The translations under genes and the position numbers were made by a program. Below, piece by piece: positions 1 through 64,000 of a stretch of 64,000 bases of DNA. Below the pieces are notes generated by a model. It saw only the letters and a list, made by a program, of their open reading frames with translations. It ran no database searches and had not been told where the DNA came from. This stretch comes from Ketogulonicigenium vulgare WSH-001 (GTDB taxonomy: Bacteria; Pseudomonadota; Alphaproteobacteria; Rhodobacterales; Rhodobacteraceae). Where the stretch lies: NCBI RefSeq assembly GCF_000223375.1, contig NC_017384.1, forward strand, positions 1,430,097-1,494,096, in the 5' to 3' direction. Positions within the stretch are counted from its first letter, which is position 1; every line of letters begins with the position of its first letter.

Positions 1-257
1 CGCCCTTCGACCTCGCGCCTGACACCGCTGGCCCAAAGCTGGTCCAACGGGCGCTGCAACGCCGCAAGCCCCGCTGGCGTCTTGTCCAGCAGCAGCGTGA
101 CATTGGTCATACCCGGCACCGCCTCGACCACGCCGGGCCAAGTGGCGGCCTCGGCCGCGATGGCCCAGAATCGCTGCTGATGGTTCAGATCAAAGGGGCA
201 ATCCGCTTCGAACAAGATGGCGCGGCTGCCGATCAGCGTGATGCGGGTGTCAGACAT
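1..257 (-). CDS. pxpB: 5-oxoprolinase subunit B (KipI-like), N-terminal part, runs off the window
   Basis: The first 85 codons are present, starting MSDTRITLIGSRAILFEA, and the gene leaves the window at base 1. The start resembles the KipI/PxpB family, which with PxpA and PxpC forms the prokaryotic ATP-dependent 5-oxoprolinase that opens 5-oxoproline to glutamate. The ATG overlaps the stop of the biotin carboxylase gene by 8 bases (ATGTCTGA), so translation is probably coupled. Pairing with AccB/AccC-like genes is a common arrangement for pxp clusters; pxpC would be expected just outside the window. The family call rests on the N-terminus and context only. Confidence 0.72.
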   Translation of the reverse strand, partial: MSDTRITLIGSRAILFEADCPFDLNHQQRFWAIAAEAATWPGVVEAVPGMTNVTLLLDKTPAGLAALQRPLDQLWASGVRREVEG

Positions 258-1605
258 GCGCATTCTCCCGCGTGGACAGCCAATGTTCGAGGTGATGGAT
301 CGAGACCCCACCCGCTGCAAAGTCGGTCTCGGACAGCAGCGCGCGTTGCAACGGCAGGTTGGTCGCGACACCCTGCACCTGCATCTCGCCCAGGGCCGCA
401 CGCAGGCGGGCCAGCGCCTCGTCCCGCGTCGCGCCATGGGCGATGACCTTTGCGATCATCGAATCGTAATGCGCAGGCACCTCAGCACCGCTGACCAGAT
501 GCGTGTCGACACGGATTCCGGGGCCGCCGGGCAAGTGCAGATATGTAATCTGGCCGGGACTGGGGGCAAAGGTCGCGGGGTCTTCGGCGTTGATCCGGCA
601 TTCGATTGCATGGCCCGCGCTGACCAGATCGCTTTGCTGCACAGGTAGCGGCAGGCCGCGCGCCACATCGATTTGTAGTGCGACGATATCCAGCCCGGTA
701 ATCAGTTCCGTCACCGGATGCTCGACCTGAATGCGGGTGTTCATCTCGATGAAATAGAATGCGCCGTCTTCATACAGGAATTCGAACGTGCCCGCGCCGG
801 TATAGCCGATATCTTGGCAGGCCTTTGCGCAGCGGGCACCGATCGCGGCGATCAGATCGCGATCAATATGCGGCGCAGGCGCCTCCTCGATCACCTTCTG
901 ATGGCGCCGCTGCATCGAGCAATCGCGCTCGCCCAGCCACAGCGCATTGCCGAAATGATCCGCGATCACCTGGATTTCGACATGGCGTGGCCGCTGTAGA
1001 AACTTTTCCATATAAATATCGGGGTTGCCGAAAAAGCGCTGCGCCTCTTGCCGGGTCAGCATGAACGCTTCGGGCAGATCGGCAGGCGTGCGGACGATGC
1101 GCATACCGCGCCCGCCGCCACCGCCTGCGGCCTTTAGGATCACGGGATAGCCGATATCATCCGCAAGCTGGGCAATCTGTTCGGGGTCATCGGGCAGCAC
1201 GCTGCTAGGGCCGGGCACACATGGAACACCCGCAGCCAGCATGGCCCGTTTCGCCAGAACCTTGTCGCCCATCATGCGCATGACATCCGCAGGCGGGCCG
1301 ACCAATATCAGCCCAGCCTCGGCAACAGCCTGTGCGAAATCCGCGCGCTCGGCCAGAAAACCATAGCCGGGATGGATCATCGTCGCGCCAGTGATCTGTG
1401 CCGCCTGCAACAGTGCCGGAATGTTCAGATAGCTTTTGGCGGCAGGCGCAGGGCCGATACAGATCGCTTGATCGGCCAGCGCCAGATAGGGCGCGCCGCG
1501 ATCCGCATCCGAGAAAACACAAACGCTGCGCAGGCCAAGGCGTTTGGTTGCGCGCAAGATGCGCAGCGCAATTTCGCCGCGATTGGCGATCAGTACCGTG
1601 GTCAT
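250..1605 (-). CDS. accC: biotin carboxylase-type ATP-grasp subunit
   Basis: The 451-residue protein has the full biotin carboxylase layout. The N-terminal domain opens MTTVLIANRGEIALRIL, the ATP-grasp glycine loop reads GGGGGRGMR, and the active-site stretch reads EMNTRIQVEHPVTE; a C-terminal domain follows. It carboxylates the biotin of a carrier such as the protein encoded just upstream. The ATG at 1605 is chosen because it overlaps the accB stop by four bases (ATGA) and matches the family N-terminus; 42 further codons are open upstream but read as out-of-frame accB sequence. Because it sits between accB and pxpB it may be a dedicated copy for the oxoprolinase cluster rather than the housekeeping acetyl-CoA carboxylase; that is inference. 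Confidence 0.9.
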   Translation of the reverse strand: MTTVLIANRGEIALRILRATKRLGLRSVCVFSDADRGAPYLALADQAICIGPAPAAKSYLNIPALLQAAQITGATMIHPGYGFLAERADFAQAVAEAGLILVGPPADVMRMMGDKVLAKRAMLAAGVPCVPGPSSVLPDDPEQIAQLADDIGYPVILKAAGGGGGRGMRIVRTPADLPEAFMLTRQEAQRFFGNPDIYMEKFLQRPRHVEIQVIADHFGNALWLGERDCSMQRRHQKVIEEAPAPHIDRDLIAAIGARCAKACQDIGYTGAGTFEFLYEDGAFYFIEMNTRIQVEHPVTELITGLDIVALQIDVARGLPLPVQQSDLVSAGHAIECRINAEDPATFAPSPGQITYLHLPGGPGIRVDTHLVSGAEVPAHYDSMIAKVIAHGATRDEALARLRAALGEMQVQGVATNLPLQRALLSETDFAAGGVSIHHLEHWLSTRENAHV

Positions 1606-2018
1606 GGCGTCACCTCGATCAGCAGATCCCCAGCAGTGACGGCAGCGCCGTCGGTCACCGCTATGCGTGACACCTGCCCCGCGTATTCGGCCACGACGGC
1701 GGTCATCACCTTCATCGCCTCGAGCAAGCACAGCGTCTGTCCGGGCACGACGCGATCACCGGGAGCGACAAATGGCGGCGCGCCGGGCGCAGGGGACAGG
1801 TGGCAGATACCCGCAAGTGGCGCGGCAACACCCGCGGCAGGTTTTGCGGCGGCTGCGCGCTGCGCTGTGTTCACGGGTGATGTGGCTGTTATAGCCACCG
1901 GCGCCCCGCGACTGATTTTCATCCGAAAATCACCCTGCGCATAGGTCACCGCTGCCAGGCCCTGCCCGGCAGACCATTCCATCATGGCGGTAATTTCATC
2001 CAGCCTGTTCTTTGCCAT
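1602..2018 (-). CDS. accB: biotin carboxyl carrier protein
   Basis: This is a 138-residue biotinyl domain protein. The biotin attachment motif EAMKVM places the modified lysine at residue 103, about 35 residues from the C-terminus as usual. An alanine/proline-rich linker (about residues 50-80) separates a short N-terminal segment from the lipoyl/biotinyl fold. It is the first gene of the minus-strand accB-accC-pxpB group, with a four-base overlap into accC. The 191 bases upstream, up to the divergent aldolase gene, must hold promoters for both directions; I see no clear boxes there. Confidence 0.88.
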   Translation of the reverse strand: MAKNRLDEITAMMEWSAGQGLAAVTYAQGDFRMKISRGAPVAITATSPVNTAQRAAAAKPAAGVAAPLAGICHLSPAPGAPPFVAPGDRVVPGQTLCLLEAMKVMTAVVAEYAGQVSRIAVTDGAAVTAGDLLIEVTP

Positions 2019-2209
2019 CGGCGGCGCGTCCCTGTTCGTTCAGGGTCGGCGTAGCACCTGCTGCGGATGATGATGTCAGATCGGTTTCAGATGACCCGCC
2101 GCCTTCATCCATCGCGAAAGCCGATCACATCAGATGCAGTCGCGACTATCTGGCGGCGCAGCGCGGGGCCTAATCTGTGGGCGAAACGCTGCAGCCCAAG
2201 GGACCCGCC

Positions 2210-2884
2210 ATGCCGCATATCATCACCAAAATCACCCGTGCCGATCCGGCCGATGTTGCGGCGCTGGCGCGCTTTGGCGCCGCCACGATCCACGAGGCGC
2301 AGGGCCGCCTTGGCGCGGTTTCCAGCAAGATCAAACCGATCGACCGCAATATGTCCGTCTGCGGCCCGGCCTTTACCGTGGTCAGCGCGCCGCGCGACAA
2401 TATCATGCTGCAACTGGCGATCCACTATGCCCAACCGGGCGATGTGATCGTCGTCTCGGCCGGCGAATATGCCGAGGCTGGCAGCTTTGGCGATGTGCTG
2501 GGCAATGCCTGTCTTGCCAAGGGGATCGCGGGCGTCATCACCGATACCGGCGTGCGCGACACGCTCGAGCTGATCAAGCTGGGCCTGCCCGTTTTTTCCC
2601 TATCGGTCTGCATCAAGGGCACGGTGAAAGAGACCCTGTCCCAGATCAACGGCGATATCATCATTGGCGGGCAGTTGGTGCGCCCCGGTGATGTGGTCAA
2701 GGGCGACGCAGATGGCGTGGTCGTTGTCCGGCGCGAGGATGCCGCAGATGCCGCCCAGAAATCCGCCGCCCGCGAGGCTGCCGAGGCCGGCTATATCGCC
2801 GCCTATCAATCGGGCCGCAGCGTGATCGATGTCAGCAATCTCGACGCCGTTTTGCGGGCCAAGGGCCTCACCACCGATTTGTAG
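2210..2884 (+). CDS. RraA/LigK-family aldolase-decarboxylase
   Basis: The 224-residue protein belongs to the RraA-like fold that includes 4-hydroxy-4-methyl-2-oxoglutarate and 4-carboxy-4-hydroxy-2-oxoadipate aldolases, which release pyruvate (plus oxaloacetate for LigK) and also decarboxylate oxaloacetate. Visible marks are the N-terminal TIHEAQGRLGAV, the glycine-rich GSFGDVLGNACLAKGIAG and the GVRD segment with the metal/substrate Arg-Asp pair. The start at 2210 has AAGGGA a few bases upstream; an in-frame ATG-like start at 2177 lacks this and adds residues unlike the family. An aminotransferase follows after 9 bases. A second family member lies at 19801. The exact substrate cannot be read from sequence. 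Confidence 0.8.
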   Translation: MPHIITKITRADPADVAALARFGAATIHEAQGRLGAVSSKIKPIDRNMSVCGPAFTVVSAPRDNIMLQLAIHYAQPGDVIVVSAGEYAEAGSFGDVLGNACLAKGIAGVITDTGVRDTLELIKLGLPVFSLSVCIKGTVKETLSQINGDIIIGGQLVRPGDVVKGDADGVVVVRREDAADAAQKSAAREAAEAGYIAAYQSGRSVIDVSNLDAVLRAKGLTTDL

Positions 2885-2893
2885 GATACAGTC

Positions 2894-4102
2894 ATGACCG
2901 CCATTAAACTTGCCCGCCGCGTCACGGATATCAAAATCTCGCCCAGCACCGCCGCCGCCCAGCGCGCCCGCGACCTGAAGGCCGAGGGACGCGACATTGT
3001 CGACCTGACCGTGGGCGAGCCCGATTTCGATACCCCCGCAGCGATCAAGGATGTCGCCATCGCCGCCATCCACGCGGGCGATACGAAATATACGCCGGTG
3101 AACGGCACCCCCGCCCTGCGCGGCGCGATCCGCCATGATTACCGCTCGCGGCTAAAAATCGACGCGGCCGATAACCGCATCGCGGTCGGCGGCGGCGGCA
3201 AGCAGATCCTGTTCCTTGCCTTTATGGCCACCGTCGAGGCAGGGGACGAGGTCATCATCCCAGCACCCTATTGGGTCAGCTATCCCGATATGGTCATCGC
3301 CAATGGCGGCACGCCGGTAATTGTCCCCTGCGCCGAGGCCAATCGTTTCAAACTGACCCCCGCCGCACTCGAGGCTGCGATCACACCTGCCACGCGTTGG
3401 CTGGTGCTGAACAGCCCGTCGAACCCCACCGGCGTGGCCTATACCCCCGACGAATTGCGGGCTTTGGGCGAAGTGCTGCTGCGCCACCCGCATGTGCTGG
3501 TGCTATCGGACGAGATTTATGACCGGATCTGGTATGCGGATTTTCCGGCGGCCAGCATTTTGACAGTTGTGCCGGAACTTGCAGACCGCGCGATGATCGT
3601 GAACGGCGTGTCGAAATCCTATGCGATGACGGGCTGGCGCATCGGCTATGCGGTCGGCCCCGCCCCGCTGATCGGCGCGATCAACAAGCTGCAATCGCAA
3701 ATGTCATCTTGCCCTTCGTCCATCAGTCAGGCAGCCGCGGCGGCGGCACTGACCGGCCCGCAAGACAGCGTCGACGAAACCGTTGTGCAGTACCGGGCGC
3801 GCTGCGATTACGCCTATGCAAGGCTGAATGCGATCCCCGGCCTGTCATGCATCAAGCCGGACGGCGCCTTTTACCTCTATCCCAATTGCGCAGGTCTGAT
3901 CGGCAAGGTGACGCCATCGGGCAAGGTGATAGAGAATGACCTCGATTTCGTGATTTATCTGCTGGAAAGCGAAGGGGTCGCGGGCATCCATGGGGCCGCC
4001 TATGGCCTGTCGCCCTATTTCCGCATCTCGACCGCAACGTCGATGGCGGTGATCACAGATGCCTGTGACCGCATCGCGCGCGCTTGCGCCGCACTGACCT
4101 AG
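2894..4102 (+). CDS. PLP-dependent class I/II aminotransferase (aspartate aminotransferase type)
   Basis: The 402-residue fold-type I aminotransferase carries the PLP lysine motif SKSYAMTGWRIGY and the preceding LSDEIYDRIWY and NSPSNPTG segments, typical of the AspC/AatA subfamily. It starts 9 bases after the aldolase stop, so both are likely in one operon: the aldolase could deliver oxaloacetate or pyruvate and the aminotransferase could use the 2-oxo acid. Its stop overlaps tail to tail by a few bases with the stop of the convergent LacI-type gene. The substrate is not determinable; aspartate/aromatic activity is the default for the subfamily. Confidence 0.85.
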   Translation: MTAIKLARRVTDIKISPSTAAAQRARDLKAEGRDIVDLTVGEPDFDTPAAIKDVAIAAIHAGDTKYTPVNGTPALRGAIRHDYRSRLKIDAADNRIAVGGGGKQILFLAFMATVEAGDEVIIPAPYWVSYPDMVIANGGTPVIVPCAEANRFKLTPAALEAAITPATRWLVLNSPSNPTGVAYTPDELRALGEVLLRHPHVLVLSDEIYDRIWYADFPAASILTVVPELADRAMIVNGVSKSYAMTGWRIGYAVGPAPLIGAINKLQSQMSSCPSSISQAAAAAALTGPQDSVDETVVQYRARCDYAYARLNAIPGLSCIKPDGAFYLYPNCAGLIGKVTPSGKVIENDLDFVIYLLESEGVAGIHGAAYGLSPYFRISTATSMAVITDACDRIARACAALT

Positions 4103-5112
4103 GACGAGCCGCGCGCAATCACATAGGGCTGCATGTCGATCCGCGCGGGCGCCCGTGCCGGATCGGCCAGCAGATCCAATACCAATCGCGCCGCGCGGGC
4201 CCCGATCTGCGCGGCCGAGACCTCGACCGTGGTGATCTGCGGCAGGCTGACGCGGCCAATCTCGAAATTACCAAAGCCGCCAAAGGCCAGATCCTGCGGG
4301 ATGCGCAGGCCGCGCCGCTGCGCCTCGGTCATGGCACCAAAGGCCACCAGATCAGAGACGCACAGCACCGCATCCGTATCGGGATATTGCGCCAACAACT
4401 GCGCCAGCGCCCCCGCCCCCGCCGACATCGAAACCGGCACCTCGCCTGCATCGACCAGTCGCGGCGGGCCTAGCCCGTGTTGCGCAACGCCCCTTATAAA
4501 CCCCGCGCGACGATCACGGCCACGACTGTCGAACGGCGTCTCACCCCCGATAAACGCAAGACGCCGATAGCCTGCGCGGGCAAAATGCCCGACCAGATCC
4601 ACCATCGCATCGCTGTTGGAAAAGCCGACCGCATGGCCAATGGGGGCGGCGGGCAGATCCCAAATCTCGACCACCGGCACGCCGGCGCGCTGCAACAATT
4701 TGCGGGCCTGTTCGCCATGATCGCCGCCGGTGACGACCAATGCTTCGGGCTTGCGGCGCAAAAGTTGGTCCAGCAGGCGCGCCTCGGCATCAGGGTCGTA
4801 TTCGGTATTGGCCAGCAGGATTTGCAGCCCCTCGCGCGCCAGCGCGTCGCCCAGCGCGCGCACGGTATCGGCAAAATTCGCGTTGTTGATCGACGGCACG
4901 GTCACCGCCACAAACCCCGTGCGGTTCAGGCGCAGGTTGGCGGCAGTCGCGTCAAAGACATAGCCCATTTCCTCGGCGATGCGCAGGATATGGGCACGTT
5001 TCTCCTCAGAGACCGAACCGCCATCACGATAGGCGCGCGAGACCATCATCACCGAAACCCCTGCCGCGCGGGCAATATCGGCCATGCGAACAGGGCGCTT
5101 TGCGCTTTTCAT
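4099..5112 (-). CDS. LacI-family regulator of the gluconate/idonate genes
   Basis: The 337-residue protein has an N-terminal LacI helix-turn-helix (VRMADIARAAGVSVMMVSRA, hinge near residues 50-60) followed by a periplasmic-binding-protein-like effector domain. The ATG at 5112 overlaps the gluconokinase stop by four bases, making it the last gene of idnO-gntK-regulator on the minus strand. It resembles GntR/IdnR-type gluconate regulators in family and context. The obvious candidate target is the perfect 18-bp palindrome at 6445-6462 upstream of idnO and of the divergent reductase-idnD pair. The effector (gluconate, 5-ketogluconate or idonate) is inference. Confidence 0.87.
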   Translation of the reverse strand: MKSAKRPVRMADIARAAGVSVMMVSRAYRDGGSVSEEKRAHILRIAEEMGYVFDATAANLRLNRTGFVAVTVPSINNANFADTVRALGDALAREGLQILLANTEYDPDAEARLLDQLLRRKPEALVVTGGDHGEQARKLLQRAGVPVVEIWDLPAAPIGHAVGFSNSDAMVDLVGHFARAGYRRLAFIGGETPFDSRGRDRRAGFIRGVAQHGLGPPRLVDAGEVPVSMSAGAGALAQLLAQYPDTDAVLCVSDLVAFGAMTEAQRRGLRIPQDLAFGGFGNFEIGRVSLPQITTVEVSAAQIGARAARLVLDLLADPARAPARIDMQPYVIARGSS

Positions 5113-5651
5113 GAGGCCTGCAGACCCTGCCACGCATAGGCGCTGCGGATCTGCGCGGCGATCTGCGCGGGCGGCACGTCAATCGACACCGCCATCGCGT
5201 TTTCATCTTCGCCCGGTGGCTCAAGCGTGGCGAACTGGCTGTCCAGCAGGCTGACCGGCATATAATGGTTCACGCGCGCGCGCATCCGCTCGAGGATCAC
5301 CTCGCGCGTGCCAATCAGATGGACAAAGGCCAGATCCCGACCCGCCGCGCCGCGCAGATGATCGCGATAGATGCGTTTCAGCGCAGAGCAGCCCAGAATG
5401 AGCCCGCCCGCGCTGCCGGCCAGCGCCTCGGCGCAGGTTGTCAGCCATGGCCAGCGGTCGTCATCCGTCAGCGCAATCCCCGCGCGCATCTTTTCCACAT
5501 TCGCACTGGGATGCAGGTCATCCGCATCCTGATAGGGCACGCCTGTCAGCGCGGACAAAGCCGCACCAACCGATGATTTTCCACAACCCGATACGCCCAT
5601 CAGCACAATGCGCGGCGGGTCAGAGAGATGCAGTGATACCGCCGTCGACAT
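5109..5651 (-). CDS. gntK: gluconokinase
   Basis: This is a small (180-residue) gluconate kinase of the GntK/IdnK family. The P-loop GVSGCGKSS lies at residues 19-27, followed by DADDLHP and DDDRWPWL, then the CSALKRIYRD segment, all as in E. coli GntK. It phosphorylates D-gluconate to 6-phosphogluconate. Three in-frame ATGs lie close together (5666, 5660, 5651); 5651 gives the usual length ahead of the P-loop, but no start has a strong ribosome site, so the exact N-terminus is uncertain. It overlaps the end of idnO by about 30 bases and the regulator start by four. Confidence 0.88.
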   Translation of the reverse strand: MSTAVSLHLSDPPRIVLMGVSGCGKSSVGAALSALTGVPYQDADDLHPSANVEKMRAGIALTDDDRWPWLTTCAEALAGSAGGLILGCSALKRIYRDHLRGAAGRDLAFVHLIGTREVILERMRARVNHYMPVSLLDSQFATLEPPGEDENAMAVSIDVPPAQIAAQIRSAYAWQGLQAS

Positions 5652-6408
5652 AGAGCACATGTCCATTCACAAAAGATGACGCATTGGATGACAGGAAAAT
5701 ACAGGCCCCGATCAATTCTTCAACCAGACCCCAACGTCCGGCGGGGGTGCGCTTTTGCAGCCACTGGCTGAACAGCTCGTCCTGCACCAGCGCGGCGTTC
5801 AGCGGCGTGTCGAAATAGCCGGGCGCGATGGCATTACATTGCAGTCCGTGGCGCGCCCAATCGGTCGCCATACCTTTGGTCAGATTGCCAACCGCACCCT
5901 TTGTCGCCGTATAGGGCGCAATACCAGGCCGGGCGAGCGCGGTCTGCACCGAGCAGATATTCACGATCTTCCCCTCTCCGCGCGCAATCATATGCCGCCC
6001 GACCGCCTGCCCGACGTTGAAAACCGAGGCGATATTGGTTTGCAACAACGCCTCGAATCGGTCGGCCGGAAAGTCCTCGAGCGGGCTGCGGTACTGCATG
6101 CCGGCGTTGTTCACCAGAATATCGATGGGGCCGTGCGCGGCCTCGAACCCATCGACGGCGGCGCGCACGGCGGCATGATCGGTGGCATCAAAGGCCAACG
6201 TTTCGATATCCGCCCCCGGAAAGCTGCCCTGCAGGCGCTGCGCCGCATCCGCCAGCTTTGCCGGATCGCGCCCATTCAGCACAACGCGCGCCCCTGCCCG
6301 CGCAAGGCCGCCCGCCAGTGCGAAACCGATCCCCTGTGACGATCCCGTCACCAGCGCCCGCCGACCGTTCAGGCCGAACAGCCCCTCTAGATAATTGCTG
6401 ACCGACAT
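5620..6408 (-). CDS. idnO: gluconate 5-dehydrogenase / 5-keto-D-gluconate 5-reductase (SDR)
   Basis: This 262-residue classical short-chain dehydrogenase has the cofactor motif TGSSQGIG near residues 22-29, NNAG at the fourth strand and the YTATK catalytic pair. The sequence LEGLFGLNGRRALVTGSSQG is typical of gluconate 5-dehydrogenases, which interconvert D-gluconate and 5-keto-D-gluconate. It heads the minus-strand idnO-gntK-regulator operon and is transcribed away from the 2-ketoaldonate reductase gene; the palindromic operator lies 37 bases upstream. Function is supported by subfamily resemblance together with the adjacent gluconokinase and idonate dehydrogenase. Confidence 0.87.
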   Translation of the reverse strand: MSVSNYLEGLFGLNGRRALVTGSSQGIGFALAGGLARAGARVVLNGRDPAKLADAAQRLQGSFPGADIETLAFDATDHAAVRAAVDGFEAAHGPIDILVNNAGMQYRSPLEDFPADRFEALLQTNIASVFNVGQAVGRHMIARGEGKIVNICSVQTALARPGIAPYTATKGAVGNLTKGMATDWARHGLQCNAIAPGYFDTPLNAALVQDELFSQWLQKRTPAGRWGLVEELIGACIFLSSNASSFVNGHVLYVDGGITASL

Positions 6409-6444
6409 GGGCCACCCCGTGATGAAATACTGATTGCGTCAAAT

Positions 6445-6462
6445 TTTGTTATCGATAACAAA
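6445..6462. promoter_or_regulatory. perfect 18-bp palindromic operator, likely LacI-family site
   Basis: The sequence TTTGTTATCGATAACAAA is a perfect inverted repeat centred on a CG step between 6453 and 6454, the form expected for a LacI-family dimer. It lies in the 94-base divergent space between idnO and the 2-ketoaldonate reductase, so one site could control both transcripts. The LacI-type gene in the same cluster (4099-5112) is the natural binder; this pairing is inferred. Confidence 0.75.
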
Positions 6463-6502
6463 TACAGTCAAGCCGATTTTCACTGATTCTTGGATCACGA
6501 CC

Positions 6503-7450
6503 ATGACAAAGCCTGAAATCCTGCAACTTGGCCCCTATCCCGCATGGGATCAGGAGCCGCTTGACGCCGCCTTTACCGTTCACCGCCTGTTCGAGGCCGA
6601 TGATCGCGCCGCTATGCTGGCCAACGTTGGCGACCGCATCCGCGCGATCGCGACGCGCGGCGAGCTGGGTGCGAGCCGTGCGCTGATCGAGGCCTGCCCG
6701 AACCTTGAGCTGATCTCGGTTTACGGCGTTGGCTATGATGCGGTTGATCTGGCCGCCTGCCGCGAGCGCGGCATTCAGGTGACCAATACGCCCGACGTTC
6801 TGACGGGTGATGTTGCGGATCTGGGCGTTGCGATGATGCTGGCCCAGTCGCGCGGCATTATCGGCGCCGAGACTTGGGCGCGCAGCGGAAAATGGGCGGC
6901 CGAGGGGCTGTATCCGCTGAAGCGCCGCGTTTTCGGGCGTCGCGCAGGTGTCCTCGGGCTTGGACGCATCGGGTTCGAAGTGGCCCGTCGCCTTGCCGGT
7001 TTCGACATGCAGATTTCCTATTCCGATATCGCCCCGAAATCCTATGCGCCCGATTGGACCTTCGTCGAAGATGCCGTGACGCTAGCTCGCGATGTCGATT
7101 TCCTGTTCGTCACACTGGCCGCATCCGCCGCGACGCGCCATATCGTCGGTCGCGACGTGATCGAGGCCCTTGGCCCCGAGGGGATGCTGATCAACATCTC
7201 GCGCGCCTCCAATATCGACGAGGAGGCGCTGATCGCCGCGCTGGCGGATGGCCGTCTGGGTTCCGCCGCGCTGGATGTGTTCGAGGGCGAGCCGAATTTC
7301 GATCCGCGCTTTCGCGATCTGCCCAATGTCCTGCTGCAACCGCATCACGCCTCGGGCACGATCGAAACACGCAAGGCCATGGGCCAACTGCTGCGCGACA
7401 ATCTGACCGCGCATTTTGCGGGCAGTCCCCTGCTGACCCCGGTTGTGTGA
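6503..7450 (+). CDS. D-isomer-specific 2-hydroxyacid dehydrogenase, likely 2-ketoaldonate (2-keto-L-gulonate) reductase
   Basis: The 315-residue NAD(P)-dependent dehydrogenase has the Rossmann motif GLGRIGFEVARRL and the Arg-Glu-His catalytic set seen in INISRASNIDEEAL, ALDVFEGEP and LLQPHHASGT. The family includes GhrB-type enzymes that reduce hydroxypyruvate, glyoxylate and 2-ketoaldonates; GhrB-like enzymes convert 2-keto-L-gulonate to L-idonate. The neighbour 7 bases downstream is an L-idonate 5-dehydrogenase and the divergent operon carries idnO and gntK, which makes 2-keto-L-gulonate reductase the best reading. The ATG at 6503 fits the family; an upstream in-frame start at 6434 would run through the operator. 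Confidence 0.78.
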   Translation: MTKPEILQLGPYPAWDQEPLDAAFTVHRLFEADDRAAMLANVGDRIRAIATRGELGASRALIEACPNLELISVYGVGYDAVDLAACRERGIQVTNTPDVLTGDVADLGVAMMLAQSRGIIGAETWARSGKWAAEGLYPLKRRVFGRRAGVLGLGRIGFEVARRLAGFDMQISYSDIAPKSYAPDWTFVEDAVTLARDVDFLFVTLAASAATRHIVGRDVIEALGPEGMLINISRASNIDEEALIAALADGRLGSAALDVFEGEPNFDPRFRDLPNVLLQPHHASGTIETRKAMGQLLRDNLTAHFAGSPLLTPVV

Positions 7451-7457
7451 GGGAATG

Positions 7458-8489
7458 ATGAAAGCCATTGTCATCCATGCCGCGCATGACCTGCGCGTTG
7501 AAGATCGCCCCGACGAGGCCGTCGGCGCGGGCCAGGTGAAAATCGCCCTTGCCGCAGGCGGGATCTGTGGATCGGATCTGCATTATTACAACCACGGCGG
7601 TTTCGGCGCGGTGCGCCTGCGCGAGCCGATGGTGCTGGGGCATGAGGTTTCCGGCCATATCACCGAACTGGGCGCGGGTGTCGCCGGCCTTGCGGTGGGC
7701 GATCTGGTGGCGGTCTCGCCCTCGCGCCCCTGCGGGTCCTGTGCCTATTGTTATGAAGGGCTGCCGAATCATTGTCTGAATATGCGCTTTTACGGCTCGG
7801 CCATGCCATTCCCGCATATTCAGGGCGCGTTCCGCCAAGTGCTGGTCGCCGATGCCAGTCAATGTGCGCGGGCCGAGGGCTTGAGCGCAGGCGAGGCTGC
7901 GATGGCCGAACCGCTCGCGGTCTGCCTGCATGCCACACGGCGCGCGGGTGATCTGGTCGGCAAACGCGTGCTGGTGACAGGCTGCGGCCCGATTGGCCTC
8001 CTCTCGATCCTGGCCGCCCGACGCGCAGGCGCGGCCGAGATTGTTGCCGTCGATATCTCGGATTTCACGCTGCAAATGGCGCGCCGTGTGGGCGCGGATG
8101 TGACGGTCAATACGGCGACCGACCCTGATGGCCTGACGGGTTTTGCCGCGGGCAAGGGCACGTTCGACGTGCTATACGAATGCACCGGCGTCGCCGCCGC
8201 CGTCATTCCAGCGATTGCGACGATGCGCCCGCGCGGGATCATTATGCAACTGGGTCTGGGCGGCGATATGGCGCTGCCGATGGTGATGCTGACGTCCAAG
8301 GAACTCGACCTGCGCGGCTCGTTCCGCTTTCACAGCGAGTTCGCCATCGGCGTCGATCTGATGCGCAAGGGGTTGATCGACGTCAAGCCGCTGATCACCG
8401 CCACCTTGCCACTGGATCAGGCCGAGGCTGCGTTTCGCCTGGCCGCCGACCGTAGCCAAGCGATCAAGACGCAGATCGCCTTTGCCTGA
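7458..8489 (+). CDS. idnD: L-idonate 5-dehydrogenase (zinc alcohol dehydrogenase family)
   Basis: The 343-residue medium-chain dehydrogenase has the catalytic zinc site GGICGSDLHYYNHGG and GHEVSG, the structural-zinc cysteines in PCGSCAYCYEGLPNHC, and the nucleotide motif GCGPIGLL. The N-terminal region matches the L-idonate dehydrogenase subfamily, which oxidises L-idonate to 5-keto-D-gluconate. Two ATGs are adjacent (7455, 7458); the AGGG at 7450-7453 is better spaced for 7458. It follows the 2-ketoaldonate reductase by 7 bases in one operon. Together with idnO and gntK it completes a route from 2-keto-L-gulonate to 6-phosphogluconate. Confidence 0.88.
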   Translation: MKAIVIHAAHDLRVEDRPDEAVGAGQVKIALAAGGICGSDLHYYNHGGFGAVRLREPMVLGHEVSGHITELGAGVAGLAVGDLVAVSPSRPCGSCAYCYEGLPNHCLNMRFYGSAMPFPHIQGAFRQVLVADASQCARAEGLSAGEAAMAEPLAVCLHATRRAGDLVGKRVLVTGCGPIGLLSILAARRAGAAEIVAVDISDFTLQMARRVGADVTVNTATDPDGLTGFAAGKGTFDVLYECTGVAAAVIPAIATMRPRGIIMQLGLGGDMALPMVMLTSKELDLRGSFRFHSEFAIGVDLMRKGLIDVKPLITATLPLDQAEAAFRLAADRSQAIKTQIAFA

Positions 8490-8577
8490 CGCATTGGGGC
8501 GGCGCTGACCGCCCCAAATGCCAACTGGCCCCGATACCCCAATACCGCCTATAACAGCCATGACCAAAGGGGGGATC

Positions 8578-9504
8578 ATGGATATCAAACGGCTTTATGC
8601 CTTTGCCCGCATCGTCGATATCGGCAGCATCACCCGCGCCGCCACGATCCTGCGTATCGCGCAGCCCGCCCTCAGCCAGCAGATTGCCGCGCTCGAGGCG
8701 CATTTTGGCAAGCCGTTGCTTTTGCGATCAAAACGGGGCGTTGTCCCGACCGAGGCCGGCCGCATCCTTTATGCCCATTGCCAGCAGATCATCAAACAGA
8801 TGGAGCGCGCCGAGCTTGACATCAGTCGCACGTCTGAGGCGCTGACCGGATTTGTCTCGGTGACCTTCGCCCCCCTCAGCCTTGGGCCGACAATCGCGGT
8901 GCAACTGATGGCCGAGGTGAAACGGGATTTTCCCGGTATCATGCTGCATGTGAACGAAAATGTCGGCGGCGTCATCAGTGAACAGGTGATGACGGGCAAG
9001 ACCGACCTTGCGCTGATTTTTGACCCCGGTGGCCTGCCCAGCCTGTCGTTCGAGACTGTCCGCACCGAAGAGCTGTATCTGGTCACCCATGATCAGAGCT
9101 TCACCCCCTCGGGCGAGGGCGGCCTCGATCCTGCGAAAGAGGTGCGGCTTGCAGATGCGATCACCCTGCCGATGGTGCTGCCCCGGCGCATTCATACCGT
9201 GCGGCAGGTGCTTGATACGACGCTGGCGCGCGCGGGTCTGACGGTGCAGGTCGTGGCCGAAACCGAGTCGATCTCGCTGCTCGCGGGCGCTGTGTCCGAG
9301 GGGCTGGGCAGCACGATCCTACCGATCTCTGCCGCCCATGCCATCCGCCGCCGCCTGCCCGATGCGCGCATCTTGCGCATCCGCAAGCCGAATATGAAGG
9401 TGAACATGGCGATTTGCGTGTCGGGCCAACTGCCCCTGTCCGAGCCTGCCGCCGCCGTCCGCGACCGCCTGCGCCAAATCGCCCAGAATATCGTAGACGA
9501 ATAA
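8578..9504 (+). CDS. LysR-family regulator (Nac/Cbl-like N-terminus)
   Basis: The 308-residue LysR protein starts MDIKRLYAFARIVDIGSITR and has the winged helix-turn-helix AATILRIAQPALSQQIAALE, followed by the substrate-binding regulatory domain. The start at 8578 is preceded by AAAGGGGGGATC, a strong ribosome site, which rules out the in-frame ATG at 8518. It reads in the same direction as idnD after an 88-base gap and is followed by a terminator-like hairpin. The target is unknown: it could be the idn pair upstream or the convergent sugar ABC operon. Confidence 0.85.
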   Translation: MDIKRLYAFARIVDIGSITRAATILRIAQPALSQQIAALEAHFGKPLLLRSKRGVVPTEAGRILYAHCQQIIKQMERAELDISRTSEALTGFVSVTFAPLSLGPTIAVQLMAEVKRDFPGIMLHVNENVGGVISEQVMTGKTDLALIFDPGGLPSLSFETVRTEELYLVTHDQSFTPSGEGGLDPAKEVRLADAITLPMVLPRRIHTVRQVLDTTLARAGLTVQVVAETESISLLAGAVSEGLGSTILPISAAHAIRRRLPDARILRIRKPNMKVNMAICVSGQLPLSEPAAAVRDRLRQIAQNIVDE

Positions 9505-9527
9505 GGGCCCCGCTTTCGCAGGGCCCT
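9504..9527. terminator. terminator hairpin between convergent genes
   Basis: AGGGCCC at 9504-9510 and GGGCCCT at 9521-9527 form a 7-bp stem around a short loop, immediately after the LysR stop and just before the 3' end of the minus-strand isomerase operon. It lacks a long U tract, so it is a plausible but weak terminator. Confidence 0.5.
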
Positions 9528-9545
9528 AAATCTTATGCCAAAATC

Positions 9546-10352
9546 TTATGCCAGAACCGATTGCAGGTATTTCACCGAGGTCGGGAAATCATCCAGATGG
9601 TGCGGCTGGCAAGCGGCCTCCATCACCAGCGTCCCGGTGTAGCCGTCGGCGCGCAGTGCCTCGACCTGACCTTTGACATCGGTCACGCCCTCGCCGTAGC
9701 GCTGCCAGACCATCTTGCCGTCGATGATGCGGCCGTCTTTCAGATGAACATTGCGGATATAGGGCTTTAGCTTGTCATAGCCTGCACGGAAATGCTGCTG
9801 CTCGGCCTCATAAAGATTGCCGGTATCCCAGACATAGCCAAAGCTGCTGCGACCGACAGCATCCAGCAGCGCAAGGCAATTGTCGCTGGTGTCGGCCCAC
9901 GACCCCGGCAGGTTTTCCAACTGCACGCTAAAGCCGCGCGCGGCGGCGGTATCAACAGCCGCACCAATCAGATCGACGATCTGGTTGAAATCACCCTCGC
10001 TGTCATCGGGGCGACGGCTGGGGCCAAACAGGATCAGGGCGTTGATGCCCATCGCATCGGCCAGATCCATGCTCATGGACAGCAGGTGGTTGCGGTGCAG
10101 CTCCATGATCTCGCCGCGCAGGGGTGCCTTGAACAGGCCGGGGGATGCGGCCGAATAGGTGATACCATAGGCTTTCGACTTGGCGATCAGACGTTCATAG
10201 GCGTCGGCGTCGAAATACGGGAAACGCTTGCCCTCGACGATGCGCAGCTCGAACAGCGAAACGCCAGCCTCGGTCGCGCGGGTGAAAATCTTATCGAGGC
10301 CCGCAGGCGTCGCATCGGGGTAGACTTCGTTCGTGACGGCAGTGACTTGCAT
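9546..10352 (-). CDS. sugar phosphate isomerase/epimerase (TIM barrel), paralogue 2
   Basis: The 268-residue xylose-isomerase-like TIM barrel (AP endonuclease 2 / IolE-like superfamily) starts MQVTAVTNEVYPD. Marks include the metal-site segments QLENLPGSWADTSDN, VWDTGNLYEAE and NVHLKDGRI. The start at 10352 has GAGGAA upstream; the in-frame start at 10376 lies outside the family match. It is the last gene of the ABC operon that begins at 15632 and is clearly a paralogue of the preceding gene (same motifs, same order). Members isomerise or epimerise keto sugars; the substrate is unknown. Confidence 0.82.
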   Translation of the reverse strand: MQVTAVTNEVYPDATPAGLDKIFTRATEAGVSLFELRIVEGKRFPYFDADAYERLIAKSKAYGITYSAASPGLFKAPLRGEIMELHRNHLLSMSMDLADAMGINALILFGPSRRPDDSEGDFNQIVDLIGAAVDTAAARGFSVQLENLPGSWADTSDNCLALLDAVGRSSFGYVWDTGNLYEAEQQHFRAGYDKLKPYIRNVHLKDGRIIDGKMVWQRYGEGVTDVKGQVEALRADGYTGTLVMEAACQPHHLDDFPTSVKYLQSVLA

Positions 10353-10437
10353 GGGTTCCTCATGACTTGGATGCAAAAGACCAGCGGGCCTGCGCGCCTG
10401 CGCAGCCCGTCTGGCGGTTGGGAAAGGGTGAAAAGGG

Positions 10438-11250
10438 TTAGGTCAGGCCCAAAAGCCCGCGCAGGTAGCGCATGGAGGTCGGGAAATCTTCGTCCATCTG
10501 CGGCTCGCATTTGGGCTCGACGGTCAGGGTGCCGGTATAGCCATCGGCTTTCAGCACCTCGATCTGGCCTTTGATATCCGTCGCGCCCGTGCCGAAATGC
10601 TGCCATTCCATCTTGCCGTGGACAAAGCTGCCGTCCTTCAGATGGACGTTGCGGATATAGGGCTTTAGCTTGTCATAGCCTGCGCGGAAATGGACGGGTT
10701 CGGCCTCGTAAAGATTGCCGACATCCCAGATATAGCCAAAGGCGGGATGATCGACCGCCTGCAGCAGGGCAAGGCAGTTGTCGGCGGTATCGGCCCATGT
10801 GCCCGGCAGATTTTCCAGTTGCACGGTAAAGCCGCGCGCGGCGGCAAGCTCGGCCGTGTTGCGCAGCAGCGCGACGACGCGATCGAAGCTGCTTGCATCA
10901 TCACTGGGGTCGCGCAGCACGCCAAAAGTGACCAATGTATTGATATCGATGCGTTCGGCCACATCCATGCTGGCAGAGGCCAGGTAACCGGCATGGGCCA
11001 GCATCAGATCGCTGTTCAGAGTGGTTTTGAACAGCCCGGGCGAGACGGACGAATAGGTGATGCCATATTCTTTGCCGTAATGTTTAAGCCGCTCCCACGC
11101 CTCACTTTCGACGATGGGAAAGCGCTTGGCCTCGACCATGCGGATTTCGAAATTGGTCACGCCCTGTGCGGCGGCTGTTTCAAAAATGCGGGGGAAGGCA
11201 CCGTGAGAGCGGTCGGGCAAGACCTCGTCAGTGACAGAAGAAAGGATCAT
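10438..11250 (-). CDS. sugar phosphate isomerase/epimerase (TIM barrel), paralogue 1
   Basis: The 270-residue TIM-barrel protein starts MILSSVTDEVLPDRSHG and has QLENLPGTWADTADN, IWDVGNLYEAE and NVHLKDGSF at positions matching its downstream neighbour. The two genes look like a tandem duplication that has diverged mainly at the N-terminal end of the barrel and around residues 190-215. It follows the MalG-type permease by 31 bases in the same operon, which links the enzyme pair to the imported sugar. A role in isomerising the transported sugar or its keto form is inference. Confidence 0.82.
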   Translation of the reverse strand: MILSSVTDEVLPDRSHGAFPRIFETAAAQGVTNFEIRMVEAKRFPIVESEAWERLKHYGKEYGITYSSVSPGLFKTTLNSDLMLAHAGYLASASMDVAERIDINTLVTFGVLRDPSDDASSFDRVVALLRNTAELAAARGFTVQLENLPGTWADTADNCLALLQAVDHPAFGYIWDVGNLYEAEPVHFRAGYDKLKPYIRNVHLKDGSFVHGKMEWQHFGTGATDIKGQIEVLKADGYTGTLTVEPKCEPQMDEDFPTSMRYLRGLLGLT

Positions 11251-11281
11251 GTCGTAACCTTTGAATTGAAAGTTTCAGGCG

Positions 11282-12187
11282 CTAGCCCTTGACCGCGCCC
11301 GAGGTGATGCCCCGGATCAGCGAGTTTTGCAGCAGCAGGTAGACGATCAGGCTGGGCACCAGCGCAAGGAAGGCCCCCGCCAGCAATACGCCCTGCCCCA
11401 CCTGCACATCGGCGCGCAGGCTGGAAAGCACGACCGTGATCGTATAATCGGCGGTGCGGTTCGCGGCGATGATCGGCAGCAGATATTGGTCCCAGATACC
11501 GTTAAAGCCAAAGATCGCGACCACGCCCAGCGCGGGGGTGCACATCGGCAGAATGATTTGCACCAAAATGCGCATCTCGCTGGCGCCGTCGATCTTGGCG
11601 GCCTCGATAATCTCTTCGGGGATATCGCGCATAAAGGCGGCCATCACGAGGATCGAAAACGCGGATGCGGCAACCGGCAGGATGATCGCAAAGATCGTGC
11701 CGCGCAGGTTCACTCCGACCAGCGGCAGGTCACCCAGCACAACGGCCAGCGGCACGGCGACGACCTCTTCGGGCAGCATCATCGTGGCGAGGAAAATGCC
11801 AAGGACCACAGTCTGCCCGACAAATTTGCGGCGCGCCAGCGCATAGCCCGCCGTCACCGCAACGACGATCTGCAGCACAAGGCCAAGACCCGCGATCAGC
11901 AGTGAATTAAAGAAATAGCCCCAAATGCCGCGATTGGTCGCCACTTCGAAATTGGCAAGGCTGGGGTTGGTCGGCCATAGCGTCAGGCGGGTGGGATCGG
12001 GGTTCAGATCGAAAGCCCCGGCGATGATCGTCATGATCGGGCCGGCAAAGACGAACAGGATCAGCGCGGCGGGCAAGGCACGCGCCAAAAAGCTTTGCGC
12101 CGTGCCACTTTGCCAGCCGATGGCCGTGTCGAATGTACCGTCGATCTTGCCGCGGCGTGGGCGTTTGGTTTCAGAAATCATCGTCAT
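11282..12187 (-). CDS. carbohydrate ABC transporter permease (MalG type)
   Basis: The 301-residue inner-membrane permease has six predicted membrane segments starting near residue 35. The cytoplasmic EAA loop is visible as EEIIEAAKIDGASEMRILVQI and the C-terminus RGITSGAVKG is typical of MalG-type subunits. The ATG at 12187 overlaps the stop of the preceding permease gene by four bases. It is the second of the permease pair in the operon ATPase-binding protein-permease-permease-isomerase-isomerase. The substrate is a sugar or sugar derivative by family; no finer assignment is possible. Confidence 0.88.
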   Translation of the reverse strand: MTMISETKRPRRGKIDGTFDTAIGWQSGTAQSFLARALPAALILFVFAGPIMTIIAGAFDLNPDPTRLTLWPTNPSLANFEVATNRGIWGYFFNSLLIAGLGLVLQIVVAVTAGYALARRKFVGQTVVLGIFLATMMLPEEVVAVPLAVVLGDLPLVGVNLRGTIFAIILPVAASAFSILVMAAFMRDIPEEIIEAAKIDGASEMRILVQIILPMCTPALGVVAIFGFNGIWDQYLLPIIAANRTADYTITVVLSSLRADVQVGQGVLLAGAFLALVPSLIVYLLLQNSLIRGITSGAVKG

Positions 12188-13122
12188 TTCACGCGCCTTG
12201 CACGGGTCAGGTAGACCGCCAGCATGGTCAGGACGACGCTGGTGATCAGCAGCAGGATCGAGGCAGCAGCGGCAAGGCCGATCTGGTTGCGCTCGAACCC
12301 AAGGGAATAGATGCGGGTCATCCAGACCTCGGTCGCGCCAGCGGGGCCGCCGCCGGTCAGCACCCAGACATCCGTAAAAACGCGCAGACAGCGCACCGCA
12401 GCCAGCACCATCACGATCATCATCGCGGGGCGCAGCGCGGGCAGCGTGACGTACAGCAGGCGGTGCCGCAGCTTTGCCCCGTCAATCGCCGCCGCCTCGT
12501 ACAGCGAGCGGTCAACCCCCGCGAGGCCCGCAAGGAAAATCACCATATAATAGGGCGCATTCTGCCAGATACCGACCGCCATCACCGAATAGATCGCAAT
12601 GGCCGGGTCCTCTAGATATCGCAGCGGCCCCATGCCAAACAGGCCGATGACGCTGTTCAGGAAACCGTTGGGCGCGGGGAAAAAGATGATGCGCCAGATC
12701 TCGCCCACAACGGCTGTGGCGGTGACGACGGGCAAGAAGGCGGCGGTGCGGATGAACCAAAGCACGCGGCTTGGCCCTTCCAGCAGCAGCGCGAGCAGCA
12801 AACCGCCCAGCACGGCGCCGACCGATTGGCCGACCCCCAGCAGTATCGTGTTTGAGATCGCACTGTGAAAGCGGGGATCGGTCACGACGCGGGCGTAATT
12901 GTCCCAGCCGACCCATAGGTTGCCAAGGAAGGGGCGCACTTGCTGAAAGCTCATCTCGATGCCTGCGAACATCGGGATGAATTTGAAATACAGGAACAGC
13001 AGCAGTGCTGGCATCAGGAAGACCCAGACCGTCCACCACTGCGACTGGGGCCGCCCGCGACGCGCGCGGGCGGGGGTGGACGGGGCGGGCGATTGGCGCG
13101 TCGCGCCCGTCAGATCACTCAT
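12184..13122 (-). CDS. carbohydrate ABC transporter permease (MalF/UgpA type)
   Basis: The 312-residue permease has an arginine-rich cytoplasmic N-terminus (about residues 10-25), a first membrane segment reading WVFLMPALLLFLYFKFIPMF, and the EAA loop DRSLYEAAAIDGAKLRHRLL. The start at 13122 is chosen because its ATGA overlaps the binding-protein stop; 26 more codons are open upstream but lie inside that gene. It would pair with the MalG-type subunit encoded next to form the membrane channel. Confidence 0.88.
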   Translation of the reverse strand: MSDLTGATRQSPAPSTPARARRGRPQSQWWTVWVFLMPALLLFLYFKFIPMFAGIEMSFQQVRPFLGNLWVGWDNYARVVTDPRFHSAISNTILLGVGQSVGAVLGGLLLALLLEGPSRVLWFIRTAAFLPVVTATAVVGEIWRIIFFPAPNGFLNSVIGLFGMGPLRYLEDPAIAIYSVMAVGIWQNAPYYMVIFLAGLAGVDRSLYEAAAIDGAKLRHRLLYVTLPALRPAMMIVMVLAAVRCLRVFTDVWVLTGGGPAGATEVWMTRIYSLGFERNQIGLAAAASILLLITSVVLTMLAVYLTRARRVK

Positions 13123-14408
13123 TGCAGCGCGTCCTGATCGGCCAGCGCATCCGAGATGGCCAGCGCAAGATTGTCCAGCGCGGGGCCAACGGGGGCGCAT
13201 TGCGCGAACATCGCCTGAAAGCCTTCGGCAATCTCGAGGCGCGCGGCGGTAAAGTCGATGTCCGAGGGCATCAGTTGGCTATCGGCCAATTGTGCCTCGA
13301 CCACACGCCAGCGATCATCACCGTAAATTGCGGCGCCATCCAGCGTCGTATTCACCGGCAGGCGCACAACTGGCTGGCCGGGGGCGGTCATGCCAATTTC
13401 CTGCCCCTCGGGGCTTATCAGAAATTCGGCAAGTGCCTTTTGCGCATCGGGCATGGTTGATGTCGCGCCCAGATAAATGCTGGTACGTTCGGTCAGCGTG
13501 CTTGCACCGCCGGGGCCAGCGGGGGCGATGATGATCTCGTATTTGTCGGCACCAGGCGCGTTGTCGAAATTCGCGATCGCATAGGGGCCGGTTTGATAGA
13601 TGCCGGCGTGGCCTTCGGCAAAAAACGGCGTTGCGCTGGCATTGGTCAAGGCACCGGGCTGCACGAGGGAGGGCGTGCCGCAAAACAGGCTTTGGATCCA
13701 TTCCACCGCAGCCACGCTCTCAACGCTATTGACGGTGACGGTGTATTTCCCCTCGGCTCCCTCAACAAACGATCCACCGCGCTGCATCATATAAGACGAC
13801 AGCCACCACGCGAAAAAGCCGCGATCTGTGGTGCCCGGTACGGCCATGCCATAGGTATCGCCATTGACGCCATTGCCATCGGGATCACCGGTCGCAAAAG
13901 CCGTGGCGAGGGCGATCAGCTCTTCATGCGTGGTCGGCACATCGAAACCCAGCGCCTCGCGCCAGTCGCGGCGCACAAAGGTCACCTGCGCATGTTGGCT
14001 AAAGGGCACACCGTAGTAATCGCCATTCGCCATCCGCACCGAATCCCATGATGCGTCGCTGAGGTCATCGGCGCCGACCAAAGCCGCGCGGTCAACCGGC
14101 AGGATCATCCCCTCATTGGCATAGCCCGCCATCGAGGATTGGTCATAGATCAGCACATCCGGCAAATCGCGCGAGGCTGCACGCGCACGCAGCTGCGTCT
14201 CAAATTCCACTGTCGCCAGATATTCGACCTGAATGCCCGTTTTGGCCGTAAAGGCGTCGAATACGGCCTGATAGGTCGCGGCGGCTTGCGGGCCGCTGCG
14301 CGACCAGACTTCTAGTCGGTCTTGAGCAACGGCAGCGCTGCCGCACAGCAGCGCGGCGATTAGGGTCAATGGCGCAATCGCGCGCGGCATTGTCGTCGTA
14401 TATTTCAT
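13119..14408 (-). CDS. sugar ABC transporter periplasmic binding protein (family 1)
   Basis: The 429-residue protein begins with a signal peptide (hydrophobic stretch IAPLTLIAALLCGSAAVA, cleavage likely after VAQ) and continues RLEVWSRSGPQAAATYQAVF, as in UgpB/MalE-like binding proteins. The ATG at 14408 sits 6 bases after GGAG; an in-frame GTG at 14414 is too close to that site. It is encoded between the ATPase and the permeases. Two GC-rich hairpins lie just upstream on the transcript (see 14427-14457), which could raise stability of the binding-protein message. Confidence 0.88.
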   Translation of the reverse strand: MKYTTTMPRAIAPLTLIAALLCGSAAVAQDRLEVWSRSGPQAAATYQAVFDAFTAKTGIQVEYLATVEFETQLRARAASRDLPDVLIYDQSSMAGYANEGMILPVDRAALVGADDLSDASWDSVRMANGDYYGVPFSQHAQVTFVRRDWREALGFDVPTTHEELIALATAFATGDPDGNGVNGDTYGMAVPGTTDRGFFAWWLSSYMMQRGGSFVEGAEGKYTVTVNSVESVAAVEWIQSLFCGTPSLVQPGALTNASATPFFAEGHAGIYQTGPYAIANFDNAPGADKYEIIIAPAGPGGASTLTERTSIYLGATSTMPDAQKALAEFLISPEGQEIGMTAPGQPVVRLPVNTTLDGAAIYGDDRWRVVEAQLADSQLMPSDIDFTAARLEIAEGFQAMFAQCAPVGPALDNLALAISDALADQDALQ

Positions 14409-14426
14409 TTTCACCTCCGGTTGGAC

Positions 14427-14457
14427 GGGCGCGGCGCCCTCCCGCTCTCACGGCGGG
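14427..14457 (-). other. two intercistronic stem-loops ahead of the binding-protein gene
   Basis: GGGCGCGGCGCCC (14427-14439) is a near-perfect palindrome, and CCCGC/GGCGGG within 14441-14457 forms a second hairpin. Both lie in the 141-base space between the ATPase stop and the binding-protein start on the minus-strand transcript. Such structures often separate segments of ABC operons with different message stability; no U tract follows, so they are not classic terminators. Confidence 0.4.
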
Positions 14458-14549
14458 TTGGGCGGCCCGTAACATCATGATGCGCGCACTGGCATCATCA
14501 TTGGAAAGACGGGTTTGATCTGGCGCGATAGCATCCCGTTATGGAACGG

Positions 14550-15632
14550 CTAGTCGACAAAGCGCGATTGACCGTCCGCATCAAACACTGCGACCAGCGC
14601 GGGATCGAAATCGAATGTGGCGCGCTGGCCGATCTGGAAACTGGCATCGCCATCCAGTGCGACCAGCATCTTGCCGCCCGCCGACAGATGCGCGCTGACG
14701 ATGGTTTCACTGCCCAAGCGTTCAACCAATGCAACAGTGCCACCGACACCGCCCGCCTGACCGATGGACATATCCTGCGGCCGGATGCCAAGCGTGACCT
14801 GATCGCCGACCTGCAGCCCTGCCGTATTGGCCGGCACGCGCACAGGGACGATATCCACACCCGATACGGTCAGGCTATCCACCGCAACCGCATCAATCTG
14901 CACATCGAAAAAGTTCATCTTGGGGCTGCCGATAAAGCCCGCGACAAACCGGTTCGCCGGGCGACGGTACAGGGCAATTGGTGCGCCAACCTGCTGCACC
15001 GTGCCGCTATCCATCACGACGATCTTATCGGCCAAAGTCATCGCCTCGACCTGATCATGCGTGACATAAATCATCGTTGCGCCCAGTTCGCGGTGCAGGC
15101 TCGACAGCTCCATCCGCATATCGACGCGCAGGGCGGCATCAAGGTTCGACAGCGGCTCGTCAAACAAGAAGACCTCGGGCTCGCGCACGATGGCACGACC
15201 GATGGCAACACGCTGGCGCTGGCCGCCTGATAGCTGCGCGGGGCGGCGGGTCAGCAGATGTTCGATTTGCAAGATGCGGGCCGCATTGCGGATTTTCTGA
15301 TCCCGCACATCTTTGGGCGTGCGGTTCACCTTCATATTGAAGCCGATATTGTCGTAAACGCTCATATGCGGATAAAGCGCATAGGACTGGAACACCATCG
15401 CAATGCCGCGATCGCCCGGATGGACATCGTTGCAGATCTCGTCCCCGATTCGCAGCTCGCCCGCAGTGATGCTCTCCAGCCCCGCGATCATCCGCAGCAG
15501 CGTCGACTTTCCGCAACCCGACGGGCCGACGAAAACAACGAATTCGCCATGCTTGACCTGCAGGTCGACCCCGTTGATCACCGGATGGTTGCCATAGGAT
15601 TTATGCACGGATTGTAATGTCAGATTGGCCAT
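14550..15632 (-). CDS. carbohydrate ABC transporter ATPase (UgpC/MalK/MsmK type)
   Basis: The 360-residue ATPase has Walker A GPSGCGKST near residues 37-45, the signature LSGGQRQRVAIGRA, Walker B VFLFDEPLSNLD and the H-loop VTHDQVEAMTL, then a C-terminal OB-fold regulatory domain with FIGSPKMNFF. This is the standard arrangement of sugar-importer ATPases. It is the first gene of the minus-strand operon, divergent from the iron-type ABC operon; the 236 bases between hold both promoters. Confidence 0.9.
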   Translation of the reverse strand: MANLTLQSVHKSYGNHPVINGVDLQVKHGEFVVFVGPSGCGKSTLLRMIAGLESITAGELRIGDEICNDVHPGDRGIAMVFQSYALYPHMSVYDNIGFNMKVNRTPKDVRDQKIRNAARILQIEHLLTRRPAQLSGGQRQRVAIGRAIVREPEVFLFDEPLSNLDAALRVDMRMELSSLHRELGATMIYVTHDQVEAMTLADKIVVMDSGTVQQVGAPIALYRRPANRFVAGFIGSPKMNFFDVQIDAVAVDSLTVSGVDIVPVRVPANTAGLQVGDQVTLGIRPQDMSIGQAGGVGGTVALVERLGSETIVSAHLSAGGKMLVALDGDASFQIGQRATFDFDPALVAVFDADGQSRFVD

Positions 15633-15762
15633 GTTCCCTGCCGCCTTTTATGCGCGGCGCATGTCGCACCAGCGATTTTCACAAAGTGTAGAGACACCGG
15701 GGCGCACTCGGCAACGCGCTTATGATTGTGATGCCATACGCAAAGCCTATGACCCAGAGTGA

Positions 15763-15783
15763 GGTATACACTAAAGTTATACC
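15763..15783. promoter_or_regulatory. inverted repeat in the divergent ABC promoter region
   Basis: GGTATA (15763-15768) and TATACC (15778-15783) form a perfect 6-bp inverted repeat with a 9-base centre in the intergenic region shared by two divergent ABC operons. It is about 85 bases before the plus-strand binding-protein gene. Its spacing suits a dimeric regulator, perhaps one of the nearby LysR proteins; the binder is not known. Confidence 0.45.
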
Positions 15784-15868
15784 ACCTCTAGGACTTTGGC
15801 ATTTGTGGCTTGCCACCAGCTTTGACACAGTCGTCCCACAGCACATTCGCAGCTTTGGGAGGAGCAGC

Positions 15869-16900
15869 ATGAAAGCGCACAAAACCATCACCCGTACTCT
15901 ATGCGTCGCAGCCATTTTGGCCGGCACCACCAGCATCGCATTCGCGGATGCCCGCGCGGATCTAGAGGCCGCGGCCGCAGCCGAAGGCCGGCTGATCATC
16001 TATTCCTCGAACCAAGACGCCGAGATGGAGGCCAAGCTCGCCGCGTTCGAGGCGAAATACCCCGCGATCGACGTCGATTACATCCGCCTGCCCTCGGTTC
16101 AGGTCTTTGCGCGTTTCGTGTCCGAGCATGATGCAGGGATCACGCAGGCCGATTTGCTGACCACGGCCTCGACCGTGCTGATGCAGGAACGGCCTGATCT
16201 GTTCATTCCGCTGGGGCCTGAAAACGTGCCAGCGCTGGGGGAAATGACACCGCTGATCACGCCTGAAAATCCGAATTACGCGGTTTATCAGACGGATATT
16301 CAACTGGTGACCTATAATAACACCACGGTCTCGCAAGATGACATCGCGCAGCATCTGGCCAGTTGGGAAGGCCTTGCCGATCCGCGCTGGAAGGATCAGA
16401 TCGTCATCGTGGACCCGCGCGGCTCGACCAATCAGCTGTCCTTCCTGATCGGCCTGCGCAATGCTTATGGCGAGGATTGGTTTAGCGGGCTGATGGCGAA
16501 TAACCCGCAGATCGTGAACACCGCCTCGTCGGGCGCACAGCAGGTTGCCGCAGGCGCGTTCGAGTTGATGGTGCCGTCGGTGCCCGTCCATTCCGCCGCG
16601 CTGCGCGGTCAGGGCGCGCCCATCGGCCTCACCCTGCCCGAGGGTCTGAACCACGCCCCGGCCCAAGGGACCGCCGTCCCCGTTGGTGCAAGCAACCCTA
16701 ATGCCGCGCTGCTGTTCATCGACTGGCTGCTCAGCGAAGAAGGCCAGGCGCTGCAATGCCGTTTGGGCGGTATTCCCACTATGCCCGTCACTTCGGCGGA
16801 TTGTGTGAATACGCTGCCTGCGGATCATATGGTCGGCATGGATATTATCCCGGCAGATCTGGCCGCCTCGACCTATCAACTGGTCAATCTGGCGCCGTAA
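15869..16900 (+). CDS. ABC transporter periplasmic binding protein (Fe3+/thiamine/polyamine-like class)
   Basis: The 343-residue protein has a signal peptide (LCVAAILAGTTSIAFA) and then LIIYSSNQDAEMEAKLAAFE, typical of the AfuA/FbpA/ThiB-related binding proteins. The start at 15869 follows GGGAGGAG; the longer open frame upstream is not supported. The C-terminal part carries ALLFIDWLLSEEGQALQ, a usual family feature. It is followed by a matching ATPase and a fused two-domain permease. The class binds ferric ion, thiamine, phosphonates or small organics, and no iron-ligand tyrosine pair is obvious, so the cargo is open. Confidence 0.83.
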   Translation: MKAHKTITRTLCVAAILAGTTSIAFADARADLEAAAAAEGRLIIYSSNQDAEMEAKLAAFEAKYPAIDVDYIRLPSVQVFARFVSEHDAGITQADLLTTASTVLMQERPDLFIPLGPENVPALGEMTPLITPENPNYAVYQTDIQLVTYNNTTVSQDDIAQHLASWEGLADPRWKDQIVIVDPRGSTNQLSFLIGLRNAYGEDWFSGLMANNPQIVNTASSGAQQVAAGAFELMVPSVPVHSAALRGQGAPIGLTLPEGLNHAPAQGTAVPVGASNPNAALLFIDWLLSEEGQALQCRLGGIPTMPVTSADCVNTLPADHMVGMDIIPADLAASTYQLVNLAP

Positions 16901-16970
16901 TCCCCTATCGTTAGCAAAGGCCTGGGCGCGCACCATCTGTGCGCGCCAACGGCGACTTGCAGGAGTTTTT

Positions 16971-18110
16971 ATGACATCGCATTGCGCACCTACCCCGCCG
17001 CGTATCGAGGTGGTGGATCTGGTTAAAAGTTATCGCCGCGAAAATGGCACGGTGATTACGCCCGTTGACCATATCGACCTGATCGTCGCCCAAAACGAGC
17101 TGGTCGTGCTGCTGGGGCCGTCGGGCTGTGGCAAGACCACGCTGCTGCGCTGCGTCGCGGGGCTGGAACGGCCAGATAGCGGCGAGATTATCGTCGATGG
17201 CAAAGTCGTCTTTTCCTCGCGCAAGGGGATCTACGAGCCGCCAGACCGCCGCGCGCTGGCGATGGTTTTCCAATCCTATGCGCTGTGGCCGCATATGACC
17301 GTCGCCCAGAACGTCGCCTTTCCGCTGCAATCGCAAAAGGTTGCAACGCCCGAAATTAACGAGCGCGTGTCAAAGGCCCTGTCGATGGTCGGGGTCGGCG
17401 GGCTGGAACGCCAATTCCCAGGCCGCATCAGCGGCGGCCAGCAGCAGCGTGTTGCGCTGGCGCGGGCGCTGGTGACGAATTCCTCTGTGGTGTTGTTTGA
17501 CGAGCCGCTGTCGAACGTCGATGCGCAGGTGCGCGCGCAGTTGCGGTTCGAACTGCAATCCATGCAGCGCCGCCTGCAATTCTCGGGCCTTTATGTCACC
17601 CACGATCAGGCCGAAGCGATGGAGCTGGGCCAGCGCGTTGCGGTACTGGATAACGGCAAGATTTCCGCCATCGGCGCCCCGTGGGATGTCTATGACCGCC
17701 CGACGAACGAATATGTCGCGCGCTTTATCGGTGTCGCGAATATGTGGCGCGGCACGGTGACCTGCACCGGCACGGATGTCTGTGTCGAAACCCCGCTTGG
17801 CCCCATTCGCGTCCATGGCGGCGGCGCAAGCCATGCCGTTGGCACCGCGCTGACCGTTGTCGCCCGCCCCGAAAAACTGACCCTGACGGCCGAGCGCCCC
17901 ACCGGCGATACCAATGCGATCCCCGTGATGGTCGAGGCGGTGATGTTCTCGGGCGCGCATACCGAGGTTGTGTGCCGTGCGGGTGATGGCAGCGCCGTCA
18001 CCGTCTGGACCGGCGCGCATGAGGCGACAAGCCAGCTTGCACGCATGGGCACGGCCTGGCTTTGTGCCCTGCCCGCTGATCTGCGTCTTGTCCCGACAGG
18101 TGCGGCATGA
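16971..18110 (+). CDS. ABC transporter ATPase (FbpC/PotA type)
   Basis: The 379-residue ATPase contains Walker A GPSGCGKTT, signature ISGGQQQRVALARAL, Walker B VVLFDEPLSNVD and H-loop VTHDQAEAMEL, followed by a TOBE-like C-terminal domain (FIGVANMWRGTV onward). It is encoded 70 bases after the binding protein and overlaps the permease start by four bases (ATGA). Together the three genes form one importer. Confidence 0.88.
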   Translation: MTSHCAPTPPRIEVVDLVKSYRRENGTVITPVDHIDLIVAQNELVVLLGPSGCGKTTLLRCVAGLERPDSGEIIVDGKVVFSSRKGIYEPPDRRALAMVFQSYALWPHMTVAQNVAFPLQSQKVATPEINERVSKALSMVGVGGLERQFPGRISGGQQQRVALARALVTNSSVVLFDEPLSNVDAQVRAQLRFELQSMQRRLQFSGLYVTHDQAEAMELGQRVAVLDNGKISAIGAPWDVYDRPTNEYVARFIGVANMWRGTVTCTGTDVCVETPLGPIRVHGGGASHAVGTALTVVARPEKLTLTAERPTGDTNAIPVMVEAVMFSGAHTEVVCRAGDGSAVTVWTGAHEATSQLARMGTAWLCALPADLRLVPTGAA

Positions 18111-19780
18111 ACGCACTGCAAAAACCAAAGATCAGCGCCTATTCCGTCGTCGCGTTCTTTTGCGCGGCGCTGGTGGTGGTGCTGATCGCTTATCCGCTGG
18201 TGCGGATGCTGTGGAACACTGTGCTGGGCGGCAACCTGCAACAGGGCCTGTCGGTGGTGATGCAGCCGTGGTTCGGCCAAGTGTTTCTGAACACGGCAAT
18301 TGTCGTCGGTATCAGCACAGCTTTCGCTGTAGCCATCGGCGGCAGCCTTGCCTGGATCAACCAGCGCACCGATGCCGGAATGGGCGCGGTCGGTGGGCTG
18401 ATGCCGATCATCCCGCTGCTGATCCCCAATGTCGCCATGTCGATCGGCTGGGTCTTCATCGCCGCCCCCCGCGTTGGCTTTTTGAACGGCTGGCTGGCCA
18501 CCTTGCCGGATTGGATGAGCTTTCAGGTCAATATCTATTCCTGGGCCGGGATGATCTTTATCTATACGATCAACGGCGTGCCCTATGTCTATCTGATCGC
18601 CGCAGCCGCCTTCCGCAACATGGACCCCGCGCTAGAGGAAGCATCGCGTATTAACGGCGCGGGTATTTGGCGCACCTTTTGGAAGGTCTCGCTGCCTTCG
18701 GTCAAACCGGCGCTGGTCTCGTCGGCGCTGCTGCTGACCATCACCAGCATCGGCATTTATTCAATCCCCGCCGTCATCGGCACCACCGCCAAGATCGATG
18801 TACTGACCACCCGCATCGTCTATCTGCTGAACCGCGAATTCCCGCCCCGTATGCCCGAGGCGCAGATGATCGGCGTGATCATCCTGATCCTCGTCGGCGT
18901 TCTGTGGTGGGTTCAGGGCCGCTGGGCCGGCAAGGGCCAGTTCGCAACCGTTGGCGGCCGCGCCACCGGCGGCGGCAAGCTGGAAATGGGGCGCTGGAAA
19001 TGGCCTGCGCGCACGCTGACACTGATCTATCTGGCCTGCACCTCGATCCTGCCGCTGGCGGCACTGGCCGTGGTCGCCCTGCAACCGTTCTGGAGCCCGC
19101 GCATCAACCCCGCGATCTTCAGCCTGAACAACTTTAACCAAGCGTTGTTCGTCAACGGCATGGCGGTCAGTTCGATCCGTAACAGCCTGTTTTATTCCAG
19201 CATCGGCGCGCTGATCGCCATGGGCATCGCCGTGGTCATCGCAATCTATACCGCCGAGCGAAAGAACCTGTTCGGCAAAGGGCTGGATACGGCGATCAAA
19301 TCATCCGCCGCGATCCCGAACCTGATCCTTGGCGTCGGCTTCTTGATCGCCTTTGCAGGTGCGCCGTTTTACCTGTCGGGCACGGCGATGATCCTGATCC
19401 TTGCTTTTGTGGTCATGTATATCTCGCCCGGCTCGATTGCGGCGACATCCGCGATCACCCAGATCGGCCGCGACCTGCGCGAGGCCGCCCGCATCAACGG
19501 CGCCAGCGAAGGCCGCATGGTGCGCCGCGTGATCCTGCCGCTGGCCATGCCCGGTTTCATCGGCGGCTGGGCCATCGTCTTCGTCCATATGATGGGCGAT
19601 CTGTCCGCCGCAGCGCTGCTGGCGGGCATCACCAACCCCGTCGTCGGCTTTGCCATCCTCTCGATTTGGGAGGCTGGCACCTTTGGCGTCCTTGCCGCCT
19701 TTTCGATGATGCTTTGCCTCATCAACATCTTTGTCATCGCAGCCATGTTCGGCCTTGGGCGTCTGATCGCCAAGCGCTGA
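18107..19780 (+). CDS. fused two-domain ABC permease (FbpB/ThiP type)
   Basis: The 557-residue protein contains two complete permease halves. Each has an EAA loop: PALEEASRINGAGIWRTFWK in the first half and LREAARINGASEGRMVRRV in the second. About twelve membrane segments are predicted. A single polypeptide with two permease domains is usual for iron and thiamine importers and agrees with the class of the binding protein. The linker around residues 270-300 is glycine-rich. It ends 20 bases before the RraA-like gene. Confidence 0.87.
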   Translation: MNALQKPKISAYSVVAFFCAALVVVLIAYPLVRMLWNTVLGGNLQQGLSVVMQPWFGQVFLNTAIVVGISTAFAVAIGGSLAWINQRTDAGMGAVGGLMPIIPLLIPNVAMSIGWVFIAAPRVGFLNGWLATLPDWMSFQVNIYSWAGMIFIYTINGVPYVYLIAAAAFRNMDPALEEASRINGAGIWRTFWKVSLPSVKPALVSSALLLTITSIGIYSIPAVIGTTAKIDVLTTRIVYLLNREFPPRMPEAQMIGVIILILVGVLWWVQGRWAGKGQFATVGGRATGGGKLEMGRWKWPARTLTLIYLACTSILPLAALAVVALQPFWSPRINPAIFSLNNFNQALFVNGMAVSSIRNSLFYSSIGALIAMGIAVVIAIYTAERKNLFGKGLDTAIKSSAAIPNLILGVGFLIAFAGAPFYLSGTAMILILAFVVMYISPGSIAATSAITQIGRDLREAARINGASEGRMVRRVILPLAMPGFIGGWAIVFVHMMGDLSAAALLAGITNPVVGFAILSIWEAGTFGVLAAFSMMLCLINIFVIAAMFGLGRLIAKR

Positions 19781-19800
19781 ACCCATTTTACAGGAGAGAT

Positions 19801-20469
19801 ATGATGGCCCATGTGCGCCGCAGCTTTACCCGCCCCTCGCCCGAGGCAATCGACGCGATCCGCCCCTATTCCCCCGCCACCGTGCATGAAGCCCAAGGCA
19901 AGCTGGGCGCGCTTGATAGCCGGATCAAACCGCTGCGCCACGGCTGGCAGATCTGCGGCTCCGCAATCACCGCGCAATGCCATATCGGCGATAATCTGAT
20001 GATTTTCGAAGCGATCAATCTGGCCAAACCCGGCGATGTTCTGGTGCTGAGTGCGGGCAACAACCCTGAACAGGGCGGCTTTGGTGATGTGCTGGCGGCG
20101 GCCTGCCGTGGCAAGGGGATCGCGGGGCTGATCATCGACGCCGGTGTGCGCGACGGGCGCGGCCTGCGGGCCGGCGATTTCCCGGTCTTCTCGCTAGGGC
20201 TTTGCGTCAAAGGCACGTCGAAAGACACGCTGGGCACAGTGAATATGCCGGTGATGGTGGGCAACCAATTGATCACCCCCGGCGATATCATCGTCGCCGA
20301 TGACGACGGTGTCGTGGTTGTACGCCAAGAGCCCTTTGCGCTGGCCAAAGCCTGCGAGGCGCGCGAGGCATCCGAGGCGAAACTGATCGAAATGCATCTG
20401 TCGGGCCGGATGGAGATCGAGGATCGCTATGACATGATGCGCGCCAAGGGTTGCGTCTGGGAGGACTGA
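19801..20469 (+). CDS. RraA-like family protein, second copy in the window
   Basis: The 222-residue protein has the same fold marks as the aldolase at 2210: TVHEAQGKLGALDS, GGFGDVLAAACRGKGIAGL, GVRDG and DDDGVVVV. It starts after AGGAGA (ATG at 19801; a second ATG directly follows). It is the last gene of the ABC operon, which suggests its substrate is the transported compound or a product of it, perhaps a hydroxy-keto dicarboxylate. The family covers aldolases and decarboxylases, so a precise reaction cannot be given. Confidence 0.78.
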   Translation: MMAHVRRSFTRPSPEAIDAIRPYSPATVHEAQGKLGALDSRIKPLRHGWQICGSAITAQCHIGDNLMIFEAINLAKPGDVLVLSAGNNPEQGGFGDVLAAACRGKGIAGLIIDAGVRDGRGLRAGDFPVFSLGLCVKGTSKDTLGTVNMPVMVGNQLITPGDIIVADDDGVVVVRQEPFALAKACEAREASEAKLIEMHLSGRMEIEDRYDMMRAKGCVWED

Positions 20470-20540
20470 CCCTTTCGCTTACCGCCCAGCTTCGCTATCG
20501 TCCTCTGGCCGCCTTCCCCTCGCGGCCAGAGGAATTTGCC

Positions 20541-21446
20541 GTGCTCGACATTCGCAGGCTGCGCTATTTCAAGGTCATCGCCGAATGCGGCTCGATGGCG
20601 GCCGCCGCGCGACAGTTGAACATCGCCCAACCCGCTCTCAGCGGCCATATCGCCCAGATCGAGGAACATTACGCGCTGCAATTGTTCCAGCGCCATGCCC
20701 GCGGCGTGACGCTGACCCCTGCCGGCGAGGCGCTGCTGCGTCATGCGCGCCGGATTTTGGAAAACCTGTCAGAGGCCGAGGCGGAACTGCGTCATCTCTC
20801 GCCCGTGACGACCCGCGCGCCGGTTCGACTGGGTCTGTTGCCCTCGTGGGGGGCAAGTCTGGCGCCTGCGATTATTCAGGCCACGCAGTTGGCCCTTCCA
20901 GATATCGCGCTGCGCATTGTGGAAATGCGCCATGACGAATCCCTTGATGCGATCCGGCAGCAGAATATCGATCTGGCCGTCGTGCTCGAGGATACCGCCC
21001 CCGCGCAGACCCAGTTGCTGGGCAGCGAAGCGCTGCTTTATGTCTCGCATGTGGCGGTGGCGGACCGCATGAGTTTTCGCGATGTCGCCGCCCTGCCGCT
21101 GATCCTGCCATCTGCGGCCAATCTGCTGCGGCATCAACTGGATAAGGCTGCAAAGGCGGCGCATGTGGTGCTGGGCCCGGTGATGGAAATTGACGGGCAG
21201 GATACGATCAAAAGCGCCGTAAAGGCGGGCGTTGCCGGATCGATCATGTCGTGGAATTCCATCCGCAATGAATGTCTGGACCACAGCCTGTCGGCCTGTC
21301 TGATCGACGATCCGGAAATCACCCGGAATGTCTATCTGCGCCGGGGCGAGCATGTGCCCGCCAATCTGGCCGAAGCGTTTTTCGTCGTCTTACGCCAAGT
21401 GGCCGAGGATAACAGCTATAGCCGCTTGCGGCATGCCCGAACCTAG
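20541..21446 (+). CDS. LysR-family regulator with a GTG start
   Basis: The 301-residue LysR protein has the helix-turn-helix MAAAARQLNIAQPALSGHIA. The likely start is GTG at 20541, which is preceded at good spacing by GAGGAA and gives the family N-terminus (LDIRRLRYFKVIAECGSM). An upstream in-frame ATG-like start at 20451 would overlap the RraA-like gene. It follows the ABC/RraA operon by 71 bases on the same strand and probably regulates it. The ligand is unknown. Confidence 0.83.
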   Translation: MLDIRRLRYFKVIAECGSMAAAARQLNIAQPALSGHIAQIEEHYALQLFQRHARGVTLTPAGEALLRHARRILENLSEAEAELRHLSPVTTRAPVRLGLLPSWGASLAPAIIQATQLALPDIALRIVEMRHDESLDAIRQQNIDLAVVLEDTAPAQTQLLGSEALLYVSHVAVADRMSFRDVAALPLILPSAANLLRHQLDKAAKAAHVVLGPVMEIDGQDTIKSAVKAGVAGSIMSWNSIRNECLDHSLSACLIDDPEITRNVYLRRGEHVPANLAEAFFVVLRQVAEDNSYSRLRHART

Positions 21447-21447
21447 A

Positions 21448-21474
21448 AATGGCCGCGCGCGTGGCACGGCCATT
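21448..21474. terminator. hairpin between convergent LysR and PQQ dehydrogenase genes
   Basis: AATGGCCG (21448-21455) and CGGCCATT (21467-21474) make a perfect 8-bp stem with an 11-base loop directly after the LysR stop and 11 bases before the 3' end of the convergent dehydrogenase gene. It is placed as a bidirectional terminator but the U tract is interrupted. Confidence 0.55.
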
Positions 21475-21485
21475 GGTATTCGTTT

Positions 21486-23225
21486 TTACTGCGGCAGTGC
21501 AAAGACATAGATCGCATTACCGACCGAGGTCGAATCGATTGCCTCGGCCAGCGGCGCGTTCAATTGCGTGCCATAGGTCAGACCGCCCGCACCGATGGCG
21601 ATATATTGCACGCCGTCCAACTCGTAGCTGATCGCCTGCCCCGTCGCGACCGTCGCAAGACGGGCCTGCCACAAAGTCTCGCCGGTTTCCTGGCTGAGGG
21701 CACGGAAATAGCGGTCGGTCCCGCCGTTGAACACCACACCGCCTGCCGTCGACAAAACGGGCGAGTAGTTCGCCGCAGGGCGCTCCGCCGACCACAAGGT
21801 GCGCCCGGTGCTGATATCAATCGCGTCGATGCGGCCCATATTTTCAAAGCCCGGCGCGAGTTTTGCGGTCGCGCTGGTGTTATAGACGTCGAGCGCGCTA
21901 AACTCTTGATCAACGGCCATAATATCGTAGCAGGCATTGTTCAGCGGCAAGAAGTAAATGCCGGTGTCCGGGTTCAGTGCGGCTGACGACCAGTCGCGCC
22001 CACCCAGGAAGGTCGGGCAGACGTCATATTCAACGTCCAGCTCTTTCAGCACCGCATCCTCGTTCACCGTCACAAGGCCGGTCTCGTCGATCGAGGCGAT
22101 CATATTGGTGTAGTTGGTATCACGCGCCCACAGGAATTCGCCCGAGGCCGCATCAAACGACCACATCGTGCCGGTCTTGCAAGGCGCACCCGTCAGCACA
22201 CGGCGCTCGCCCGTCGCCGCATTGGGGTTGATGGCGCGCAGACCCTCCATCTCGGCCGAGGGTTGCACATCGACGTTGGCGACCATCATCTCGAACGTGC
22301 ATTCTTGGTCCCAGTTGTCGCGCGGCAGGGTCTGGTGACGCCAGACAATCTCGCCCGTGTCGGGACGCACCGCAAAGCGGGTGTTGGTGCCATACAGCGT
22401 GCCGCCCGGCGTGCCGCGCTGGGTTTCGGACGCTGGGCCCACGCCGGTCGAGCCATAGAACACAAGGTTCGTCACGGGATCATAGGTGATCTGACCCCAG
22501 ACGCCGGTCATCCAGCGCGCCTCGAAATCATTGCCCCAAGTCTCGTCACCCTCTTCGCCCGGCTGCGGGATAAAGTGGTTGCGCCACAGCTCCTCACCCG
22601 TCGCGGAATCGTGCCCCGAGATAAAGCATCCATAGGGCGAATATTGGCAGGTGGAACCCGCGACGATGACGCCATTGGCGACAATCGGCCCCGTGGTGTT
22701 ACTGGTCAAGCCGTCTTCGCCCGATCCACGTTCGACATCGAATACGACCTGGCCCGTCTCCATATCCAGCGCGATCAGATGGTTGTCCCATGAGCTGAAA
22801 TAGAGGCTCGTGCCGTAAAGGGCGACGCCGCGCTTGCGGTCGCCTTGGGCGTTTAGCGTGGCGACGGCGGGCAGTTGGCGGCGGTGTTCCCAGATCAGAT
22901 CGCCTGTTTGCGCATCCAGCGCCTGGATCACATCACCGGGGTTTGCCAGATACATCACGCCATCATGGATCATCGGCGTGACCTGTACGGCCCCCGCCTC
23001 CATCCCGCGGGCCCAGACCAGTTGCAACTGACCAACGTTGTCGGCAGTGATCTGGGTCAGGGGCGAGTGGCGATAGTTTTCTTGGTTGCGGCCGTAGTTA
23101 ATCCATTCACCAGCGGGCGGGTTCGCCAGCAGTTCATCGGTAATCGGGGTTACCTGCGCGAATGCGGCGGGCGCGGTAAGCAATAGCACGGCCGCGCTGG
23201 TGCGAAGCAGCGTTGTGGGGTTCAT
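21486..23225 (-). CDS. periplasmic PQQ-dependent dehydrogenase, sorbose/sorbosone dehydrogenase-like
   Basis: The 579-residue quinoprotein has a signal peptide (LLRTSAAVLLLTAPAAFA) and an eight-bladed propeller. Its repeated tryptophan-docking motifs include ALDAQTGDLIWEHRR and DTGEIVWRHQTLPRDNWDQ, with the catalytic Asp in RDNWDQ. A nearby cysteine pair is visible in TCQYSPYGC. There is no cytochrome c domain. Length, N-terminus (QVTPITDELLANPPAGEW) and C-terminus (YVFALPQ) agree closely with what I remember of Ketogulonicigenium sorbose/sorbosone dehydrogenases, which oxidise L-sorbose towards 2-keto-L-gulonate. The ATG at 23225 follows GGAGGA; 93 further open codons upstream are not supported. 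It stands alone, convergent with LysR. Confidence 0.88.
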   Translation of the reverse strand: MNPTTLLRTSAAVLLLTAPAAFAQVTPITDELLANPPAGEWINYGRNQENYRHSPLTQITADNVGQLQLVWARGMEAGAVQVTPMIHDGVMYLANPGDVIQALDAQTGDLIWEHRRQLPAVATLNAQGDRKRGVALYGTSLYFSSWDNHLIALDMETGQVVFDVERGSGEDGLTSNTTGPIVANGVIVAGSTCQYSPYGCFISGHDSATGEELWRNHFIPQPGEEGDETWGNDFEARWMTGVWGQITYDPVTNLVFYGSTGVGPASETQRGTPGGTLYGTNTRFAVRPDTGEIVWRHQTLPRDNWDQECTFEMMVANVDVQPSAEMEGLRAINPNAATGERRVLTGAPCKTGTMWSFDAASGEFLWARDTNYTNMIASIDETGLVTVNEDAVLKELDVEYDVCPTFLGGRDWSSAALNPDTGIYFLPLNNACYDIMAVDQEFSALDVYNTSATAKLAPGFENMGRIDAIDISTGRTLWSAERPAANYSPVLSTAGGVVFNGGTDRYFRALSQETGETLWQARLATVATGQAISYELDGVQYIAIGAGGLTYGTQLNAPLAEAIDSTSVGNAIYVFALPQ

Positions 23226-23635
23226 GACTGTCCTCCAATGGGGTTTCACCGCGCTAACGGGCCGCAGTCGCGGCACAGCGTTGGCTGGGACAATATGAAG
23301 CTGCGACACTTTGCCGCCGAAGGCAAGGGATGATCTGCAAAGATCCACGACACCGCGGGCGCTGCTGGACGGCTTTGTCTTGTCTATGCCGCAATCATGC
23401 GAAAATCCGACAACCGACTTCGCCTTTTGGTTAGAGAATAAAGAATTTCGTGATAGCGCGCGGATTATACGACTTATCCGCCATAGCAATGACGGCCGTG
23501 CCATATATAATAGCCATTACCCCCTTATAAAGCCTCATAATCTGCCTTCCCATTCGCAAATCGATTTTGGCAAGCTCATCACTGTCATGAAAGCTGGCGT
23601 AGAATTGGCAGTTCTAATTATAAAGGATCATCATA
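23226..23635 (+). other. 410-bp intergenic region upstream of cas3
   Basis: This gap separates the divergent PQQ dehydrogenase and cas3 genes. The half near cas3 is clearly richer in A and T than its surroundings and contains TATAAT at 23506-23511, a candidate -10 box, but no good -35 box at 17 bases. No repeat-like sequence was seen in it. An open frame at 23311-23649 runs across it into cas3 but lacks a ribosome site and family resemblance. The dehydrogenase promoter must lie in the first 120 bases. Confidence 0.4.
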
Positions 23636-25873
23636 GTGAGCGAGAATAGAATTTATGCGCATTCGGGCAAACATGCGGACCGCAGCGATTGGCAGTTGTT
23701 GTCAGATCATCACGACGCTGTTTCCGCGCTTGCCAACGCACGCGGCGTAAAGATCGGATTACCGCTCGCTGCATCCCTTGCTGGCGCATTACATGATTTC
23801 GGAAAGAATGATCCCGCATTTGATCAGGTATTGCAGGGGCGAGATATCCGCGTTGACCATTCTACGGCAGGCGGATGGCTTGCTTTAAAACAAGCCGCGC
23901 CTAAAGATCAACCGACCGCCGAGGCGATCGCCTATACGATCCTAGGTCATCACGCGGGCCTGCCGGACAAGCTAAATGATCAGAATTCGTGTATGACCGC
24001 GCGGATCGAAACATTCAACCGCACAACCAATCCCATTCCGCAAAATCTCATCGCGCAAGAGCCGCCAGATTTTGCCCCTATATCGCACGAGCTGTTCGCC
24101 AAATGTGCCGGGCCTAATCCTGCCTTCAATCTATCGCTTGCGACAAGAATGGTCTTCTCATGTTTGGTCGATGCGGACTTTCGCGACACTGAATCCTATT
24201 ACGCCAAGATTGACGCCTATGATCGGCCGCGTGATTGGCCGAGCCTGCCCGATCTTTTACCCGATCTGCGCGAGCGGTTCGACAACCACATGAACCGCTT
24301 GCCAGATACGGGGGATGTAAATCCAATCCGCCGCCATATTTTGCACCATGTCCGGGCCCAAGCCTCGCAGCGCCCCGGCCTTTTCACGCTTAGCGTTCCA
24401 ACAGGTGGGGGAAAAACGCTGGCGTCCATGGGGTTTGCGCTTGATCACGCCATGGCGCATGGGCATCGACGGATCATCTATGCCATCCCCTACTCCTCGG
24501 TGACCGAGCAGACAGCAGGCACGTTTCGGGATCTGTTCGGCGATGTCGTATTGGAACACCACGCCGCAATAGATGCCAACGAACGAGACGCCGGCCAACG
24601 CGAAAAATTACAGCTTGCAATGGAGGATTGGGCGGCGCCCATCGTTGTCACCACGAATGTACAACTGTTTGAAAGCCTGTTCAGTGCGCGTCCCTCGCGT
24701 GCGCGCAAGCTGCATAATATCGCGGGCGCGGTGATTATTCTGGACGAGGCGCAATGCCTGCCGCGCCATTTGTTGTTACCCACCCTGCGCATGATCGAGT
24801 CGCTTTGCACGCATTATGGCTGCACTGTTGTGCTGTGCACAGCAACGCAACCTGCGTTTGACAGCAGACAGTTGAAAGAAGGCGGCCTCGCGCTGGACGA
24901 TCGCGAACTGGCACCGCAACCTGAACTATTGGCGCAACAATTGCGGCGCGCGCATATCCGACAAGGCGGTGAAATGTCGGATCAGGATTTGATCGATGCC
25001 CTCGCTGGGACAGAACAGGGATTTGTGATCGTAAACAGCCGCGCCCATGCGCTGGAGCTTTTCAAAGCCGCCGAACAGGCGGATATCAAGGGGCTCGTTC
25101 ATTTGACGACGCGCCAATACCCGTCGGACCGCCGGGCCCTGATCGCAGAGATTCGCGAAAAACTGAAGTCCAATCAACCCTGTCGCCTGATTGCCACGAG
25201 CCTGATCGAGGCAGGCGTGGATTTGGATTTCCCTGTCGGCTGGCGCGCCGAAGCTGGGCTGGATAGTTGCGTTCAGGCGGCCGGACGCGTGAACCGCGAA
25301 GGGCGCAGACCGCTAGCGGGCAGTATCTTGACGGTCTTCTCGGCGTCAGATCGCCCCATGCCTGCCGCAATCAAGACATTGGCCGACGCCATGCGCAGCA
25401 CCGCCCGCCGTTTTGACGACCTGCTGAACCCTGCCGCAATGCGCGACTGGTTCGAACATGTTTACTGGCAAGCGGGACCAAAGCTGCTGGATGCCGCGGA
25501 TATTATCGGCAAGCTGCGGGTCGGTCGCGGCGGCACCGATTTTGCGTTCCGCACCATTGCCGAGGCCTATCGGATGATCGACACAACCATGGTGCCGGTA
25601 ATCATTCCCGGCGACGCAATCGCACAGCGGGAAATCGACCGACTGGAGGTTGAGGCTGTATCATCGGGCACGTTGGCGCGTGCATTACAACATTACACAG
25701 TGCAGATCCCGGAAAAATCGCGCGAGGCATTACGCACGAACGGCAAGGGCGATTTTGCGGCACAGCATCTGCGCGGCGCGCAATTCTTTGTGCTGACAGA
25801 CGCCAGCCTGTATCGCAGGGACAGCGGGCTTTGGTGGGAAGGAGCTGACTATATTGCAGACAGCATCTGGTAG
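23636..25873 (+). CDS. cas3: CRISPR-associated helicase-nuclease Cas3, type I-C
   Basis: The 745-residue protein combines an N-terminal HD nuclease (SDHHDAVSAL, then ALHDFGK with the HD pair near residue 60) with a superfamily 2 helicase. Helicase marks are Walker A SVPTGGGKT, the DEAQ box VIILDEAQCLPRH, TSLIEAGVDLDFPV and motif VI QAAGRVNREGR. Cas3 unwinds and degrades DNA marked by Cascade. The GTG at 23636 is chosen because AAGGAT lies about 7 bases upstream. Uniquely in this operon, it is separated from the next cas gene by 381 bases rather than overlapping it. Confidence 0.93.
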   Translation: MSENRIYAHSGKHADRSDWQLLSDHHDAVSALANARGVKIGLPLAASLAGALHDFGKNDPAFDQVLQGRDIRVDHSTAGGWLALKQAAPKDQPTAEAIAYTILGHHAGLPDKLNDQNSCMTARIETFNRTTNPIPQNLIAQEPPDFAPISHELFAKCAGPNPAFNLSLATRMVFSCLVDADFRDTESYYAKIDAYDRPRDWPSLPDLLPDLRERFDNHMNRLPDTGDVNPIRRHILHHVRAQASQRPGLFTLSVPTGGGKTLASMGFALDHAMAHGHRRIIYAIPYSSVTEQTAGTFRDLFGDVVLEHHAAIDANERDAGQREKLQLAMEDWAAPIVVTTNVQLFESLFSARPSRARKLHNIAGAVIILDEAQCLPRHLLLPTLRMIESLCTHYGCTVVLCTATQPAFDSRQLKEGGLALDDRELAPQPELLAQQLRRAHIRQGGEMSDQDLIDALAGTEQGFVIVNSRAHALELFKAAEQADIKGLVHLTTRQYPSDRRALIAEIREKLKSNQPCRLIATSLIEAGVDLDFPVGWRAEAGLDSCVQAAGRVNREGRRPLAGSILTVFSASDRPMPAAIKTLADAMRSTARRFDDLLNPAAMRDWFEHVYWQAGPKLLDAADIIGKLRVGRGGTDFAFRTIAEAYRMIDTTMVPVIIPGDAIAQREIDRLEVEAVSSGTLARALQHYTVQIPEKSREALRTNGKGDFAAQHLRGAQFFVLTDASLYRRDSGLWWEGADYIADSIW

Positions 25874-26086
25874 GGCTTGGTGTAATTTTTAATAGTTTAA
25901 CGTTCTATTAAGAATTCATTCACAGCTCCAAAAACGCATCCGCCTTGTGCGTACGAGTGAAGTCAAGAGGAGATACCTAACACACCCAAGATTACCCACA
26001 CGCCTCACAGATCTTGTTGCAGAGATCCTGATCTTTGCCTTCAAAATCATCAACCAGATTACCTAGCAATGAAAGGCTGACGGCTT
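25874..26086 (+). other. AT-rich spacer between cas3 and the mini-CRISPR
   Basis: This stretch has no gene of normal size. It holds an AT-rich inverted repeat, TTAATAG (25889-25895) and CTATTAA (25905-25911), and a small hairpin, ACGCA/TGCGT (25934-25952). A seven-codon open frame starts GTG at 25957 and ends TAA at 25980 (Met-Lys-Ser-Arg-Gly-Asp-Thr), using the rare-type codons AGA and GGA. A Shine-Dalgarno-like GAGGAGAT lies inside it. If the downstream element is a CreA-type antitoxin, this is where a small toxic RNA would be expected; that is speculation from position. Confidence 0.3.
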
Positions 26087-26187
26087 GTCGCTCTCGCATA
26101 TTCGGGGCTCGGATAGAAATATAGAGTGGCACACTATACCATCACCACTGGCATGGCGTTCGCTATTTATTGCGGGCGCCATCATCA
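26087..26187 (+). ncRNA. candidate one-spacer degenerate mini-CRISPR (CreA/CreR-like RNA)
   Basis: Bases 26087-26120 begin GTCGCTC and end GGATAGAAAT, matching the first 7 and nearly all of the last 10 positions of the array repeat, while the middle has diverged and is two bases longer. A hairpin persists through wobble pairs (GCTCT with GGGGC). About 36 bases follow (26121-26155), the size of array spacers. A second repeat-like unit then starts near 26156, with an 8-bp hairpin GCGTTCGC/GCGGGCGC around the loop TATTTATT. Processing by Cas5c just 5' of CGGATAGAAAT would leave an 11-base handle as for normal crRNAs. The layout fits antitoxin (CreA) or cas-autoregulatory (CreR) crRNA-like genes. 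No target with a TTC PAM was found by eye in nearby promoters. Confidence 0.55.
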
Positions 26188-26254
26188 CTTTTGCCAAATA
26201 CCGCTTGCCAGAATCGATTTCCTAGATAAGTTGACCTTATTTAAAGGAAAAATA

Positions 26255-27019
26255 ATGACTTATGGCATTCGACTGCATATTTGGGGCACGCATGGACTTT
26301 TTACGCGTCCCGAGTTAAAGGTCGAACGTGCCTCATATGATGTGATTACGCCTTCTGCCGCACGCGGGATTCTAGAGGCTATTCATTGGAAACCTGCTAT
26401 TCGCTGGATTGTGGATCGCATCCATGTGCTAGAGCCTATCCGGTTTCAATCCATTCGCCGCAATGAAGTTGGGCATAAGGCCCCTGCGGGGAAAATAAGA
26501 GCTGCGATGAACCGGGGTGATCTGGCTGATTTACAGATTCTGGTGGACCAAGATCGCCAACAGCGTGCGTCAAATGTCCTAGTGGCGCCTGCCTATGTGA
26601 TCGAGGCGCATTTTGATCTGACTGCAAAGGCCGGGCCAGATGATACGGTCGGCAAGCATCTCGATATTTTCAATCGCCGCGCGGCCAAGGGGCAATGCTT
26701 TAATCAGCCCAGCCTTGGCACACGCGAATTCGTCGCGCATTTTGCACTGGTCCCACCGGACGCCGTCATACCGTCCCCTGATGGCCATAGCTGGGGCGCA
26801 ATGTTGCATGCCGGCCAAACCAATGGCGCTCCACGCCCCTCTCGTGCGCCAGAAGCGGAAACGAGCGATCTTGGCTTTGGCACACCGCGTGATCTGGGTT
26901 TCATGTTATGGGATATCGATCATATGGCGCCTGGGCGTCCCTCGATGTTCTTTCGCGCCACCTTGCGCGATGGCATTGTCGAAATACCCGCCCCCGGCAG
27001 CCCGGATATCAAACGATGA
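26255..27019 (+). CDS. cas5: Cas5c (Cas5d), pre-crRNA endonuclease and Cascade subunit
   Basis: The 254-residue RAMP protein opens MTYGIRLHIWGTHGLFTRPE and continues YDVITPSAARGILEAIHWKP, the N-terminal signature of type I-C Cas5. In this subtype Cas5 replaces Cas6: it cuts the repeat hairpin and stays on the 5' handle. The ATG at 26255 follows AAAGGAAAA; the frame is open further upstream but that part crosses the mini-CRISPR. The stop overlaps cas8c by four bases. Its own promoter probably lies in the 381-base gap after cas3. Confidence 0.92.
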   Translation: MTYGIRLHIWGTHGLFTRPELKVERASYDVITPSAARGILEAIHWKPAIRWIVDRIHVLEPIRFQSIRRNEVGHKAPAGKIRAAMNRGDLADLQILVDQDRQQRASNVLVAPAYVIEAHFDLTAKAGPDDTVGKHLDIFNRRAAKGQCFNQPSLGTREFVAHFALVPPDAVIPSPDGHSWGAMLHAGQTNGAPRPSRAPEAETSDLGFGTPRDLGFMLWDIDHMAPGRPSMFFRATLRDGIVEIPAPGSPDIKR

Positions 27020-28785
27020 GCGTGCTTTCATCGCTATCGCGCGCCTATGAACGGCTGCCAGATGCGCCTCCGTATGGCTTCTCCTCCGAGAAAATCGGTT
27101 TTTGCATCGTACTGAACGCAGATGGGTCTGTTCACGATGTCATAGACAAGCGTCAGGACGATAAAAAGCGTAGCCCCGCCATGCTTTTGGTGCCGCAAGC
27201 GGTAAAACGCACCGCGGGGATCGCACCGAATTTCCTTTGGGACAAAACGGCCTATGTTCTGGGCGTAACCGCAGGCGAAGGCAAACGCACGGCCGATGAG
27301 CATGCCAAGTTTCGCGAAATGCATGTGCAATGGCTGGCCGGGACACAGGACGAGGGCCTGCTGGCACTGCTGCGTTTCCTTGACGCTTGGACCGCCGACA
27401 GATTTACTGCACCGGTCTGGCCAGAGGATATGCGCGATCAGAATATCGTCTTTGCCCTCGCCAGCGAGTACCGCGAACGCTACATTCACGAACGTTCTGG
27501 CGCGAAAGAGATCTGGCAGCGGCTTGGCACAGAAGGTGCGTCAGATCCGCAGATTTGCCTGGTCAGTGGCGACCCCGCCCCCATCGCGCGTTTGCACCCC
27601 TCGATCAAAGGCGTCTGGGGTGCGCAAACCGCTGGCGCGAGTTTGGTGTCATTCAACCTCGACGCGTTTACGTCCTACGGCCACGAACAAGGCGACAACG
27701 CCCCCGTGTCCGAGGTCGCAACCTTTCAGTATACGACCGCATTGAACCGCTTCCTTGAAAAAGACAGTGGGCATCGTCTGCAGATTGGCGATGCCTCGAC
27801 CGTCTTTTGGGCGGACGCGTCTGGTTTGATTTCTGAAATGGCGGAATCGCTGTTCGCAGGCATGTTCGACACGCCCGAGGCCGCACATGATGACGATAGT
27901 ATAGAAACCAAAAAGATCGCCGCCAAGCTAGAGCGAATTCGGCGCGGCGAACGGTTGGACGAGGTCGAACCCCAATTGACCCAAGGGGTGCGCTTTCATG
28001 TTCTAAGCCTTGCCCCTAATGCCGCGCGCCTTTCTGTGCGTTTCTATTGGGAGAACGATTTTGCGCAACTGACCCGCAATTATCAGGCCTATCTTGAAGA
28101 TACAAAGATCGAACCGCCACCGCGCGATGGCTGGCCCCCTCTGTGGCGCTATCTGGTCGAACTTGCGGTATTGAACAAGCGCGAGAATATCCCGCCCAAT
28201 CTGGCCGGCGAATGGACGCGCGCCATCTTAACCCGAACGCCCTATCCGATGACATTGCTTGCAACAGCGCTGATGCGGATCAGGTCAGACGGCGAGGTCA
28301 ATGCGCTGCGGGCGGCAGTTTTAAAATCCGTCCTGGTCCGAAATTTCAATAAGGAGGCCCCGGTGGCGCTTAATCCTACGTTTAGTGACAGCAAGGGCTA
28401 TCTGCTTGGCCGCCTCTTTGCCGCCTATGAAGAAGTCCAACGCGAGGCGCTTGGCCGCAATGTCAACGCCACGATCAAGGACAAATTCTATGGCGCGGCC
28501 TCGGCCTCACCGCAAAAGGTGTTTGCCACCCTTGATAGCGGCGCACAGAACCACTTTACCAAATTGCGCAAAATCAATGCTGGCCGCGCGGTCAACCTTG
28601 ACCAGCTGATCATGTCGATCATGGATCAGATGTCGCCAGACAAAGACCCGATCCCGGCCTTTCTCAATGCGCCGGAACAGGGCCTGTTCGGCCTTGGCTA
28701 TTATCACCAGCGCAGTGATTTTTTCCGCAAACGCGATACCAAAACTGACTCAGTGACTGAGACCCAACCGGAGACCACCGCATGA
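27016..28785 (+). CDS. cas8c: Cas8c (Csd1), large Cascade subunit
   Basis: The 589-residue Csd1-family protein starts MSVLSSLSRAYERLPDAPPY and shows the family features CLVSGDPAPIARLHPSIKGV and SFNLDAFTSYGHEQGDNAPV. Cas8c recognises the PAM and helps open target DNA. In type I-C it also supplies the small-subunit function from an internal start within its C-terminal part; I did not locate that start with confidence. It overlaps cas5 and cas7 by four bases at each end (ATGA), so all three are likely co-translated. Confidence 0.93.
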   Translation: MSVLSSLSRAYERLPDAPPYGFSSEKIGFCIVLNADGSVHDVIDKRQDDKKRSPAMLLVPQAVKRTAGIAPNFLWDKTAYVLGVTAGEGKRTADEHAKFREMHVQWLAGTQDEGLLALLRFLDAWTADRFTAPVWPEDMRDQNIVFALASEYRERYIHERSGAKEIWQRLGTEGASDPQICLVSGDPAPIARLHPSIKGVWGAQTAGASLVSFNLDAFTSYGHEQGDNAPVSEVATFQYTTALNRFLEKDSGHRLQIGDASTVFWADASGLISEMAESLFAGMFDTPEAAHDDDSIETKKIAAKLERIRRGERLDEVEPQLTQGVRFHVLSLAPNAARLSVRFYWENDFAQLTRNYQAYLEDTKIEPPPRDGWPPLWRYLVELAVLNKRENIPPNLAGEWTRAILTRTPYPMTLLATALMRIRSDGEVNALRAAVLKSVLVRNFNKEAPVALNPTFSDSKGYLLGRLFAAYEEVQREALGRNVNATIKDKFYGAASASPQKVFATLDSGAQNHFTKLRKINAGRAVNLDQLIMSIMDQMSPDKDPIPAFLNAPEQGLFGLGYYHQRSDFFRKRDTKTDSVTETQPETTA

Positions 28786-29732
28786 CTACGCTATCCCGCC
28801 GCCATGATTTCGTGCTGATCTTCGATGTAACCAACGGCAACCCCAACGGCGACCCTGATGCGGGAAATCAGCCCCGCCTGGACCCAGAGACCGGGCATGG
28901 CCTCGTTTCGGATGTCAGCCTAAAACGCAAGATCCGCAACTATGTAGAGCTGGCGCATGAGGGCAAGGACGGCCATCATATCTATGTTCAGGAGGGTGCG
29001 ATCCTGAATGAAAAGCATCGGGCCGCCTATATCGCCAAACGCCCTGGCGATGAAAAAGCCAAGACTGACAAAAAGCTAAACCCCAAAGACGATGCCGAAG
29101 CCAAGGAATTGCGCGACTGGATGTGCGCGAATTTCTTTGACGTGCGCACCTTTGGCGCGGTGATGTCGACGGGCATCAATTGCGGGCAGGTCAAGGGACC
29201 GGTGCAAATGACTTTCGCCACATCGGTAGAACGCATTTTGCCGGCCGAGATCACAATTACTCGCATGGCTGCGACCAACGAAGCTGAAAAGAAAAAGGCC
29301 GAAGAAGGCTCCGACGGCGATCAGCGCACCGAAAATCGTACAATGGGGCGCAAACATATCGTGCCGTATGGCCTCTATGTCGCGCATGGCTTTGTTTCGG
29401 CCAAATTCGCCGAGCGGACTGGATTTTCTGAGGCGGATCTTGATCTGCTGCTAGAGGCCCTGAAGAACGCCTTTGAGCATGATCGCTCGGCCGCGCGGGG
29501 CGAAATGGCGACCCGCAAGCTGATCGTATTCAAACATGAAAACGCACTCGGCAATGCCCCCGCGCATGAGCTGTTCGACAGGGTTCGCATCGGGCGCAAT
29601 CTGGCCGGAGAGTTCCGCCCCATCGGCGACAGCCGCCTCGACAACCAACCCCCTGCCCGTAAATTCGGTGACTATCTGATCGAGATCGACCGCGAGGCCC
29701 TGCCCGCGGGCGTCGACATTATCGAGTTGTAA
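28782..29732 (+). CDS. cas7: Cas7c (Csd2), Cascade backbone subunit
   Basis: The 316-residue Csd2-family RAMP starts with LSRRHDFVLIFDVTNGNPNG and PDAGNQPRLDPETGHGLVSD, the typical N-terminus, and contains FDVRTFGAVMSTG. Several copies line the crRNA spacer in the complex. It overlaps cas8c by four bases and is followed after two bases by cas4. Length is normal for the family. Confidence 0.94.
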   Translation: MTTLSRRHDFVLIFDVTNGNPNGDPDAGNQPRLDPETGHGLVSDVSLKRKIRNYVELAHEGKDGHHIYVQEGAILNEKHRAAYIAKRPGDEKAKTDKKLNPKDDAEAKELRDWMCANFFDVRTFGAVMSTGINCGQVKGPVQMTFATSVERILPAEITITRMAATNEAEKKKAEEGSDGDQRTENRTMGRKHIVPYGLYVAHGFVSAKFAERTGFSEADLDLLLEALKNAFEHDRSAARGEMATRKLIVFKHENALGNAPAHELFDRVRIGRNLAGEFRPIGDSRLDNQPPARKFGDYLIEIDREALPAGVDIIEL

Positions 29733-29734
29733 CG

Positions 29735-30379
29735 ATGGGGGCCGAGGAGGATGCAATCCCTCTCTCGGCCCTGCAACATGCGGTGTATTGCCTAAGGCAG
29801 GCGGCACTCATCCATCTTGAACGCCTCTGGGTCGCGAACCGGTTTACGGCCGAAGGCGATGTGTTGCACGCTGTTGCCGATAAGGGCGGCGCAAGGCGGG
29901 CCCGCGGTGTAAGGCGGGTTATGTCATTGCCGCTGGCGTCCGCGCGGCTAAATCTTATTGGCACGGCGGATCTCGTTGAATTCATCCCAGGTCCAGCGGG
30001 CGAAGTCGCCTTTCCGGTCGAATACAAACGCGGCAAACCCAAATTGCACCGCGCCGATGAGGTCCAGCTATGTGCGCAGGCCCTCTGTCTTGAGGAGATG
30101 ACCGGCCAGCCGGTGCCCGAGGGCGCGCTGTTTTACGCGCATACCAAGCGCCGCGTTACGGTTCCGTTTGATACAGAGCTGCGCGCTCTGACCCAAAACG
30201 CGGCGCAATCCTTGGCCGATATACTCGCAAGCCGCATCACCCCCGCACCAACCGCGCATAAAAGCCGCTGCCGTGCCTGTTCCTTGCATGAGGCCTGCCG
30301 CCCCGAAACCTATGCGCGCCCGGTGCTGGCCTGGCGCGACCAGATGCTGGCACGGTCGCTAAAGGACATATCGGAATGA
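29735..30379 (+). CDS. cas4: Cas4, adaptation exonuclease
   Basis: The 214-residue RecB-like nuclease has the active-site segments GTADLVEF and VEYKRGKPK (Asp, Glu-x-Lys) followed by a Gln-containing helix (DEVQLCAQALCLEEM). The iron-sulfur cysteines are one in YCLRQ near the N-terminus and three in CRACSLHEAC near the C-terminus. Cas4 trims prespacers and enforces the PAM with Cas1-Cas2. It lies between cas7 and cas1, overlapping cas1 by four bases. Confidence 0.92.
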   Translation: MGAEEDAIPLSALQHAVYCLRQAALIHLERLWVANRFTAEGDVLHAVADKGGARRARGVRRVMSLPLASARLNLIGTADLVEFIPGPAGEVAFPVEYKRGKPKLHRADEVQLCAQALCLEEMTGQPVPEGALFYAHTKRRVTVPFDTELRALTQNAAQSLADILASRITPAPTAHKSRCRACSLHEACRPETYARPVLAWRDQMLARSLKDISE

Positions 30380-31410
30380 AAAAGCTTTTAAACACCGTCT
30401 ATGTCACCACCGAAGGCGCCGCACTGAAGAAAGACGGCGAGAACCTTGTCGCCGAAATCGAGGGCAGCGAAAAAGCCCGTGTGCCCCTCCATATGGTAGC
30501 CTCTGTCGTCACGTTTGGTCCGATCTTTGTCTCGCCAGCATTGATCGGCACCTGCGCCGAGCGCGGCATCACCATCGCTTTGATGGATCGCATTGGCCGG
30601 TTCCAAGCCCGGATCGAGGGGCCGGTGTCTGGCAATGTGCTGTTACGCCGCGCCCAATATCGTACGGCAGATGATGCCGTCGATGTGGTGCGCTCGATCG
30701 TATTGGGTAAGCTCGCCAACCAACGGGCGGTGATCCGCCGGGGCCTGCGCGACTATGGCGACGAGATGGCCGCTCCGGTGCGTGACGCGCTCGAGCGCGC
30801 CAGCGACCGCATCGAGATGATCTTACGCCGCGTGCAGGTGAAAGACGACAGCATCGATCTGTTGCGCGGCGCAGAGGGCGAGGCTGCCACGCTTTATTTC
30901 GGCGTATTTAACCACTTAATCCGCAGTCCCGATGCTACGCTGCACTGGACGGGCCGATCGCGCCGCCCGCCGCTAGATCCGATGAATGCACTTTTGTCTT
31001 TCCTTTACACTCTTTTAACCCATGACTGCCGATCCGCCTGCGAGGCCGTTGGCCTTGACCCTGCGGTCGGCTTTTTACACCGTGATCGTCCCGGTCGGCC
31101 ATCATTGGCCCTTGACCTGATGGAGGAGCTACGCGCGCCCCTTGCCGACCGGCTCGCCTTGTCGCTGGTGAACCGGCGCCAGTTGCGCGCTGGCGATTTT
31201 CGGCAAATGGATAACGGGGCGGTGCTCTTGACGGACGAGGCGCGCAAAACGGTGCTGACTGCTTGGCAAGAGCGGAAGAAGGAAGAGCGCCTCCATCCCT
31301 TTCTGAATGAAAAGGCTCCGTTTGGGCTTGTGCCTTATCTTCAGGCCCAGATGCTGGCGCGTCATCTGCGCGGCGATATCGAAGCCTATCCGCCATGGTT
31401 CTGGAGTTAG
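30376..31410 (+). CDS. cas1: Cas1, CRISPR integrase
   Basis: The 344-residue Cas1 is of the I-C type. It has an N-terminal beta domain ([20 protein letters not shown]) and an alpha-helical catalytic domain with the metal ligands in [11 protein letters not shown] (Glu), [20 protein letters not shown] (His and Asp/Glu). Together with Cas2 it inserts new spacers at the leader end. It overlaps cas4 by four bases and is followed after four bases by cas2. All catalytic residues appear intact, so adaptation should be possible. Confidence 0.95.
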
Positions 31411-31414
31411 CACG

Positions 31415-31705
31415 ATGCTGGTTCTTGTCACCTATGACGTCAATACACTATCCGATGGGGGCAAAAAACGCCTGCGCCAGGTCGCACGCGCCTGCGAAGA
31501 CTGGGGCCAGCGAGTCCAGTTTTCTGTCTTTGAAATTGAACTAGACCCCGCACAATGGACAAAGCTACGCGCAAGGCTGGAGAGTATTATTGATGCGAAG
31601 ACCGACAGTCTGCGCTATTACTTCCTAGGAACAAACTGGGAGCGCCGGATCGAACACGTCGGCGCCAAGCCCGCGAAGGATCTGAACGGTCCACTGATCA
31701 TATGA
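31415..31705 (+). CDS. cas2: Cas2, adaptation subunit
   Basis: The 96-residue Cas2 has the ferredoxin-like fold N-terminus [11 protein letters not shown], with the conserved Asp at residue 8, and the segment [14 protein letters not shown]. The ATG at 31415 follows GGAGTTAG; the open frame continues upstream into cas1 but the start is not there. It ends 176 bases before the first repeat, the usual place for the leader. Confidence 0.94.
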
Positions 31706-31881
31706 TGCGAACCCAAAGCGTGTCGGCCAACCCCCATCTGTTCGCAGCGCCCTAACCTGCTGTTTATAAAGAGACATATAGCGGCAGCTTCAGCCGGCCA
31801 GCGAATATGCTCCAAAAAGCAACAACGCTCGCATTCTCCCAAATCTTTTTCTTTCCATTTCAAAAAGATATACCCACCGGA
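31706..31881 (+). promoter_or_regulatory. CRISPR leader
   Basis: The 176 bases between the cas2 stop and the first repeat become rich in A and T toward the array (TTTTTCTTTCCATTTC followed by AAAAAGATATA). This side is assigned as leader because cas2 abuts it and because the degenerate repeat is at the far end of the array. It should hold the array promoter and the integration anchor; specific boxes are not clear. Confidence 0.7.
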
Positions 31882-32575
31882 GTCGCTCCCCCCACGGGAG
31901 CGTGGATAGAAACCCCGATCCAACCGCGAAGTGGGCCAGCCGCGATGGTCGCTCCCCCCACGGGAGCGTGGATAGAAACACTGTCACTCCGACTTGGAGA
32001 GCATCTACAATGACGTCGCTCCCCCCACGGGAGCGTGGATAGAACCAGTTGGCGTGCGGGCGTCCACATCTGAATGATGGTCGCTCCCCCCACGGGAGCG
32101 TGGATAGAAACTCATTGTAGATGGTGGTATCGAAACGCGACACCTGTCGCTCCCCCCACGGGAGCGTGGATAGAAACTCCCATAAAAAAACCCGCCTCTA
32201 AGGGCGGGCTGGTCGCTCCCCCCACGGGAGCGTGGATAGAAACTGCTTCCGGTAAAACTCCACCGCAGCGTGGAACGTCGCTCCCCCCACGGGAGCGTGG
32301 ATAGAAACGATGCCGTCCTCGCGTCCCTCCAATCCAGCGCGCGGTCGCTCCCCCACGGGAGCGTGGATAGAAACAGCGACCAATGGCGCGTAGCGACACC
32401 CTATCAGGACGTCGCTCCCCCCACGGGAGCGTGGATAGAAACTACGCTATGACCCAGATCCTCCGGGGGCGCGCAACGTCGCTCCCCCCACGGGAGCGTG
32501 GATAGAAACCCCAGCAGGCGCGGCGCAGACGACAGGCGGGACGGTCGCTCCCCCCACGGGAGCGGGGATAGAAAG
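31882..32575 (+). CRISPR. type I-C CRISPR array, 11 repeats and 10 spacers
   Basis: The 32-bp repeat begins GTCGCTCCCCCCACGGGAGC and ends GTGGATAGAAAC. It folds into a 7-bp hairpin (CGCTCCC/GGGAGCG) and leaves an 11-base handle, as in type I-C. Repeats start at 31882, 31948, 32015, 32080, 32146, 32212, 32277, 32344, 32411, 32478 and 32544; spacers are 33-36 bases. Variants: the third repeat ends ACC (or lacks one A), the eighth lacks one C, and the last has G at position 22 and ends in G, marking the trailer end. The fifth spacer (32178-32211) is an intrinsic-terminator-like sequence. The second and fourth share a 12-base segment in opposite orientation. Confidence 0.97.
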
Positions 32576-32701
32576 ATCTGCTTAAGGAAGGGGATTTTCA
32601 CTCTTTCATTTGAAAGGCTATCTGCCACTTCACTTCACCGCACAAAGCACAGCGAGAATTGTGGGGGGGTCGGCGAGGCTGCTTGCCTGCGGGCTGCTGC
32701 G

Positions 32702-34153
32702 CTAGATCGGGTAATGGATATGCCCATCTTGCACAGTGATCCAACGCAGTTCGGTAAATTCATGGATGCCCCAATTGCCGCCGAACCTGCCATAGCCCGA
32801 GGCTTTTGTACCGCCAAAGGGCATCTGGGCCTCGTCGTGGACGGTCGGGCCGTTCACATGGCAAATGCCGCTCTCGATCCGGCGCGCGACGGCAAGCGCT
32901 CGGTTCACATCGCCGCCAAAGACCGCGGATGACAGCCCGTATTCGGTGTCATTGGCGACGCGGACGGCCTCATCAATACTGCCGACACGCACGACGGTGA
33001 CGACCGGGCCAAAGGATTCCTCGCCGTAGATCCGCATCGCGGGCGAGACGTGATCCAGCAGCGCGGCATCCATCAATGTGCCATCAATCCGGCCACCTGC
33101 TGCAAGAACAGCGCCTTTGCTGGTGGCGTCCTTGATCAACTGCTCGATCCGCTGAGCCGCGCTGACATCGACGACTGACCCCAGCGGTGTTTTCCCCTCG
33201 CGCGGGTCGCCCGCGATCAGAGTGCGCGCTTTGACCGCCAGCTTTTCGACGAAAGCGTCGGCGACGCTCTCCATCACGACGATGCGCTCGGTCGACATGC
33301 AAATCTGACCCTGGTTCATATAGGCGCCAAAGGCGGCCGCTGCGACGGCCTCGTCCAGATCGGCGTCGTCCAACACGACAAACGGCGCTTTGCCGCCCAG
33401 CTCTAGCAGCGCGGGTTTTAGGTAACGCCCTGCTTTTTCAGCAATAATACGGCCAACACGGGTCGATCCGGTGAAATTGACACGGCGCACGGCGGGATGG
33501 GCGATCAGGGCCTCGACAATTTCGGCGGCATCCTCGGGCGCGTTCGATACGGCGTTCAACACCCCCGCAGGCAAGCCCGCCTGCAGCAGGCTAGAGACGA
33601 TCAGATGATGCGTGCGGGGGCAAAGCTCGGATGTTTTCATGACGACGGTATTGCCGCAGGCGAGTGGTGTCGCCAGCGCGCGCACGCCCAAAATCACCGG
33701 CGCATTCCACGGCGCCATCGCCAGAACAACACCCGCAGGCTGCCGCACCGCCATTGCCGTGCTGCCGGGGCGGTTCGAGGGGATGATTTCGCCTTTGATC
33801 TGCGTGACAAGACTGGCCGCCTCGCGCAGCATATCGGCGGCAAGGGTCACGTTGAACATCGCCCACCCCGCCGTCGCGCCGATTTCAGCCCCCATCGCGG
33901 CGACAAACTGCGGGCCGTTCGCCTCGAGCATATCAGCCGCCTTCAGCAGCACGGTGCGCCGGGTCTTGGGGCTAGAGCGCGACCATTCGGGAAAGGCCGC
34001 CGCAGCAGCATCGGCTGCACGCTGCGCATCATCGGTGGTTGCGGCGGCGGCTTCGGTTGCGACCTCTCCGCTGATCGGGTTCTTGCGGGTAAAGGTCTTG
34101 CCGCCCGAGGCGGGCAGGGTTTCATTATTGATAAGCAGGCCAAGCAGGTCCAT
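32702..34153 (-). CDS. NAD(P)-dependent aldehyde dehydrogenase (vanillin/salicylaldehyde dehydrogenase-like)
   Basis: This is a 483-residue aldehyde dehydrogenase. The cofactor/catalytic segments are APWNAPVILGVRALATPLAC, FTGSTRVGR, LELGGKAPFVVLDDAD (Glu) and NQGQICMSTER with the nucleophile Cys. The subfamily acts on aromatic aldehydes such as vanillin or salicylaldehyde. The start has GGAGAC just upstream. It is the last gene of the minus-strand livK-H-M-G-F operon, 27 bases after livF, which suggests the importer brings in an aldehyde or its precursor. The exact substrate is open. Confidence 0.86.
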   Translation of the reverse strand: MDLLGLLINNETLPASGGKTFTRKNPISGEVATEAAAATTDDAQRAADAAAAAFPEWSRSSPKTRRTVLLKAADMLEANGPQFVAAMGAEIGATAGWAMFNVTLAADMLREAASLVTQIKGEIIPSNRPGSTAMAVRQPAGVVLAMAPWNAPVILGVRALATPLACGNTVVMKTSELCPRTHHLIVSSLLQAGLPAGVLNAVSNAPEDAAEIVEALIAHPAVRRVNFTGSTRVGRIIAEKAGRYLKPALLELGGKAPFVVLDDADLDEAVAAAAFGAYMNQGQICMSTERIVVMESVADAFVEKLAVKARTLIAGDPREGKTPLGSVVDVSAAQRIEQLIKDATSKGAVLAAGGRIDGTLMDAALLDHVSPAMRIYGEESFGPVVTVVRVGSIDEAVRVANDTEYGLSSAVFGGDVNRALAVARRIESGICHVNGPTVHDEAQMPFGGTKASGYGRFGGNWGIHEFTELRWITVQDGHIHYPI

Positions 34154-34180
34154 CGGATCGTCTCCTTTATCGAAAATACA

Positions 34181-34897
34181 TCAGGCCGCGCTGCCGCCTA
34201 GAAATGCGTTTTGCACGGCGGGATCGTTGCGCAGTGTATCGGCGGTGCCTTCGCCGACGATGCGGCCTGCCTCCATCAGATAGCCGCGATCCGCCAGCGA
34301 TAGCGACAGGGCGACATTCTGCTCGACCAGCAAGATGGCAACGCCGGTCTCTTTCACGCGCCGCAGGGCCGCGAACAACTCTGCCACCACAATCGGCGCA
34401 AGGCCGAGGCTAGGCTCGTCCAGCAGCAGATAATCGGGATTGCTCATCAAGGCGCGCCCAATGGCAACCATCTGCTGCTCGCCGCCCGACATGGTGCGCA
34501 CGGTTTGGCGGCGCCGTTCGGCAAGGCGCGGGAACAGGGTATAGACGAAATCCCGCCGCGCCCCCTCACCCGCGCGGGCGCGTTTGGGATTGGCCCCCAG
34601 CAGCAGGTTTTCCGCCACTGTCAGATCCGCGAACACGCCCCTCCCCTCGGGCACCAGCGCAAGGCCGCGATCCACGATCTGATGCGCAGGCGCGCCCAAC
34701 AGCGGCACATCGTCCAAAGTGACCACGCTGCCTGCATCGGGCCGCACAATGCCGCCCACAGCCTTTAGCGCCGAGGATTTCCCCGCCCCGTTCGCGCCAA
34801 GGATCACGACCGTCTCGCCCCGTGCCACGGCCACATTCACGCACTGCAGCGCCAAATGACGGCCATAGCGCAGGGACAGGTTTGCGATCTTAAGCAT
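34181..34897 (-). CDS. livF: branched-chain amino acid-type ABC ATPase LivF
   Basis: The 238-residue ATPase has Walker A GANGAGKSS, signature TMSGGEQQMVAIGRAL, Walker B YLLLDEPSLGL and the LVEQNVALSL segment typical of LivF. The ATG at 34897 overlaps the livG stop by 8 bases and matches the family start MLKIANLSLRYG. It works with LivG as the energising pair of a HAAT-family importer whose cargo may be an aromatic or other hydrophobic acid rather than leucine. Confidence 0.88.
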   Translation of the reverse strand: MLKIANLSLRYGRHLALQCVNVAVARGETVVILGANGAGKSSALKAVGGIVRPDAGSVVTLDDVPLLGAPAHQIVDRGLALVPEGRGVFADLTVAENLLLGANPKRARAGEGARRDFVYTLFPRLAERRRQTVRTMSGGEQQMVAIGRALMSNPDYLLLDEPSLGLAPIVVAELFAALRRVKETGVAILLVEQNVALSLSLADRGYLMEAGRIVGEGTADTLRNDPAVQNAFLGGSAA

Positions 34898-35618
34898 CAA
34901 CACCCCCCAGATAGGCCGCGACGACGGCAGGATCAGCCAGCACATCGTTTGTGGGGCCATCGGCGATCTTGCGCCCTGCGTTCATCACCACCGTGCGCGG
35001 GCACAGCGCCCGCACGGCTTCCATGATATGTTCCACCAGCATGATGGTCATCCCCCGCGCCTTTAGCGACAGGATCAGCGCGATGCCGACACGCAGCTCG
35101 GTCGGGTTCAGACCGGACAGCCATTCGTCGAGCAGCAGCAACTTTGGCGCGGCGCCAAGGGCACGGGCCAGCTCCATCCGTTTCTGATCGATATAGGTCA
35201 GATCGGCCGCATATTCGCCGCCCCGTCCCGCTAGGCCAACCTCGGCCAGCAAGGCCTCTGCCGCGCGGGCCGCATCATCGCCCCATAGGGGCTGCGCGCG
35301 AAACGCGAGCGCGGCAATGACATTTTCGGCCACCGTCAGGGATGGCAGGATGCGCACCAGTTGAAATGTCCGCGCCACCCCCAGCCGCGCAATGCGATGC
35401 GCAGGCAGGCCCGAGATTTGCACCCCGTCCAACTGTATACGACCCGCCGTCGCCGGCAGCGCGCCAGAGATCAGATTCATCACCGTCGTCTTGCCCGAAC
35501 CATTGGGGCCCAGCAGCGCCAGAATCTCGCCCTCGGCCACGGTAAAGGACAGATCATTCACCGCCATCAGACCGCCGAATTGTTTCTTTAATCCATCGAC
35601 TTGCAGCAGCACGGTCAT
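34890..35618 (-). CDS. livG: branched-chain amino acid-type ABC ATPase LivG
   Basis: The 242-residue ATPase has Walker A GPNGSGKTT, Walker B LLLLDEWLSGLN and the LVEHIMEAV segment typical of LivG. The ABC signature region reads LTYIDQKRMELARAL, the divergent form common in LivG proteins. It overlaps livM by four bases and livF by eight. Confidence 0.88.
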   Translation of the reverse strand: MTVLLQVDGLKKQFGGLMAVNDLSFTVAEGEILALLGPNGSGKTTVMNLISGALPATAGRIQLDGVQISGLPAHRIARLGVARTFQLVRILPSLTVAENVIAALAFRAQPLWGDDAARAAEALLAEVGLAGRGGEYAADLTYIDQKRMELARALGAAPKLLLLDEWLSGLNPTELRVGIALILSLKARGMTIMLVEHIMEAVRALCPRTVVMNAGRKIADGPTNDVLADPAVVAAYLGGVDA

Positions 35619-36541
35619 TGCAGCCTCCTGCGGCGCGCAAAGGCGCTCTCGACCAGCGCCAGCACGCCTTTGGGCACCAAAAAGACGATCGTGATGAACA
35701 ATAGGCCCAGAATGATCGCATAATGGTTCGGGAAATTCGCGCTAAGCCATTCGAACAGCAAAAACAACGGGATCGCGCCCAAGATCGGCCCCCACAGACG
35801 ATGCGCCCCACCTAGCAGCGCCATGATCACCGTCAGGAAAGATGTTGTCGGATTGAACACCATCGCAGGCTCGACATAGGTCCAGCGCGGCGCCTGGATC
35901 GCGCCGACCAGCGTGATCAGCGTGGCCGAGATGACAAACAGCGCCAGTTTTGCGCCTGCGATATTGATGCCCGTATGCGCCGCCACCGCCTCATCATCCC
36001 CGATTACCCGCAGCGCAAGACCGAGGCGCGAGCGTGCGATCAGCCAGCCGATCAGAAAGGTCAGCGCACACAGCGCCAAAAGCTGCCAATAGATCTGCTG
36101 CGCTGTGATCGGCAAAAAGATATAGCGGCCCAGCGTGCCGGTGACATTCACCTCGTACCAGGTGACCAATTGCCGGACGAGTTCGGCAAGGCCAAAGGAA
36201 AAGATCACGAAATAGACGCCTGCAAGGCGCAGCGTTGCCAGCCCCACGACCAGCGCCACAGCACCCCCCACCAGTGCGGCGGTGATCAGCACCATCGGAT
36301 AGGGCATCGCCTCGGACAGGACGGCGACGGTATAGGCGCCGATCCCGAAAAACGCGACGGTGGCCAGCGAGATATACCGCGTCGGCCCCGAAAACAGCGC
36401 CCAGGCGGTCGCCAGAGTGACATAGCCTGTCATCCCCAGCAGCAGCCCCACACCATAGGCATCAAGCTGGCTGGGCAACCACGCCAGCATGACCAGCGCA
36501 AGGGCGGCCAGTCCAAGGCCGGTCAGGGTGCGCGCGCTCAT
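35615..36541 (-). CDS. livM: branched-chain amino acid-type ABC permease LivM
   Basis: The 308-residue membrane protein has about nine hydrophobic segments, with the family motifs YISLATVAFFGIGAY and LGLALRVIGDDEAVAAHTGI. The start at 36541 gives a four-base overlap with livH. Its C-terminus continues directly into livG with an ATGA overlap. Confidence 0.88.
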   Translation of the reverse strand: MSARTLTGLGLAALALVMLAWLPSQLDAYGVGLLLGMTGYVTLATAWALFSGPTRYISLATVAFFGIGAYTVAVLSEAMPYPMVLITAALVGGAVALVVGLATLRLAGVYFVIFSFGLAELVRQLVTWYEVNVTGTLGRYIFLPITAQQIYWQLLALCALTFLIGWLIARSRLGLALRVIGDDEAVAAHTGINIAGAKLALFVISATLITLVGAIQAPRWTYVEPAMVFNPTTSFLTVIMALLGGAHRLWGPILGAIPLFLLFEWLSANFPNHYAIILGLLFITIVFLVPKGVLALVESAFARRRRLQ

Positions 36542-37413
36542 GCCCGGCCCCCTTTGCCGAACAGGCCCGAGGGGCGCCACAGAAGCACGGCCAGAAAGAT
36601 CGCATAGGTCGCGGCAAGGGTCAGGCCCGGGTCGATATAGGTCGCAACGAATGTCTCGACGAGGCCCAGCATCAGCCCCGCGACCAGCGCGCCAAGCAGG
36701 TTGCCCTGCCCGCCCATAATGACGATGATCAGCGCCTTCATCGCGAAAACCACCCCCATCGAGGCGTTGAACGTTTGGTACATCGAGATCATGATCCCGC
36801 CCGCCGCCGCCAGCACCATCCCCAGCGCAAAGGCAAGGCGCGCCATATGGTTCACATTGATCCCGACCAGCGGGGCGGCTTCAGGCGCAACCGCCACCGC
36901 GCGGATCGCTGTGCCCCAGCGCGTGCGCGCAAGTACCATATAAAGCGCGCCGCCGATCACAACAGCCAGCACAAAGGCCAGAAGCCGATTGGCCGCGATG
37001 CTTGCCCCCAGAATATTCACCCCGAAATTCATATAGCTATAGCTGGTGTAATTCGCGCCGAACGTCACCAGCATCACGCCTTGAACGACGAACATCAGCC
37101 CAAAGGTCGCAAGGATCGCATCCACATCCAGCGCACCGGTCTTGCCTGATCGTTTGACCAATGGCTGCATCATCACGCCATAAAGGACATAGCCGACAAC
37201 AAAAGCCGCAGGCAGCACCAGCAACATACCGACCAGCGGGCTGATGCCATAAGCCGTGAACAGCACGAAAGCGCAAAAGGCAGCGAAGATCACGAACTCG
37301 CCATAGGCAAGGTTCATGATGCGCGAAATGCCGTATTGCAGCGTCAGCCCCATCGCCACCAGCGCATAGGTTCCCCCCAGCACAAGGCCCGAAATCAGCG
37401 CGGTCAAAAGCAT
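36538..37413 (-). CDS. livH: branched-chain amino acid-type ABC permease LivH
   Basis: The 291-residue permease starts MLLTALISGLVLGGTYALVA and contains NLAYGEFVIFAAF, MGGQGNLLGALVAGLMLG and the conserved RAVAVAPEAAPLVGINV loop, all LivH features. The ATG at 37413 is preferred to an in-frame start six codons earlier. It follows the binding protein gene by 99 bases, a gap that may carry processing or termination signals. Confidence 0.88.
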   Translation of the reverse strand: MLLTALISGLVLGGTYALVAMGLTLQYGISRIMNLAYGEFVIFAAFCAFVLFTAYGISPLVGMLLVLPAAFVVGYVLYGVMMQPLVKRSGKTGALDVDAILATFGLMFVVQGVMLVTFGANYTSYSYMNFGVNILGASIAANRLLAFVLAVVIGGALYMVLARTRWGTAIRAVAVAPEAAPLVGINVNHMARLAFALGMVLAAAGGIMISMYQTFNASMGVVFAMKALIIVIMGGQGNLLGALVAGLMLGLVETFVATYIDPGLTLAATYAIFLAVLLWRPSGLFGKGGRA

Positions 37414-37512
37414 ATCGCCCCCCGGCCGCACGCGCGGTCTGTCAGAATTTTCATAGCGTCGCGAACTCGCAAAATTAGGTGCCCCTTCCGGACGCGCCGG
37501 AAGGGGACGGGC

Positions 37513-38736
37513 CTAGTTGGCCCAGGGTTGCTTTGGCACGATCGCGGCGCTTGCACCGGGGCGATCGGTGGGTTCAATGGCGACGAAGGTGCCGTCCTGC
37601 CATTGACCTGTCAGCCACAGGTCACGCAGTTGATTGTTCTGCAGCTGCGTCTCGCCCAGGATCGTGGTGAAGCTGCCGGATGCGATTTCAGCCGAGACCG
37701 CATCGCGATCAAGGCCCGCGCGCTTGATCGCCTCTTGCAAGATCTCGAGGCCGGCATAGGTGATCATCGAGGCCCATGAATCGGGCGGCTGGCCGGCAAA
37801 GGCCTCGTGCCGCGCGCGGTAATCCATCATCGCCGCATTCGACGTGTCGATACCGCCAAGGCTCATGACCCCCTCAGCATTCGCCCCGTTTGCGCCCAGA
37901 TAGGTCGGGAACGGCGCGCCGACGCCCAGATAGAACACCGCCGGATTATAATCCGCGACCTGTGCCTGCTGCGTCAGCGCAAAGGTGTCGGGCGGATAGG
38001 AAAAGGCGACAAAGGCCGTCGCGCTCGAGGATTTCGCCTCGTTCAGCATCGGCGAGAAATCTGTGGTGCCGGGCGGATAGGTGCGGTCCATCACGATATT
38101 CAGACCGGCGGCCGCAAAAGCGGGCCGCGCGGCATTGATCAGATCGATCCCAAACCCATCCGCAACCGAGATAATGGCGACATCGCCGTTCATCACGCCC
38201 GAGGCGGTGGCAGTCGCCAGCACATCGGCCAATCCGCCCGCGTAATCCGCGCCGCCGCCCAGCAACCAAAAGCTGCGCGGCCAGCGCTGCGCGAATTCAT
38301 CGGCACGATCCGTGACCGAGGCCGAGGCCAGTTGCGGATAGCCAAACCGATCCAGCAGCGGCGCCACCGCAAGGTTGAACCCCGTACCCCAGGGCGAGAG
38401 GATGAAATCCACTTGGTCCTGCGTCGCCAGACGCTCGATCGCGCGGACCACTTCCTCGGTCGAGGATCGGTCGTCATATTCGACCACCTCAATCGGCAAG
38501 CGCGTGCCGTCGGGCAGTTCCAGCCCGCCCGCCGCATTCACTTCGCTGACCCACAGGCGATAATTGGGCAAGGTTGTGATCCCTGCCCCGCCGGCATTGC
38601 CGCCAGTCAGCGAAACCGCATAGCCGATCTTGATGGATGTTTGTTGCGCCGATGCGGAAAAGCCCGTCATCGCCGCAGCGACGGCGATGGTCGCACCAAA
38701 AGAGCGCAGGGCAAGCCTGCGCGAAAACATGATCAT
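37513..38736 (-). CDS. ABC transporter binding protein, LivK/HAAT family
   Basis: The 407-residue type I binding protein has a signal peptide (an RRLALRSFG start suggesting possible Tat export, then ATIAVAAAMTGFSASA) and KIGYAVSLTGGNAGGAG at the mature N-terminus. GGGAGGG lies just upstream of the ATG at 38736. It heads the livKHMGF-aldehyde dehydrogenase operon, divergent from an AraC-type regulator. Similar proteins bind aromatic acids, urea-type amides or branched-chain amino acids; which applies here is unknown. Confidence 0.85.
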   Translation of the reverse strand: MIMFSRRLALRSFGATIAVAAAMTGFSASAQQTSIKIGYAVSLTGGNAGGAGITTLPNYRLWVSEVNAAGGLELPDGTRLPIEVVEYDDRSSTEEVVRAIERLATQDQVDFILSPWGTGFNLAVAPLLDRFGYPQLASASVTDRADEFAQRWPRSFWLLGGGADYAGGLADVLATATASGVMNGDVAIISVADGFGIDLINAARPAFAAAGLNIVMDRTYPPGTTDFSPMLNEAKSSSATAFVAFSYPPDTFALTQQAQVADYNPAVFYLGVGAPFPTYLGANGANAEGVMSLGGIDTSNAAMMDYRARHEAFAGQPPDSWASMITYAGLEILQEAIKRAGLDRDAVSAEIASGSFTTILGETQLQNNQLRDLWLTGQWQDGTFVAIEPTDRPGASAAIVPKQPWAN

Positions 38737-38902
38737 GATATCCCTCCCTCAGCCACGGGGCTTGCCCGTAAAGCCACCGGTCGCGGCGCATCCCTCCTCG
38801 AACGCGCCCCACCGATCCGCAGGCTACACGATCAAAACCACGATCATAATATACAAATTTCGGAGTTTCTGGTACTTTTGCGGCAATTACGTTGGAGGGA
38901 TC

Positions 38903-39781
38903 ATGACCTTGCGCCCAACCCATAGTCATCTGGACATGCTGCAAGAGGTTGCGGCGCAGGTCATTGCGACCACACTCGATACCGCGGCATGGCGTATGCT
39001 GGGCCGCCGCAACCGTATCTTTGTCCTCAGCGCGGGCACGGGCAGTATCACCTACAAGGGCGAGAGCCATCTGTTGGCCGCGCCCGGCCTGGTCTGGGTG
39101 CCGGCGGGCGCACCGGCGCAGCTCAGTCTGGATGCGGGCAGCAAGGGCGCGTGGCTGGCCATCAGCGACCGCGCGATTTTACAGGTCGATCTGGCGGGAA
39201 ATATCGCCGAGGATATGCGCCGCTTTGCACAGCGCCCCCAGTTCGGCCGCAAAATCAGCCGCGAAATGGCGGCGCGGCTGATCGGGCTGATGGCATTGAT
39301 GGCCGAGGAATTGCAGCGCAGCGAGGCCGGTATGCAGGAGATGATCCGGCATCACCTGTCGATCCTTGCCATATTGCTGTGGCGCGGATCGGATCTGCGC
39401 CCGATTGCGGCACGCCCCGCCCCGCGCGTGATTTTCAGCGAATTTTTGCGGCTGGTCGATCAGCATATGCGGGCGCATTGGCGCGTATCGGATTATGCCC
39501 GCTATCTGGGCGTCAGCATTGATCGTCTGACCAGCACCGTGCAGCGCGACACAGGTCAGCCGCCTCTGGCGATCATCCACACCCGCCTACATGCCGAGGC
39601 CTGCCAGATGCTGGAGACATCGGCCATGCAGATCGCCGAGATTTCAGCCAGCCTCGGATTTCCAGATCCGGCCTATTTCTCGCGTTTTTTCAAACGCATA
39701 TCTGGATATTCTCCACGGGACTACCGCAACGGCCTCTACCGCGAGGTGACCTCTGGCCAGGCCTGGGCAGCCTGGCCATAG
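38903..39781 (+). CDS. AraC-family regulator
   Basis: The 292-residue protein has an N-terminal cupin-like sensing domain and a C-terminal double helix-turn-helix (VSDYARYLGVSIDRLTSTVQ, then QIAEISASLGFPDPAYFSRF and FKRISGYSPRDYRN). GGAGGG precedes the ATG at 38903. It is divergent from the Liv-type operon and presumably activates it. A decayed copy of its 3' part (about 90% identical by eye) lies at 62343-62527. Confidence 0.87.
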   Translation: MTLRPTHSHLDMLQEVAAQVIATTLDTAAWRMLGRRNRIFVLSAGTGSITYKGESHLLAAPGLVWVPAGAPAQLSLDAGSKGAWLAISDRAILQVDLAGNIAEDMRRFAQRPQFGRKISREMAARLIGLMALMAEELQRSEAGMQEMIRHHLSILAILLWRGSDLRPIAARPAPRVIFSEFLRLVDQHMRAHWRVSDYARYLGVSIDRLTSTVQRDTGQPPLAIIHTRLHAEACQMLETSAMQIAEISASLGFPDPAYFSRFFKRISGYSPRDYRNGLYREVTSGQAWAAWP

Positions 39782-39938
39782 ACCTTCCGTGAAATACCGC
39801 GCGACATGATTTGAAAGGCACGCCGCGCCGCCGCAAAACTGCGCGAATGACCACCCTTCGCTTTTCATGTGGCGATACCGCCCAGCGCTGGACCCGGCCG
39901 GCGGGCCACCCTCGGCAGTGGCACACCATGGCCTTGCG

Positions 39939-40841
39939 TTAGACGCTTACAGTTTCGCCATCCGCAGGGATCAGCAGGCGGGTGTCAAAGCCATTCGCTT
40001 TTGCATAATCGTACAGGGTCTGACGGCTCAGGATGCAATGGTTGATCGCCTCCATATGGCTTGCGATCAATATGGCATTGGGCGCGGCGCGGTGGACGGC
40101 AACGGCGTCCTCCAACCCCATGATGATGGGATCATAGCCCATGAACACCGCATTGCCGATGTTCAGAACGATAGCGTCGGGCTGGTGACTGTCGATCGCT
40201 GTCTGCACGTGGTCGTTCCAGATCGTGTCGCCCGCGATATAAAGGGTCGCGTATTGCGGATGGCTGAAGACAACGCCACAGACTTCACCAAGGGGAATGA
40301 CGTCCAGCGTCGCGTCTGTTCCGTGCTGACCGCCGGTTTTGCAAAGACCAATACCATTGAATTGCGACTGCTGGGTCAGCACCCGAACATCGGTGAAACC
40401 TTCATTGCGGATTTTGTCCGCGTCTTCCTCGTTCTGGGCAAACAGCGGCATGTCTTTTGGAAGCGCGGCGCTGGCGGCTGCGTCCCAATGATCCTCGTGA
40501 AGATGGGTGACGATCACGGCATCCACGGCAATCAGCTGCTCTTGCGCAATAGGAAGCGGAACAAGCGGATTGGCGAGTTGGCTACTGGCGGACCCGGCAA
40601 AGCCGGGGAATGCTCCCTGTGCCGCGAAGAGCGGGTCGATAAGGAACTTTGTGTTAGCATATTCGACCACCAGCGTCGCGTTGCGGACTTGGGTGATCTG
40701 CACCGGTTTTTTTGTCATCGTCGTATTCGCCATGAGAGGAGAGATCGTTGTCAAGGAGGTGGCTGCAATTGCGCCGCCGCTGGCTGCAAGAAGTTGTCGT
40801 CGCGACAGAGCGGTGGGTTCGTCACTATCCATGTGGGTCAT
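39939..40841 (-). CDS. metallo-beta-lactamase-fold hydrolase with Tat-like signal (UlaG/YycJ-related)
   Basis: The 300-residue protein starts with a twin-arginine-like leader (ALSRRQLLAASGGAIAATSL) and continues into a beta-lactamase fold. Its metal motif is VTHLHEDHWD, with a later GDTIW (Asp ligand) and ASHMEAINH (His ligand). The family includes ascorbate-6-phosphate lactonase UlaG and many uncharacterised hydrolases. It is encoded 113 bases downstream of, and in the same direction as, the GlxA-type regulator gene, probably under its control. The substrate is unknown; a sugar-lactone role is possible given the organism but unproven. Confidence 0.78.
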   Translation of the reverse strand: MTHMDSDEPTALSRRQLLAASGGAIAATSLTTISPLMANTTMTKKPVQITQVRNATLVVEYANTKFLIDPLFAAQGAFPGFAGSASSQLANPLVPLPIAQEQLIAVDAVIVTHLHEDHWDAAASAALPKDMPLFAQNEEDADKIRNEGFTDVRVLTQQSQFNGIGLCKTGGQHGTDATLDVIPLGEVCGVVFSHPQYATLYIAGDTIWNDHVQTAIDSHQPDAIVLNIGNAVFMGYDPIIMGLEDAVAVHRAAPNAILIASHMEAINHCILSRQTLYDYAKANGFDTRLLIPADGETVSV

Positions 40842-40954
40842 AACCTTTTTGCTGCTTCACTGTTCGAAGCCCGCCATGACTTAATTGACAAAAACCGACG
40901 CGGCAGGTGGCGCAACCGACAAACTACGGGGCGATCTCGCCACAACGGGGACCA

Positions 40955-41917
40955 TCATGTGCGCAAGCGTTTGCGGTAATCGCCGGGCGACAATCCGATG
41001 ATGCGGGTGAACACCTTCCTGAAAGCGCCGGGGTCGCTATAGCCCACGTCCCAAGCAATCTGGTCGATCGATTGGCTGCCCGCCTGCAACAACTCCTGCG
41101 CCCTGCCAACGCGGATACGCTGGAAATATTCAGTGGTGGTCAGCCCGGTGGCCTTCTTAAACCGCCGCAGAAAGGTCCGACCTTCAAGGCCCGCAACATT
41201 TGCCAGCCGCTCCACGTCGCCTTCCTTTGCGCTAGTCGCCTGCAGCCAGTGCTGCACCTTCAAAATGGCAGCGTCACCGTGATTCAGGCGCGGCGCAAAA
41301 GTGCTGGAGTAGCGCTGCTCACGGTGCGGGGGATCGACCAACAGCGATCTGGCTGTCTCGGCCATTATGGCGGGACCAAGTAGCCGATCCACGATCCGCA
41401 GGCCAAGGTCGATCCAGGACATGGCGCCGCCTCCGGTCATAATGTCGCCGTCCTCGACGATGACCTGATCGGCATCAAGCGCAACTTTTGGAAATCGCGC
41501 ACGCAGATATGCATCGACAGTCCAGTGGGTCGTTATCCGTCGCCCATCAAGCAAACCCGTCTCAGCCAAAAGGAACGATCCCGTGCAGACCGAACCCAAA
41601 GCCGTTCCGCCCCCATGGCGCTGCCTGAGCCAAGGGGCATAGACTTGTGCGACCTCGGGCGTGATCGGTACCCCGAATGCGGGTGGAACGACCAGCACCG
41701 CAGGCTCACTTTCAGCCAAGGGGAAGCTGTCAAAGACGCGGGCCGGCGCGCCATCATCCTCCGTCGTCTTCCAGTGGCTGATCCGGATGGTTTTTGCCGC
41801 ATCCTTGCCATTGACGTGGTTCGCCATCTCGAAAAGGTCGGTCATTCCAAGAACCGATGCCATCTGGACGCCGGGATAGATCAGCAACCCGACTTCAAGA
41901 ACCTCATTTTGAGACAT
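40955..41917 (-). CDS. GlxA-family regulator (DJ-1/PfpI domain plus AraC helix-turn-helix)
   Basis: The 320-residue protein has an N-terminal class I glutamine-amidotransferase-like domain (VGLLIYPGVQ; the LGSVCTGSFLLAETGLLDGR elbow with Cys) and a C-terminal AraC DNA-binding domain (QIAWDVGYSDPGAFRKVFTR, GLSPGDYRKR). The start at 41917 follows GGGGTGAA; the longer open frame upstream reads as alanine-rich intergenic sequence. Members regulate catabolism of nitrogenous compounds. It lies divergent from the deacetylase operon and may control it or the metallohydrolase gene. Confidence 0.86.
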   Translation of the reverse strand: MSQNEVLEVGLLIYPGVQMASVLGMTDLFEMANHVNGKDAAKTIRISHWKTTEDDGAPARVFDSFPLAESEPAVLVVPPAFGVPITPEVAQVYAPWLRQRHGGGTALGSVCTGSFLLAETGLLDGRRITTHWTVDAYLRARFPKVALDADQVIVEDGDIMTGGGAMSWIDLGLRIVDRLLGPAIMAETARSLLVDPPHREQRYSSTFAPRLNHGDAAILKVQHWLQATSAKEGDVERLANVAGLEGRTFLRRFKKATGLTTTEYFQRIRVGRAQELLQAGSQSIDQIAWDVGYSDPGAFRKVFTRIIGLSPGDYRKRLRT

Positions 41918-42095
41918 GTCAATTTCACCCCGAACGATGCCGATAGCCCCTCCTAATGGCGCAGCTGCGGCGGAGTATCTAGCCCGGGCGGCGTTCAATA
42001 ATGGCCGCCGTTGTGCAGCCTCGCAGCCGGCGGTCAAGGCAGCCTGTGCCATCGGGGCGCCCTACGCACAGCCGAGAGTCGCGGTTTGCAGCGCC

Positions 42096-42133
42096 ACGCG
42101 TCAATCTGCCCGAATTTTATACATCTGACGCGT
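42096..42133. promoter_or_regulatory. 8-bp inverted repeat spaced three helical turns
   Basis: ACGCGTCA (42096-42103) and TGACGCGT (42126-42133) are perfect inverted copies whose starts are 30 bases apart, so both would face the same side of the DNA. Position between the GlxA-type regulator gene and its divergent neighbour suggests autoregulation or control of the deacetylase operon. Confidence 0.5.
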
Positions 42134-42182
42134 TTTATTTCCCAAACAAGCGCTGAACCCTTGTCGCTATCGTGGGTTGGCG

Positions 42183-42208
42183 AATACAAAACACTTGTTT
42201 TAATCAAC
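42183..42208 (-). promoter_or_regulatory. shared 26-bp operator, copy 1 (inverted)
   Basis: Read on the minus strand this site matches the copy at 47352-47377 at 19 of 26 positions, including TTAAAACAA and TGTTT. It lies 16 bases before the start of the deacetylase-MFS-amidase operon. A TetR protein encoded beside the third copy (54165-54902) is the likely binder. This is the weakest of the three copies. Confidence 0.5.
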
Positions 42209-42223
42209 AGTTCGCGATCTGCC

Positions 42224-43165
42224 ATGCCCCAGTCCACAAACACTTCGTCTCCGATGCGCTCGGACACCGGCCAATACAGGTTCGCCCCGATGCGCGGACG
42301 CCCGCGCCTGCACTGGCCCGGCAATGCACGCATGGCGTTTTGGGTTGCGCCGAATATCGAGCATTACGAACTCGATCCGCCCGTGAACCCCAACCGCAGC
42401 CCCTATGCGCGCGTGCAGCCTGATGTGCTGAATTACGGCTGGCGCGATTATGGCAATCGGGTCGGTTTCGAACGCATGGCCCGTGTGATGGCCGACCGTG
42501 GCATCCGCGGCTCGGTTTCGCTTTCGGTCGCGGTGATTGAACATTTCCCCGACATTATCGCGCAATGCAATGATTTGGGCTGGGAGATGTTCAGCCACGG
42601 CGTTTACAACACACGCTATTTCTACGGTATGACCGAGGATCAGCAGCGGCAGGTTATCCGCGATAGCCGCGAGTCGCTGGCGCGTGTCGGACAGACTTTG
42701 GATGGCTGGCTGACACCCGCGATCACGCCCAGCCTTGCGACGCAGGATCTGCTGGCCGAGGAAGGCGTGCGCTATACGTTGGACTATTTCCACGACGACC
42801 AGCCGATGCCGGTGAAAGTCCGCAACGGCCGCCTGATCTCGGTGCCTTATTCGATCGAAATGAATGACGTGCCGATGGTGAACTGGCAAAATGCATCCCC
42901 CACTGCGATGCTGGACAGTCTAAAGGCGCAGTTCGATCGCCTTTATGCCGAAGGCGCAGGCAATCCCAATGTCATGTGCTTTGCCACGCATCCCTTTTTG
43001 TTGGGACAGCCGCATCGGATCTCGGTTCTGACCGAATTTCTGGATTACGTGAAAAGCCACGATCAGGTCTGGTATCCGACCGCGCGCGAGATTGCTGATT
43101 ACTATTACACCCACCATTACGACCGCGTGAACACGTGGCTCGCCAGTCTGGAGGAGAGCGCATGA
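42224..43165 (+). CDS. polysaccharide deacetylase-family hydrolase (PuuE/allantoinase-like)
   Basis: The 313-residue NodB-like protein has the segments YGWRDYGNRVGFERMARVMA, WEMFSHGVYNTRYFYG (Ser124-His125-Gly126, a metal-ligand position) and FATHPFLLGQPHR (His256). These match cofactor-light allantoinases and related amidohydrolases more than chitin deacetylases. The start is uncertain: ATGs at 42224 and 42254 both lack a clear ribosome site, and the frame is open far upstream. The stop overlaps the next gene by four bases (ATGA). Context with an amidase and an isochorismatase-fold hydrolase suggests it opens or deacylates a C-N compound. Confidence 0.75.
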   Translation: MPQSTNTSSPMRSDTGQYRFAPMRGRPRLHWPGNARMAFWVAPNIEHYELDPPVNPNRSPYARVQPDVLNYGWRDYGNRVGFERMARVMADRGIRGSVSLSVAVIEHFPDIIAQCNDLGWEMFSHGVYNTRYFYGMTEDQQRQVIRDSRESLARVGQTLDGWLTPAITPSLATQDLLAEEGVRYTLDYFHDDQPMPVKVRNGRLISVPYSIEMNDVPMVNWQNASPTAMLDSLKAQFDRLYAEGAGNPNVMCFATHPFLLGQPHRISVLTEFLDYVKSHDQVWYPTAREIADYYYTHHYDRVNTWLASLEESA

Positions 43166-44109
43166 GCGCGAACCTGCAACCCGTTCCGCCCGGCTATACC
43201 GATTATCCGCTGCGCCAACATGCAAAAATGGATCACAACCTTTACGACTGGCGCAACAGCCTGACACAGCCCGTTCTGCGCTGGCCAGGCCAGCAGCGGA
43301 TCGGCCTGTGGGTGCAATTGGCGGTCGAGTGGTTCCCGCTTGATATTGCCAAAAAGCCCTTTCTGCCCATCGGTGCGCCAGCCCGCCCCTATCCGGACAC
43401 GCAAACCTATACCCAGCGCGATTACGGAAATCGCATTGGCATCTATCGGCTGATGGATGCGTTCAAGGCAGCGGGCATCACGCCGACGGCCTTTGTGAAC
43501 GCCCGCCTCGCACAGCGCTATCCGATGCTGATGCGCGACATCATCGCCGAAGGTTATGAGATTGCTGCCGCAAGCCTGGATGCAGGTACGATCCATCACG
43601 CCGGGTTGGACATCGCGGCAGAGCGCGCCGTGATCTTGGAAACGTTGGATATTTTTAAATCCTTCGAACTGTCGCCCCGGGCGTGGCATTCGCCCTCGTG
43701 GTCGCAATCGCATCATACCGCCCAATTGCTGGTCGAGGCGGGCATCACGGAAATGGCCGATTGGCCCAATGACGAGCTGCCCTATCCGTTCGAAACGCCC
43801 GCCGGCCAAATTCTGTCGCTGCCCGGCGCCTATGATCTGTCCGATCGCGCCATTTTGATCGAGCGCGGCAACACCGTGGCCGATTTCAACGATCAGATTC
43901 TGCGCGCGCATCGTCAGTTGCAAAGCGAAACCGAGACAGGTCAGCATCGCCTGCTGACGATCAACCTCTCGCCTTGGGTCATGGGACAGCCCTATCGTAT
44001 CGCGGCGCTTGAAAAACTGCTGCAAACGCTAGTGGCAGACCCCGCAACCCGGCCCGTGACGATTGCCGATATTCGCGGTGCCATGCTGCCGACCCACCCG
44101 GCCGAATAG
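43162..44109 (+). CDS. polysaccharide deacetylase-family protein lacking metal histidines, paralogue of the upstream gene
   Basis: The 315-residue protein is a paralogue of the preceding one (YGNRIGIYRLMDAFKAAGI; MGQPYRIAALEKLLQ). Where the first has Ser-His-Gly, this has AASLDAG (around residue 138-142), and where the first has THP, this has LSP (Ser270). It therefore seems to have lost two conserved histidines and may be a non-catalytic partner or have a changed activity. Its ATG overlaps the preceding stop, favouring a heteromeric pair. Family membership is sure, function is not. Confidence 0.75.
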   Translation: MSANLQPVPPGYTDYPLRQHAKMDHNLYDWRNSLTQPVLRWPGQQRIGLWVQLAVEWFPLDIAKKPFLPIGAPARPYPDTQTYTQRDYGNRIGIYRLMDAFKAAGITPTAFVNARLAQRYPMLMRDIIAEGYEIAAASLDAGTIHHAGLDIAAERAVILETLDIFKSFELSPRAWHSPSWSQSHHTAQLLVEAGITEMADWPNDELPYPFETPAGQILSLPGAYDLSDRAILIERGNTVADFNDQILRAHRQLQSETETGQHRLLTINLSPWVMGQPYRIAALEKLLQTLVADPATRPVTIADIRGAMLPTHPAE

Positions 44110-44123
44110 ACGGCAGCATCGGC

Positions 44124-45572
44124 ATGGAAAAATCCAACGATGAGCGGCAAGTGCTGTCGATCGCGCTTGTCATCTCGATCGCGTTCTTGATCGAGGCGAT
44201 TGACGGGACCATCCTCGTTGCGGCATTGCCCGCGATCGCCCGCGATTTTGGTGTCGACCCTCTGCGCGCCAATATGGCCGTCTCGGTTTATCTGATGGCG
44301 GTTGCAGCGACCATTCCCGCCAGCAGTTGGCTGGCGGACCGCTTTGGCGCGCGGCGGGTGTTTTTGATGGCGATGGGCGGGTTTGTTCTTGCGTCGCTGG
44401 GTTCGGCGATGGCGCAGAACCTGCAAAGCCTGATCGCGACCCGCATCGCCCAGGGCATCGCCGGCGGGTTGATGACCCCCACGGGGCGCTTGCTGCTGAT
44501 CCGCGCGGTGCCAAAGACACAGCTGAGCACCGCGATCATGTGGATGTCCATGCCCGTCATGATCGGCCCGGTGCTGGGGCCGCTGATCGGGGGTGCCTTG
44601 GTCACCTATGCGTCGTGGCGCTGGATTTTCTTGATCTCACTGCCTATCGGGATCATCGGGATCTTTGTCTGCCTGCGCTTGCTGCCACGTAGCCAGCAAG
44701 AGGCACGCCGCGCCTTTGACACCGCCGGCTTCCTGCTATGCGCCTTGGTCTTGGGCGCCCTGCAACTGAGCATCGACCAGATCGTCCATCCGATCGTACC
44801 GCCGCAATTCGCCCCGGTGCTATGGGTTTTGGGCGTGGCTGGCCTGATGGCCTATATTCTTCATGCACGCCGCATAGCGCGCCCTGCGCTCGAGCTGTCT
44901 TTGCTGCGAGAGCGGTTGTTCCGCACCGGCATTCTGGCGGGATCGCTGTCGCGCATCGGGCTGAATGCGACCCCATTTTTGCTGCAATTGCAGCTGCAAC
45001 TGGGCTTCAACTGGAGCGCACTGAAAGCCGGCAGCATCGTCTTTGCGGTCTCGGCAGGCTCGCTGGTGCTAAAGCCCATCATGCCGCGCGTGCTGGGTCG
45101 GCTGGGCTTTCGCTGGACGCTGGTACTGAACGGCCTTGCGGGCGCGCTGCTTTCCGGTGTGATGGCCTTGTTCACGCCCAATACGCCGATGTGGCTGCTG
45201 TTGGTGGTGGTTCTGGCCTATGGTGTCGCCCGCTCGCTGCAGTTCAACACCGTGAACACATTGCTATACGCCGATATCCCCAAAGACAGACAAAGTGCGG
45301 CAACGGCATTTGGCGGCGTGGGGCAACAGCTCTCGATGGCCCTTGGGATCTCGCTGGCGGCTGTCGCTGTCGCGCAGATGACGGCGCTTGGCCTAGAGGT
45401 GCAGCATGAGGCAATTTCGTGCGCCATGCTGATCCTATGCGCCATCACCGCAGCCTCTGCGCTGATCTTTTATTTCTGTCTCGCCACAGACGACGGAGCG
45501 GAAGCCGCCCGCCGTCCCCCTCAAAAAGCCGCCAGCCATGGCGCCACGCCCGTAAAAGGCAAAGTATCGTGA
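44124..45572 (+). CDS. MFS transporter, DHA2 (EmrB/QacA) 14-helix type
   Basis: The 482-residue membrane protein has about 14 hydrophobic segments and the family motifs EAIDGTILVAALPAIARDFG (motif D-like) and SWLADRFGARRVF (motif A), followed by GPVLGPLIGG (motif C of drug/proton antiporters). It lies 14 bases after the deacetylase pair and its stop overlaps the amidase GTG start. DHA2 members export drugs, dyes or metabolites with proton antiport; in a catabolic operon it may move substrate or product. Confidence 0.85.
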   Translation: MEKSNDERQVLSIALVISIAFLIEAIDGTILVAALPAIARDFGVDPLRANMAVSVYLMAVAATIPASSWLADRFGARRVFLMAMGGFVLASLGSAMAQNLQSLIATRIAQGIAGGLMTPTGRLLLIRAVPKTQLSTAIMWMSMPVMIGPVLGPLIGGALVTYASWRWIFLISLPIGIIGIFVCLRLLPRSQQEARRAFDTAGFLLCALVLGALQLSIDQIVHPIVPPQFAPVLWVLGVAGLMAYILHARRIARPALELSLLRERLFRTGILAGSLSRIGLNATPFLLQLQLQLGFNWSALKAGSIVFAVSAGSLVLKPIMPRVLGRLGFRWTLVLNGLAGALLSGVMALFTPNTPMWLLLVVVLAYGVARSLQFNTVNTLLYADIPKDRQSAATAFGGVGQQLSMALGISLAAVAVAQMTALGLEVQHEAISCAMLILCAITAASALIFYFCLATDDGAEAARRPPQKAASHGATPVKGKVS

Positions 45573-47026
45573 ACATTGTTAAGTCTGACTTCGCCCCTCG
45601 TCGCCGCGCGGACCCGCAGCAATTGGGACCGGGCCCGACAGACCTATCGCTTGCCGATGCGGCACGGGCGATGACAGCGGGCGCGCTGGATGCCCGTACG
45701 CTTGTCCAGGCGACATTGACCCGGTTGGAACAGACCGAAAGCCATATCCACGCCTATTTACGGCATGATGCGGATGCCGCCCTTGCCGCGGCCGAGGCCT
45801 CAGATAAGCGCCGCAAGGCAGGGGCCGCGCGTGGGCCGCTGGATGGTGTCCCGTTCGCGGTCAAGGACAATATGGACGCCCTTGGCTTTGCCACAACCGC
45901 GGCGTCCCGCGTTCCACAGCCCCCCGTGACCGCCGACAGCGCCATTGTCGCGCGCCTGCGCGCTGCGGGTGCGATCCTGATCGGCAAGGCGAACACCTGG
46001 GAATATGGCACCGGCAATAGCGCCGTCAGTTTCGATCTGCCAACGCCGCCAGCACGCAATCCGTGGAACCCCGCCCATTATACTGGCGGCTCGTCCTCTG
46101 GCTCGGCCGCAGCGGTCGCGGCGGGCAGTGCGTCTTTCTCGATCGGAACGGATTCAGGCGGATCGGTGCGTCTGCCGGCGGCAGGATGCGGCATCGTAGG
46201 CCTGAAACCAACCTTCGGGCGGATCAGCCGCGCGGGTATCATGCCGAACTGCTGGTCCTTTGACACGCCGGGGCCGATGACCTGGACAGTAGAAGATGCG
46301 GCGATCGTCTATGATGCGATCGCGGGTCATGATGCCGCTGATCCGGTCAGCCTGACAACGGATTTCATCCGCACCGCTGCGGGGCTCAACCAATCCATCG
46401 CCGGCCTGAGGGTCGGGCTGATTGGCGCGCTTGACGATCACGCGCCGTCTTCGCCTGAAATATCGGGAGCCTTGGCCAAGGCCGCCGATATGTTGAGGGC
46501 GCTCGGCGCCACTGTGCAGCCCCTGAAGATGCCGCTGCCGCCCAGCCGTTACCGCGAGGTCGCCACGCCGATCAACTGGTCGGAAAGCTTTTCGATCCAC
46601 GAAAGCGATTATCTGATGCACCGCGACCTGATGGGGGCGGCGCTGCGGGAAAAACTGGAAACCGGCATGTATATGCGCGCGGCCGACTATCTGGCCGCCC
46701 TGCGCGAGCGCCGCCGCCTTGTCATCGCAACCGACGCGCTGTTTGGCACGGTCGATCTGTTGCTGCTGCCGATGACGCCTTTCGCCGCGCCGCAGATTAC
46801 CGACGATGCCCGGGTGCGGGCCTTTACCACCGCATCGGCGGGCAGCCCGTTTTCCCTCACCGGGCATCCCGCGCTGTCTTTGCCGGTCGGCGCCGCGCCT
46901 GACGGCCTGCCCCTCGCCGTGCAACTTGCGGCGGGCTTTCACCAAGAACACCTGCTTTTGCGCGCCGCCCATCAGCTAGAGCAGACCATGCTGCAAAACG
47001 AGGGCAAAGGATCGACCCATGTCTGA
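45569..47026 (+). CDS. amidase (amidase signature family) with GTG start
   Basis: The 485-residue amidase signature enzyme shows the Ser-cisSer-Lys triad: Lys99 in FAVKDNMD, the serine-rich GGSSSGSA (residues 173-180) and the nucleophile Ser199 in GTDSGGSVR. The GTG at 45569 overlaps the MFS stop (GTGA) and gives the proper family N-terminal region. Members hydrolyse amides, ureides or carbamates such as allophanate or glutamyl-tRNA. Position after the deacetylase homologues suggests a later step of the same pathway. Confidence 0.83.
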   Translation: MNIVKSDFAPRRRADPQQLGPGPTDLSLADAARAMTAGALDARTLVQATLTRLEQTESHIHAYLRHDADAALAAAEASDKRRKAGAARGPLDGVPFAVKDNMDALGFATTAASRVPQPPVTADSAIVARLRAAGAILIGKANTWEYGTGNSAVSFDLPTPPARNPWNPAHYTGGSSSGSAAAVAAGSASFSIGTDSGGSVRLPAAGCGIVGLKPTFGRISRAGIMPNCWSFDTPGPMTWTVEDAAIVYDAIAGHDAADPVSLTTDFIRTAAGLNQSIAGLRVGLIGALDDHAPSSPEISGALAKAADMLRALGATVQPLKMPLPPSRYREVATPINWSESFSIHESDYLMHRDLMGAALREKLETGMYMRAADYLAALRERRRLVIATDALFGTVDLLLLPMTPFAAPQITDDARVRAFTTASAGSPFSLTGHPALSLPVGAAPDGLPLAVQLAAGFHQEHLLLRAAHQLEQTMLQNEGKGSTHV

Positions 47027-47225
47027 TGACCAGACCAAGCCCAAGGATGCGGCAGACCAAGCCGCCCTTCTGATACAATTGCACAGCCGGCCCGTGCCGT
47101 TCGCCAGCGCCGCTTTTTCCGATGGGATGGGCGCGGCGATGCTGCGGGCAATGCACGCAGGCCGCGCGGTTCCGCGCGGGCAAAAGGCGGATGCGCCGCT
47201 ATGGGCCAAGCGTGACGACCTGTGA
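47019..47225 (+). CDS. 68-residue protein of unknown function overlapping the amidase gene
   Basis: The small protein starts MSDDQTKPKDAADQAALLIQ and overlaps the amidase stop by 8 bases, an arrangement like that of other translationally coupled genes here. It has no signal peptide, membrane segment or motif I recognise; a central amphipathic helix is likely (GMGAAMLRAMHAG). Some amidases are encoded with small partner subunits, so a partner role is conceivable, but I cannot support it from sequence. It may also be non-coding. Confidence 0.5.
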   Translation: MSDDQTKPKDAADQAALLIQLHSRPVPFASAAFSDGMGAAMLRAMHAGRAVPRGQKADAPLWAKRDDL

Positions 47226-47323
47226 TTCGGGTCGCGCATACATAAACTGCCGTGTTTTTATACGAATGCCGTCCCCGCGTGCCGATTACCGACCAAAGTT
47301 TTGCATCTGCACGCGCGTGCCAG

Positions 47324-47377
47324 TTGACAGTATAAATTTCCCCTCCATAACTTTGTTTAAAACAACTGTTTAATACA
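47324..47377 (+). promoter_or_regulatory. promoter and shared 26-bp operator, copy 2
   Basis: A -35 box TTGACA (47324-47329) and -10-like CATAAC (47346-47351) are 16 bases apart and are followed at once by the operator 47352-47377, which reads TTTGTTTAAAAC then AACTGTTTAATACA. It contains two direct copies of a TGTTTAAWACA-like palindrome 13 bases apart. The copy at 55017-55042 differs at 4 of 26 positions and has the same placement relative to its promoter. It controls the ABC operon that follows. Confidence 0.7.
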
Positions 47378-47437
47378 AGAAGATCGGCTGCAACACCTTT
47401 GCGTCAAGCAGCCATCCCCACCAACAGGAACAAACAA

Positions 47438-48660
47438 ATGAATGCTCGCTTTCTACTTCTTCTGACGACTGTCCTTGCCACGCCGGCGTTTGCGCAACAG
47501 CAGGCCGACGTCGTCCATTCGTGGACGACGGGCACCGAAGCGGCGGCCGTGCAGGCGCTGGCTGACGTGTTCGCCGCCAATGGCGGCACATGGGTTGATG
47601 TGCCTGTCGCCGGCCCCAGCAACGCGACCGCAACGGCCGTGAACCGTATCGTGGGCGGCACGCCTCCGGCAGCCTTCCGCCTGTCGGTCGGCGGCGAGAT
47701 TCTGACGATGGCAGAACAAGGTCTTTTGCGCCCGATCGAGGTCGAGGGCCTTGACCTTGATGCGACGATCCCGACCGTGTTCCAAGCTGGCCTGAAATAC
47801 GAAGACGAATATTACGGCATTCCGCTGAACGTACAAAGCGTCAACTGGGTCTTTGCCTCGAACAAAGCACTGGCCGAGGCAGGCGTCACCGAGTATCCGA
47901 CCGACCTCGACAGCTTTTCGCGGCGCTGGATGCACTGAAAGCGGCGGGTAAAATCCCCTTCGCCCAGACCGGGATCGCCTTCTTTGAAGAATTCGTCTTC
48001 AACGAGGTCCTGCTGGCTTCGGGCGGCCTGCCCCTTTACCAGCAGTTCATCCGCGACCATGATGGCGCAGCGATCGACAGCCCCGAATTCGTCGCCGCAA
48101 CCGAGGCCTATGCCCGTCTGCGTGGCTATACCGATCCGGGCATGCCGGGCCGTAACTGGACAGATACCGCGAACCTTGTGATCAACGGCGATGCGGGCTT
48201 CATTCTGAACGGTGACTGGGCGAATGCGGCCTTCACCTCGGCTGGACTGGTGGCTGGTACCGATTACGAATGCAACATCGGCTTTGCCTCGCATGTCATG
48301 GTCATGGGTTCGGACGCATTGGTCTTCCCGACCTCGGGCGATGCCGAACTGATGCAGGCGCAAGATCTGCTGGCCGCGACCGCCATCTCGCTCGAGGGAC
48401 AGATCAATTTTAACAGCGTAAAAGGCTCGGTCCCGGTACGCACCGATGTCGACACTTCGGCGCTGAATAGCTGTTTGGCCAAAGCTGTCGCCTTTGTCGG
48501 CACCGAAGGCGGGGCGACCCCTTGGCCGTCCTACTATAACTCGCCCGAGCGCAATTTGGCTGTGCGCGATCTGATCACCGGCTTCTGGAACACCCCCAGC
48601 ATGACCGCCGAGCAGTTCCGCGCCCAGTTGAAAAGCACAAACGCGCAGTATCCCAACTGA
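47438..48660 (+). pseudogene. sugar-type ABC binding protein gene with a one-base frameshift
   Basis: The N-terminal frame (signal peptide LLLLTTVLATPAFAQQ, then VVHSWTTGTEAAAVQALADV) ends at a stop near 47936, and the rest of the protein continues in another frame from about 47918 (AALDALKAAGKIPFAQTG through QYPN at 48660). The switch falls at a run of four T (47915-47918); one more T restores a 407-residue family 1 binding protein. All other genes of this ABC operon look intact. It is either a real inactivating deletion or a homopolymer sequencing error. Without it the importer would lack its binding protein. Confidence 0.85.
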
Positions 48661-48679
48661 TCGCTCTCTAAAATTATGT

Positions 48680-48709
48680 GGTGCAAGCCTCTCGTGCTTG
48701 CACCTTTTT
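48680..48709 (+). terminator. intrinsic terminator between binding-protein and permease genes
   Basis: GGTGCAAG (48680-48687) and CTTGCACC (48697-48704) form a perfect 8-bp stem followed by TTTTT. It lies between the binding-protein stop and the first permease start at 48745, so it probably attenuates transcription to keep the membrane genes lower than the binding protein. Confidence 0.75.
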
Positions 48710-48744
48710 CGTGGCCGCTCTTGCCCCTACTTTATGGAGTCCGC

Positions 48745-49635
48745 ATGTCGCCCGCTAGAAAGCGCAACGCGATCTCACCCGCAGCCATATCCAATGGAAT
48801 CCTGTGGCTCATTGTTCTGTCAATCTTCATGGGGGCCGCCCTTTGGAGCGTCTGGATCTCGCTGACCAATAGCAAGATCCTGCCCTCGAACACCTTTGTC
48901 GGCCTGCGGCAGTATGTCGAGCTTTTCCAGAACGAACGCTGGCTGTCGGCGCTGAATAACATCGCCGTTTTCGGAGTCCTATTTGTCGGGATATCGCTGT
49001 TGATCGGATTGGTCATGGCCATCTTGATCGACCAGAAGGTGCGCGGCGAGAACCTGTTGCGCACCATCTATATGCTGCCGCATGCGATGTCGTTCATCGT
49101 TGCGGGCCTCGCTTGGCAATGGCTGATGAACCCCGGCCTTGGCCTGCAGACCTATGTGCAGGCGATGGGGTGGGAAAGCTTCCGCTTTGACTGGACGGTC
49201 CGACCCGAAACCGCGATCTATGCGGTGGTGCTGGCCGGTGTGTGGCAAGGCAGCGGGCTGATGATGGTTATCATTTTGGCTGCGCTGCGCGGTGTCGACC
49301 AAGACATCTGGAAAGCCAGCCGCATTGACGGCATTCCGGCTTGGCGTGTCTATCTGCGGGTCGTGCTGCCGATGCTGACCCCCGCCATCGGTACATCTGC
49401 GTTCCTTTTGTCGCTTTCGGTTGTCAAAGCCTATGACCTTGTGGTCGCAACCACGAATGGCGGACCGGGCCACGCATCCGACGTGCCCGCGCGCTTTGCC
49501 ATGGATTACTATTTCTCGCGCTACAATATCGGGCTGGCCTCGGCGGCTTCGGTCTCGATGCTGGTTGCCGTCCTCGCCGCGCTGGCACCGTGGATGTACC
49601 TGCAACATGTGCGCGCCCGTAAAGGAGGCCACTGA
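48745..49635 (+). CDS. sugar-type ABC permease (MalF/UgpA type)
   Basis: The 296-residue permease has six membrane segments and an EAA-type loop (DQDIWKASRIDGIPAWRVYL). GGAG lies at good distance before the ATG at 48745; a longer open frame upstream crosses the terminator hairpin and is rejected. Its stop and the next start share one base (TGATG). Confidence 0.87.
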   Translation: MSPARKRNAISPAAISNGILWLIVLSIFMGAALWSVWISLTNSKILPSNTFVGLRQYVELFQNERWLSALNNIAVFGVLFVGISLLIGLVMAILIDQKVRGENLLRTIYMLPHAMSFIVAGLAWQWLMNPGLGLQTYVQAMGWESFRFDWTVRPETAIYAVVLAGVWQGSGLMMVIILAALRGVDQDIWKASRIDGIPAWRVYLRVVLPMLTPAIGTSAFLLSLSVVKAYDLVVATTNGGPGHASDVPARFAMDYYFSRYNIGLASAASVSMLVAVLAALAPWMYLQHVRARKGGH

Positions 49636-50528
49636 TGAACACCGTATCTGCCGTCCCGCAGCAAGGGCCAAAACCGCGGCGCCTGACGCTTGGTCGGATC
49701 GGCATCTATGCTGTGCTGATCGCGATGGCACTGTTCTACCTGCTGCCCTTCTATGTCATGCTGACCACATCATTGAAAACCATGCCGGAAATCCGCCTTG
49801 GTCAAATCTTGGCTTGGCCGCAGGATATAACCTTTGCCGCGTGGAAGGCCGCGTGGAGCGAGACCTGCACCGGCATCGACTGTTCGGGCGTGTCCGCCGG
49901 CTTTTGGAATTCCCTGCGCATCTCGGCCGTATCGGTCAGCGTCTCGGTGCTGTTTGGCGCGTTCTTCGGCTATACCCTCAGCTTTTGGAAAGTGCGCGGC
50001 ATGACAGTGCTGTTCACATTGCTGATGCTGGGCGCGTTTATCCCCTATCAGGTCTTTCTGTATCCGATGGTGCGCGCGATGGCCGCGCTGCAGATCTACA
50101 ATACATTTGCCTCGATCTGTCTGGTGCATATCATCTTTGGCCTGCCGATCACCACGATGCTGTTCCGCAACTATTACGCCACACTGCCGCAAGAGCTGAT
50201 CTCGGCCGCGCGCATCGACGGCGCTGGCTTCCTGCGCATTTTCCGCAAGATCGTGCTGCCGATGTCGGGTCCCATGCTGATCGTTGCCGTCATCTTGCAG
50301 CTGACTGGCATCTGGAACGATTACATCATCGGCCTTGTGTTTGGCGGTACCGAAAACCGACCGATGACGGTGCAGCTTAACAACATCGGTGGCTCGGAAA
50401 CGGGCGAGCGTTTTTACAACGTGAACATGGCCGCCACCATTTTGACCGCCGCAGTTCCCATGATTGTCTATTTCCTGTCCGGCCGCTGGTTCGAGCGCGG
50501 TGTGACGGCAGGCGCCGTGAAAGGATAA
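49635..50528 (+). CDS. sugar-type ABC permease (MalG type)
   Basis: The 297-residue permease shows the loop PQELISAARIDGAGFLRIFR and the MalG-like C-terminus FERGVTAGAVKG. The first membrane segment is near residues 23-45. It shares one base with the preceding permease gene and is followed after 3 bases by the ATPase gene. It would form the channel with the MalF-type subunit. Confidence 0.87.
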   Translation: MNTVSAVPQQGPKPRRLTLGRIGIYAVLIAMALFYLLPFYVMLTTSLKTMPEIRLGQILAWPQDITFAAWKAAWSETCTGIDCSGVSAGFWNSLRISAVSVSVSVLFGAFFGYTLSFWKVRGMTVLFTLLMLGAFIPYQVFLYPMVRAMAALQIYNTFASICLVHIIFGLPITTMLFRNYYATLPQELISAARIDGAGFLRIFRKIVLPMSGPMLIVAVILQLTGIWNDYIIGLVFGGTENRPMTVQLNNIGGSETGERFYNVNMAATILTAAVPMIVYFLSGRWFERGVTAGAVKG

Positions 50529-50531
50529 CCT

Positions 50532-51593
50532 ATGAAAGCCCCCGTCCGCATCTCCAACCTTTGTATCGACTATGCCAACCTGCGCGTGCTTTCGAACCTG
50601 AACCTCGACATCGCAGGGGGCGAGTTCGTCGTCCTGCTTGGCCCGTCGGGCTGCGGGAAATCGACGCTGCTCAATGCGATTGCCGGCTTCAATGATGTTG
50701 CCGAAGGAAGCATCGAAATTGGCGGCCAGAACGTCACTTGGGCCGAGCCCAAAGACCGCGGTATCGGCATGGTGTTCCAATCCTATGCGCTTTATCCAAA
50801 AATGACTGTGCGCCAGAATCTGGCCTTCGCGCTGGAAACGGCGCGGGTGTCAAAGTCCGAGATCGAAGCCCGCATTGCACGCACGGCCAAAGTCTTGCAG
50901 CTGGACCATTTGCTGGCTCGCCGCCCGGCGCAGCTTTCCGGCGGTCAGCGCCAGCGCGTCGCCATTGGCCGCGCATTGGTGCGCGATGTCGGCGTCTTCT
51001 TGTTCGATGAACCGCTGTCAAACCTGGATGCCCAGCTGCGCAACGACCTGCGGATCGAAATCAAGCGTCTGCACAAGCAACTGAATGCGACCATCGTCTA
51101 CGTGACGCACGATCAGGTCGAAGCGATGACCCTGGCCGACCGTATCGCCGTGATGAATGGCGGCGTCATTCAGCAACTTGGCACCCCTGCCGAAGTCTAT
51201 CACACACCCGCGAATAAATTCGTCGCCAGCTTCCTCGGCTCGCCGCGCATGAACTTTATCGAGGGTACGCTGGAGGGGGCGACCTTCCGCGCGGCGACGG
51301 GCGAGCTGCTGGATGTCAGCGCCTATCCCTTTGCCGCTGCGGCAAAGTCCGGGCCAGTCACCTTGGGCGTTCGCCCTGAAAAGGTGAACCTTGCTGCGAC
51401 CGGCACGGCGGGCAAAATCAGCGTGGTCGAGCCGATGGGCGCCGATACCGTGATCTGGGTGCCATTCATGGGTACGGATCTGACGGTCCGGCTGGACGGC
51501 GAGGCGCGCGTCGCCGAAGGCGATACCGTCTATCCCGCATTCGCCATCGCCGACATTTCGCTGTTCGATGGCGAGACGGGGGCCCGTCTTTAA
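50532..51593 (+). CDS. sugar-type ABC ATPase (UgpC/MalK type)
   Basis: The 353-residue ATPase has Walker A GPSGCGKST, signature LSGGQRQRVAIGRAL, Walker B VFLFDEPLSNLD and H-loop VTHDQVEAMTL, then the C-terminal domain beginning FLGSPRMNFIEG. It closely parallels the ATPase at 14550-15632. The stop and the next start share one base (TAATG), so the downstream isomerase belongs to the same operon. Confidence 0.9.
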   Translation: MKAPVRISNLCIDYANLRVLSNLNLDIAGGEFVVLLGPSGCGKSTLLNAIAGFNDVAEGSIEIGGQNVTWAEPKDRGIGMVFQSYALYPKMTVRQNLAFALETARVSKSEIEARIARTAKVLQLDHLLARRPAQLSGGQRQRVAIGRALVRDVGVFLFDEPLSNLDAQLRNDLRIEIKRLHKQLNATIVYVTHDQVEAMTLADRIAVMNGGVIQQLGTPAEVYHTPANKFVASFLGSPRMNFIEGTLEGATFRAATGELLDVSAYPFAAAAKSGPVTLGVRPEKVNLAATGTAGKISVVEPMGADTVIWVPFMGTDLTVRLDGEARVAEGDTVYPAFAIADISLFDGETGARL

Positions 51594-52372
51594 TGCTGCC
51601 CTCGAACCAATATTCGTTCCAATTGTTCTCCTCGCGCGCGGGCGATTTGGACGCCCAGTTCGCACTGCTTGGCACATTGGGTTACACCGATGTGCAGCCC
51701 TTCTTCTTTGCACCGCCCGAAAACCACGACGCGATCGACGCCCAAATCGCCCTGATGCAGCACTATGGCATGACCGCCGAAAGCGGCCATTTCAAACTGA
51801 GCATGTTCGACGATGGCCCCGATCTTGTTGCGGGCATCGCCAAGAAATACGGGATGTGGCTTGTGGTTGTGCCGTGGATCGAGCCCGAGGACCGGCCCAC
51901 CACGCGCGAGGGCTGGCAAGCCATCGGCGCGCGCCTTGAACAGATCTCGGACGAGATGGCCGCGCGGGGTCTGACCTTTGCCTATCACAACCACGAGTTC
52001 GAGATGGAACCCCTGCCCGACGGCAGCTTTCCCATCACGCATCTTTTGGGCGAGAAAGTGGCCTTCGAGCCTGATCTGGCTTGGATCGCCGTTGCGGGGC
52101 AGGACCCGGCAGAATGGTTGGACAAATATGCCGGCCGCATTCCTGCCGTGCATGTCAAGGATATCGCCCCCGCCGGCGAATGTCTGGACGAAAAGGGCTT
52201 TGCCGATCTGGGGCATGGCGTGATGGACTGGGACAGGCTCTGGCCCTTGTCCTGCGCCGCGGGCAGCCGTCTGATGGTGGTCGAACATGACCTGCCCAAT
52301 GACTGGCGCCGGTTTGCGACACGCGCCATGGCCAGCCTGCAGCGCCTAGCCCAAACCGAGATCGCAAAATAA
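51593..52372 (+). CDS. sugar phosphate isomerase/epimerase (TIM barrel)
   Basis: The 259-residue xylose-isomerase-like barrel shows TFAYHNHEFEME, IPAVHVKDIAP and the C-terminal VVEHDLPNDWRRF, which contain likely metal-binding His, Glu and Asp. It resembles IolE/inosose-dehydratase-like isomerases but is distinct from the pair at 9.5-11.3 kb. It is the last gene of the ABC operon and is followed directly by a strong terminator. It probably acts on the imported compound. Confidence 0.82.
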   Translation: MLPSNQYSFQLFSSRAGDLDAQFALLGTLGYTDVQPFFFAPPENHDAIDAQIALMQHYGMTAESGHFKLSMFDDGPDLVAGIAKKYGMWLVVVPWIEPEDRPTTREGWQAIGARLEQISDEMAARGLTFAYHNHEFEMEPLPDGSFPITHLLGEKVAFEPDLAWIAVAGQDPAEWLDKYAGRIPAVHVKDIAPAGECLDEKGFADLGHGVMDWDRLWPLSCAAGSRLMVVEHDLPNDWRRFATRAMASLQRLAQTEIAK

Positions 52373-52373
52373 C

Positions 52374-52399
52374 AAAAGGGGGCGTCTTCGCCCCCTTTT
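52374..52399. terminator. strong bidirectional intrinsic terminator
   Basis: AAAAGGGGGCG (52374-52384), loop TCTT and CGCCCCCTTTT (52389-52399) form an 11-bp perfect stem with A and T tracts on both sides. It separates the convergent isomerase and GMC oxidoreductase genes and can serve both strands. Confidence 0.88.
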
Positions 52400-52407
52400 T
52401 CATTCTA

Positions 52408-54054
52408 TCAGCCCATCTGCCCCGCAAAGTGCCGCCCCGCGCGGGCTGCAAGGGCCATGATCGTCAATGTCGTGCCTGTGGTGCCGCTAGAGGCAAAGAC
52501 GCTGGCGTCCCCGATATAGAGATTGGGAATACCCCAGACCTGACTGTCGGCATTCACAACAGAGCTCGCCTCATCCGTGCCCATCCGCGCGCCGCCCGTT
52601 TCGTGAATCGCAGCGCCCATGATCATCGCTTTGGTAAAGAACATGCGGAACAGCGTGCGGCTGATGAGATCCTCGTTAGGATAGGCACCCCGGCCGTATT
52701 CTTTCAGCCCCATCGGCGAGCCCGTAAATTCGATATCCACGCCTGCGGCCTGCATGATTTCCGTCAAGGTCGCGATTTGCGCCGTCAGGGTCTGGCGATC
52801 CTGTTCGCCCATTTTACAACGGATATGCGCCGCAGGCACGCCCCATGCATCTTTGCGACGCGGGTTCAGCGTGACACGGTTGTCTGCATCGGGCTGCATG
52901 ATGCCAAAACCAAAAAACGAGATGCGCGCCGGATCGTCCGGCCCTGCGGGGCCGCGCCCCACCGAGCCTTGATAATCGTAATCGCTGGTCGCACGTCCGT
53001 CCGCGCCCGCAAAGCGCGGAATAAAAATGCCGCCAGACGGTCGGTAGAACGCATCCTCGGGCGCATCATCTGCCGTGACCGAGCCGCGTCCTTTCGGATA
53101 AGCGCCCATTGCGACCATAGGCAGCTGATCCATGAAATAGCGCCCGACCTGATCATGGCCATTGCCAATCCCGCCCGGATGCGCGGCGGATTTAGAGTTC
53201 AGCATCACGCGGATCGTCTCGATGGGCGATGCACAAAGGAAAACTCCCTGCGCATTGATGGTCTCGGGCTGATGGCTCAGACGGTCGACCACCTCTACCC
53301 CGGTTGCACGTGTGCCCGCCGCATTGGTCAGCACGCGCCGCACGATCGTATTATAGCGAATGGTCAGCCGCCCGCTGGCTGCGGCCTCGACCAGGGGGCG
53401 AAAGGCACGCTCGGGCGCGGCGGCAGCGGCAACATAGCGCCATGGCACGACCTTGCGCTCGGGCCAGCGCGCTTCGACATCGGCTTTGAACTGCTGCTCG
53501 GCGGGTGTCAGGCGGGCCTTATGCGCATACCGTCCATCAGGCAGCGTCGGGATATTATCCGTCTGACCATAAAGGTTCATGACGGCTTCGACCTCGTCAT
53601 AATAGGGCGCGATATCGGCATAGGACAAAGGCCAGTCGACGCCGCTATCATGCAGGCTTGCGCTTTTGAAATCGTCATCCGACCAGCGCAGCAGGACGCG
53701 GCCGAACATATGCGAACGACCGCCCATTTGTCGGCCGCGGCTCCATAAAAAGGGCGCGTCGGACGGCGTCGTATAGGGGTTTTTGCGGTCGTTCACATAG
53801 AAATCGCGCAGCCGACCGTTGAAGAATGTGGTTCTGGCCTGGCGCGCTTGACCGCGCAATGTGGCCATCGCGCGTTCCATAATATTCACCGGCGTTTGGC
53901 GCACATGGATGCGCTTATCGAGGTCGTCCTGCGACACACGCGGCCCGGCCTCGAGCAGGACGACATTCAACCCTTGCGCGGTCAATGTGCGCGCGGCAAA
54001 GGCCCCCGACGGGCCCGATCCAACCACGATTGCATCATATTGCCCAAGACTCAT
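52408..54054 (-). CDS. GMC-family FAD-dependent oxidoreductase (gluconate/sugar dehydrogenase-like)
   Basis: The 548-residue flavoprotein has the FAD-binding motif AIVVGSGPSGAFAARTL at the N-terminus, SRGRQMGGRSHMFGRVLLR in the GMC substrate region, and the C-terminal HETGGARMG and SGTTGTTLTIMALAARAGRH. Length and motifs fit the catalytic subunit of gluconate-2-dehydrogenase/fructose-dehydrogenase-type enzymes. No small subunit or cytochrome gene is next to it. The start at 54054 follows GGAG; a further start at 54105 is possible. It lies downstream of, and in the same direction as, the TetR gene. Confidence 0.83.
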   Translation of the reverse strand: MSLGQYDAIVVGSGPSGAFAARTLTAQGLNVVLLEAGPRVSQDDLDKRIHVRQTPVNIMERAMATLRGQARQARTTFFNGRLRDFYVNDRKNPYTTPSDAPFLWSRGRQMGGRSHMFGRVLLRWSDDDFKSASLHDSGVDWPLSYADIAPYYDEVEAVMNLYGQTDNIPTLPDGRYAHKARLTPAEQQFKADVEARWPERKVVPWRYVAAAAAPERAFRPLVEAAASGRLTIRYNTIVRRVLTNAAGTRATGVEVVDRLSHQPETINAQGVFLCASPIETIRVMLNSKSAAHPGGIGNGHDQVGRYFMDQLPMVAMGAYPKGRGSVTADDAPEDAFYRPSGGIFIPRFAGADGRATSDYDYQGSVGRGPAGPDDPARISFFGFGIMQPDADNRVTLNPRRKDAWGVPAAHIRCKMGEQDRQTLTAQIATLTEIMQAAGVDIEFTGSPMGLKEYGRGAYPNEDLISRTLFRMFFTKAMIMGAAIHETGGARMGTDEASSVVNADSQVWGIPNLYIGDASVFASSGTTGTTLTIMALAARAGRHFAGQMG

Positions 54055-54164
54055 TTTTTCAGCTCCACCGTCAATCAATACAGCAGATTGAAACATAAGT
54101 TTCATTCAGGGCAAGCGTGATCGCCCTATTGCGGACAAGTCTGTCACCCGCCGCCGCAAAACGA

Positions 54165-54902
54165 TCAAGGATTGGGCGCTACCTTCAGCACGATGAACTC
54201 GCTGCTGCTCGGCCAGGCCGGCGGCGCGGTCAAGCCGCCGATACTATAGGCAATAATCGCTTGCAGCGCATAGGCACGATCCTCGGGCGATTGGATGGCC
54301 GAACCGGGCCCCACACCCAGAAAACGCAGCTTGCCGACCAAGGGATCGCAGTCGGCCAGAATATGGATGACCGACCCGCGCAACAACTCGTACCGCCACG
54401 CCACTTCCGAGCGTGAAAGCTCGGGCAGGCTGCGCGCCAGCTGATTGACAAAAAGCTGGGCGACGGAGTCAAAGGAGTTGTGAACGAACTGATTGACCTC
54501 GGTCGCAAGCTCGGCCCGCATATGCTGCAACGCCCGAAGGAAAAGACTACTGCCCGTTTTCTCATCGATATCGTCGATCATCGGCTGTGCAAGACAGGCG
54601 ATAATGCGTTCAACAGGCACTGGCGCGGCGCCATATTCTTCGATCGCAGCGCGCAGCAAAGTCTCGCGGTGACGATTCACCGGCTCGAGAATCCCCAGCA
54701 AGGCCTGACGCGTCAGGTCACTTTTTGAGCGGAAATAATAGTTGACCGCAGCGATATTCACCCCTGTCGCATGGCAGATATCGCGGACCGTTGTCGCCCT
54801 AACCCCTTTGCGCGCAACCAGAATCTTGGTCGCTTCCATAATTCTGTCGCGGGTGCTTTCGCTGCCCTGCGGCGCGGCATCATGAAGTTCGGCAGCTTTC
54901 AT
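54165..54902 (-). CDS. TetR-family regulator of the deacetylase/ABC/isochorismatase regulon
   Basis: The protein (245 residues from the ATG at 54902) has a TetR helix-turn-helix: RIMEATKILVARKGVRATTV, then DICHATGVNIAAVNYYFRSK. A large helical ligand domain follows. The frame is open up to 55013, but that start would abut the operator and lacks a ribosome site. It is divergent from the isochorismatase gene, and the site at 55017-55042 lies between them. Two further copies of the site stand before the deacetylase and ABC operons, making this the likely regulon repressor. Confidence 0.83.
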   Translation of the reverse strand: MKAAELHDAAPQGSESTRDRIMEATKILVARKGVRATTVRDICHATGVNIAAVNYYFRSKSDLTRQALLGILEPVNRHRETLLRAAIEEYGAAPVPVERIIACLAQPMIDDIDEKTGSSLFLRALQHMRAELATEVNQFVHNSFDSVAQLFVNQLARSLPELSRSEVAWRYELLRGSVIHILADCDPLVGKLRFLGVGPGSAIQSPEDRAYALQAIIAYSIGGLTAPPAWPSSSEFIVLKVAPNP

Positions 54903-54987
54903 GCGTTCATTCTCATTCGTGATTATGCGCCCGGATTGCCTTTGGCTTTTCCTGCTCGACGGTCGGTTTACACTATACATGATATCG

Positions 54988-55042
54988 TTGACAGAAAAGG
55001 CGACGCGAGTCATAAATTTGTTTGAAACTGTTGTTTAATACA
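54988..55042 (+). promoter_or_regulatory. promoter and shared 26-bp operator, copy 3
   Basis: TTGACA (54988-54993) and CATAAA (55011-55016) are 17 bases apart. The operator 55017-55042 begins directly after the -10 box and reads TTTGTTTGAAAC then TGTTTAATACA at its end. The transcription start would fall inside the site, so a bound TetR dimer would block initiation. The isochorismatase gene starts 10 bases further on. Confidence 0.75.
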
Positions 55043-55052
55043 TTGGACTCGC

Positions 55053-55715
55053 ATGGAACTCTCTGACAAGACGGCCCGCCAAATGTACGAGGGCATTCGT
55101 CAAAACCCGCCCCGCAAACCCTTTGGCCTGGGCGAGCGGGTTGCATTGGTCAATATCGACCTGCAGCGCGCCTATACGGATGTGGGCAGCTTCAAAACAG
55201 CCTACACCGGCCATCCCCAGCAGATGGATCACATCAACACCCTGACCGATGTCTGCCGCCAACTGGGCGCCCCCGTAATTTGGACCTATGTGGCGTATTT
55301 GCCCCATTCCGAGGATGCTGGCCTATGGGGGACGCGGACGGACACGCCGGACTCGTTGCAAAATATCAAGGACGGCAGCCCCCGCGCCGAACTGGACCCA
55401 CGCCTGAACATTGCCGACAGTGATATCAAGCTGCGCAAGCATATGGCGTCGGTCTTTACCGAGACGCTGTTGCCGTCGCTCTTTACCTTTAAAAAGGTGG
55501 ACACGGTTATCCTGACTGGTGGATCGACCTCGGGCTGCGTGCGCGCCTCGGCGGTCGAGGCGCTCTCGCGTAGTTACCGCGCCATCGTGGTCGAAGAATG
55601 CGTCGCCGACAAACACGAAAGCCCCCATTTTGCCAGCCTTTACGACATCTGCGCGAAATATGGCGACGTCATGGGGATCGACGCCGTGCTGACCGAGCTG
55701 CGCGGGCGCCTGTAA
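55053..55715 (+). CDS. isochorismatase-family cysteine hydrolase (N-carbamoyl/ureido amidohydrolase-like)
   Basis: The 220-residue hydrolase has the triad Asp36 (LVNIDLQRAYT), Lys129 (KLRKHMASVF) and Cys162 (TSGCVRAS), with the cis-peptide region before the Cys. Members of this group cleave N-carbamoylsarcosine, ureidoacrylate, oxamate or nicotinamide. With an allantoinase-like protein and an amidase in the same proposed regulon, a ureide or carbamoyl compound is a reasonable substrate class; that is inference. It is divergent from the TetR gene. Confidence 0.83.
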   Translation: MELSDKTARQMYEGIRQNPPRKPFGLGERVALVNIDLQRAYTDVGSFKTAYTGHPQQMDHINTLTDVCRQLGAPVIWTYVAYLPHSEDAGLWGTRTDTPDSLQNIKDGSPRAELDPRLNIADSDIKLRKHMASVFTETLLPSLFTFKKVDTVILTGGSTSGCVRASAVEALSRSYRAIVVEECVADKHESPHFASLYDICAKYGDVMGIDAVLTELRGRL

Positions 55716-55998
55716 CCTGCCTGACGTTTCAGATTGCGCATTGCAATCCATAGGCTGCGCCCGTTTCACTGGCGCAGCCTCGTAAAAAAGGGCCGTTTCA
55801 GGGATCTGCGATCTTCGACACGCCCAATGCCAAAGACCTGTTCAATGCGGCCCGGCGACACGCCCTTGACGAGGGGAATGCCACGTTCAAGCGGCTATAT
55901 TCCTCTTTTGCAACGGCTAGCCCATACGCGACAGCGGATATACATTCTTTTTGACACCTCTTGTTCGGCTTTGTCCGCAGCATTAGCCTCAGGCGATC

Positions 55999-56949
55999 AT
56001 GAACAACGCATTCTCGATCCAACGCCTCTTGCTATCGCCCAACATCACACTGCGGCATCTCGAGATTTTTGCCACGATGATGGACGGCTGGACCACGGCG
56101 GCGGTGGCCGAGCGTCTCGAGATCACCCAGCCCGCGGTATCCCAAAGCATCAAGCAATTGGAACAAGCGCTCAATGTCACCTTGTTCGAACGCGTTGGTC
56201 GTCGCCTCAGCCCGACCAATAGCGCCGTTATTTTACATAGCGATGTGCGACAAGTTTTTCGCGCCATGCGTGCGCTGGAAATCCGCGCCGAGGGCCTGTC
56301 AAAGGGGTCATCCGGGCAGCTACGCATCATCTCGACACCGCCCTTGGGCTATTCCTATGCCCCGCTAGCGCTGGCGCGCATCTTGCAAACCAACAGTGAG
56401 ATTGCGACCGAATACGAGGTCGTGCGCATGACAGAGCTGCGCGACGCCGTGCAATCGGGGCGCATGGATCTGGGGCTGGCCGTGTTCGAGGGCAATATCG
56501 AAACCGCGCTGAACGTGACCCCGATCCACCGCACGCGCATGGTGGCCGTGGTGCCCCGCAGCAGCCCCCTAAGCGAAAAGCACGCCATCTCGCCCGAGGA
56601 TCTGCACGCGCAGCCCTATATCGGCCTCGCAGGCGACAGCAACCTGGGGCAGTTGATCCGGTCGGCCTTTACCGAGCGCCAAGCGGACTATCACCCAAGG
56701 CTGGAGGTGCGCTATTGCGCGACCGCCGTCAACCTTGCGGAACGCGGCATCGGCACCGCAATGGTCGATCCCTATTCGGCATCGGCGCATGCCCTGCAAA
56801 ACGTGGTCTGCCTGCCCTTTGTCCCCACGCGCGAGGTCTGGGCCTGCACATTGACCAGGCGCGGCGTTCCGTTCTCGTCGCCGCTGAAAGCCTTTATGGC
56901 GATCCTGCGCGAAGAAATGGAAAACCGCGTCGTCAGCCTGCCCGTTTGA
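55999..56949 (+). CDS. LysR-family regulator
   Basis: The 316-residue LysR protein has the N-terminal RHLEIFATMMDGWTTAAVAE and the recognition helix RLEITQPAVSQSIKQLEQAL, followed by the ligand domain. It stands alone after a 283-base gap with no gene and is followed by 300 bases without a recognisable gene before the IS element. No target is evident; it may regulate the isochorismatase side or be the remains of a cluster cut by the insertion region. Confidence 0.84.
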   Translation: MNNAFSIQRLLLSPNITLRHLEIFATMMDGWTTAAVAERLEITQPAVSQSIKQLEQALNVTLFERVGRRLSPTNSAVILHSDVRQVFRAMRALEIRAEGLSKGSSGQLRIISTPPLGYSYAPLALARILQTNSEIATEYEVVRMTELRDAVQSGRMDLGLAVFEGNIETALNVTPIHRTRMVAVVPRSSPLSEKHAISPEDLHAQPYIGLAGDSNLGQLIRSAFTERQADYHPRLEVRYCATAVNLAERGIGTAMVDPYSASAHALQNVVCLPFVPTREVWACTLTRRGVPFSSPLKAFMAILREEMENRVVSLPV

Positions 56950-57249
56950 GCCGCGCGCGGCGCTTTTGTATATGCGGCCTGATCCGCATGAGGGGCCCGC
57001 AGCGCAGAGGGTAGCGATTTTTGCGCGCGCACGTCAGCCGATCTCTCGGGGTGGCCGCGGCATCGGCAAGCCGCCCCGATTGCAGCAGCGTGGCAACCTA
57101 TCAAAGTCCCTTCCAAAAGCAGCCCCAGCCTTGGCACCATATCGAAAATGCTTTGCGCATCCGCGTGATTACTCGCCAGCTGCTTTTGCAGAGTGCTCCT
57201 CCCCCTGTGAATTGGTCCGCTGTTATGTTTAGGAAACGGAGGATCAAGA

Positions 57250-57528
57250 ATGGCAAACAAGCGGCCGAAGGCGGAAGAGATTGTCTCGAAGTTGCGGCAG
57301 GTTGAGGTTCTGATGGGGCAAGGTTTGTCCCGTCTTGACGCGGTCAGGCGTATCGGCGTTGTCGAGCAGACGTATTACCGCTGGCGCAAGCAATACGGTG
57401 GGATGGGCGTGGGTCAGATGAAGGAACTGAAGCGCCTTCAATAAGAGAATGAACTGCTCGGGCGTGCGGTGTCTGACCTGACGCTGGATAAGCTGATCCT
57501 GACGGAGGCCGCGCGGGGAAACTTTTAA
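57250..57528 (+). pseudogene. IS3-family orfA with an internal stop codon
   Basis: The frame encodes the helix-turn-helix leader protein (RPKAEEIVSKLRQVEVLMGQ; QTYYRWRKQYGGM) and the leucine-zipper part ENELLGRAVSDLTLDKLIL. A TAA stops it at codon 65 (57442-57444), where homologues usually have a Lys or Gln codon. The frame would otherwise end at 57528. The nonsense change should prevent the OrfAB fusion transposase. Confidence 0.8.
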
Positions 57529-58376
57529 GCCACGCTCGCCGCCGGGCCTGCATTGACCATGTCCGCAGTGAGCTGGGCGTTTCCGAGCGTCGGGCCTGCC
57601 AAGTGCTGCGCCAGCATCGCTCGACACAGCGCAAGCTGCCGCGAGGGCGGACGGACGAAGATCGCCTGGTCGCCGACATGATTGAGTTGGCCAGGCAATA
57701 TGGCCGCTACGGCTATCGCCGGATTGCGGCCTTGTTGCGGAATGCCGGATGGCAGGTGAACGACAAGAGGGTCGAGCGCCTATGGCGGCGAGAGGGGCTG
57801 AAGGTGCCGATAAAGCAACCGAAGAAGGGCCGACTATGGCTGAACGACGGATCCTGCGTCCGGTTGCGGCCGCAATACCGGGATCATGTTTGGTCGTATG
57901 ATTTTGTTCACTGCCGCACCGATGACGGCAAGGTGTTTCGGACGCTGAACATCCTTGATGAGTTCAGCCGCGAATGCCTGACGATCAGGGTGCGGCGCAA
58001 GTTGAACTCGACAGACGTGATCGATGCGCTGACAGACCTGTTCATCTTGCGCGGCGTGCCAGCCTTCATCCGTTCCGACAATGGCCCGGAGTTCATAGCC
58101 CTCGCTGTTCGGGACTGGATCAGCGCCGTCGGCGCAGAAACGGCCTACATTGAACCCGGATCGCCCTGGGAGAATGGCTACTGCGAAAGCTTCAACGCCC
58201 GTTTCCGCGATGAAATGCTGAACGGGGAGGTCTTCTACAGCCTCCGCGAGGCACAGATCCTGATCGAACAGTGGAGGAAGCATTACAACACGAAACGACC
58301 ACACAGCGCATTGGGCTACAGACCACCGGCCCCGGAAGCCATCATCGCGATGGGCCAGAGGCTGGTCATCCACTAA
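57522..58376 (+). CDS. IS3-family transposase orfB (rve integrase core)
   Basis: It is read in the -1 frame relative to orfA, beginning around LLSHARRRACIDHVRSELGV. The DDE triad appears as WSYDFVHCRTDDG (Asp), IRSDNGPEF (Asp) and NGYCESFNARFRDE (Glu). The catalytic domain looks intact, but expression normally needs frameshifting from orfA, which is interrupted. The exact start of a separate OrfB is not defined; the first in-frame start-like codon is GTG at 57603. Confidence 0.82.
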   Translation, partial: LLSHARRRACIDHVRSELGVSERRACQVLRQHRSTQRKLPRGRTDEDRLVADMIELARQYGRYGYRRIAALLRNAGWQVNDKRVERLWRREGLKVPIKQPKKGRLWLNDGSCVRLRPQYRDHVWSYDFVHCRTDDGKVFRTLNILDEFSRECLTIRVRRKLNSTDVIDALTDLFILRGVPAFIRSDNGPEFIALAVRDWISAVGAETAYIEPGSPWENGYCESFNARFRDEMLNGEVFYSLREAQILIEQWRKHYNTKRPHSALGYRPPAPEAIIAMGQRLVIH

Positions 58377-58482
58377 CTTTCAAAATGGAGCACTCAAGTG
58401 GGGCTGATCATTTCCATTGAGAATTGAACCATGTGACCCTTCCCCAACGCGGTGAGCGACGGGGGGACAAGGAGTGATTCAC

Positions 58483-58560
58483 ATGGGACTTTTGAATGTC
58501 ATTCGCCGGATGGCTCTGCGAGAGAAGCTACCGATCCGCGAGATCGCGCGTCGCACAGGT
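58483..58560 (+). pseudogene. IS21-family istA fragment (first 26 codons)
   Basis: Downstream of the IS3 right end, an IS21-type terminus (TGATCATTTCCATTGAG, from 58405) and an istA start with a good ribosome site (AAGGAG) are followed by GLLNVIRRMALREKLPIREI and ARRTG. The match then stops abruptly at 58560, and the sequence changes to that leading into the FUSC gene. The rest of istA and all of istB are missing. This marks a deletion or recombination junction. Confidence 0.75.
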
Positions 58561-58826
58561 TCTCCAACCAGATTGGCGGGTTTCCCGACCTTACTGCTGT
58601 CTTCGTGGTCATCACAGAAATTGTGGACACAGTGCTGGGCGGCGTGATCCTCGCAAGATTCCGCATTGCCATAGCGCTTGCGCGCGAGCCATTGTTCCGG
58701 CTGGGGACCCATGGCGCCGGTACCAATTGCCGCGACCGAGGGGGCTACGTCGGCCTTGTCATGGTACTGCTCGGGCTTCTGAATGTACTGGCCGCCCCGC
58801 TGGTAGCACTTCTGCTTGGATGTACC

Positions 58827-59849
58827 ATGAAACACACAACGCGTCTGTCCCTGTCTTTCAATCGCATCGCCGCCGCTGGGCGCGATGCGCTCGCCTCCGC
58901 GGTCGCCGGCGCGCTGGCTTGGCTGCTTGCCAGTGGGCTATTCGGCCATACCCATCCGGTCTTCGCCATCGTGACTGCCATTGTCTGCCTTGCTCCTGGC
59001 CTGCCCAATCACGGGCGGCAGGCGGTGGGTATAATGCTCGGTGTCGCAATCGGCATTCTGATGGGCGAGCTGGCGTTGCTGGTCCCAGACAGCCTGATGG
59101 GGGCCGGAGCGCTGGCACTATTGCGCATGTCGGGAGCCGTGCTGTGCTCAATCCTGATCGCCTCTGCCTTCGGCCTGCCCGCAGTGGTGCCGATCCAGGC
59201 CGGCGTCTCGGCAGTGCTGGTGTTGGCGATGGGGCCGGAGAACGCGGGATGGCACAGGATGCAAGACGTGTTCGTCGGCGCTGGTGTGGGTCTTCTGTTC
59301 AGCCAAATTCTGCTGACGCCTGATCCACTGCGCCAGGTCGACGGTGCCATGCACAATCTCCTGCTGCGGATTGGGACGGCACTCAAAACTGCGGCCAGCG
59401 CAGTGCAGAACGCCGATCCGACTAAGGCGGACACCGCGCTCGGCCTGATCATGCAGGCGCAGGAAGACCTGGTGTTGCTACGCGATGGTGCCGATGCTGC
59501 GCGTTATGCCGCCCGCTGGTCTTTGCGCGGACGTCTGGCCGCCGGTCCCGTCACGGCAGCGGCCGATCAGAGCGAACATGACGCGATCCGTATCTGTGCT
59601 GCGGCGCTTTTGCTTGGCGACGCGCTGCATGAGGCCTTGCGCCAGGGAAGCCGGCAGCCTCCCGGCCTCGCAAGCCACCTGCAGATGCTTGGGGCACGTG
59701 CCAGCGGCAAGGCGGGCAACGACATTCTGCCTTATCGCAAAGGATCGCCAACAATCGGCCTCACAGACCCGGCATGGCTGCCATTGATCTCACCGTTGGA
59801 CATTCTGAACAAAATGCTGCCAACGACGTGCGTGAAGTCGCCGCCCTGA
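58827..59849 (+). CDS. FUSC-family membrane protein (aromatic acid exporter-like)
   Basis: The 340-residue protein from the ATG at 58827 has six N-terminal membrane segments (SAVAGALAWLLASGLFGHTH; IVTAIVCLAPGLPNHGRQAV; VLCSILIASAFGLPAVVPIQ) and a C-terminal cytoplasmic helical region. This is the layout of fusaric acid resistance/aromatic exporter proteins. The frame is open back to 58452 through the istA fragment and a hydrophobic stretch of unclear origin, so the start could be earlier. It meets the convergent TetR gene end to end at 59849/59850. Confidence 0.72.
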   Translation: MKHTTRLSLSFNRIAAAGRDALASAVAGALAWLLASGLFGHTHPVFAIVTAIVCLAPGLPNHGRQAVGIMLGVAIGILMGELALLVPDSLMGAGALALLRMSGAVLCSILIASAFGLPAVVPIQAGVSAVLVLAMGPENAGWHRMQDVFVGAGVGLLFSQILLTPDPLRQVDGAMHNLLLRIGTALKTAASAVQNADPTKADTALGLIMQAQEDLVLLRDGADAARYAARWSLRGRLAAGPVTAAADQSEHDAIRICAAALLLGDALHEALRQGSRQPPGLASHLQMLGARASGKAGNDILPYRKGSPTIGLTDPAWLPLISPLDILNKMLPTTCVKSPP

Positions 59850-60461
59850 TCAGCAGCACAGCCCCTCGCACAGGGCCTCAAGCGCAGCTTCAACGGCATT
59901 CGCGCCGACCTTTTCTGGCAGCAGGAGGCCATCCAGCGTCAGCAGGGTCAATCCATGCATTTGCGCCCAGCAGGCGGCCGCCTGACCCTGTACCGGTCGT
60001 TTTCGGAAAATACCTGCGGATTGGCCGCGTTCCAGCAGCTCGACGACGATCTCGAACGTACTAAGCGCGCGGGGGTCCGTGTGCAGCCGGGTCGCGCTGG
60101 TGACCTCGGGGCCGAACATAAGCCGATAGAGCGCCGCGTTGCCTTGGCCAAAGCCCAGATAGGCCTTTGCCATCGCGTCGAACTCTGCCTCGATGCCGCC
60201 GGGCAGTGCCTGCTGCGCCCGCTGCAATTCTTCGCGCAGGCGGTCGAAACCGATCAGCGCAAGCCCCGCCAACAGCTCCCCCTTGTCGGAGAAATGCTTG
60301 TAGGGGGCGGAGTGGCTGACGCCAGCCCGCCGCGCGACCTCCCGCAAGGTGAATTGCCAGCCGCCGGCCTCGGCCAGCATCTGCATCGCGGTATCGAGCA
60401 GGGCGCGTTTTAGATCGCCGTGGTGATAGGGGCGGGAGGGTGTCTCGGTCATCGGCTTCAT
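59850..60461 (-). CDS. TetR-family regulator of the divergent aldehyde dehydrogenase gene
   Basis: The 203-residue TetR protein starts with PYHHGDLKRALLDTAMQMLA and has the helix-turn-helix FTLREVARRAGVSHSAPYKH, a subgroup often found beside oxidoreductase genes. It is divergent from the aldehyde dehydrogenase with 87 bases between, full of inverted repeats. The start could also be the ATG at 60452. A role in sensing an aldehyde or aromatic compound is inferred from the neighbour. Confidence 0.83.
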   Translation of the reverse strand: MKPMTETPSRPYHHGDLKRALLDTAMQMLAEAGGWQFTLREVARRAGVSHSAPYKHFSDKGELLAGLALIGFDRLREELQRAQQALPGGIEAEFDAMAKAYLGFGQGNAALYRLMFGPEVTSATRLHTDPRALSTFEIVVELLERGQSAGIFRKRPVQGQAAACWAQMHGLTLLTLDGLLLPEKVGANAVEAALEALCEGLCC

Positions 60462-60469
60462 GTTATCGG

Positions 60470-60548
60470 TGTCAATTTATGTTGACATCGTAAACTTTAC
60501 GCCCTATGTCAAGCACGATTATGTTTACAACAGAAACATGAGGCCGTC
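60470..60548. promoter_or_regulatory. divergent promoter with palindromes between TetR and aldehyde dehydrogenase
   Basis: TGTCAA/TTGACA (60470-60487) is an inverted repeat with a 6-base centre. CGTAAACTTTACG (60489-60501) is a palindrome, and ATGTTT/AAACAT spans 60531-60549. TTGACA (60482-60487) and TATGTC (60505-60510), 17 bases apart, may be the -35 and -10 of the dehydrogenase gene, which would put the palindrome between the boxes where a repressor would block. Confidence 0.55.
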
Positions 60549-61964
60549 ATGACCCATTCCGATGCCGCCATTTCATCCCCGTTCGACGATATCCTTGCTG
60601 CCCAGCGTGCCGCCTTCCTGCAGGAAGGCCCGCCTGCGCTCGCCGCGCGCAAGGCCGACCTGAAGGGGCTGCGTGCGGCGATCCTCGCGCATCGCGACCA
60701 GATCGAACGCGCAGTGAACGCCGACTTCGGCCATCGCTCGCGGCACGAGACCGCGATGATGGAGATCATGACCGTGGTGCAGGGGATCGACTACCTATCG
60801 CGCAACCTTCGCCGCTTCATGCGGCCAGAGCGGCGCCATGTCGCGCTCACTTTCCGCTTTGCCAGCGCGCGTGTCGAATATCAGCCGCTGGGCGTCATCG
60901 GCATCGTGTCGCCCTGGAACTACCCTGTCGGACTGGCGCTGATGCCGCTTGCGACGGCGATCGCGGCAGGAAACCGGGCCATGATAAAGCCGTCGGAACT
61001 GACCCCGCAGACGAGTGCGCTGATCGCGACGATGCTGGGCAAGCTCTTCCCGCCCGATCAGGTTGCCGTAGTCGCCGGCGATGCCGAAGTGGGCGCGGCC
61101 TTCACGGCGCTGCCGTTCGACCACCTGCTATTCACCGGCAGCACACGAGTGGGCAAGGCGGTGATGCGCGCCGCTGCGGAGAATCTGGTTCCCGTCACGC
61201 TGGAGCTTGGCGGCAAGTCGCCCGTCATCATCGCCCCCGGCCATGCCGATGATGCGACGGCCTCGGGGATCGCCTTCGGCAAATACGCCAATGCCGGCCA
61301 GACCTGCGTCGCGCCCGATTACGTCTTGGTCCATGCTGACGAGGTCGAGCCGTTCCGCGCGGCCTTCGACCGCGCCGTCTCGACGCTTTATCCGCAGGGA
61401 ATAGCCAGCCCGGACTATACCTCGATCATCAACAAGCGGCACTTCGCCCGGCTCAACGGCCTGATCGAGGATGCGGCGGCGAAGGGCGCGCGTATCGTGC
61501 CGCTGGGCCGGCAGGCGGAGCCGCGTGCACACGCGCTGGCGCCCACGCTGATCCTCGACCCTACCGATGAGATGGAGGTCATGCAGGAGGAGATCTTCGG
61601 CCCCGTGCTGCCGGTCGTGACCTATCGGGATCTCGACGAGGCCATCGCCTATGTGAATGCCCGCCCTCGGCCGCTGGCCCTCTATTACTTCGGCGCCGAC
61701 GATTCCGATCGCCGCAAGGTCCTCGCCCGCACCACCTCGGGCAATGTGGGGATCAACAACACGTTGATGCACTATGGGCAGGAGGATCTGCCCTTCGGCG
61801 GCGTCGGCCCGAGCGGGATGGGCGCGTATCATGGCATCGAGGGTTTCCGCACCATGAGCCATGCCAAGGGCATCTATGCCCAGGGCCGCTGGAACGCCGC
61901 CAGCCTGCTTCGCGCTCCCTTCGGCCGTTTCGCCGACAGGGTGTTCGGGTTCATTCTGCGCTGA
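60549..61964 (+). CDS. aldehyde dehydrogenase, coniferyl-aldehyde dehydrogenase-like
   Basis: The 471-residue enzyme has FASARVEYQPLGVIGIVSPW with NYP, the FTGSTRVGK loop, LELGGKSPVII (Glu) and NAGQTCVAPDYVLV (nucleophile Cys). The C-terminal extension with membrane-affine residues (LLRAPFGRFADRVFGFILR) is typical of the coniferyl aldehyde/fatty aldehyde branch. It has GAGG upstream of the ATG and is divergent from a TetR gene. It is followed by a truncated hydrolase. The gene set FUSC-TetR-dehydrogenase looks like an acquired cassette bounded by IS remnants. Confidence 0.86.
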   Translation: MTHSDAAISSPFDDILAAQRAAFLQEGPPALAARKADLKGLRAAILAHRDQIERAVNADFGHRSRHETAMMEIMTVVQGIDYLSRNLRRFMRPERRHVALTFRFASARVEYQPLGVIGIVSPWNYPVGLALMPLATAIAAGNRAMIKPSELTPQTSALIATMLGKLFPPDQVAVVAGDAEVGAAFTALPFDHLLFTGSTRVGKAVMRAAAENLVPVTLELGGKSPVIIAPGHADDATASGIAFGKYANAGQTCVAPDYVLVHADEVEPFRAAFDRAVSTLYPQGIASPDYTSIINKRHFARLNGLIEDAAAKGARIVPLGRQAEPRAHALAPTLILDPTDEMEVMQEEIFGPVLPVVTYRDLDEAIAYVNARPRPLALYYFGADDSDRRKVLARTTSGNVGINNTLMHYGQEDLPFGGVGPSGMGAYHGIEGFRTMSHAKGIYAQGRWNAASLLRAPFGRFADRVFGFILR

Positions 61965-62004
61965 CGGTCCCCGCCATTACCGTCCGGATCAATGGACGAT
62001 ACCG

Positions 62005-62298
62005 ATGAATTTTGCCGGACCCTCCGTTCCGATGCGCCTGACGGTCTGGGACGCCGGCCTTGCGTTCCGCGACCACACCGACCCGGTCGAAAAGACGCGC
62101 CAGCAGCTTCTGACGCGCCGTTACCCCGTCGCGCCGAAACCCACGGAAGCTCTGCATCGCCTCTGCACGATTACCGAGGAGGTCGGCCCCGACGGCTTCA
62201 GCACCAATCACCTGATACCGCGCCGGAACGCCGCGCGGACGCATACTCTTTACATCCACGGCGGAGCCTATGTCCTGCAGTTGCTGAAGCCGCATTGA
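62005..62298 (+). pseudogene. truncated alpha/beta hydrolase (HSL family)
   Basis: The first 97 codons resemble the start of a hormone-sensitive-lipase-like esterase (MNFAGPSVPMRLTVWDAGLA) up to the oxyanion-hole motif YIHGGAYVL near residue 90. The sequence then leaves the family and stops at 62298. The nucleophile Ser and the catalytic Asp/His are missing, so it cannot be active. The break lies at about 62276, next to the AraC remnant. Confidence 0.75.
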
Positions 62299-62342
62299 GC
62301 AGATCATTCGCCAGACCGGCGCCATAGCCAAAACAACGCCCG

Positions 62343-62527
62343 CATCCACACCCGCCTGTATGCCGAGGCCTGCCAGATGCTGGAGACATCAGCCATGCAG
62401 ACCGCCGAGATTTCAGCCAGCTTCGGATTTCCAGATCCGGCCTATTTCTGCGTTTTTTCAAACGTATATATGGATATTCTCCGCGCGACTATCGCAATGG
62501 CCTTTATCGCGGGACCACATCTGGCCA
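62343..62527 (+). pseudogene. decayed 3' fragment of an AraC-family regulator gene
   Basis: About 185 bases match the 3' part of the AraC gene at 38903-39781 (its bases 39574-39757), roughly 90% identical by eye, including the codons for AEACQMLETSAMQ and AEISAS. One base is missing where the intact gene reads TTTCTCGCG (here TTTCTGCG), breaking the frame. The 5' two thirds are absent. It may be what is left of a paralogous regulator cut off by the insertion of the acquired segment. Confidence 0.8.
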
Positions 62528-62618
62528 ATCATGGTCGGCGTGGCCCTGACCTTTTCCTTTATACAATGCTCGCCTGTCTCGGTTTTCTGAAAGCCGGGCA
62601 GCAGGCAGCGGGGTTTGC

Positions 62619-64000
62619 TCACTGCCCATATCGGCTTGCAAGCAGCCTGCGCGTATAGGGATCTTGCGGTGCGGCAAAGATTGCGGCGTTGGTATTGGCC
62701 TCGACAATGGCGCCGTCTTGCATGATCGCAACGCGGTGGCACATGCCGCGCACCACCTCCAGATCGTGGCTGATGAACAGGCAGGCGAGGCCGGTTTCCT
62801 GCTGAATGCGCTGGAGCAAGTCCAGAATCTCCCCCCGGATCGACACATCCAGCGCCGAGGTCGGCTCATCCGCAATCAGCAGGCTGGGCGAAAGCGCCAA
62901 GGCCCGGGCGATGGCAACGCGCTGCTTCTGGCCGCCCGACAGTTGATGCGGGTGACGCGTTGCAAAGCTTGCGGGCAATTCGACCTGCGCGATCAGCGCC
63001 GCGACGCGGGTGTCGATTTCGGCCCGGTCAAGCGACAAATGCGCCCGCAGCGGCTCGGCGATGATCTGGGCGATGGTCAATTTCGGGTTCAGCGCGCCAG
63101 AGGGGCTTTGGAACACGAAGCCGATCCGCGCCCGCGCCGCACGCAACGACGGGCCGCGCAGTGCCGATAGATCCATGCCCTCGAACTCGATAGCACCCGC
63201 GATGACTTTGGCCAGGCCGACAAGGCTGCGGCCGGTGGTGGATTTTCCCGACCCGCTTTCGCCGATCAGGCCCAGCGTCTCGCCGCGATGGATGGTAAAA
63301 GACACGCCGCGCACAATCCTATGGGGCGCGCGAAACGGGCGTTGATAGCCCAGCACCAGATCGCGCACGGCCAGCACGACCAGCGCCTGAACAGGCGCGG
63401 GCGACGGGCGATGCGCCGTCGCGGCGTTCAGCAGGTGCCGGGTATAGGCGGATTGTGGTGCCCGCAGCGCCGCGGGCGCCTCCCCGGCCTCGACCAGCCG
63501 GCCATCCTTCATCACCAGAATGCGGTCGGCCATCTCTGCCACCACGCCCATGTCATGCGTGATCAGCAGCAGCGTCATATCGCGATCGCGCACCAGCCGT
63601 TGCAGCAGTTCCAGAATGTCGCGCTGCACGGTGACATCCAGCGCGGTTGTCGGCTCGTCCGCGATCAGCAGCTGCGGCCGGCCTGCAAGGGCCATCGCAA
63701 TCATGATCCGCTGTTGCTGGCCGCCCGAAAACTGATGCGCAAAGTCATGCATGCGCCGCGCGGGATCGGGGATTCCGACCTCGGCCAGCAGGGCAATGAC
63801 AGCTTTTTTGCGGGCCCTGGCGTTTTGATCGGGGTGGCGCAGGCGCAAAACCTCGGCAATTTGAAAGCCAATGCTGAACACTGGATCAAGGGCTGCCGAA
63901 GGGTCCTGAAAGACCGTGCTGATGCCGCGCCCGCGCCATTGTCCCAGGCCAGCGGCGGCAGGGATCACCGCCCCCTCGAACGCGACTGTGCCGGTCACTT
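62619..64000 (-). CDS. double-domain dipeptide/nickel-type ABC ATPase, N-terminus outside the window
   Basis: At least 460 residues of a fused OppD-OppF-like ATPase are present. The first half lacks its Walker A (beyond base 64000) but has QFSGGQQQRIMIAMALAGRP and LLIADEPTTALDVTVQ. The second half is complete with GESGSGKST, HQLSGGQKQRVAIARALAL, LLIADEPTSALDVS and ISHDLEVVRGM. Such single-chain ATPases (YejF, GsiA type) drive import of peptides, glutathione or microcins. Permease and binding-protein genes would be expected upstream, outside the window. Confidence 0.87.
   Translation of the reverse strand, partial: VTGTVAFEGAVIPAAAGLGQWRGRGISTVFQDPSAALDPVFSIGFQIAEVLRLRHPDQNARARKKAVIALLAEVGIPDPARRMHDFAHQFSGGQQQRIMIAMALAGRPQLLIADEPTTALDVTVQRDILELLQRLVRDRDMTLLLITHDMGVVAEMADRILVMKDGRLVEAGEAPAALRAPQSAYTRHLLNAATAHRPSPAPVQALVVLAVRDLVLGYQRPFRAPHRIVRGVSFTIHRGETLGLIGESGSGKSTTGRSLVGLAKVIAGAIEFEGMDLSALRGPSLRAARARIGFVFQSPSGALNPKLTIAQIIAEPLRAHLSLDRAEIDTRVAALIAQVELPASFATRHPHQLSGGQKQRVAIARALALSPSLLIADEPTSALDVSIRGEILDLLQRIQQETGLACLFISHDLEVVRGMCHRVAIMQDGAIVEANTNAAIFAAPQDPYTRRLLASRYGQ

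What the first reader, a model, noticed from the sequence alone, without database searches (positions are those of the whole stretch)
26087..26187. A degenerate one-spacer mini-CRISPR lies between cas3 and cas5c
Seen: 26087-26120 keeps GTCGCTC at the start and GGATAGAAA at the end of the array repeat, with a diverged centre that still folds (GCTCT/GGGGC with wobble pairs). After about 36 bases, the length of an array spacer, a second repeat-like hairpin follows (GCGTTCGC/GCGGGCGC). Everywhere else in the operon cas genes overlap or nearly touch, yet here 381 bases are kept. Known: in type I systems such elements include CreA antitoxin RNAs that guide Cascade to repress a small toxic RNA, and CreR RNAs that repress cas promoters. 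Inference: this is a type I-C member of that class. I searched promoters and gaps of the locus by eye and found no convincing target with a TTC PAM, so antitoxin versus autoregulator is open.
Basis: partly seen in the sequence, partly recalled or inferred. Interest (0 to 1): 0.88.

Follow-up and report, generated by a model that had tools for sequence, protein, structure and literature searches.

The report
Worn CRISPR-guided toxin-antitoxin module
Between two genes of a CRISPR defence system sits a worn single guide unit; in related bacteria the same slot often holds intact units in which a CRISPR-like guide appears to silence a tiny toxin-like gene beside it, which would make the cell depend on its own defence system.

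Summary
In detail: 26087-26120 is a degenerate copy of the array repeat, and its two ends in register occur in this genome only here and in the array. Among 51 type I-C loci with a cas3-cas5c gap of 130-600 bases, 37 hold such an element (38 elements). A PAM-blind scan finds a nearby match of at least 11/15 for 34 of 38; 30 of those 34 have a TTC PAM (null: 2.5%). Matches fill positions 1-5, 7-11 and 13-15 but not 6, 12 or 18, the Cascade pairing signature. In 12 same-strand loci the site lies before a 26-33-residue ORF, and reversed units face small cationic ORFs; two families are conserved at codon level. This is a CreTA-like family in type I-C, which I did not find described in the papers searched. 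In the window the guide, a terminator hairpin and a target-like site at the homologous place remain, but the PAM is TTA, three seed positions mismatch and no toxin is recognisable. Best reading: a worn, probably non-functional creTA of a real type I-C family. Transcription, processing, repression and toxicity are untested.

The parts
23636..25873 (+). cas3 (upstream border)
   Evidence: TIGR01587 and TIGR01596 over cut-off
25892..25908 (-). Target-like site: ATAGAACGTTAAACTAT, 12/15 match to the guide; matches positions 1-5, 8, 11, 13-17
   Evidence: 16 of 20000 guide shuffles as good at this place, 36 of 3000 over the whole region; ties with a self-match inside the guide
25909..25911 (-). PAM position of that site, reads TTA (TTC in 30 of 34 scoring elements)
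25947..26066 (+). Weak toxin candidate: GTG frame of 39 residues with a hydrophobic C-terminal half, no Shine-Dalgarno site before its GTG
   Evidence: HMM of class A peptides not significant: 1351 of 2000 and 476 of 2000 shuffled gaps score as well
25965..25972 (+). Shine-Dalgarno-like AAGAGGAG with no ATG, GTG or TTG in the next bases
   Evidence: read
26087..26120 (+). Degenerate CRISPR repeat (psiR1); last 11 bases (26110-26120) are the expected 5' handle
   Evidence: fold not above shuffles
26121..26152 (+). Spacer-like guide (psiS), near-palindromic at its start
26153..26182 (+). Strong hairpin with T-rich tail: probable terminator or 3' handle of the guide RNA
26255..27019 (+). cas5c (downstream border; presumed processing nuclease)
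   Evidence: TIGR01876 over cut-off
31882..32575 (+). CRISPR array, 11 repeats

Best explanation
The 381-base gap holds a worn CreTA-type module (CRISPR-repressed toxin-antitoxin) of a type I-C family. Mechanism inferred for intact relatives: a small toxin-like peptide gene follows a promoter; a one-spacer guide RNA with a degenerate repeat is made from the same gap, cut by Cas5c and loaded into Cascade; Cascade then binds a TTC-flanked site at that promoter by partial pairing (positions 1-5, 7-11, about 13-16) and keeps the peptide gene off; losing Cascade would free the peptide. Shown here: the architecture, the PAM, the pairing periodicity and codon-level conservation of two peptide families. 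Inferred: transcription, processing, repression, toxicity. In the window the guide, a terminator hairpin and a target-like site remain, but PAM and part of the seed have changed and the toxin is unrecognisable, so this copy most likely represses nothing now.
For: Repeat ends unique to the gap and the array. 37 of 51 long-gap loci carry a repeat-like element; 34 of 38 elements score at least 11/15 PAM-blind, 30 of 34 with TTC; null of 1900 cross-locus pairs: mean 9.6, 183 at 11 or more, 31 at 12 or more, TTC 2.5%. Positions 6, 12 and 18 match in 6, 6 and 8 of 32 elements, positions 1-5 and 7-11 in 27-32. All 12 class A loci with a small ORF score 12-15 with TTC. Third-position bias of changes in two peptide families: 105/75/201 and 61/25/105. 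Loci fetched after the rule was set: 7 of 7 motif-bearing class-level loci score at least 11, 5 with TTC; one new phylum locus outside the class, L169, 15/15 with TTC. Window: 12/15 site at the homologous place, 16 of 20000 shuffles, spacing 176 bases.
Against: The window's site has PAM TTA and mismatches at 7, 9 and 10; the guide matches its own complement equally well (12), and 2 of 37 foreign guides also reach 12 in this region. No toxin by HMM. Promoter scan of the window is negative (p 0.60), though 15 of 20 relatives scanned the same way are not significant either. psiR1 folds poorly. Decay is inferred: no closer relative with an intact copy was found. No expression or toxicity data for any of these units.
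Confidence: 0.7

Rival explanations
1. CreR-type autoregulator: the guide represses a cas promoter (cas5c operon or cas3) instead of a toxin.
For: L113-L115 (one genus) show such a layout: guide matching the promoter directly before itself and cas5c, no ORF between, 58-60 bases apart.
Against: In the window the target-like site lies 176 bases upstream, as in toxin-bearing units. No TTC-flanked match above 8/15 in the gap and its edges; of 39 genome sites within 2 mismatches of TTC+seed only one lies in the window, at 16715, outside the cas operon.
Confidence: 0.1
2. Still working unit with relaxed PAM or an RNA toxin that cannot be recognised from sequence.
For: Site at the homologous place with matches at 1-5 and 13-17; published I-B and I-F toxins are RNAs without sequence kinship (PMC8501985, PMC10097628; passages). 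L121 and L123 score 15/15 with GCC and GTC, so the PAM is not always TTC.
Against: Seed positions 7, 9 and 10 mismatch; published seed needs 1-5 and 7-11 (PMC8501985, passages). No start codon behind the Shine-Dalgarno-like site; known toxins need translation or a start codon.
Confidence: 0.12
3. A stray dead repeat with no history of regulation; the target-like match is chance or reflects a transcription-factor palindrome (TATAGAGTGGCACACTATA).
For: Guide start and target-like site are both ATAG-N9-CTAT inverted repeats; psiR1 folds poorly.
Against: The palindrome has no second exact copy; four looser sites (one with 2, three with 3 mismatches) against 8 for the control. The same slot carries guide-target units in most long-gap relatives, so an unrelated stray repeat in just this place is unlikely.
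Confidence: 0.08

Closest known systems
CreTA of type I-E in Citrobacter rodentium (PMC12055562; passages and one section seen)
   Same: Toxin ORF of 96 bp in the gap after cas3; guide-like RNA with partial match next to a PAM at the promoter; toxin must be translated.
   Different: Type I-E with ATG PAM; guide on the opposite strand; the authors report no homologues of the ORF, whereas here there are conserved peptide families in type I-C with TTC.
Haloarchaeal type I-B CreTA (PMC8501985, PMC9458426; abstract, sections and passages seen)
   Same: Degenerate repeat, partial match at positions 1-5 and 7-11, TTC PAM at the toxin promoter; a terminator may replace the second repeat.
   Different: Their toxins are RNAs that sequester rare tRNAs; here the peptides are conserved at codon level; the system is type I-C, where Cas5c, not Cas6, is the processing nuclease.
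Type I-F CreTA of Acinetobacter (PMC10097628; passages seen)
   Same: Bacterial crRNA-like antitoxin that uses the CRISPR effector.
   Different: RNA toxin with a hairpin and start codon; other subtype.
CreR autoregulatory guides (as told in review PMC12737573; passages and one section seen)
   Same: L113-L115 have the layout: guide matches the promoter in front of itself and cas5c, no ORF between.
   Different: The window's spacing fits toxin-bearing units instead.
CrePA (as told in review PMC12737573)
   Same: Protein toxin held down by a crRNA-like guide.
   Different: CreP carries a KilA-N domain; the peptides here are 26-33 residues without a known domain.

Membership tests
CreTA (window copy) | Degenerate CRISPR repeat outside the array, inside the cas locus | tested here: met
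CreTA (window copy) | Guide pairs at seed positions 1-5 and 7-11 with a PAM-flanked site at the toxin promoter | tested here: not met
   1-5 match, 7, 9 and 10 do not; PAM TTA
CreTA (window copy) | Toxin gene between target and guide | tested here: not met
   HMM of relatives' peptides not significant; no start codon behind the Shine-Dalgarno-like site; an unknown RNA toxin cannot be excluded
CreTA (type I-C relatives) | Seed and PAM match of guide to a site in the same gap | tested here: met
   34 of 38 elements at 11/15 or more, 30 of 34 TTC; periodicity
CreTA (type I-C relatives) | Toxicity of the ORF or its RNA, relieved by the guide with Cascade | not testable with these tools
   no experiment; codon-level conservation only
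CreTA (type I-C relatives) | Guide transcribed and processed by the Cas nuclease | not testable with these tools
   no RNA data held
CreR (window copy) | Guide targets a cas promoter with PAM | tested here: not met
   best TTC match in the gap 8/15; no exact TTC+seed match in the genome and none of 39 near matches in the cas operon

The most novel reading that the evidence does not exclude
Type I-C loci, mostly alphaproteobacterial and at least one outside that class, share a cassette slot between cas3 and cas5c in which crRNA-like guides use Cascade to hold down unrelated families of conserved micro-peptide toxins (amphipathic or membrane helices in one orientation, cationic beta-type peptides in the other). 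Payloads are swapped, decayed or emptied very fast, and the window is a snapshot of one such unit in decay.
Probability: 0.62. Interest if true: 0.82.

Novelty: new variant of a known kind. Interest (0 to 1): 0.7.

Why it matters
CreTA toxins are hard to find because they share little sequence (stated in PMC8501985, passages). Here one slot, one PAM and a 6-base periodic match give a simple rule that finds guide, target and toxin candidate together in many genomes, and it held on loci fetched afterwards. If the peptides are toxic, type I-C Cascade would guard itself with translated micro-toxins, which bears on why such loci persist and on what anti-CRISPR proteins trigger.

Tried and rejected
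Tried: transcription-factor reading of the 19-base palindrome (four looser sites, control 8). Genome-wide TTC+seed search (no exact match; 39 sites with 1-2 mismatches against 21 for the reversed control; only checked for position, not followed up). Rfam on 25800-26300 (SraB at E 0.017 but 23.5 bits against a gathering score of 130; taken as chance). Plasmid blastn of the gap (none). Search of the only other genome held of the genus (none). Pfam for five and NCBIfam for four peptides (none over cut-off; one weak transmembrane hit at E 0.043). Toxin HMM on the window (negative with both models). 3' hairpins as a general feature: 25 of 37 elements have one at -10 or better, but so do 9 of 20 mononucleotide-shuffled controls, so only strong ones count. 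psiR1 stems next to the handle: shuffle p below 0.1 in 22 of 38 elements, moderate. Promoter match after the PAM: mean 7.9 of 12 against 6.7 in shuffles, but p below 0.05 in only 5 of 20 relatives.

Rows dropped: before seven loci (L001, L004, L005, L026, L027, L106, L124: duplicates, second hits of one locus, or an array inside the gap); gaps outside 130-600 bases were not scored, nor loci whose cas3 or cas5c start was not found. In one search, L170 and L173 were left out as already held; L175 proved to be the same as L074 and L168 the same gap as L105. In the tree 12 loci and rows under 180 residues were left out and two identical rows merged. Classes A, B and GIY-YIG-like were assigned by eye; in class B, L037, L088 and L094 show no ORF that my scan lists as family-like.

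A hydrophobic frame in the window first looked to me like a class A toxin relic by eye; the HMM test did not bear it out, so it is only a weak candidate.

Full report
WHAT IS THERE. The window holds a type I-C operon: cas3 (23636-25873), cas5c (26255-27019), a long frame that I take for cas8c by position, cas7 (28782-29732), further frames in the usual places of cas4, cas1 and cas2, and an 11-repeat array (31882-32575) (cas3, cas5c and cas7 by NCBIfam, the others by position only). Only cas3 and cas5c are parted by a gap, 381 bases. At 26087-26120 both ends of the array repeat are kept in register; the pair of ends occurs in this genome only here and in the array (11 places, control 0). A strong 11-bp hairpin follows at 26153-26182 with a T-rich tail. 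The repeat-like element itself folds no better than shuffles.

RELATIVES. The cas3-cas5c gap is mostly either short (under about 120 bases) or about 200-480 bases, with a few between or beyond. Among 51 loci with gaps of 130-600 bases, 37 hold the repeat-end motif GG[AG]TNGAAAN in the gap, 38 elements in all.

THE GUIDE RULE. For every element I took the following bases as guide and looked, blind to the PAM, for the best match in the gap plus 150 bases of cas3 and the first bases of cas5c, scoring positions 1-17 without 6 and 12. Of 38 elements, 34 score 11 or more of 15, and 30 of these 34 are preceded by TTC. The null of 1900 guide-region pairs from different loci has mean 9.6, 183 at 11 or more, 31 at 12 or more, and TTC in 2.5%. 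The four elements under 11 are the second L014 hit, L031, L073 and L088; the four at 11 or more without TTC are L041, L121, L123 and the window. Over 32 elements (score at least 11, PAM TTC, GTC or GCC) matches fill positions 1-5 (30-31 of 32), 7-11 (27-32) and 13-15 (24-30), while 6, 12 and 18 match in 6, 6 and 8 of 32. Positions 6 and 12 were not scored, so their low match is a fair reading; the scored positions are favoured by the selection. This is the pairing pattern of type I Cascade; published CreA guides use positions 1-5 and 7-11 with TTC (PMC8501985, passages).

LATER LOCI. The rule was set on loci. Of the loci fetched later for the class, 7 have long gaps; all 7 carry the motif and score 11 or more, 5 with TTC; three are one genus and two come from one genome. 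Of 28 phylum loci examined (30 less two already held), 4 have gaps over 130 bases and two carry the motif: L175, which is the held locus L074 again, and L169 from another class, 15/15 with TTC.

WHAT THE GUIDES FACE. In class A (guide on the cas strand) the target lies mostly at the start of the gap, in some with the -35 box beside the PAM (TTGACA in L002, L029, L112). A small ORF lies between target and guide in 12 loci, all scoring 12-15 with TTC: a 31-residue family (consensus MxFKPPKPxRxLExLLECxALALRxVLKLLP, five loci), a 33-residue family with an FW motif (L063, L074, L086), and others of 26-30. They are hydrophobic or amphipathic-helical by simple indices. In class B the unit is reversed and, where seen, the ORF is a 26-32-residue cationic peptide with beta-type amphipathicity. 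Changes by codon position are 105/75/201 in the 31-residue family and 61/25/105 in four class B peptides; in the FW family 50/43/70, weaker. So in two families the peptide, not only the RNA, is under selection. L014, L058 and L110 have guides and TTC targets but no intact class A ORF that I could see, and L046 has a broken-looking one (read by eye). L113-L115 have no ORF and look like self-repressing units of CreR kind. Eleven loci carry instead a gene whose product I would call GIY-YIG-like (recalled, not tested).

TURNOVER. On a Cas5c tree of 104 rows class A (17 rows) needs 16 changes and class B (13 rows) 13, as many as shuffled labels (16.1 and 12.5); the short-gap class (28, shuffled 34.9, 6 of 500 as low) and the GIY-YIG-like class (9, 10.6, 32 of 500) are slightly clustered, and all labels together need 39 changes against 45.9 shuffled (0 of 200 as low). 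So kinship is not wholly lost, but A and B units are scattered. Two Pannonibacter loci with nearly the same Cas5c have gaps of 483 and 15 bases.

THE WINDOW'S COPY. Its guide has a 12/15 match on the minus strand at 25892-25908. The distance from there to the psiR1 reference point is 176 bases, against 153-184 in 10 of the 12 class A loci with ORF (L018 82, L063 210). At that place 16 of 20000 guide shuffles do as well; over the whole region 36 of 3000; 4 and 0 of 200 for the two copies of the locus. Against it: the PAM is TTA; positions 7, 9 and 10 mismatch; the guide matches its own complement equally well, since guide and site are both ATAG-N9-CTAT inverted repeats; and two of 37 foreign guides reach 12 in this region. 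No promoter is found by consensus, which says little because 15 of 20 relatives are not significant either. No toxin is found by HMM (1351 and 476 of 2000 shuffled gaps score as well with two models). I conclude that this is most likely a worn unit of the family, not a live one; that is inference.

KNOWN OR NEW. CreTA modules are published for type I-B and I-F (RNA toxins) and type I-E (a translated 96-bp ORF between cas3 and casA), and CrePA has a KilA-N protein toxin. Seen: PMC8501985 abstract, one section and passages; PMC9458426 passages and introduction; PMC10097628 passages; PMC12737573 passages and one section; PMC12055562 passages and one section; PMC10651486 passages. Li et al. 2021, the CrePA paper and the CreR paper were not read. 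I found no type I-C CreTA in the listings, and no occurrence of I-C in PMC9458426, PMC12737573 or PMC10097628; supplements were not read, so a prior listing of single I-C cases cannot be excluded. The family is filed as a new variant of a known kind; the window's copy is placed with it by position and descent, and fails two defining tests of a working CreTA.

Noticed in passing
L113-L115, cas3-cas5c gap (199-201 bases): Guide matches the promoter directly upstream of itself and cas5c with no ORF between: a CreR-like self-repressing layout in type I-C.
   Followed up: partly
L007, L010, L028, L038, L042, L045, L069-L071, L082, L105, cas3-cas5c gap: The same slot holds a gene of about 100 codons that looks GIY-YIG-like (recalled), without a repeat-like element.
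   Followed up: no
L041, class B: By eye the guide matches a TTC-flanked site near the promoter if one base is skipped after position 5; the ungapped scan scores 11 at another place.
   Followed up: no
L121 and L123 (two loci of one genome): Guides score 15/15 with mismatches at 6 and 12 only, but with GCC and GTC instead of TTC.
   Followed up: partly
L106, cas3-cas5c gap (2248 bases): A whole CRISPR array sits between cas3 and cas5c, on the minus strand.
   Followed up: no
window 26121-26139: The guide begins with a near-perfect 19-base palindrome, TATAGAGTGGCACACTATA counted from 26120; not repeated elsewhere in the genome.
   Followed up: yes
window 32006-32046 and 32535-32575: Array repeats with changed ends (GGATAGAACC; GGGGATAGAAAG in the last).
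   Followed up: no
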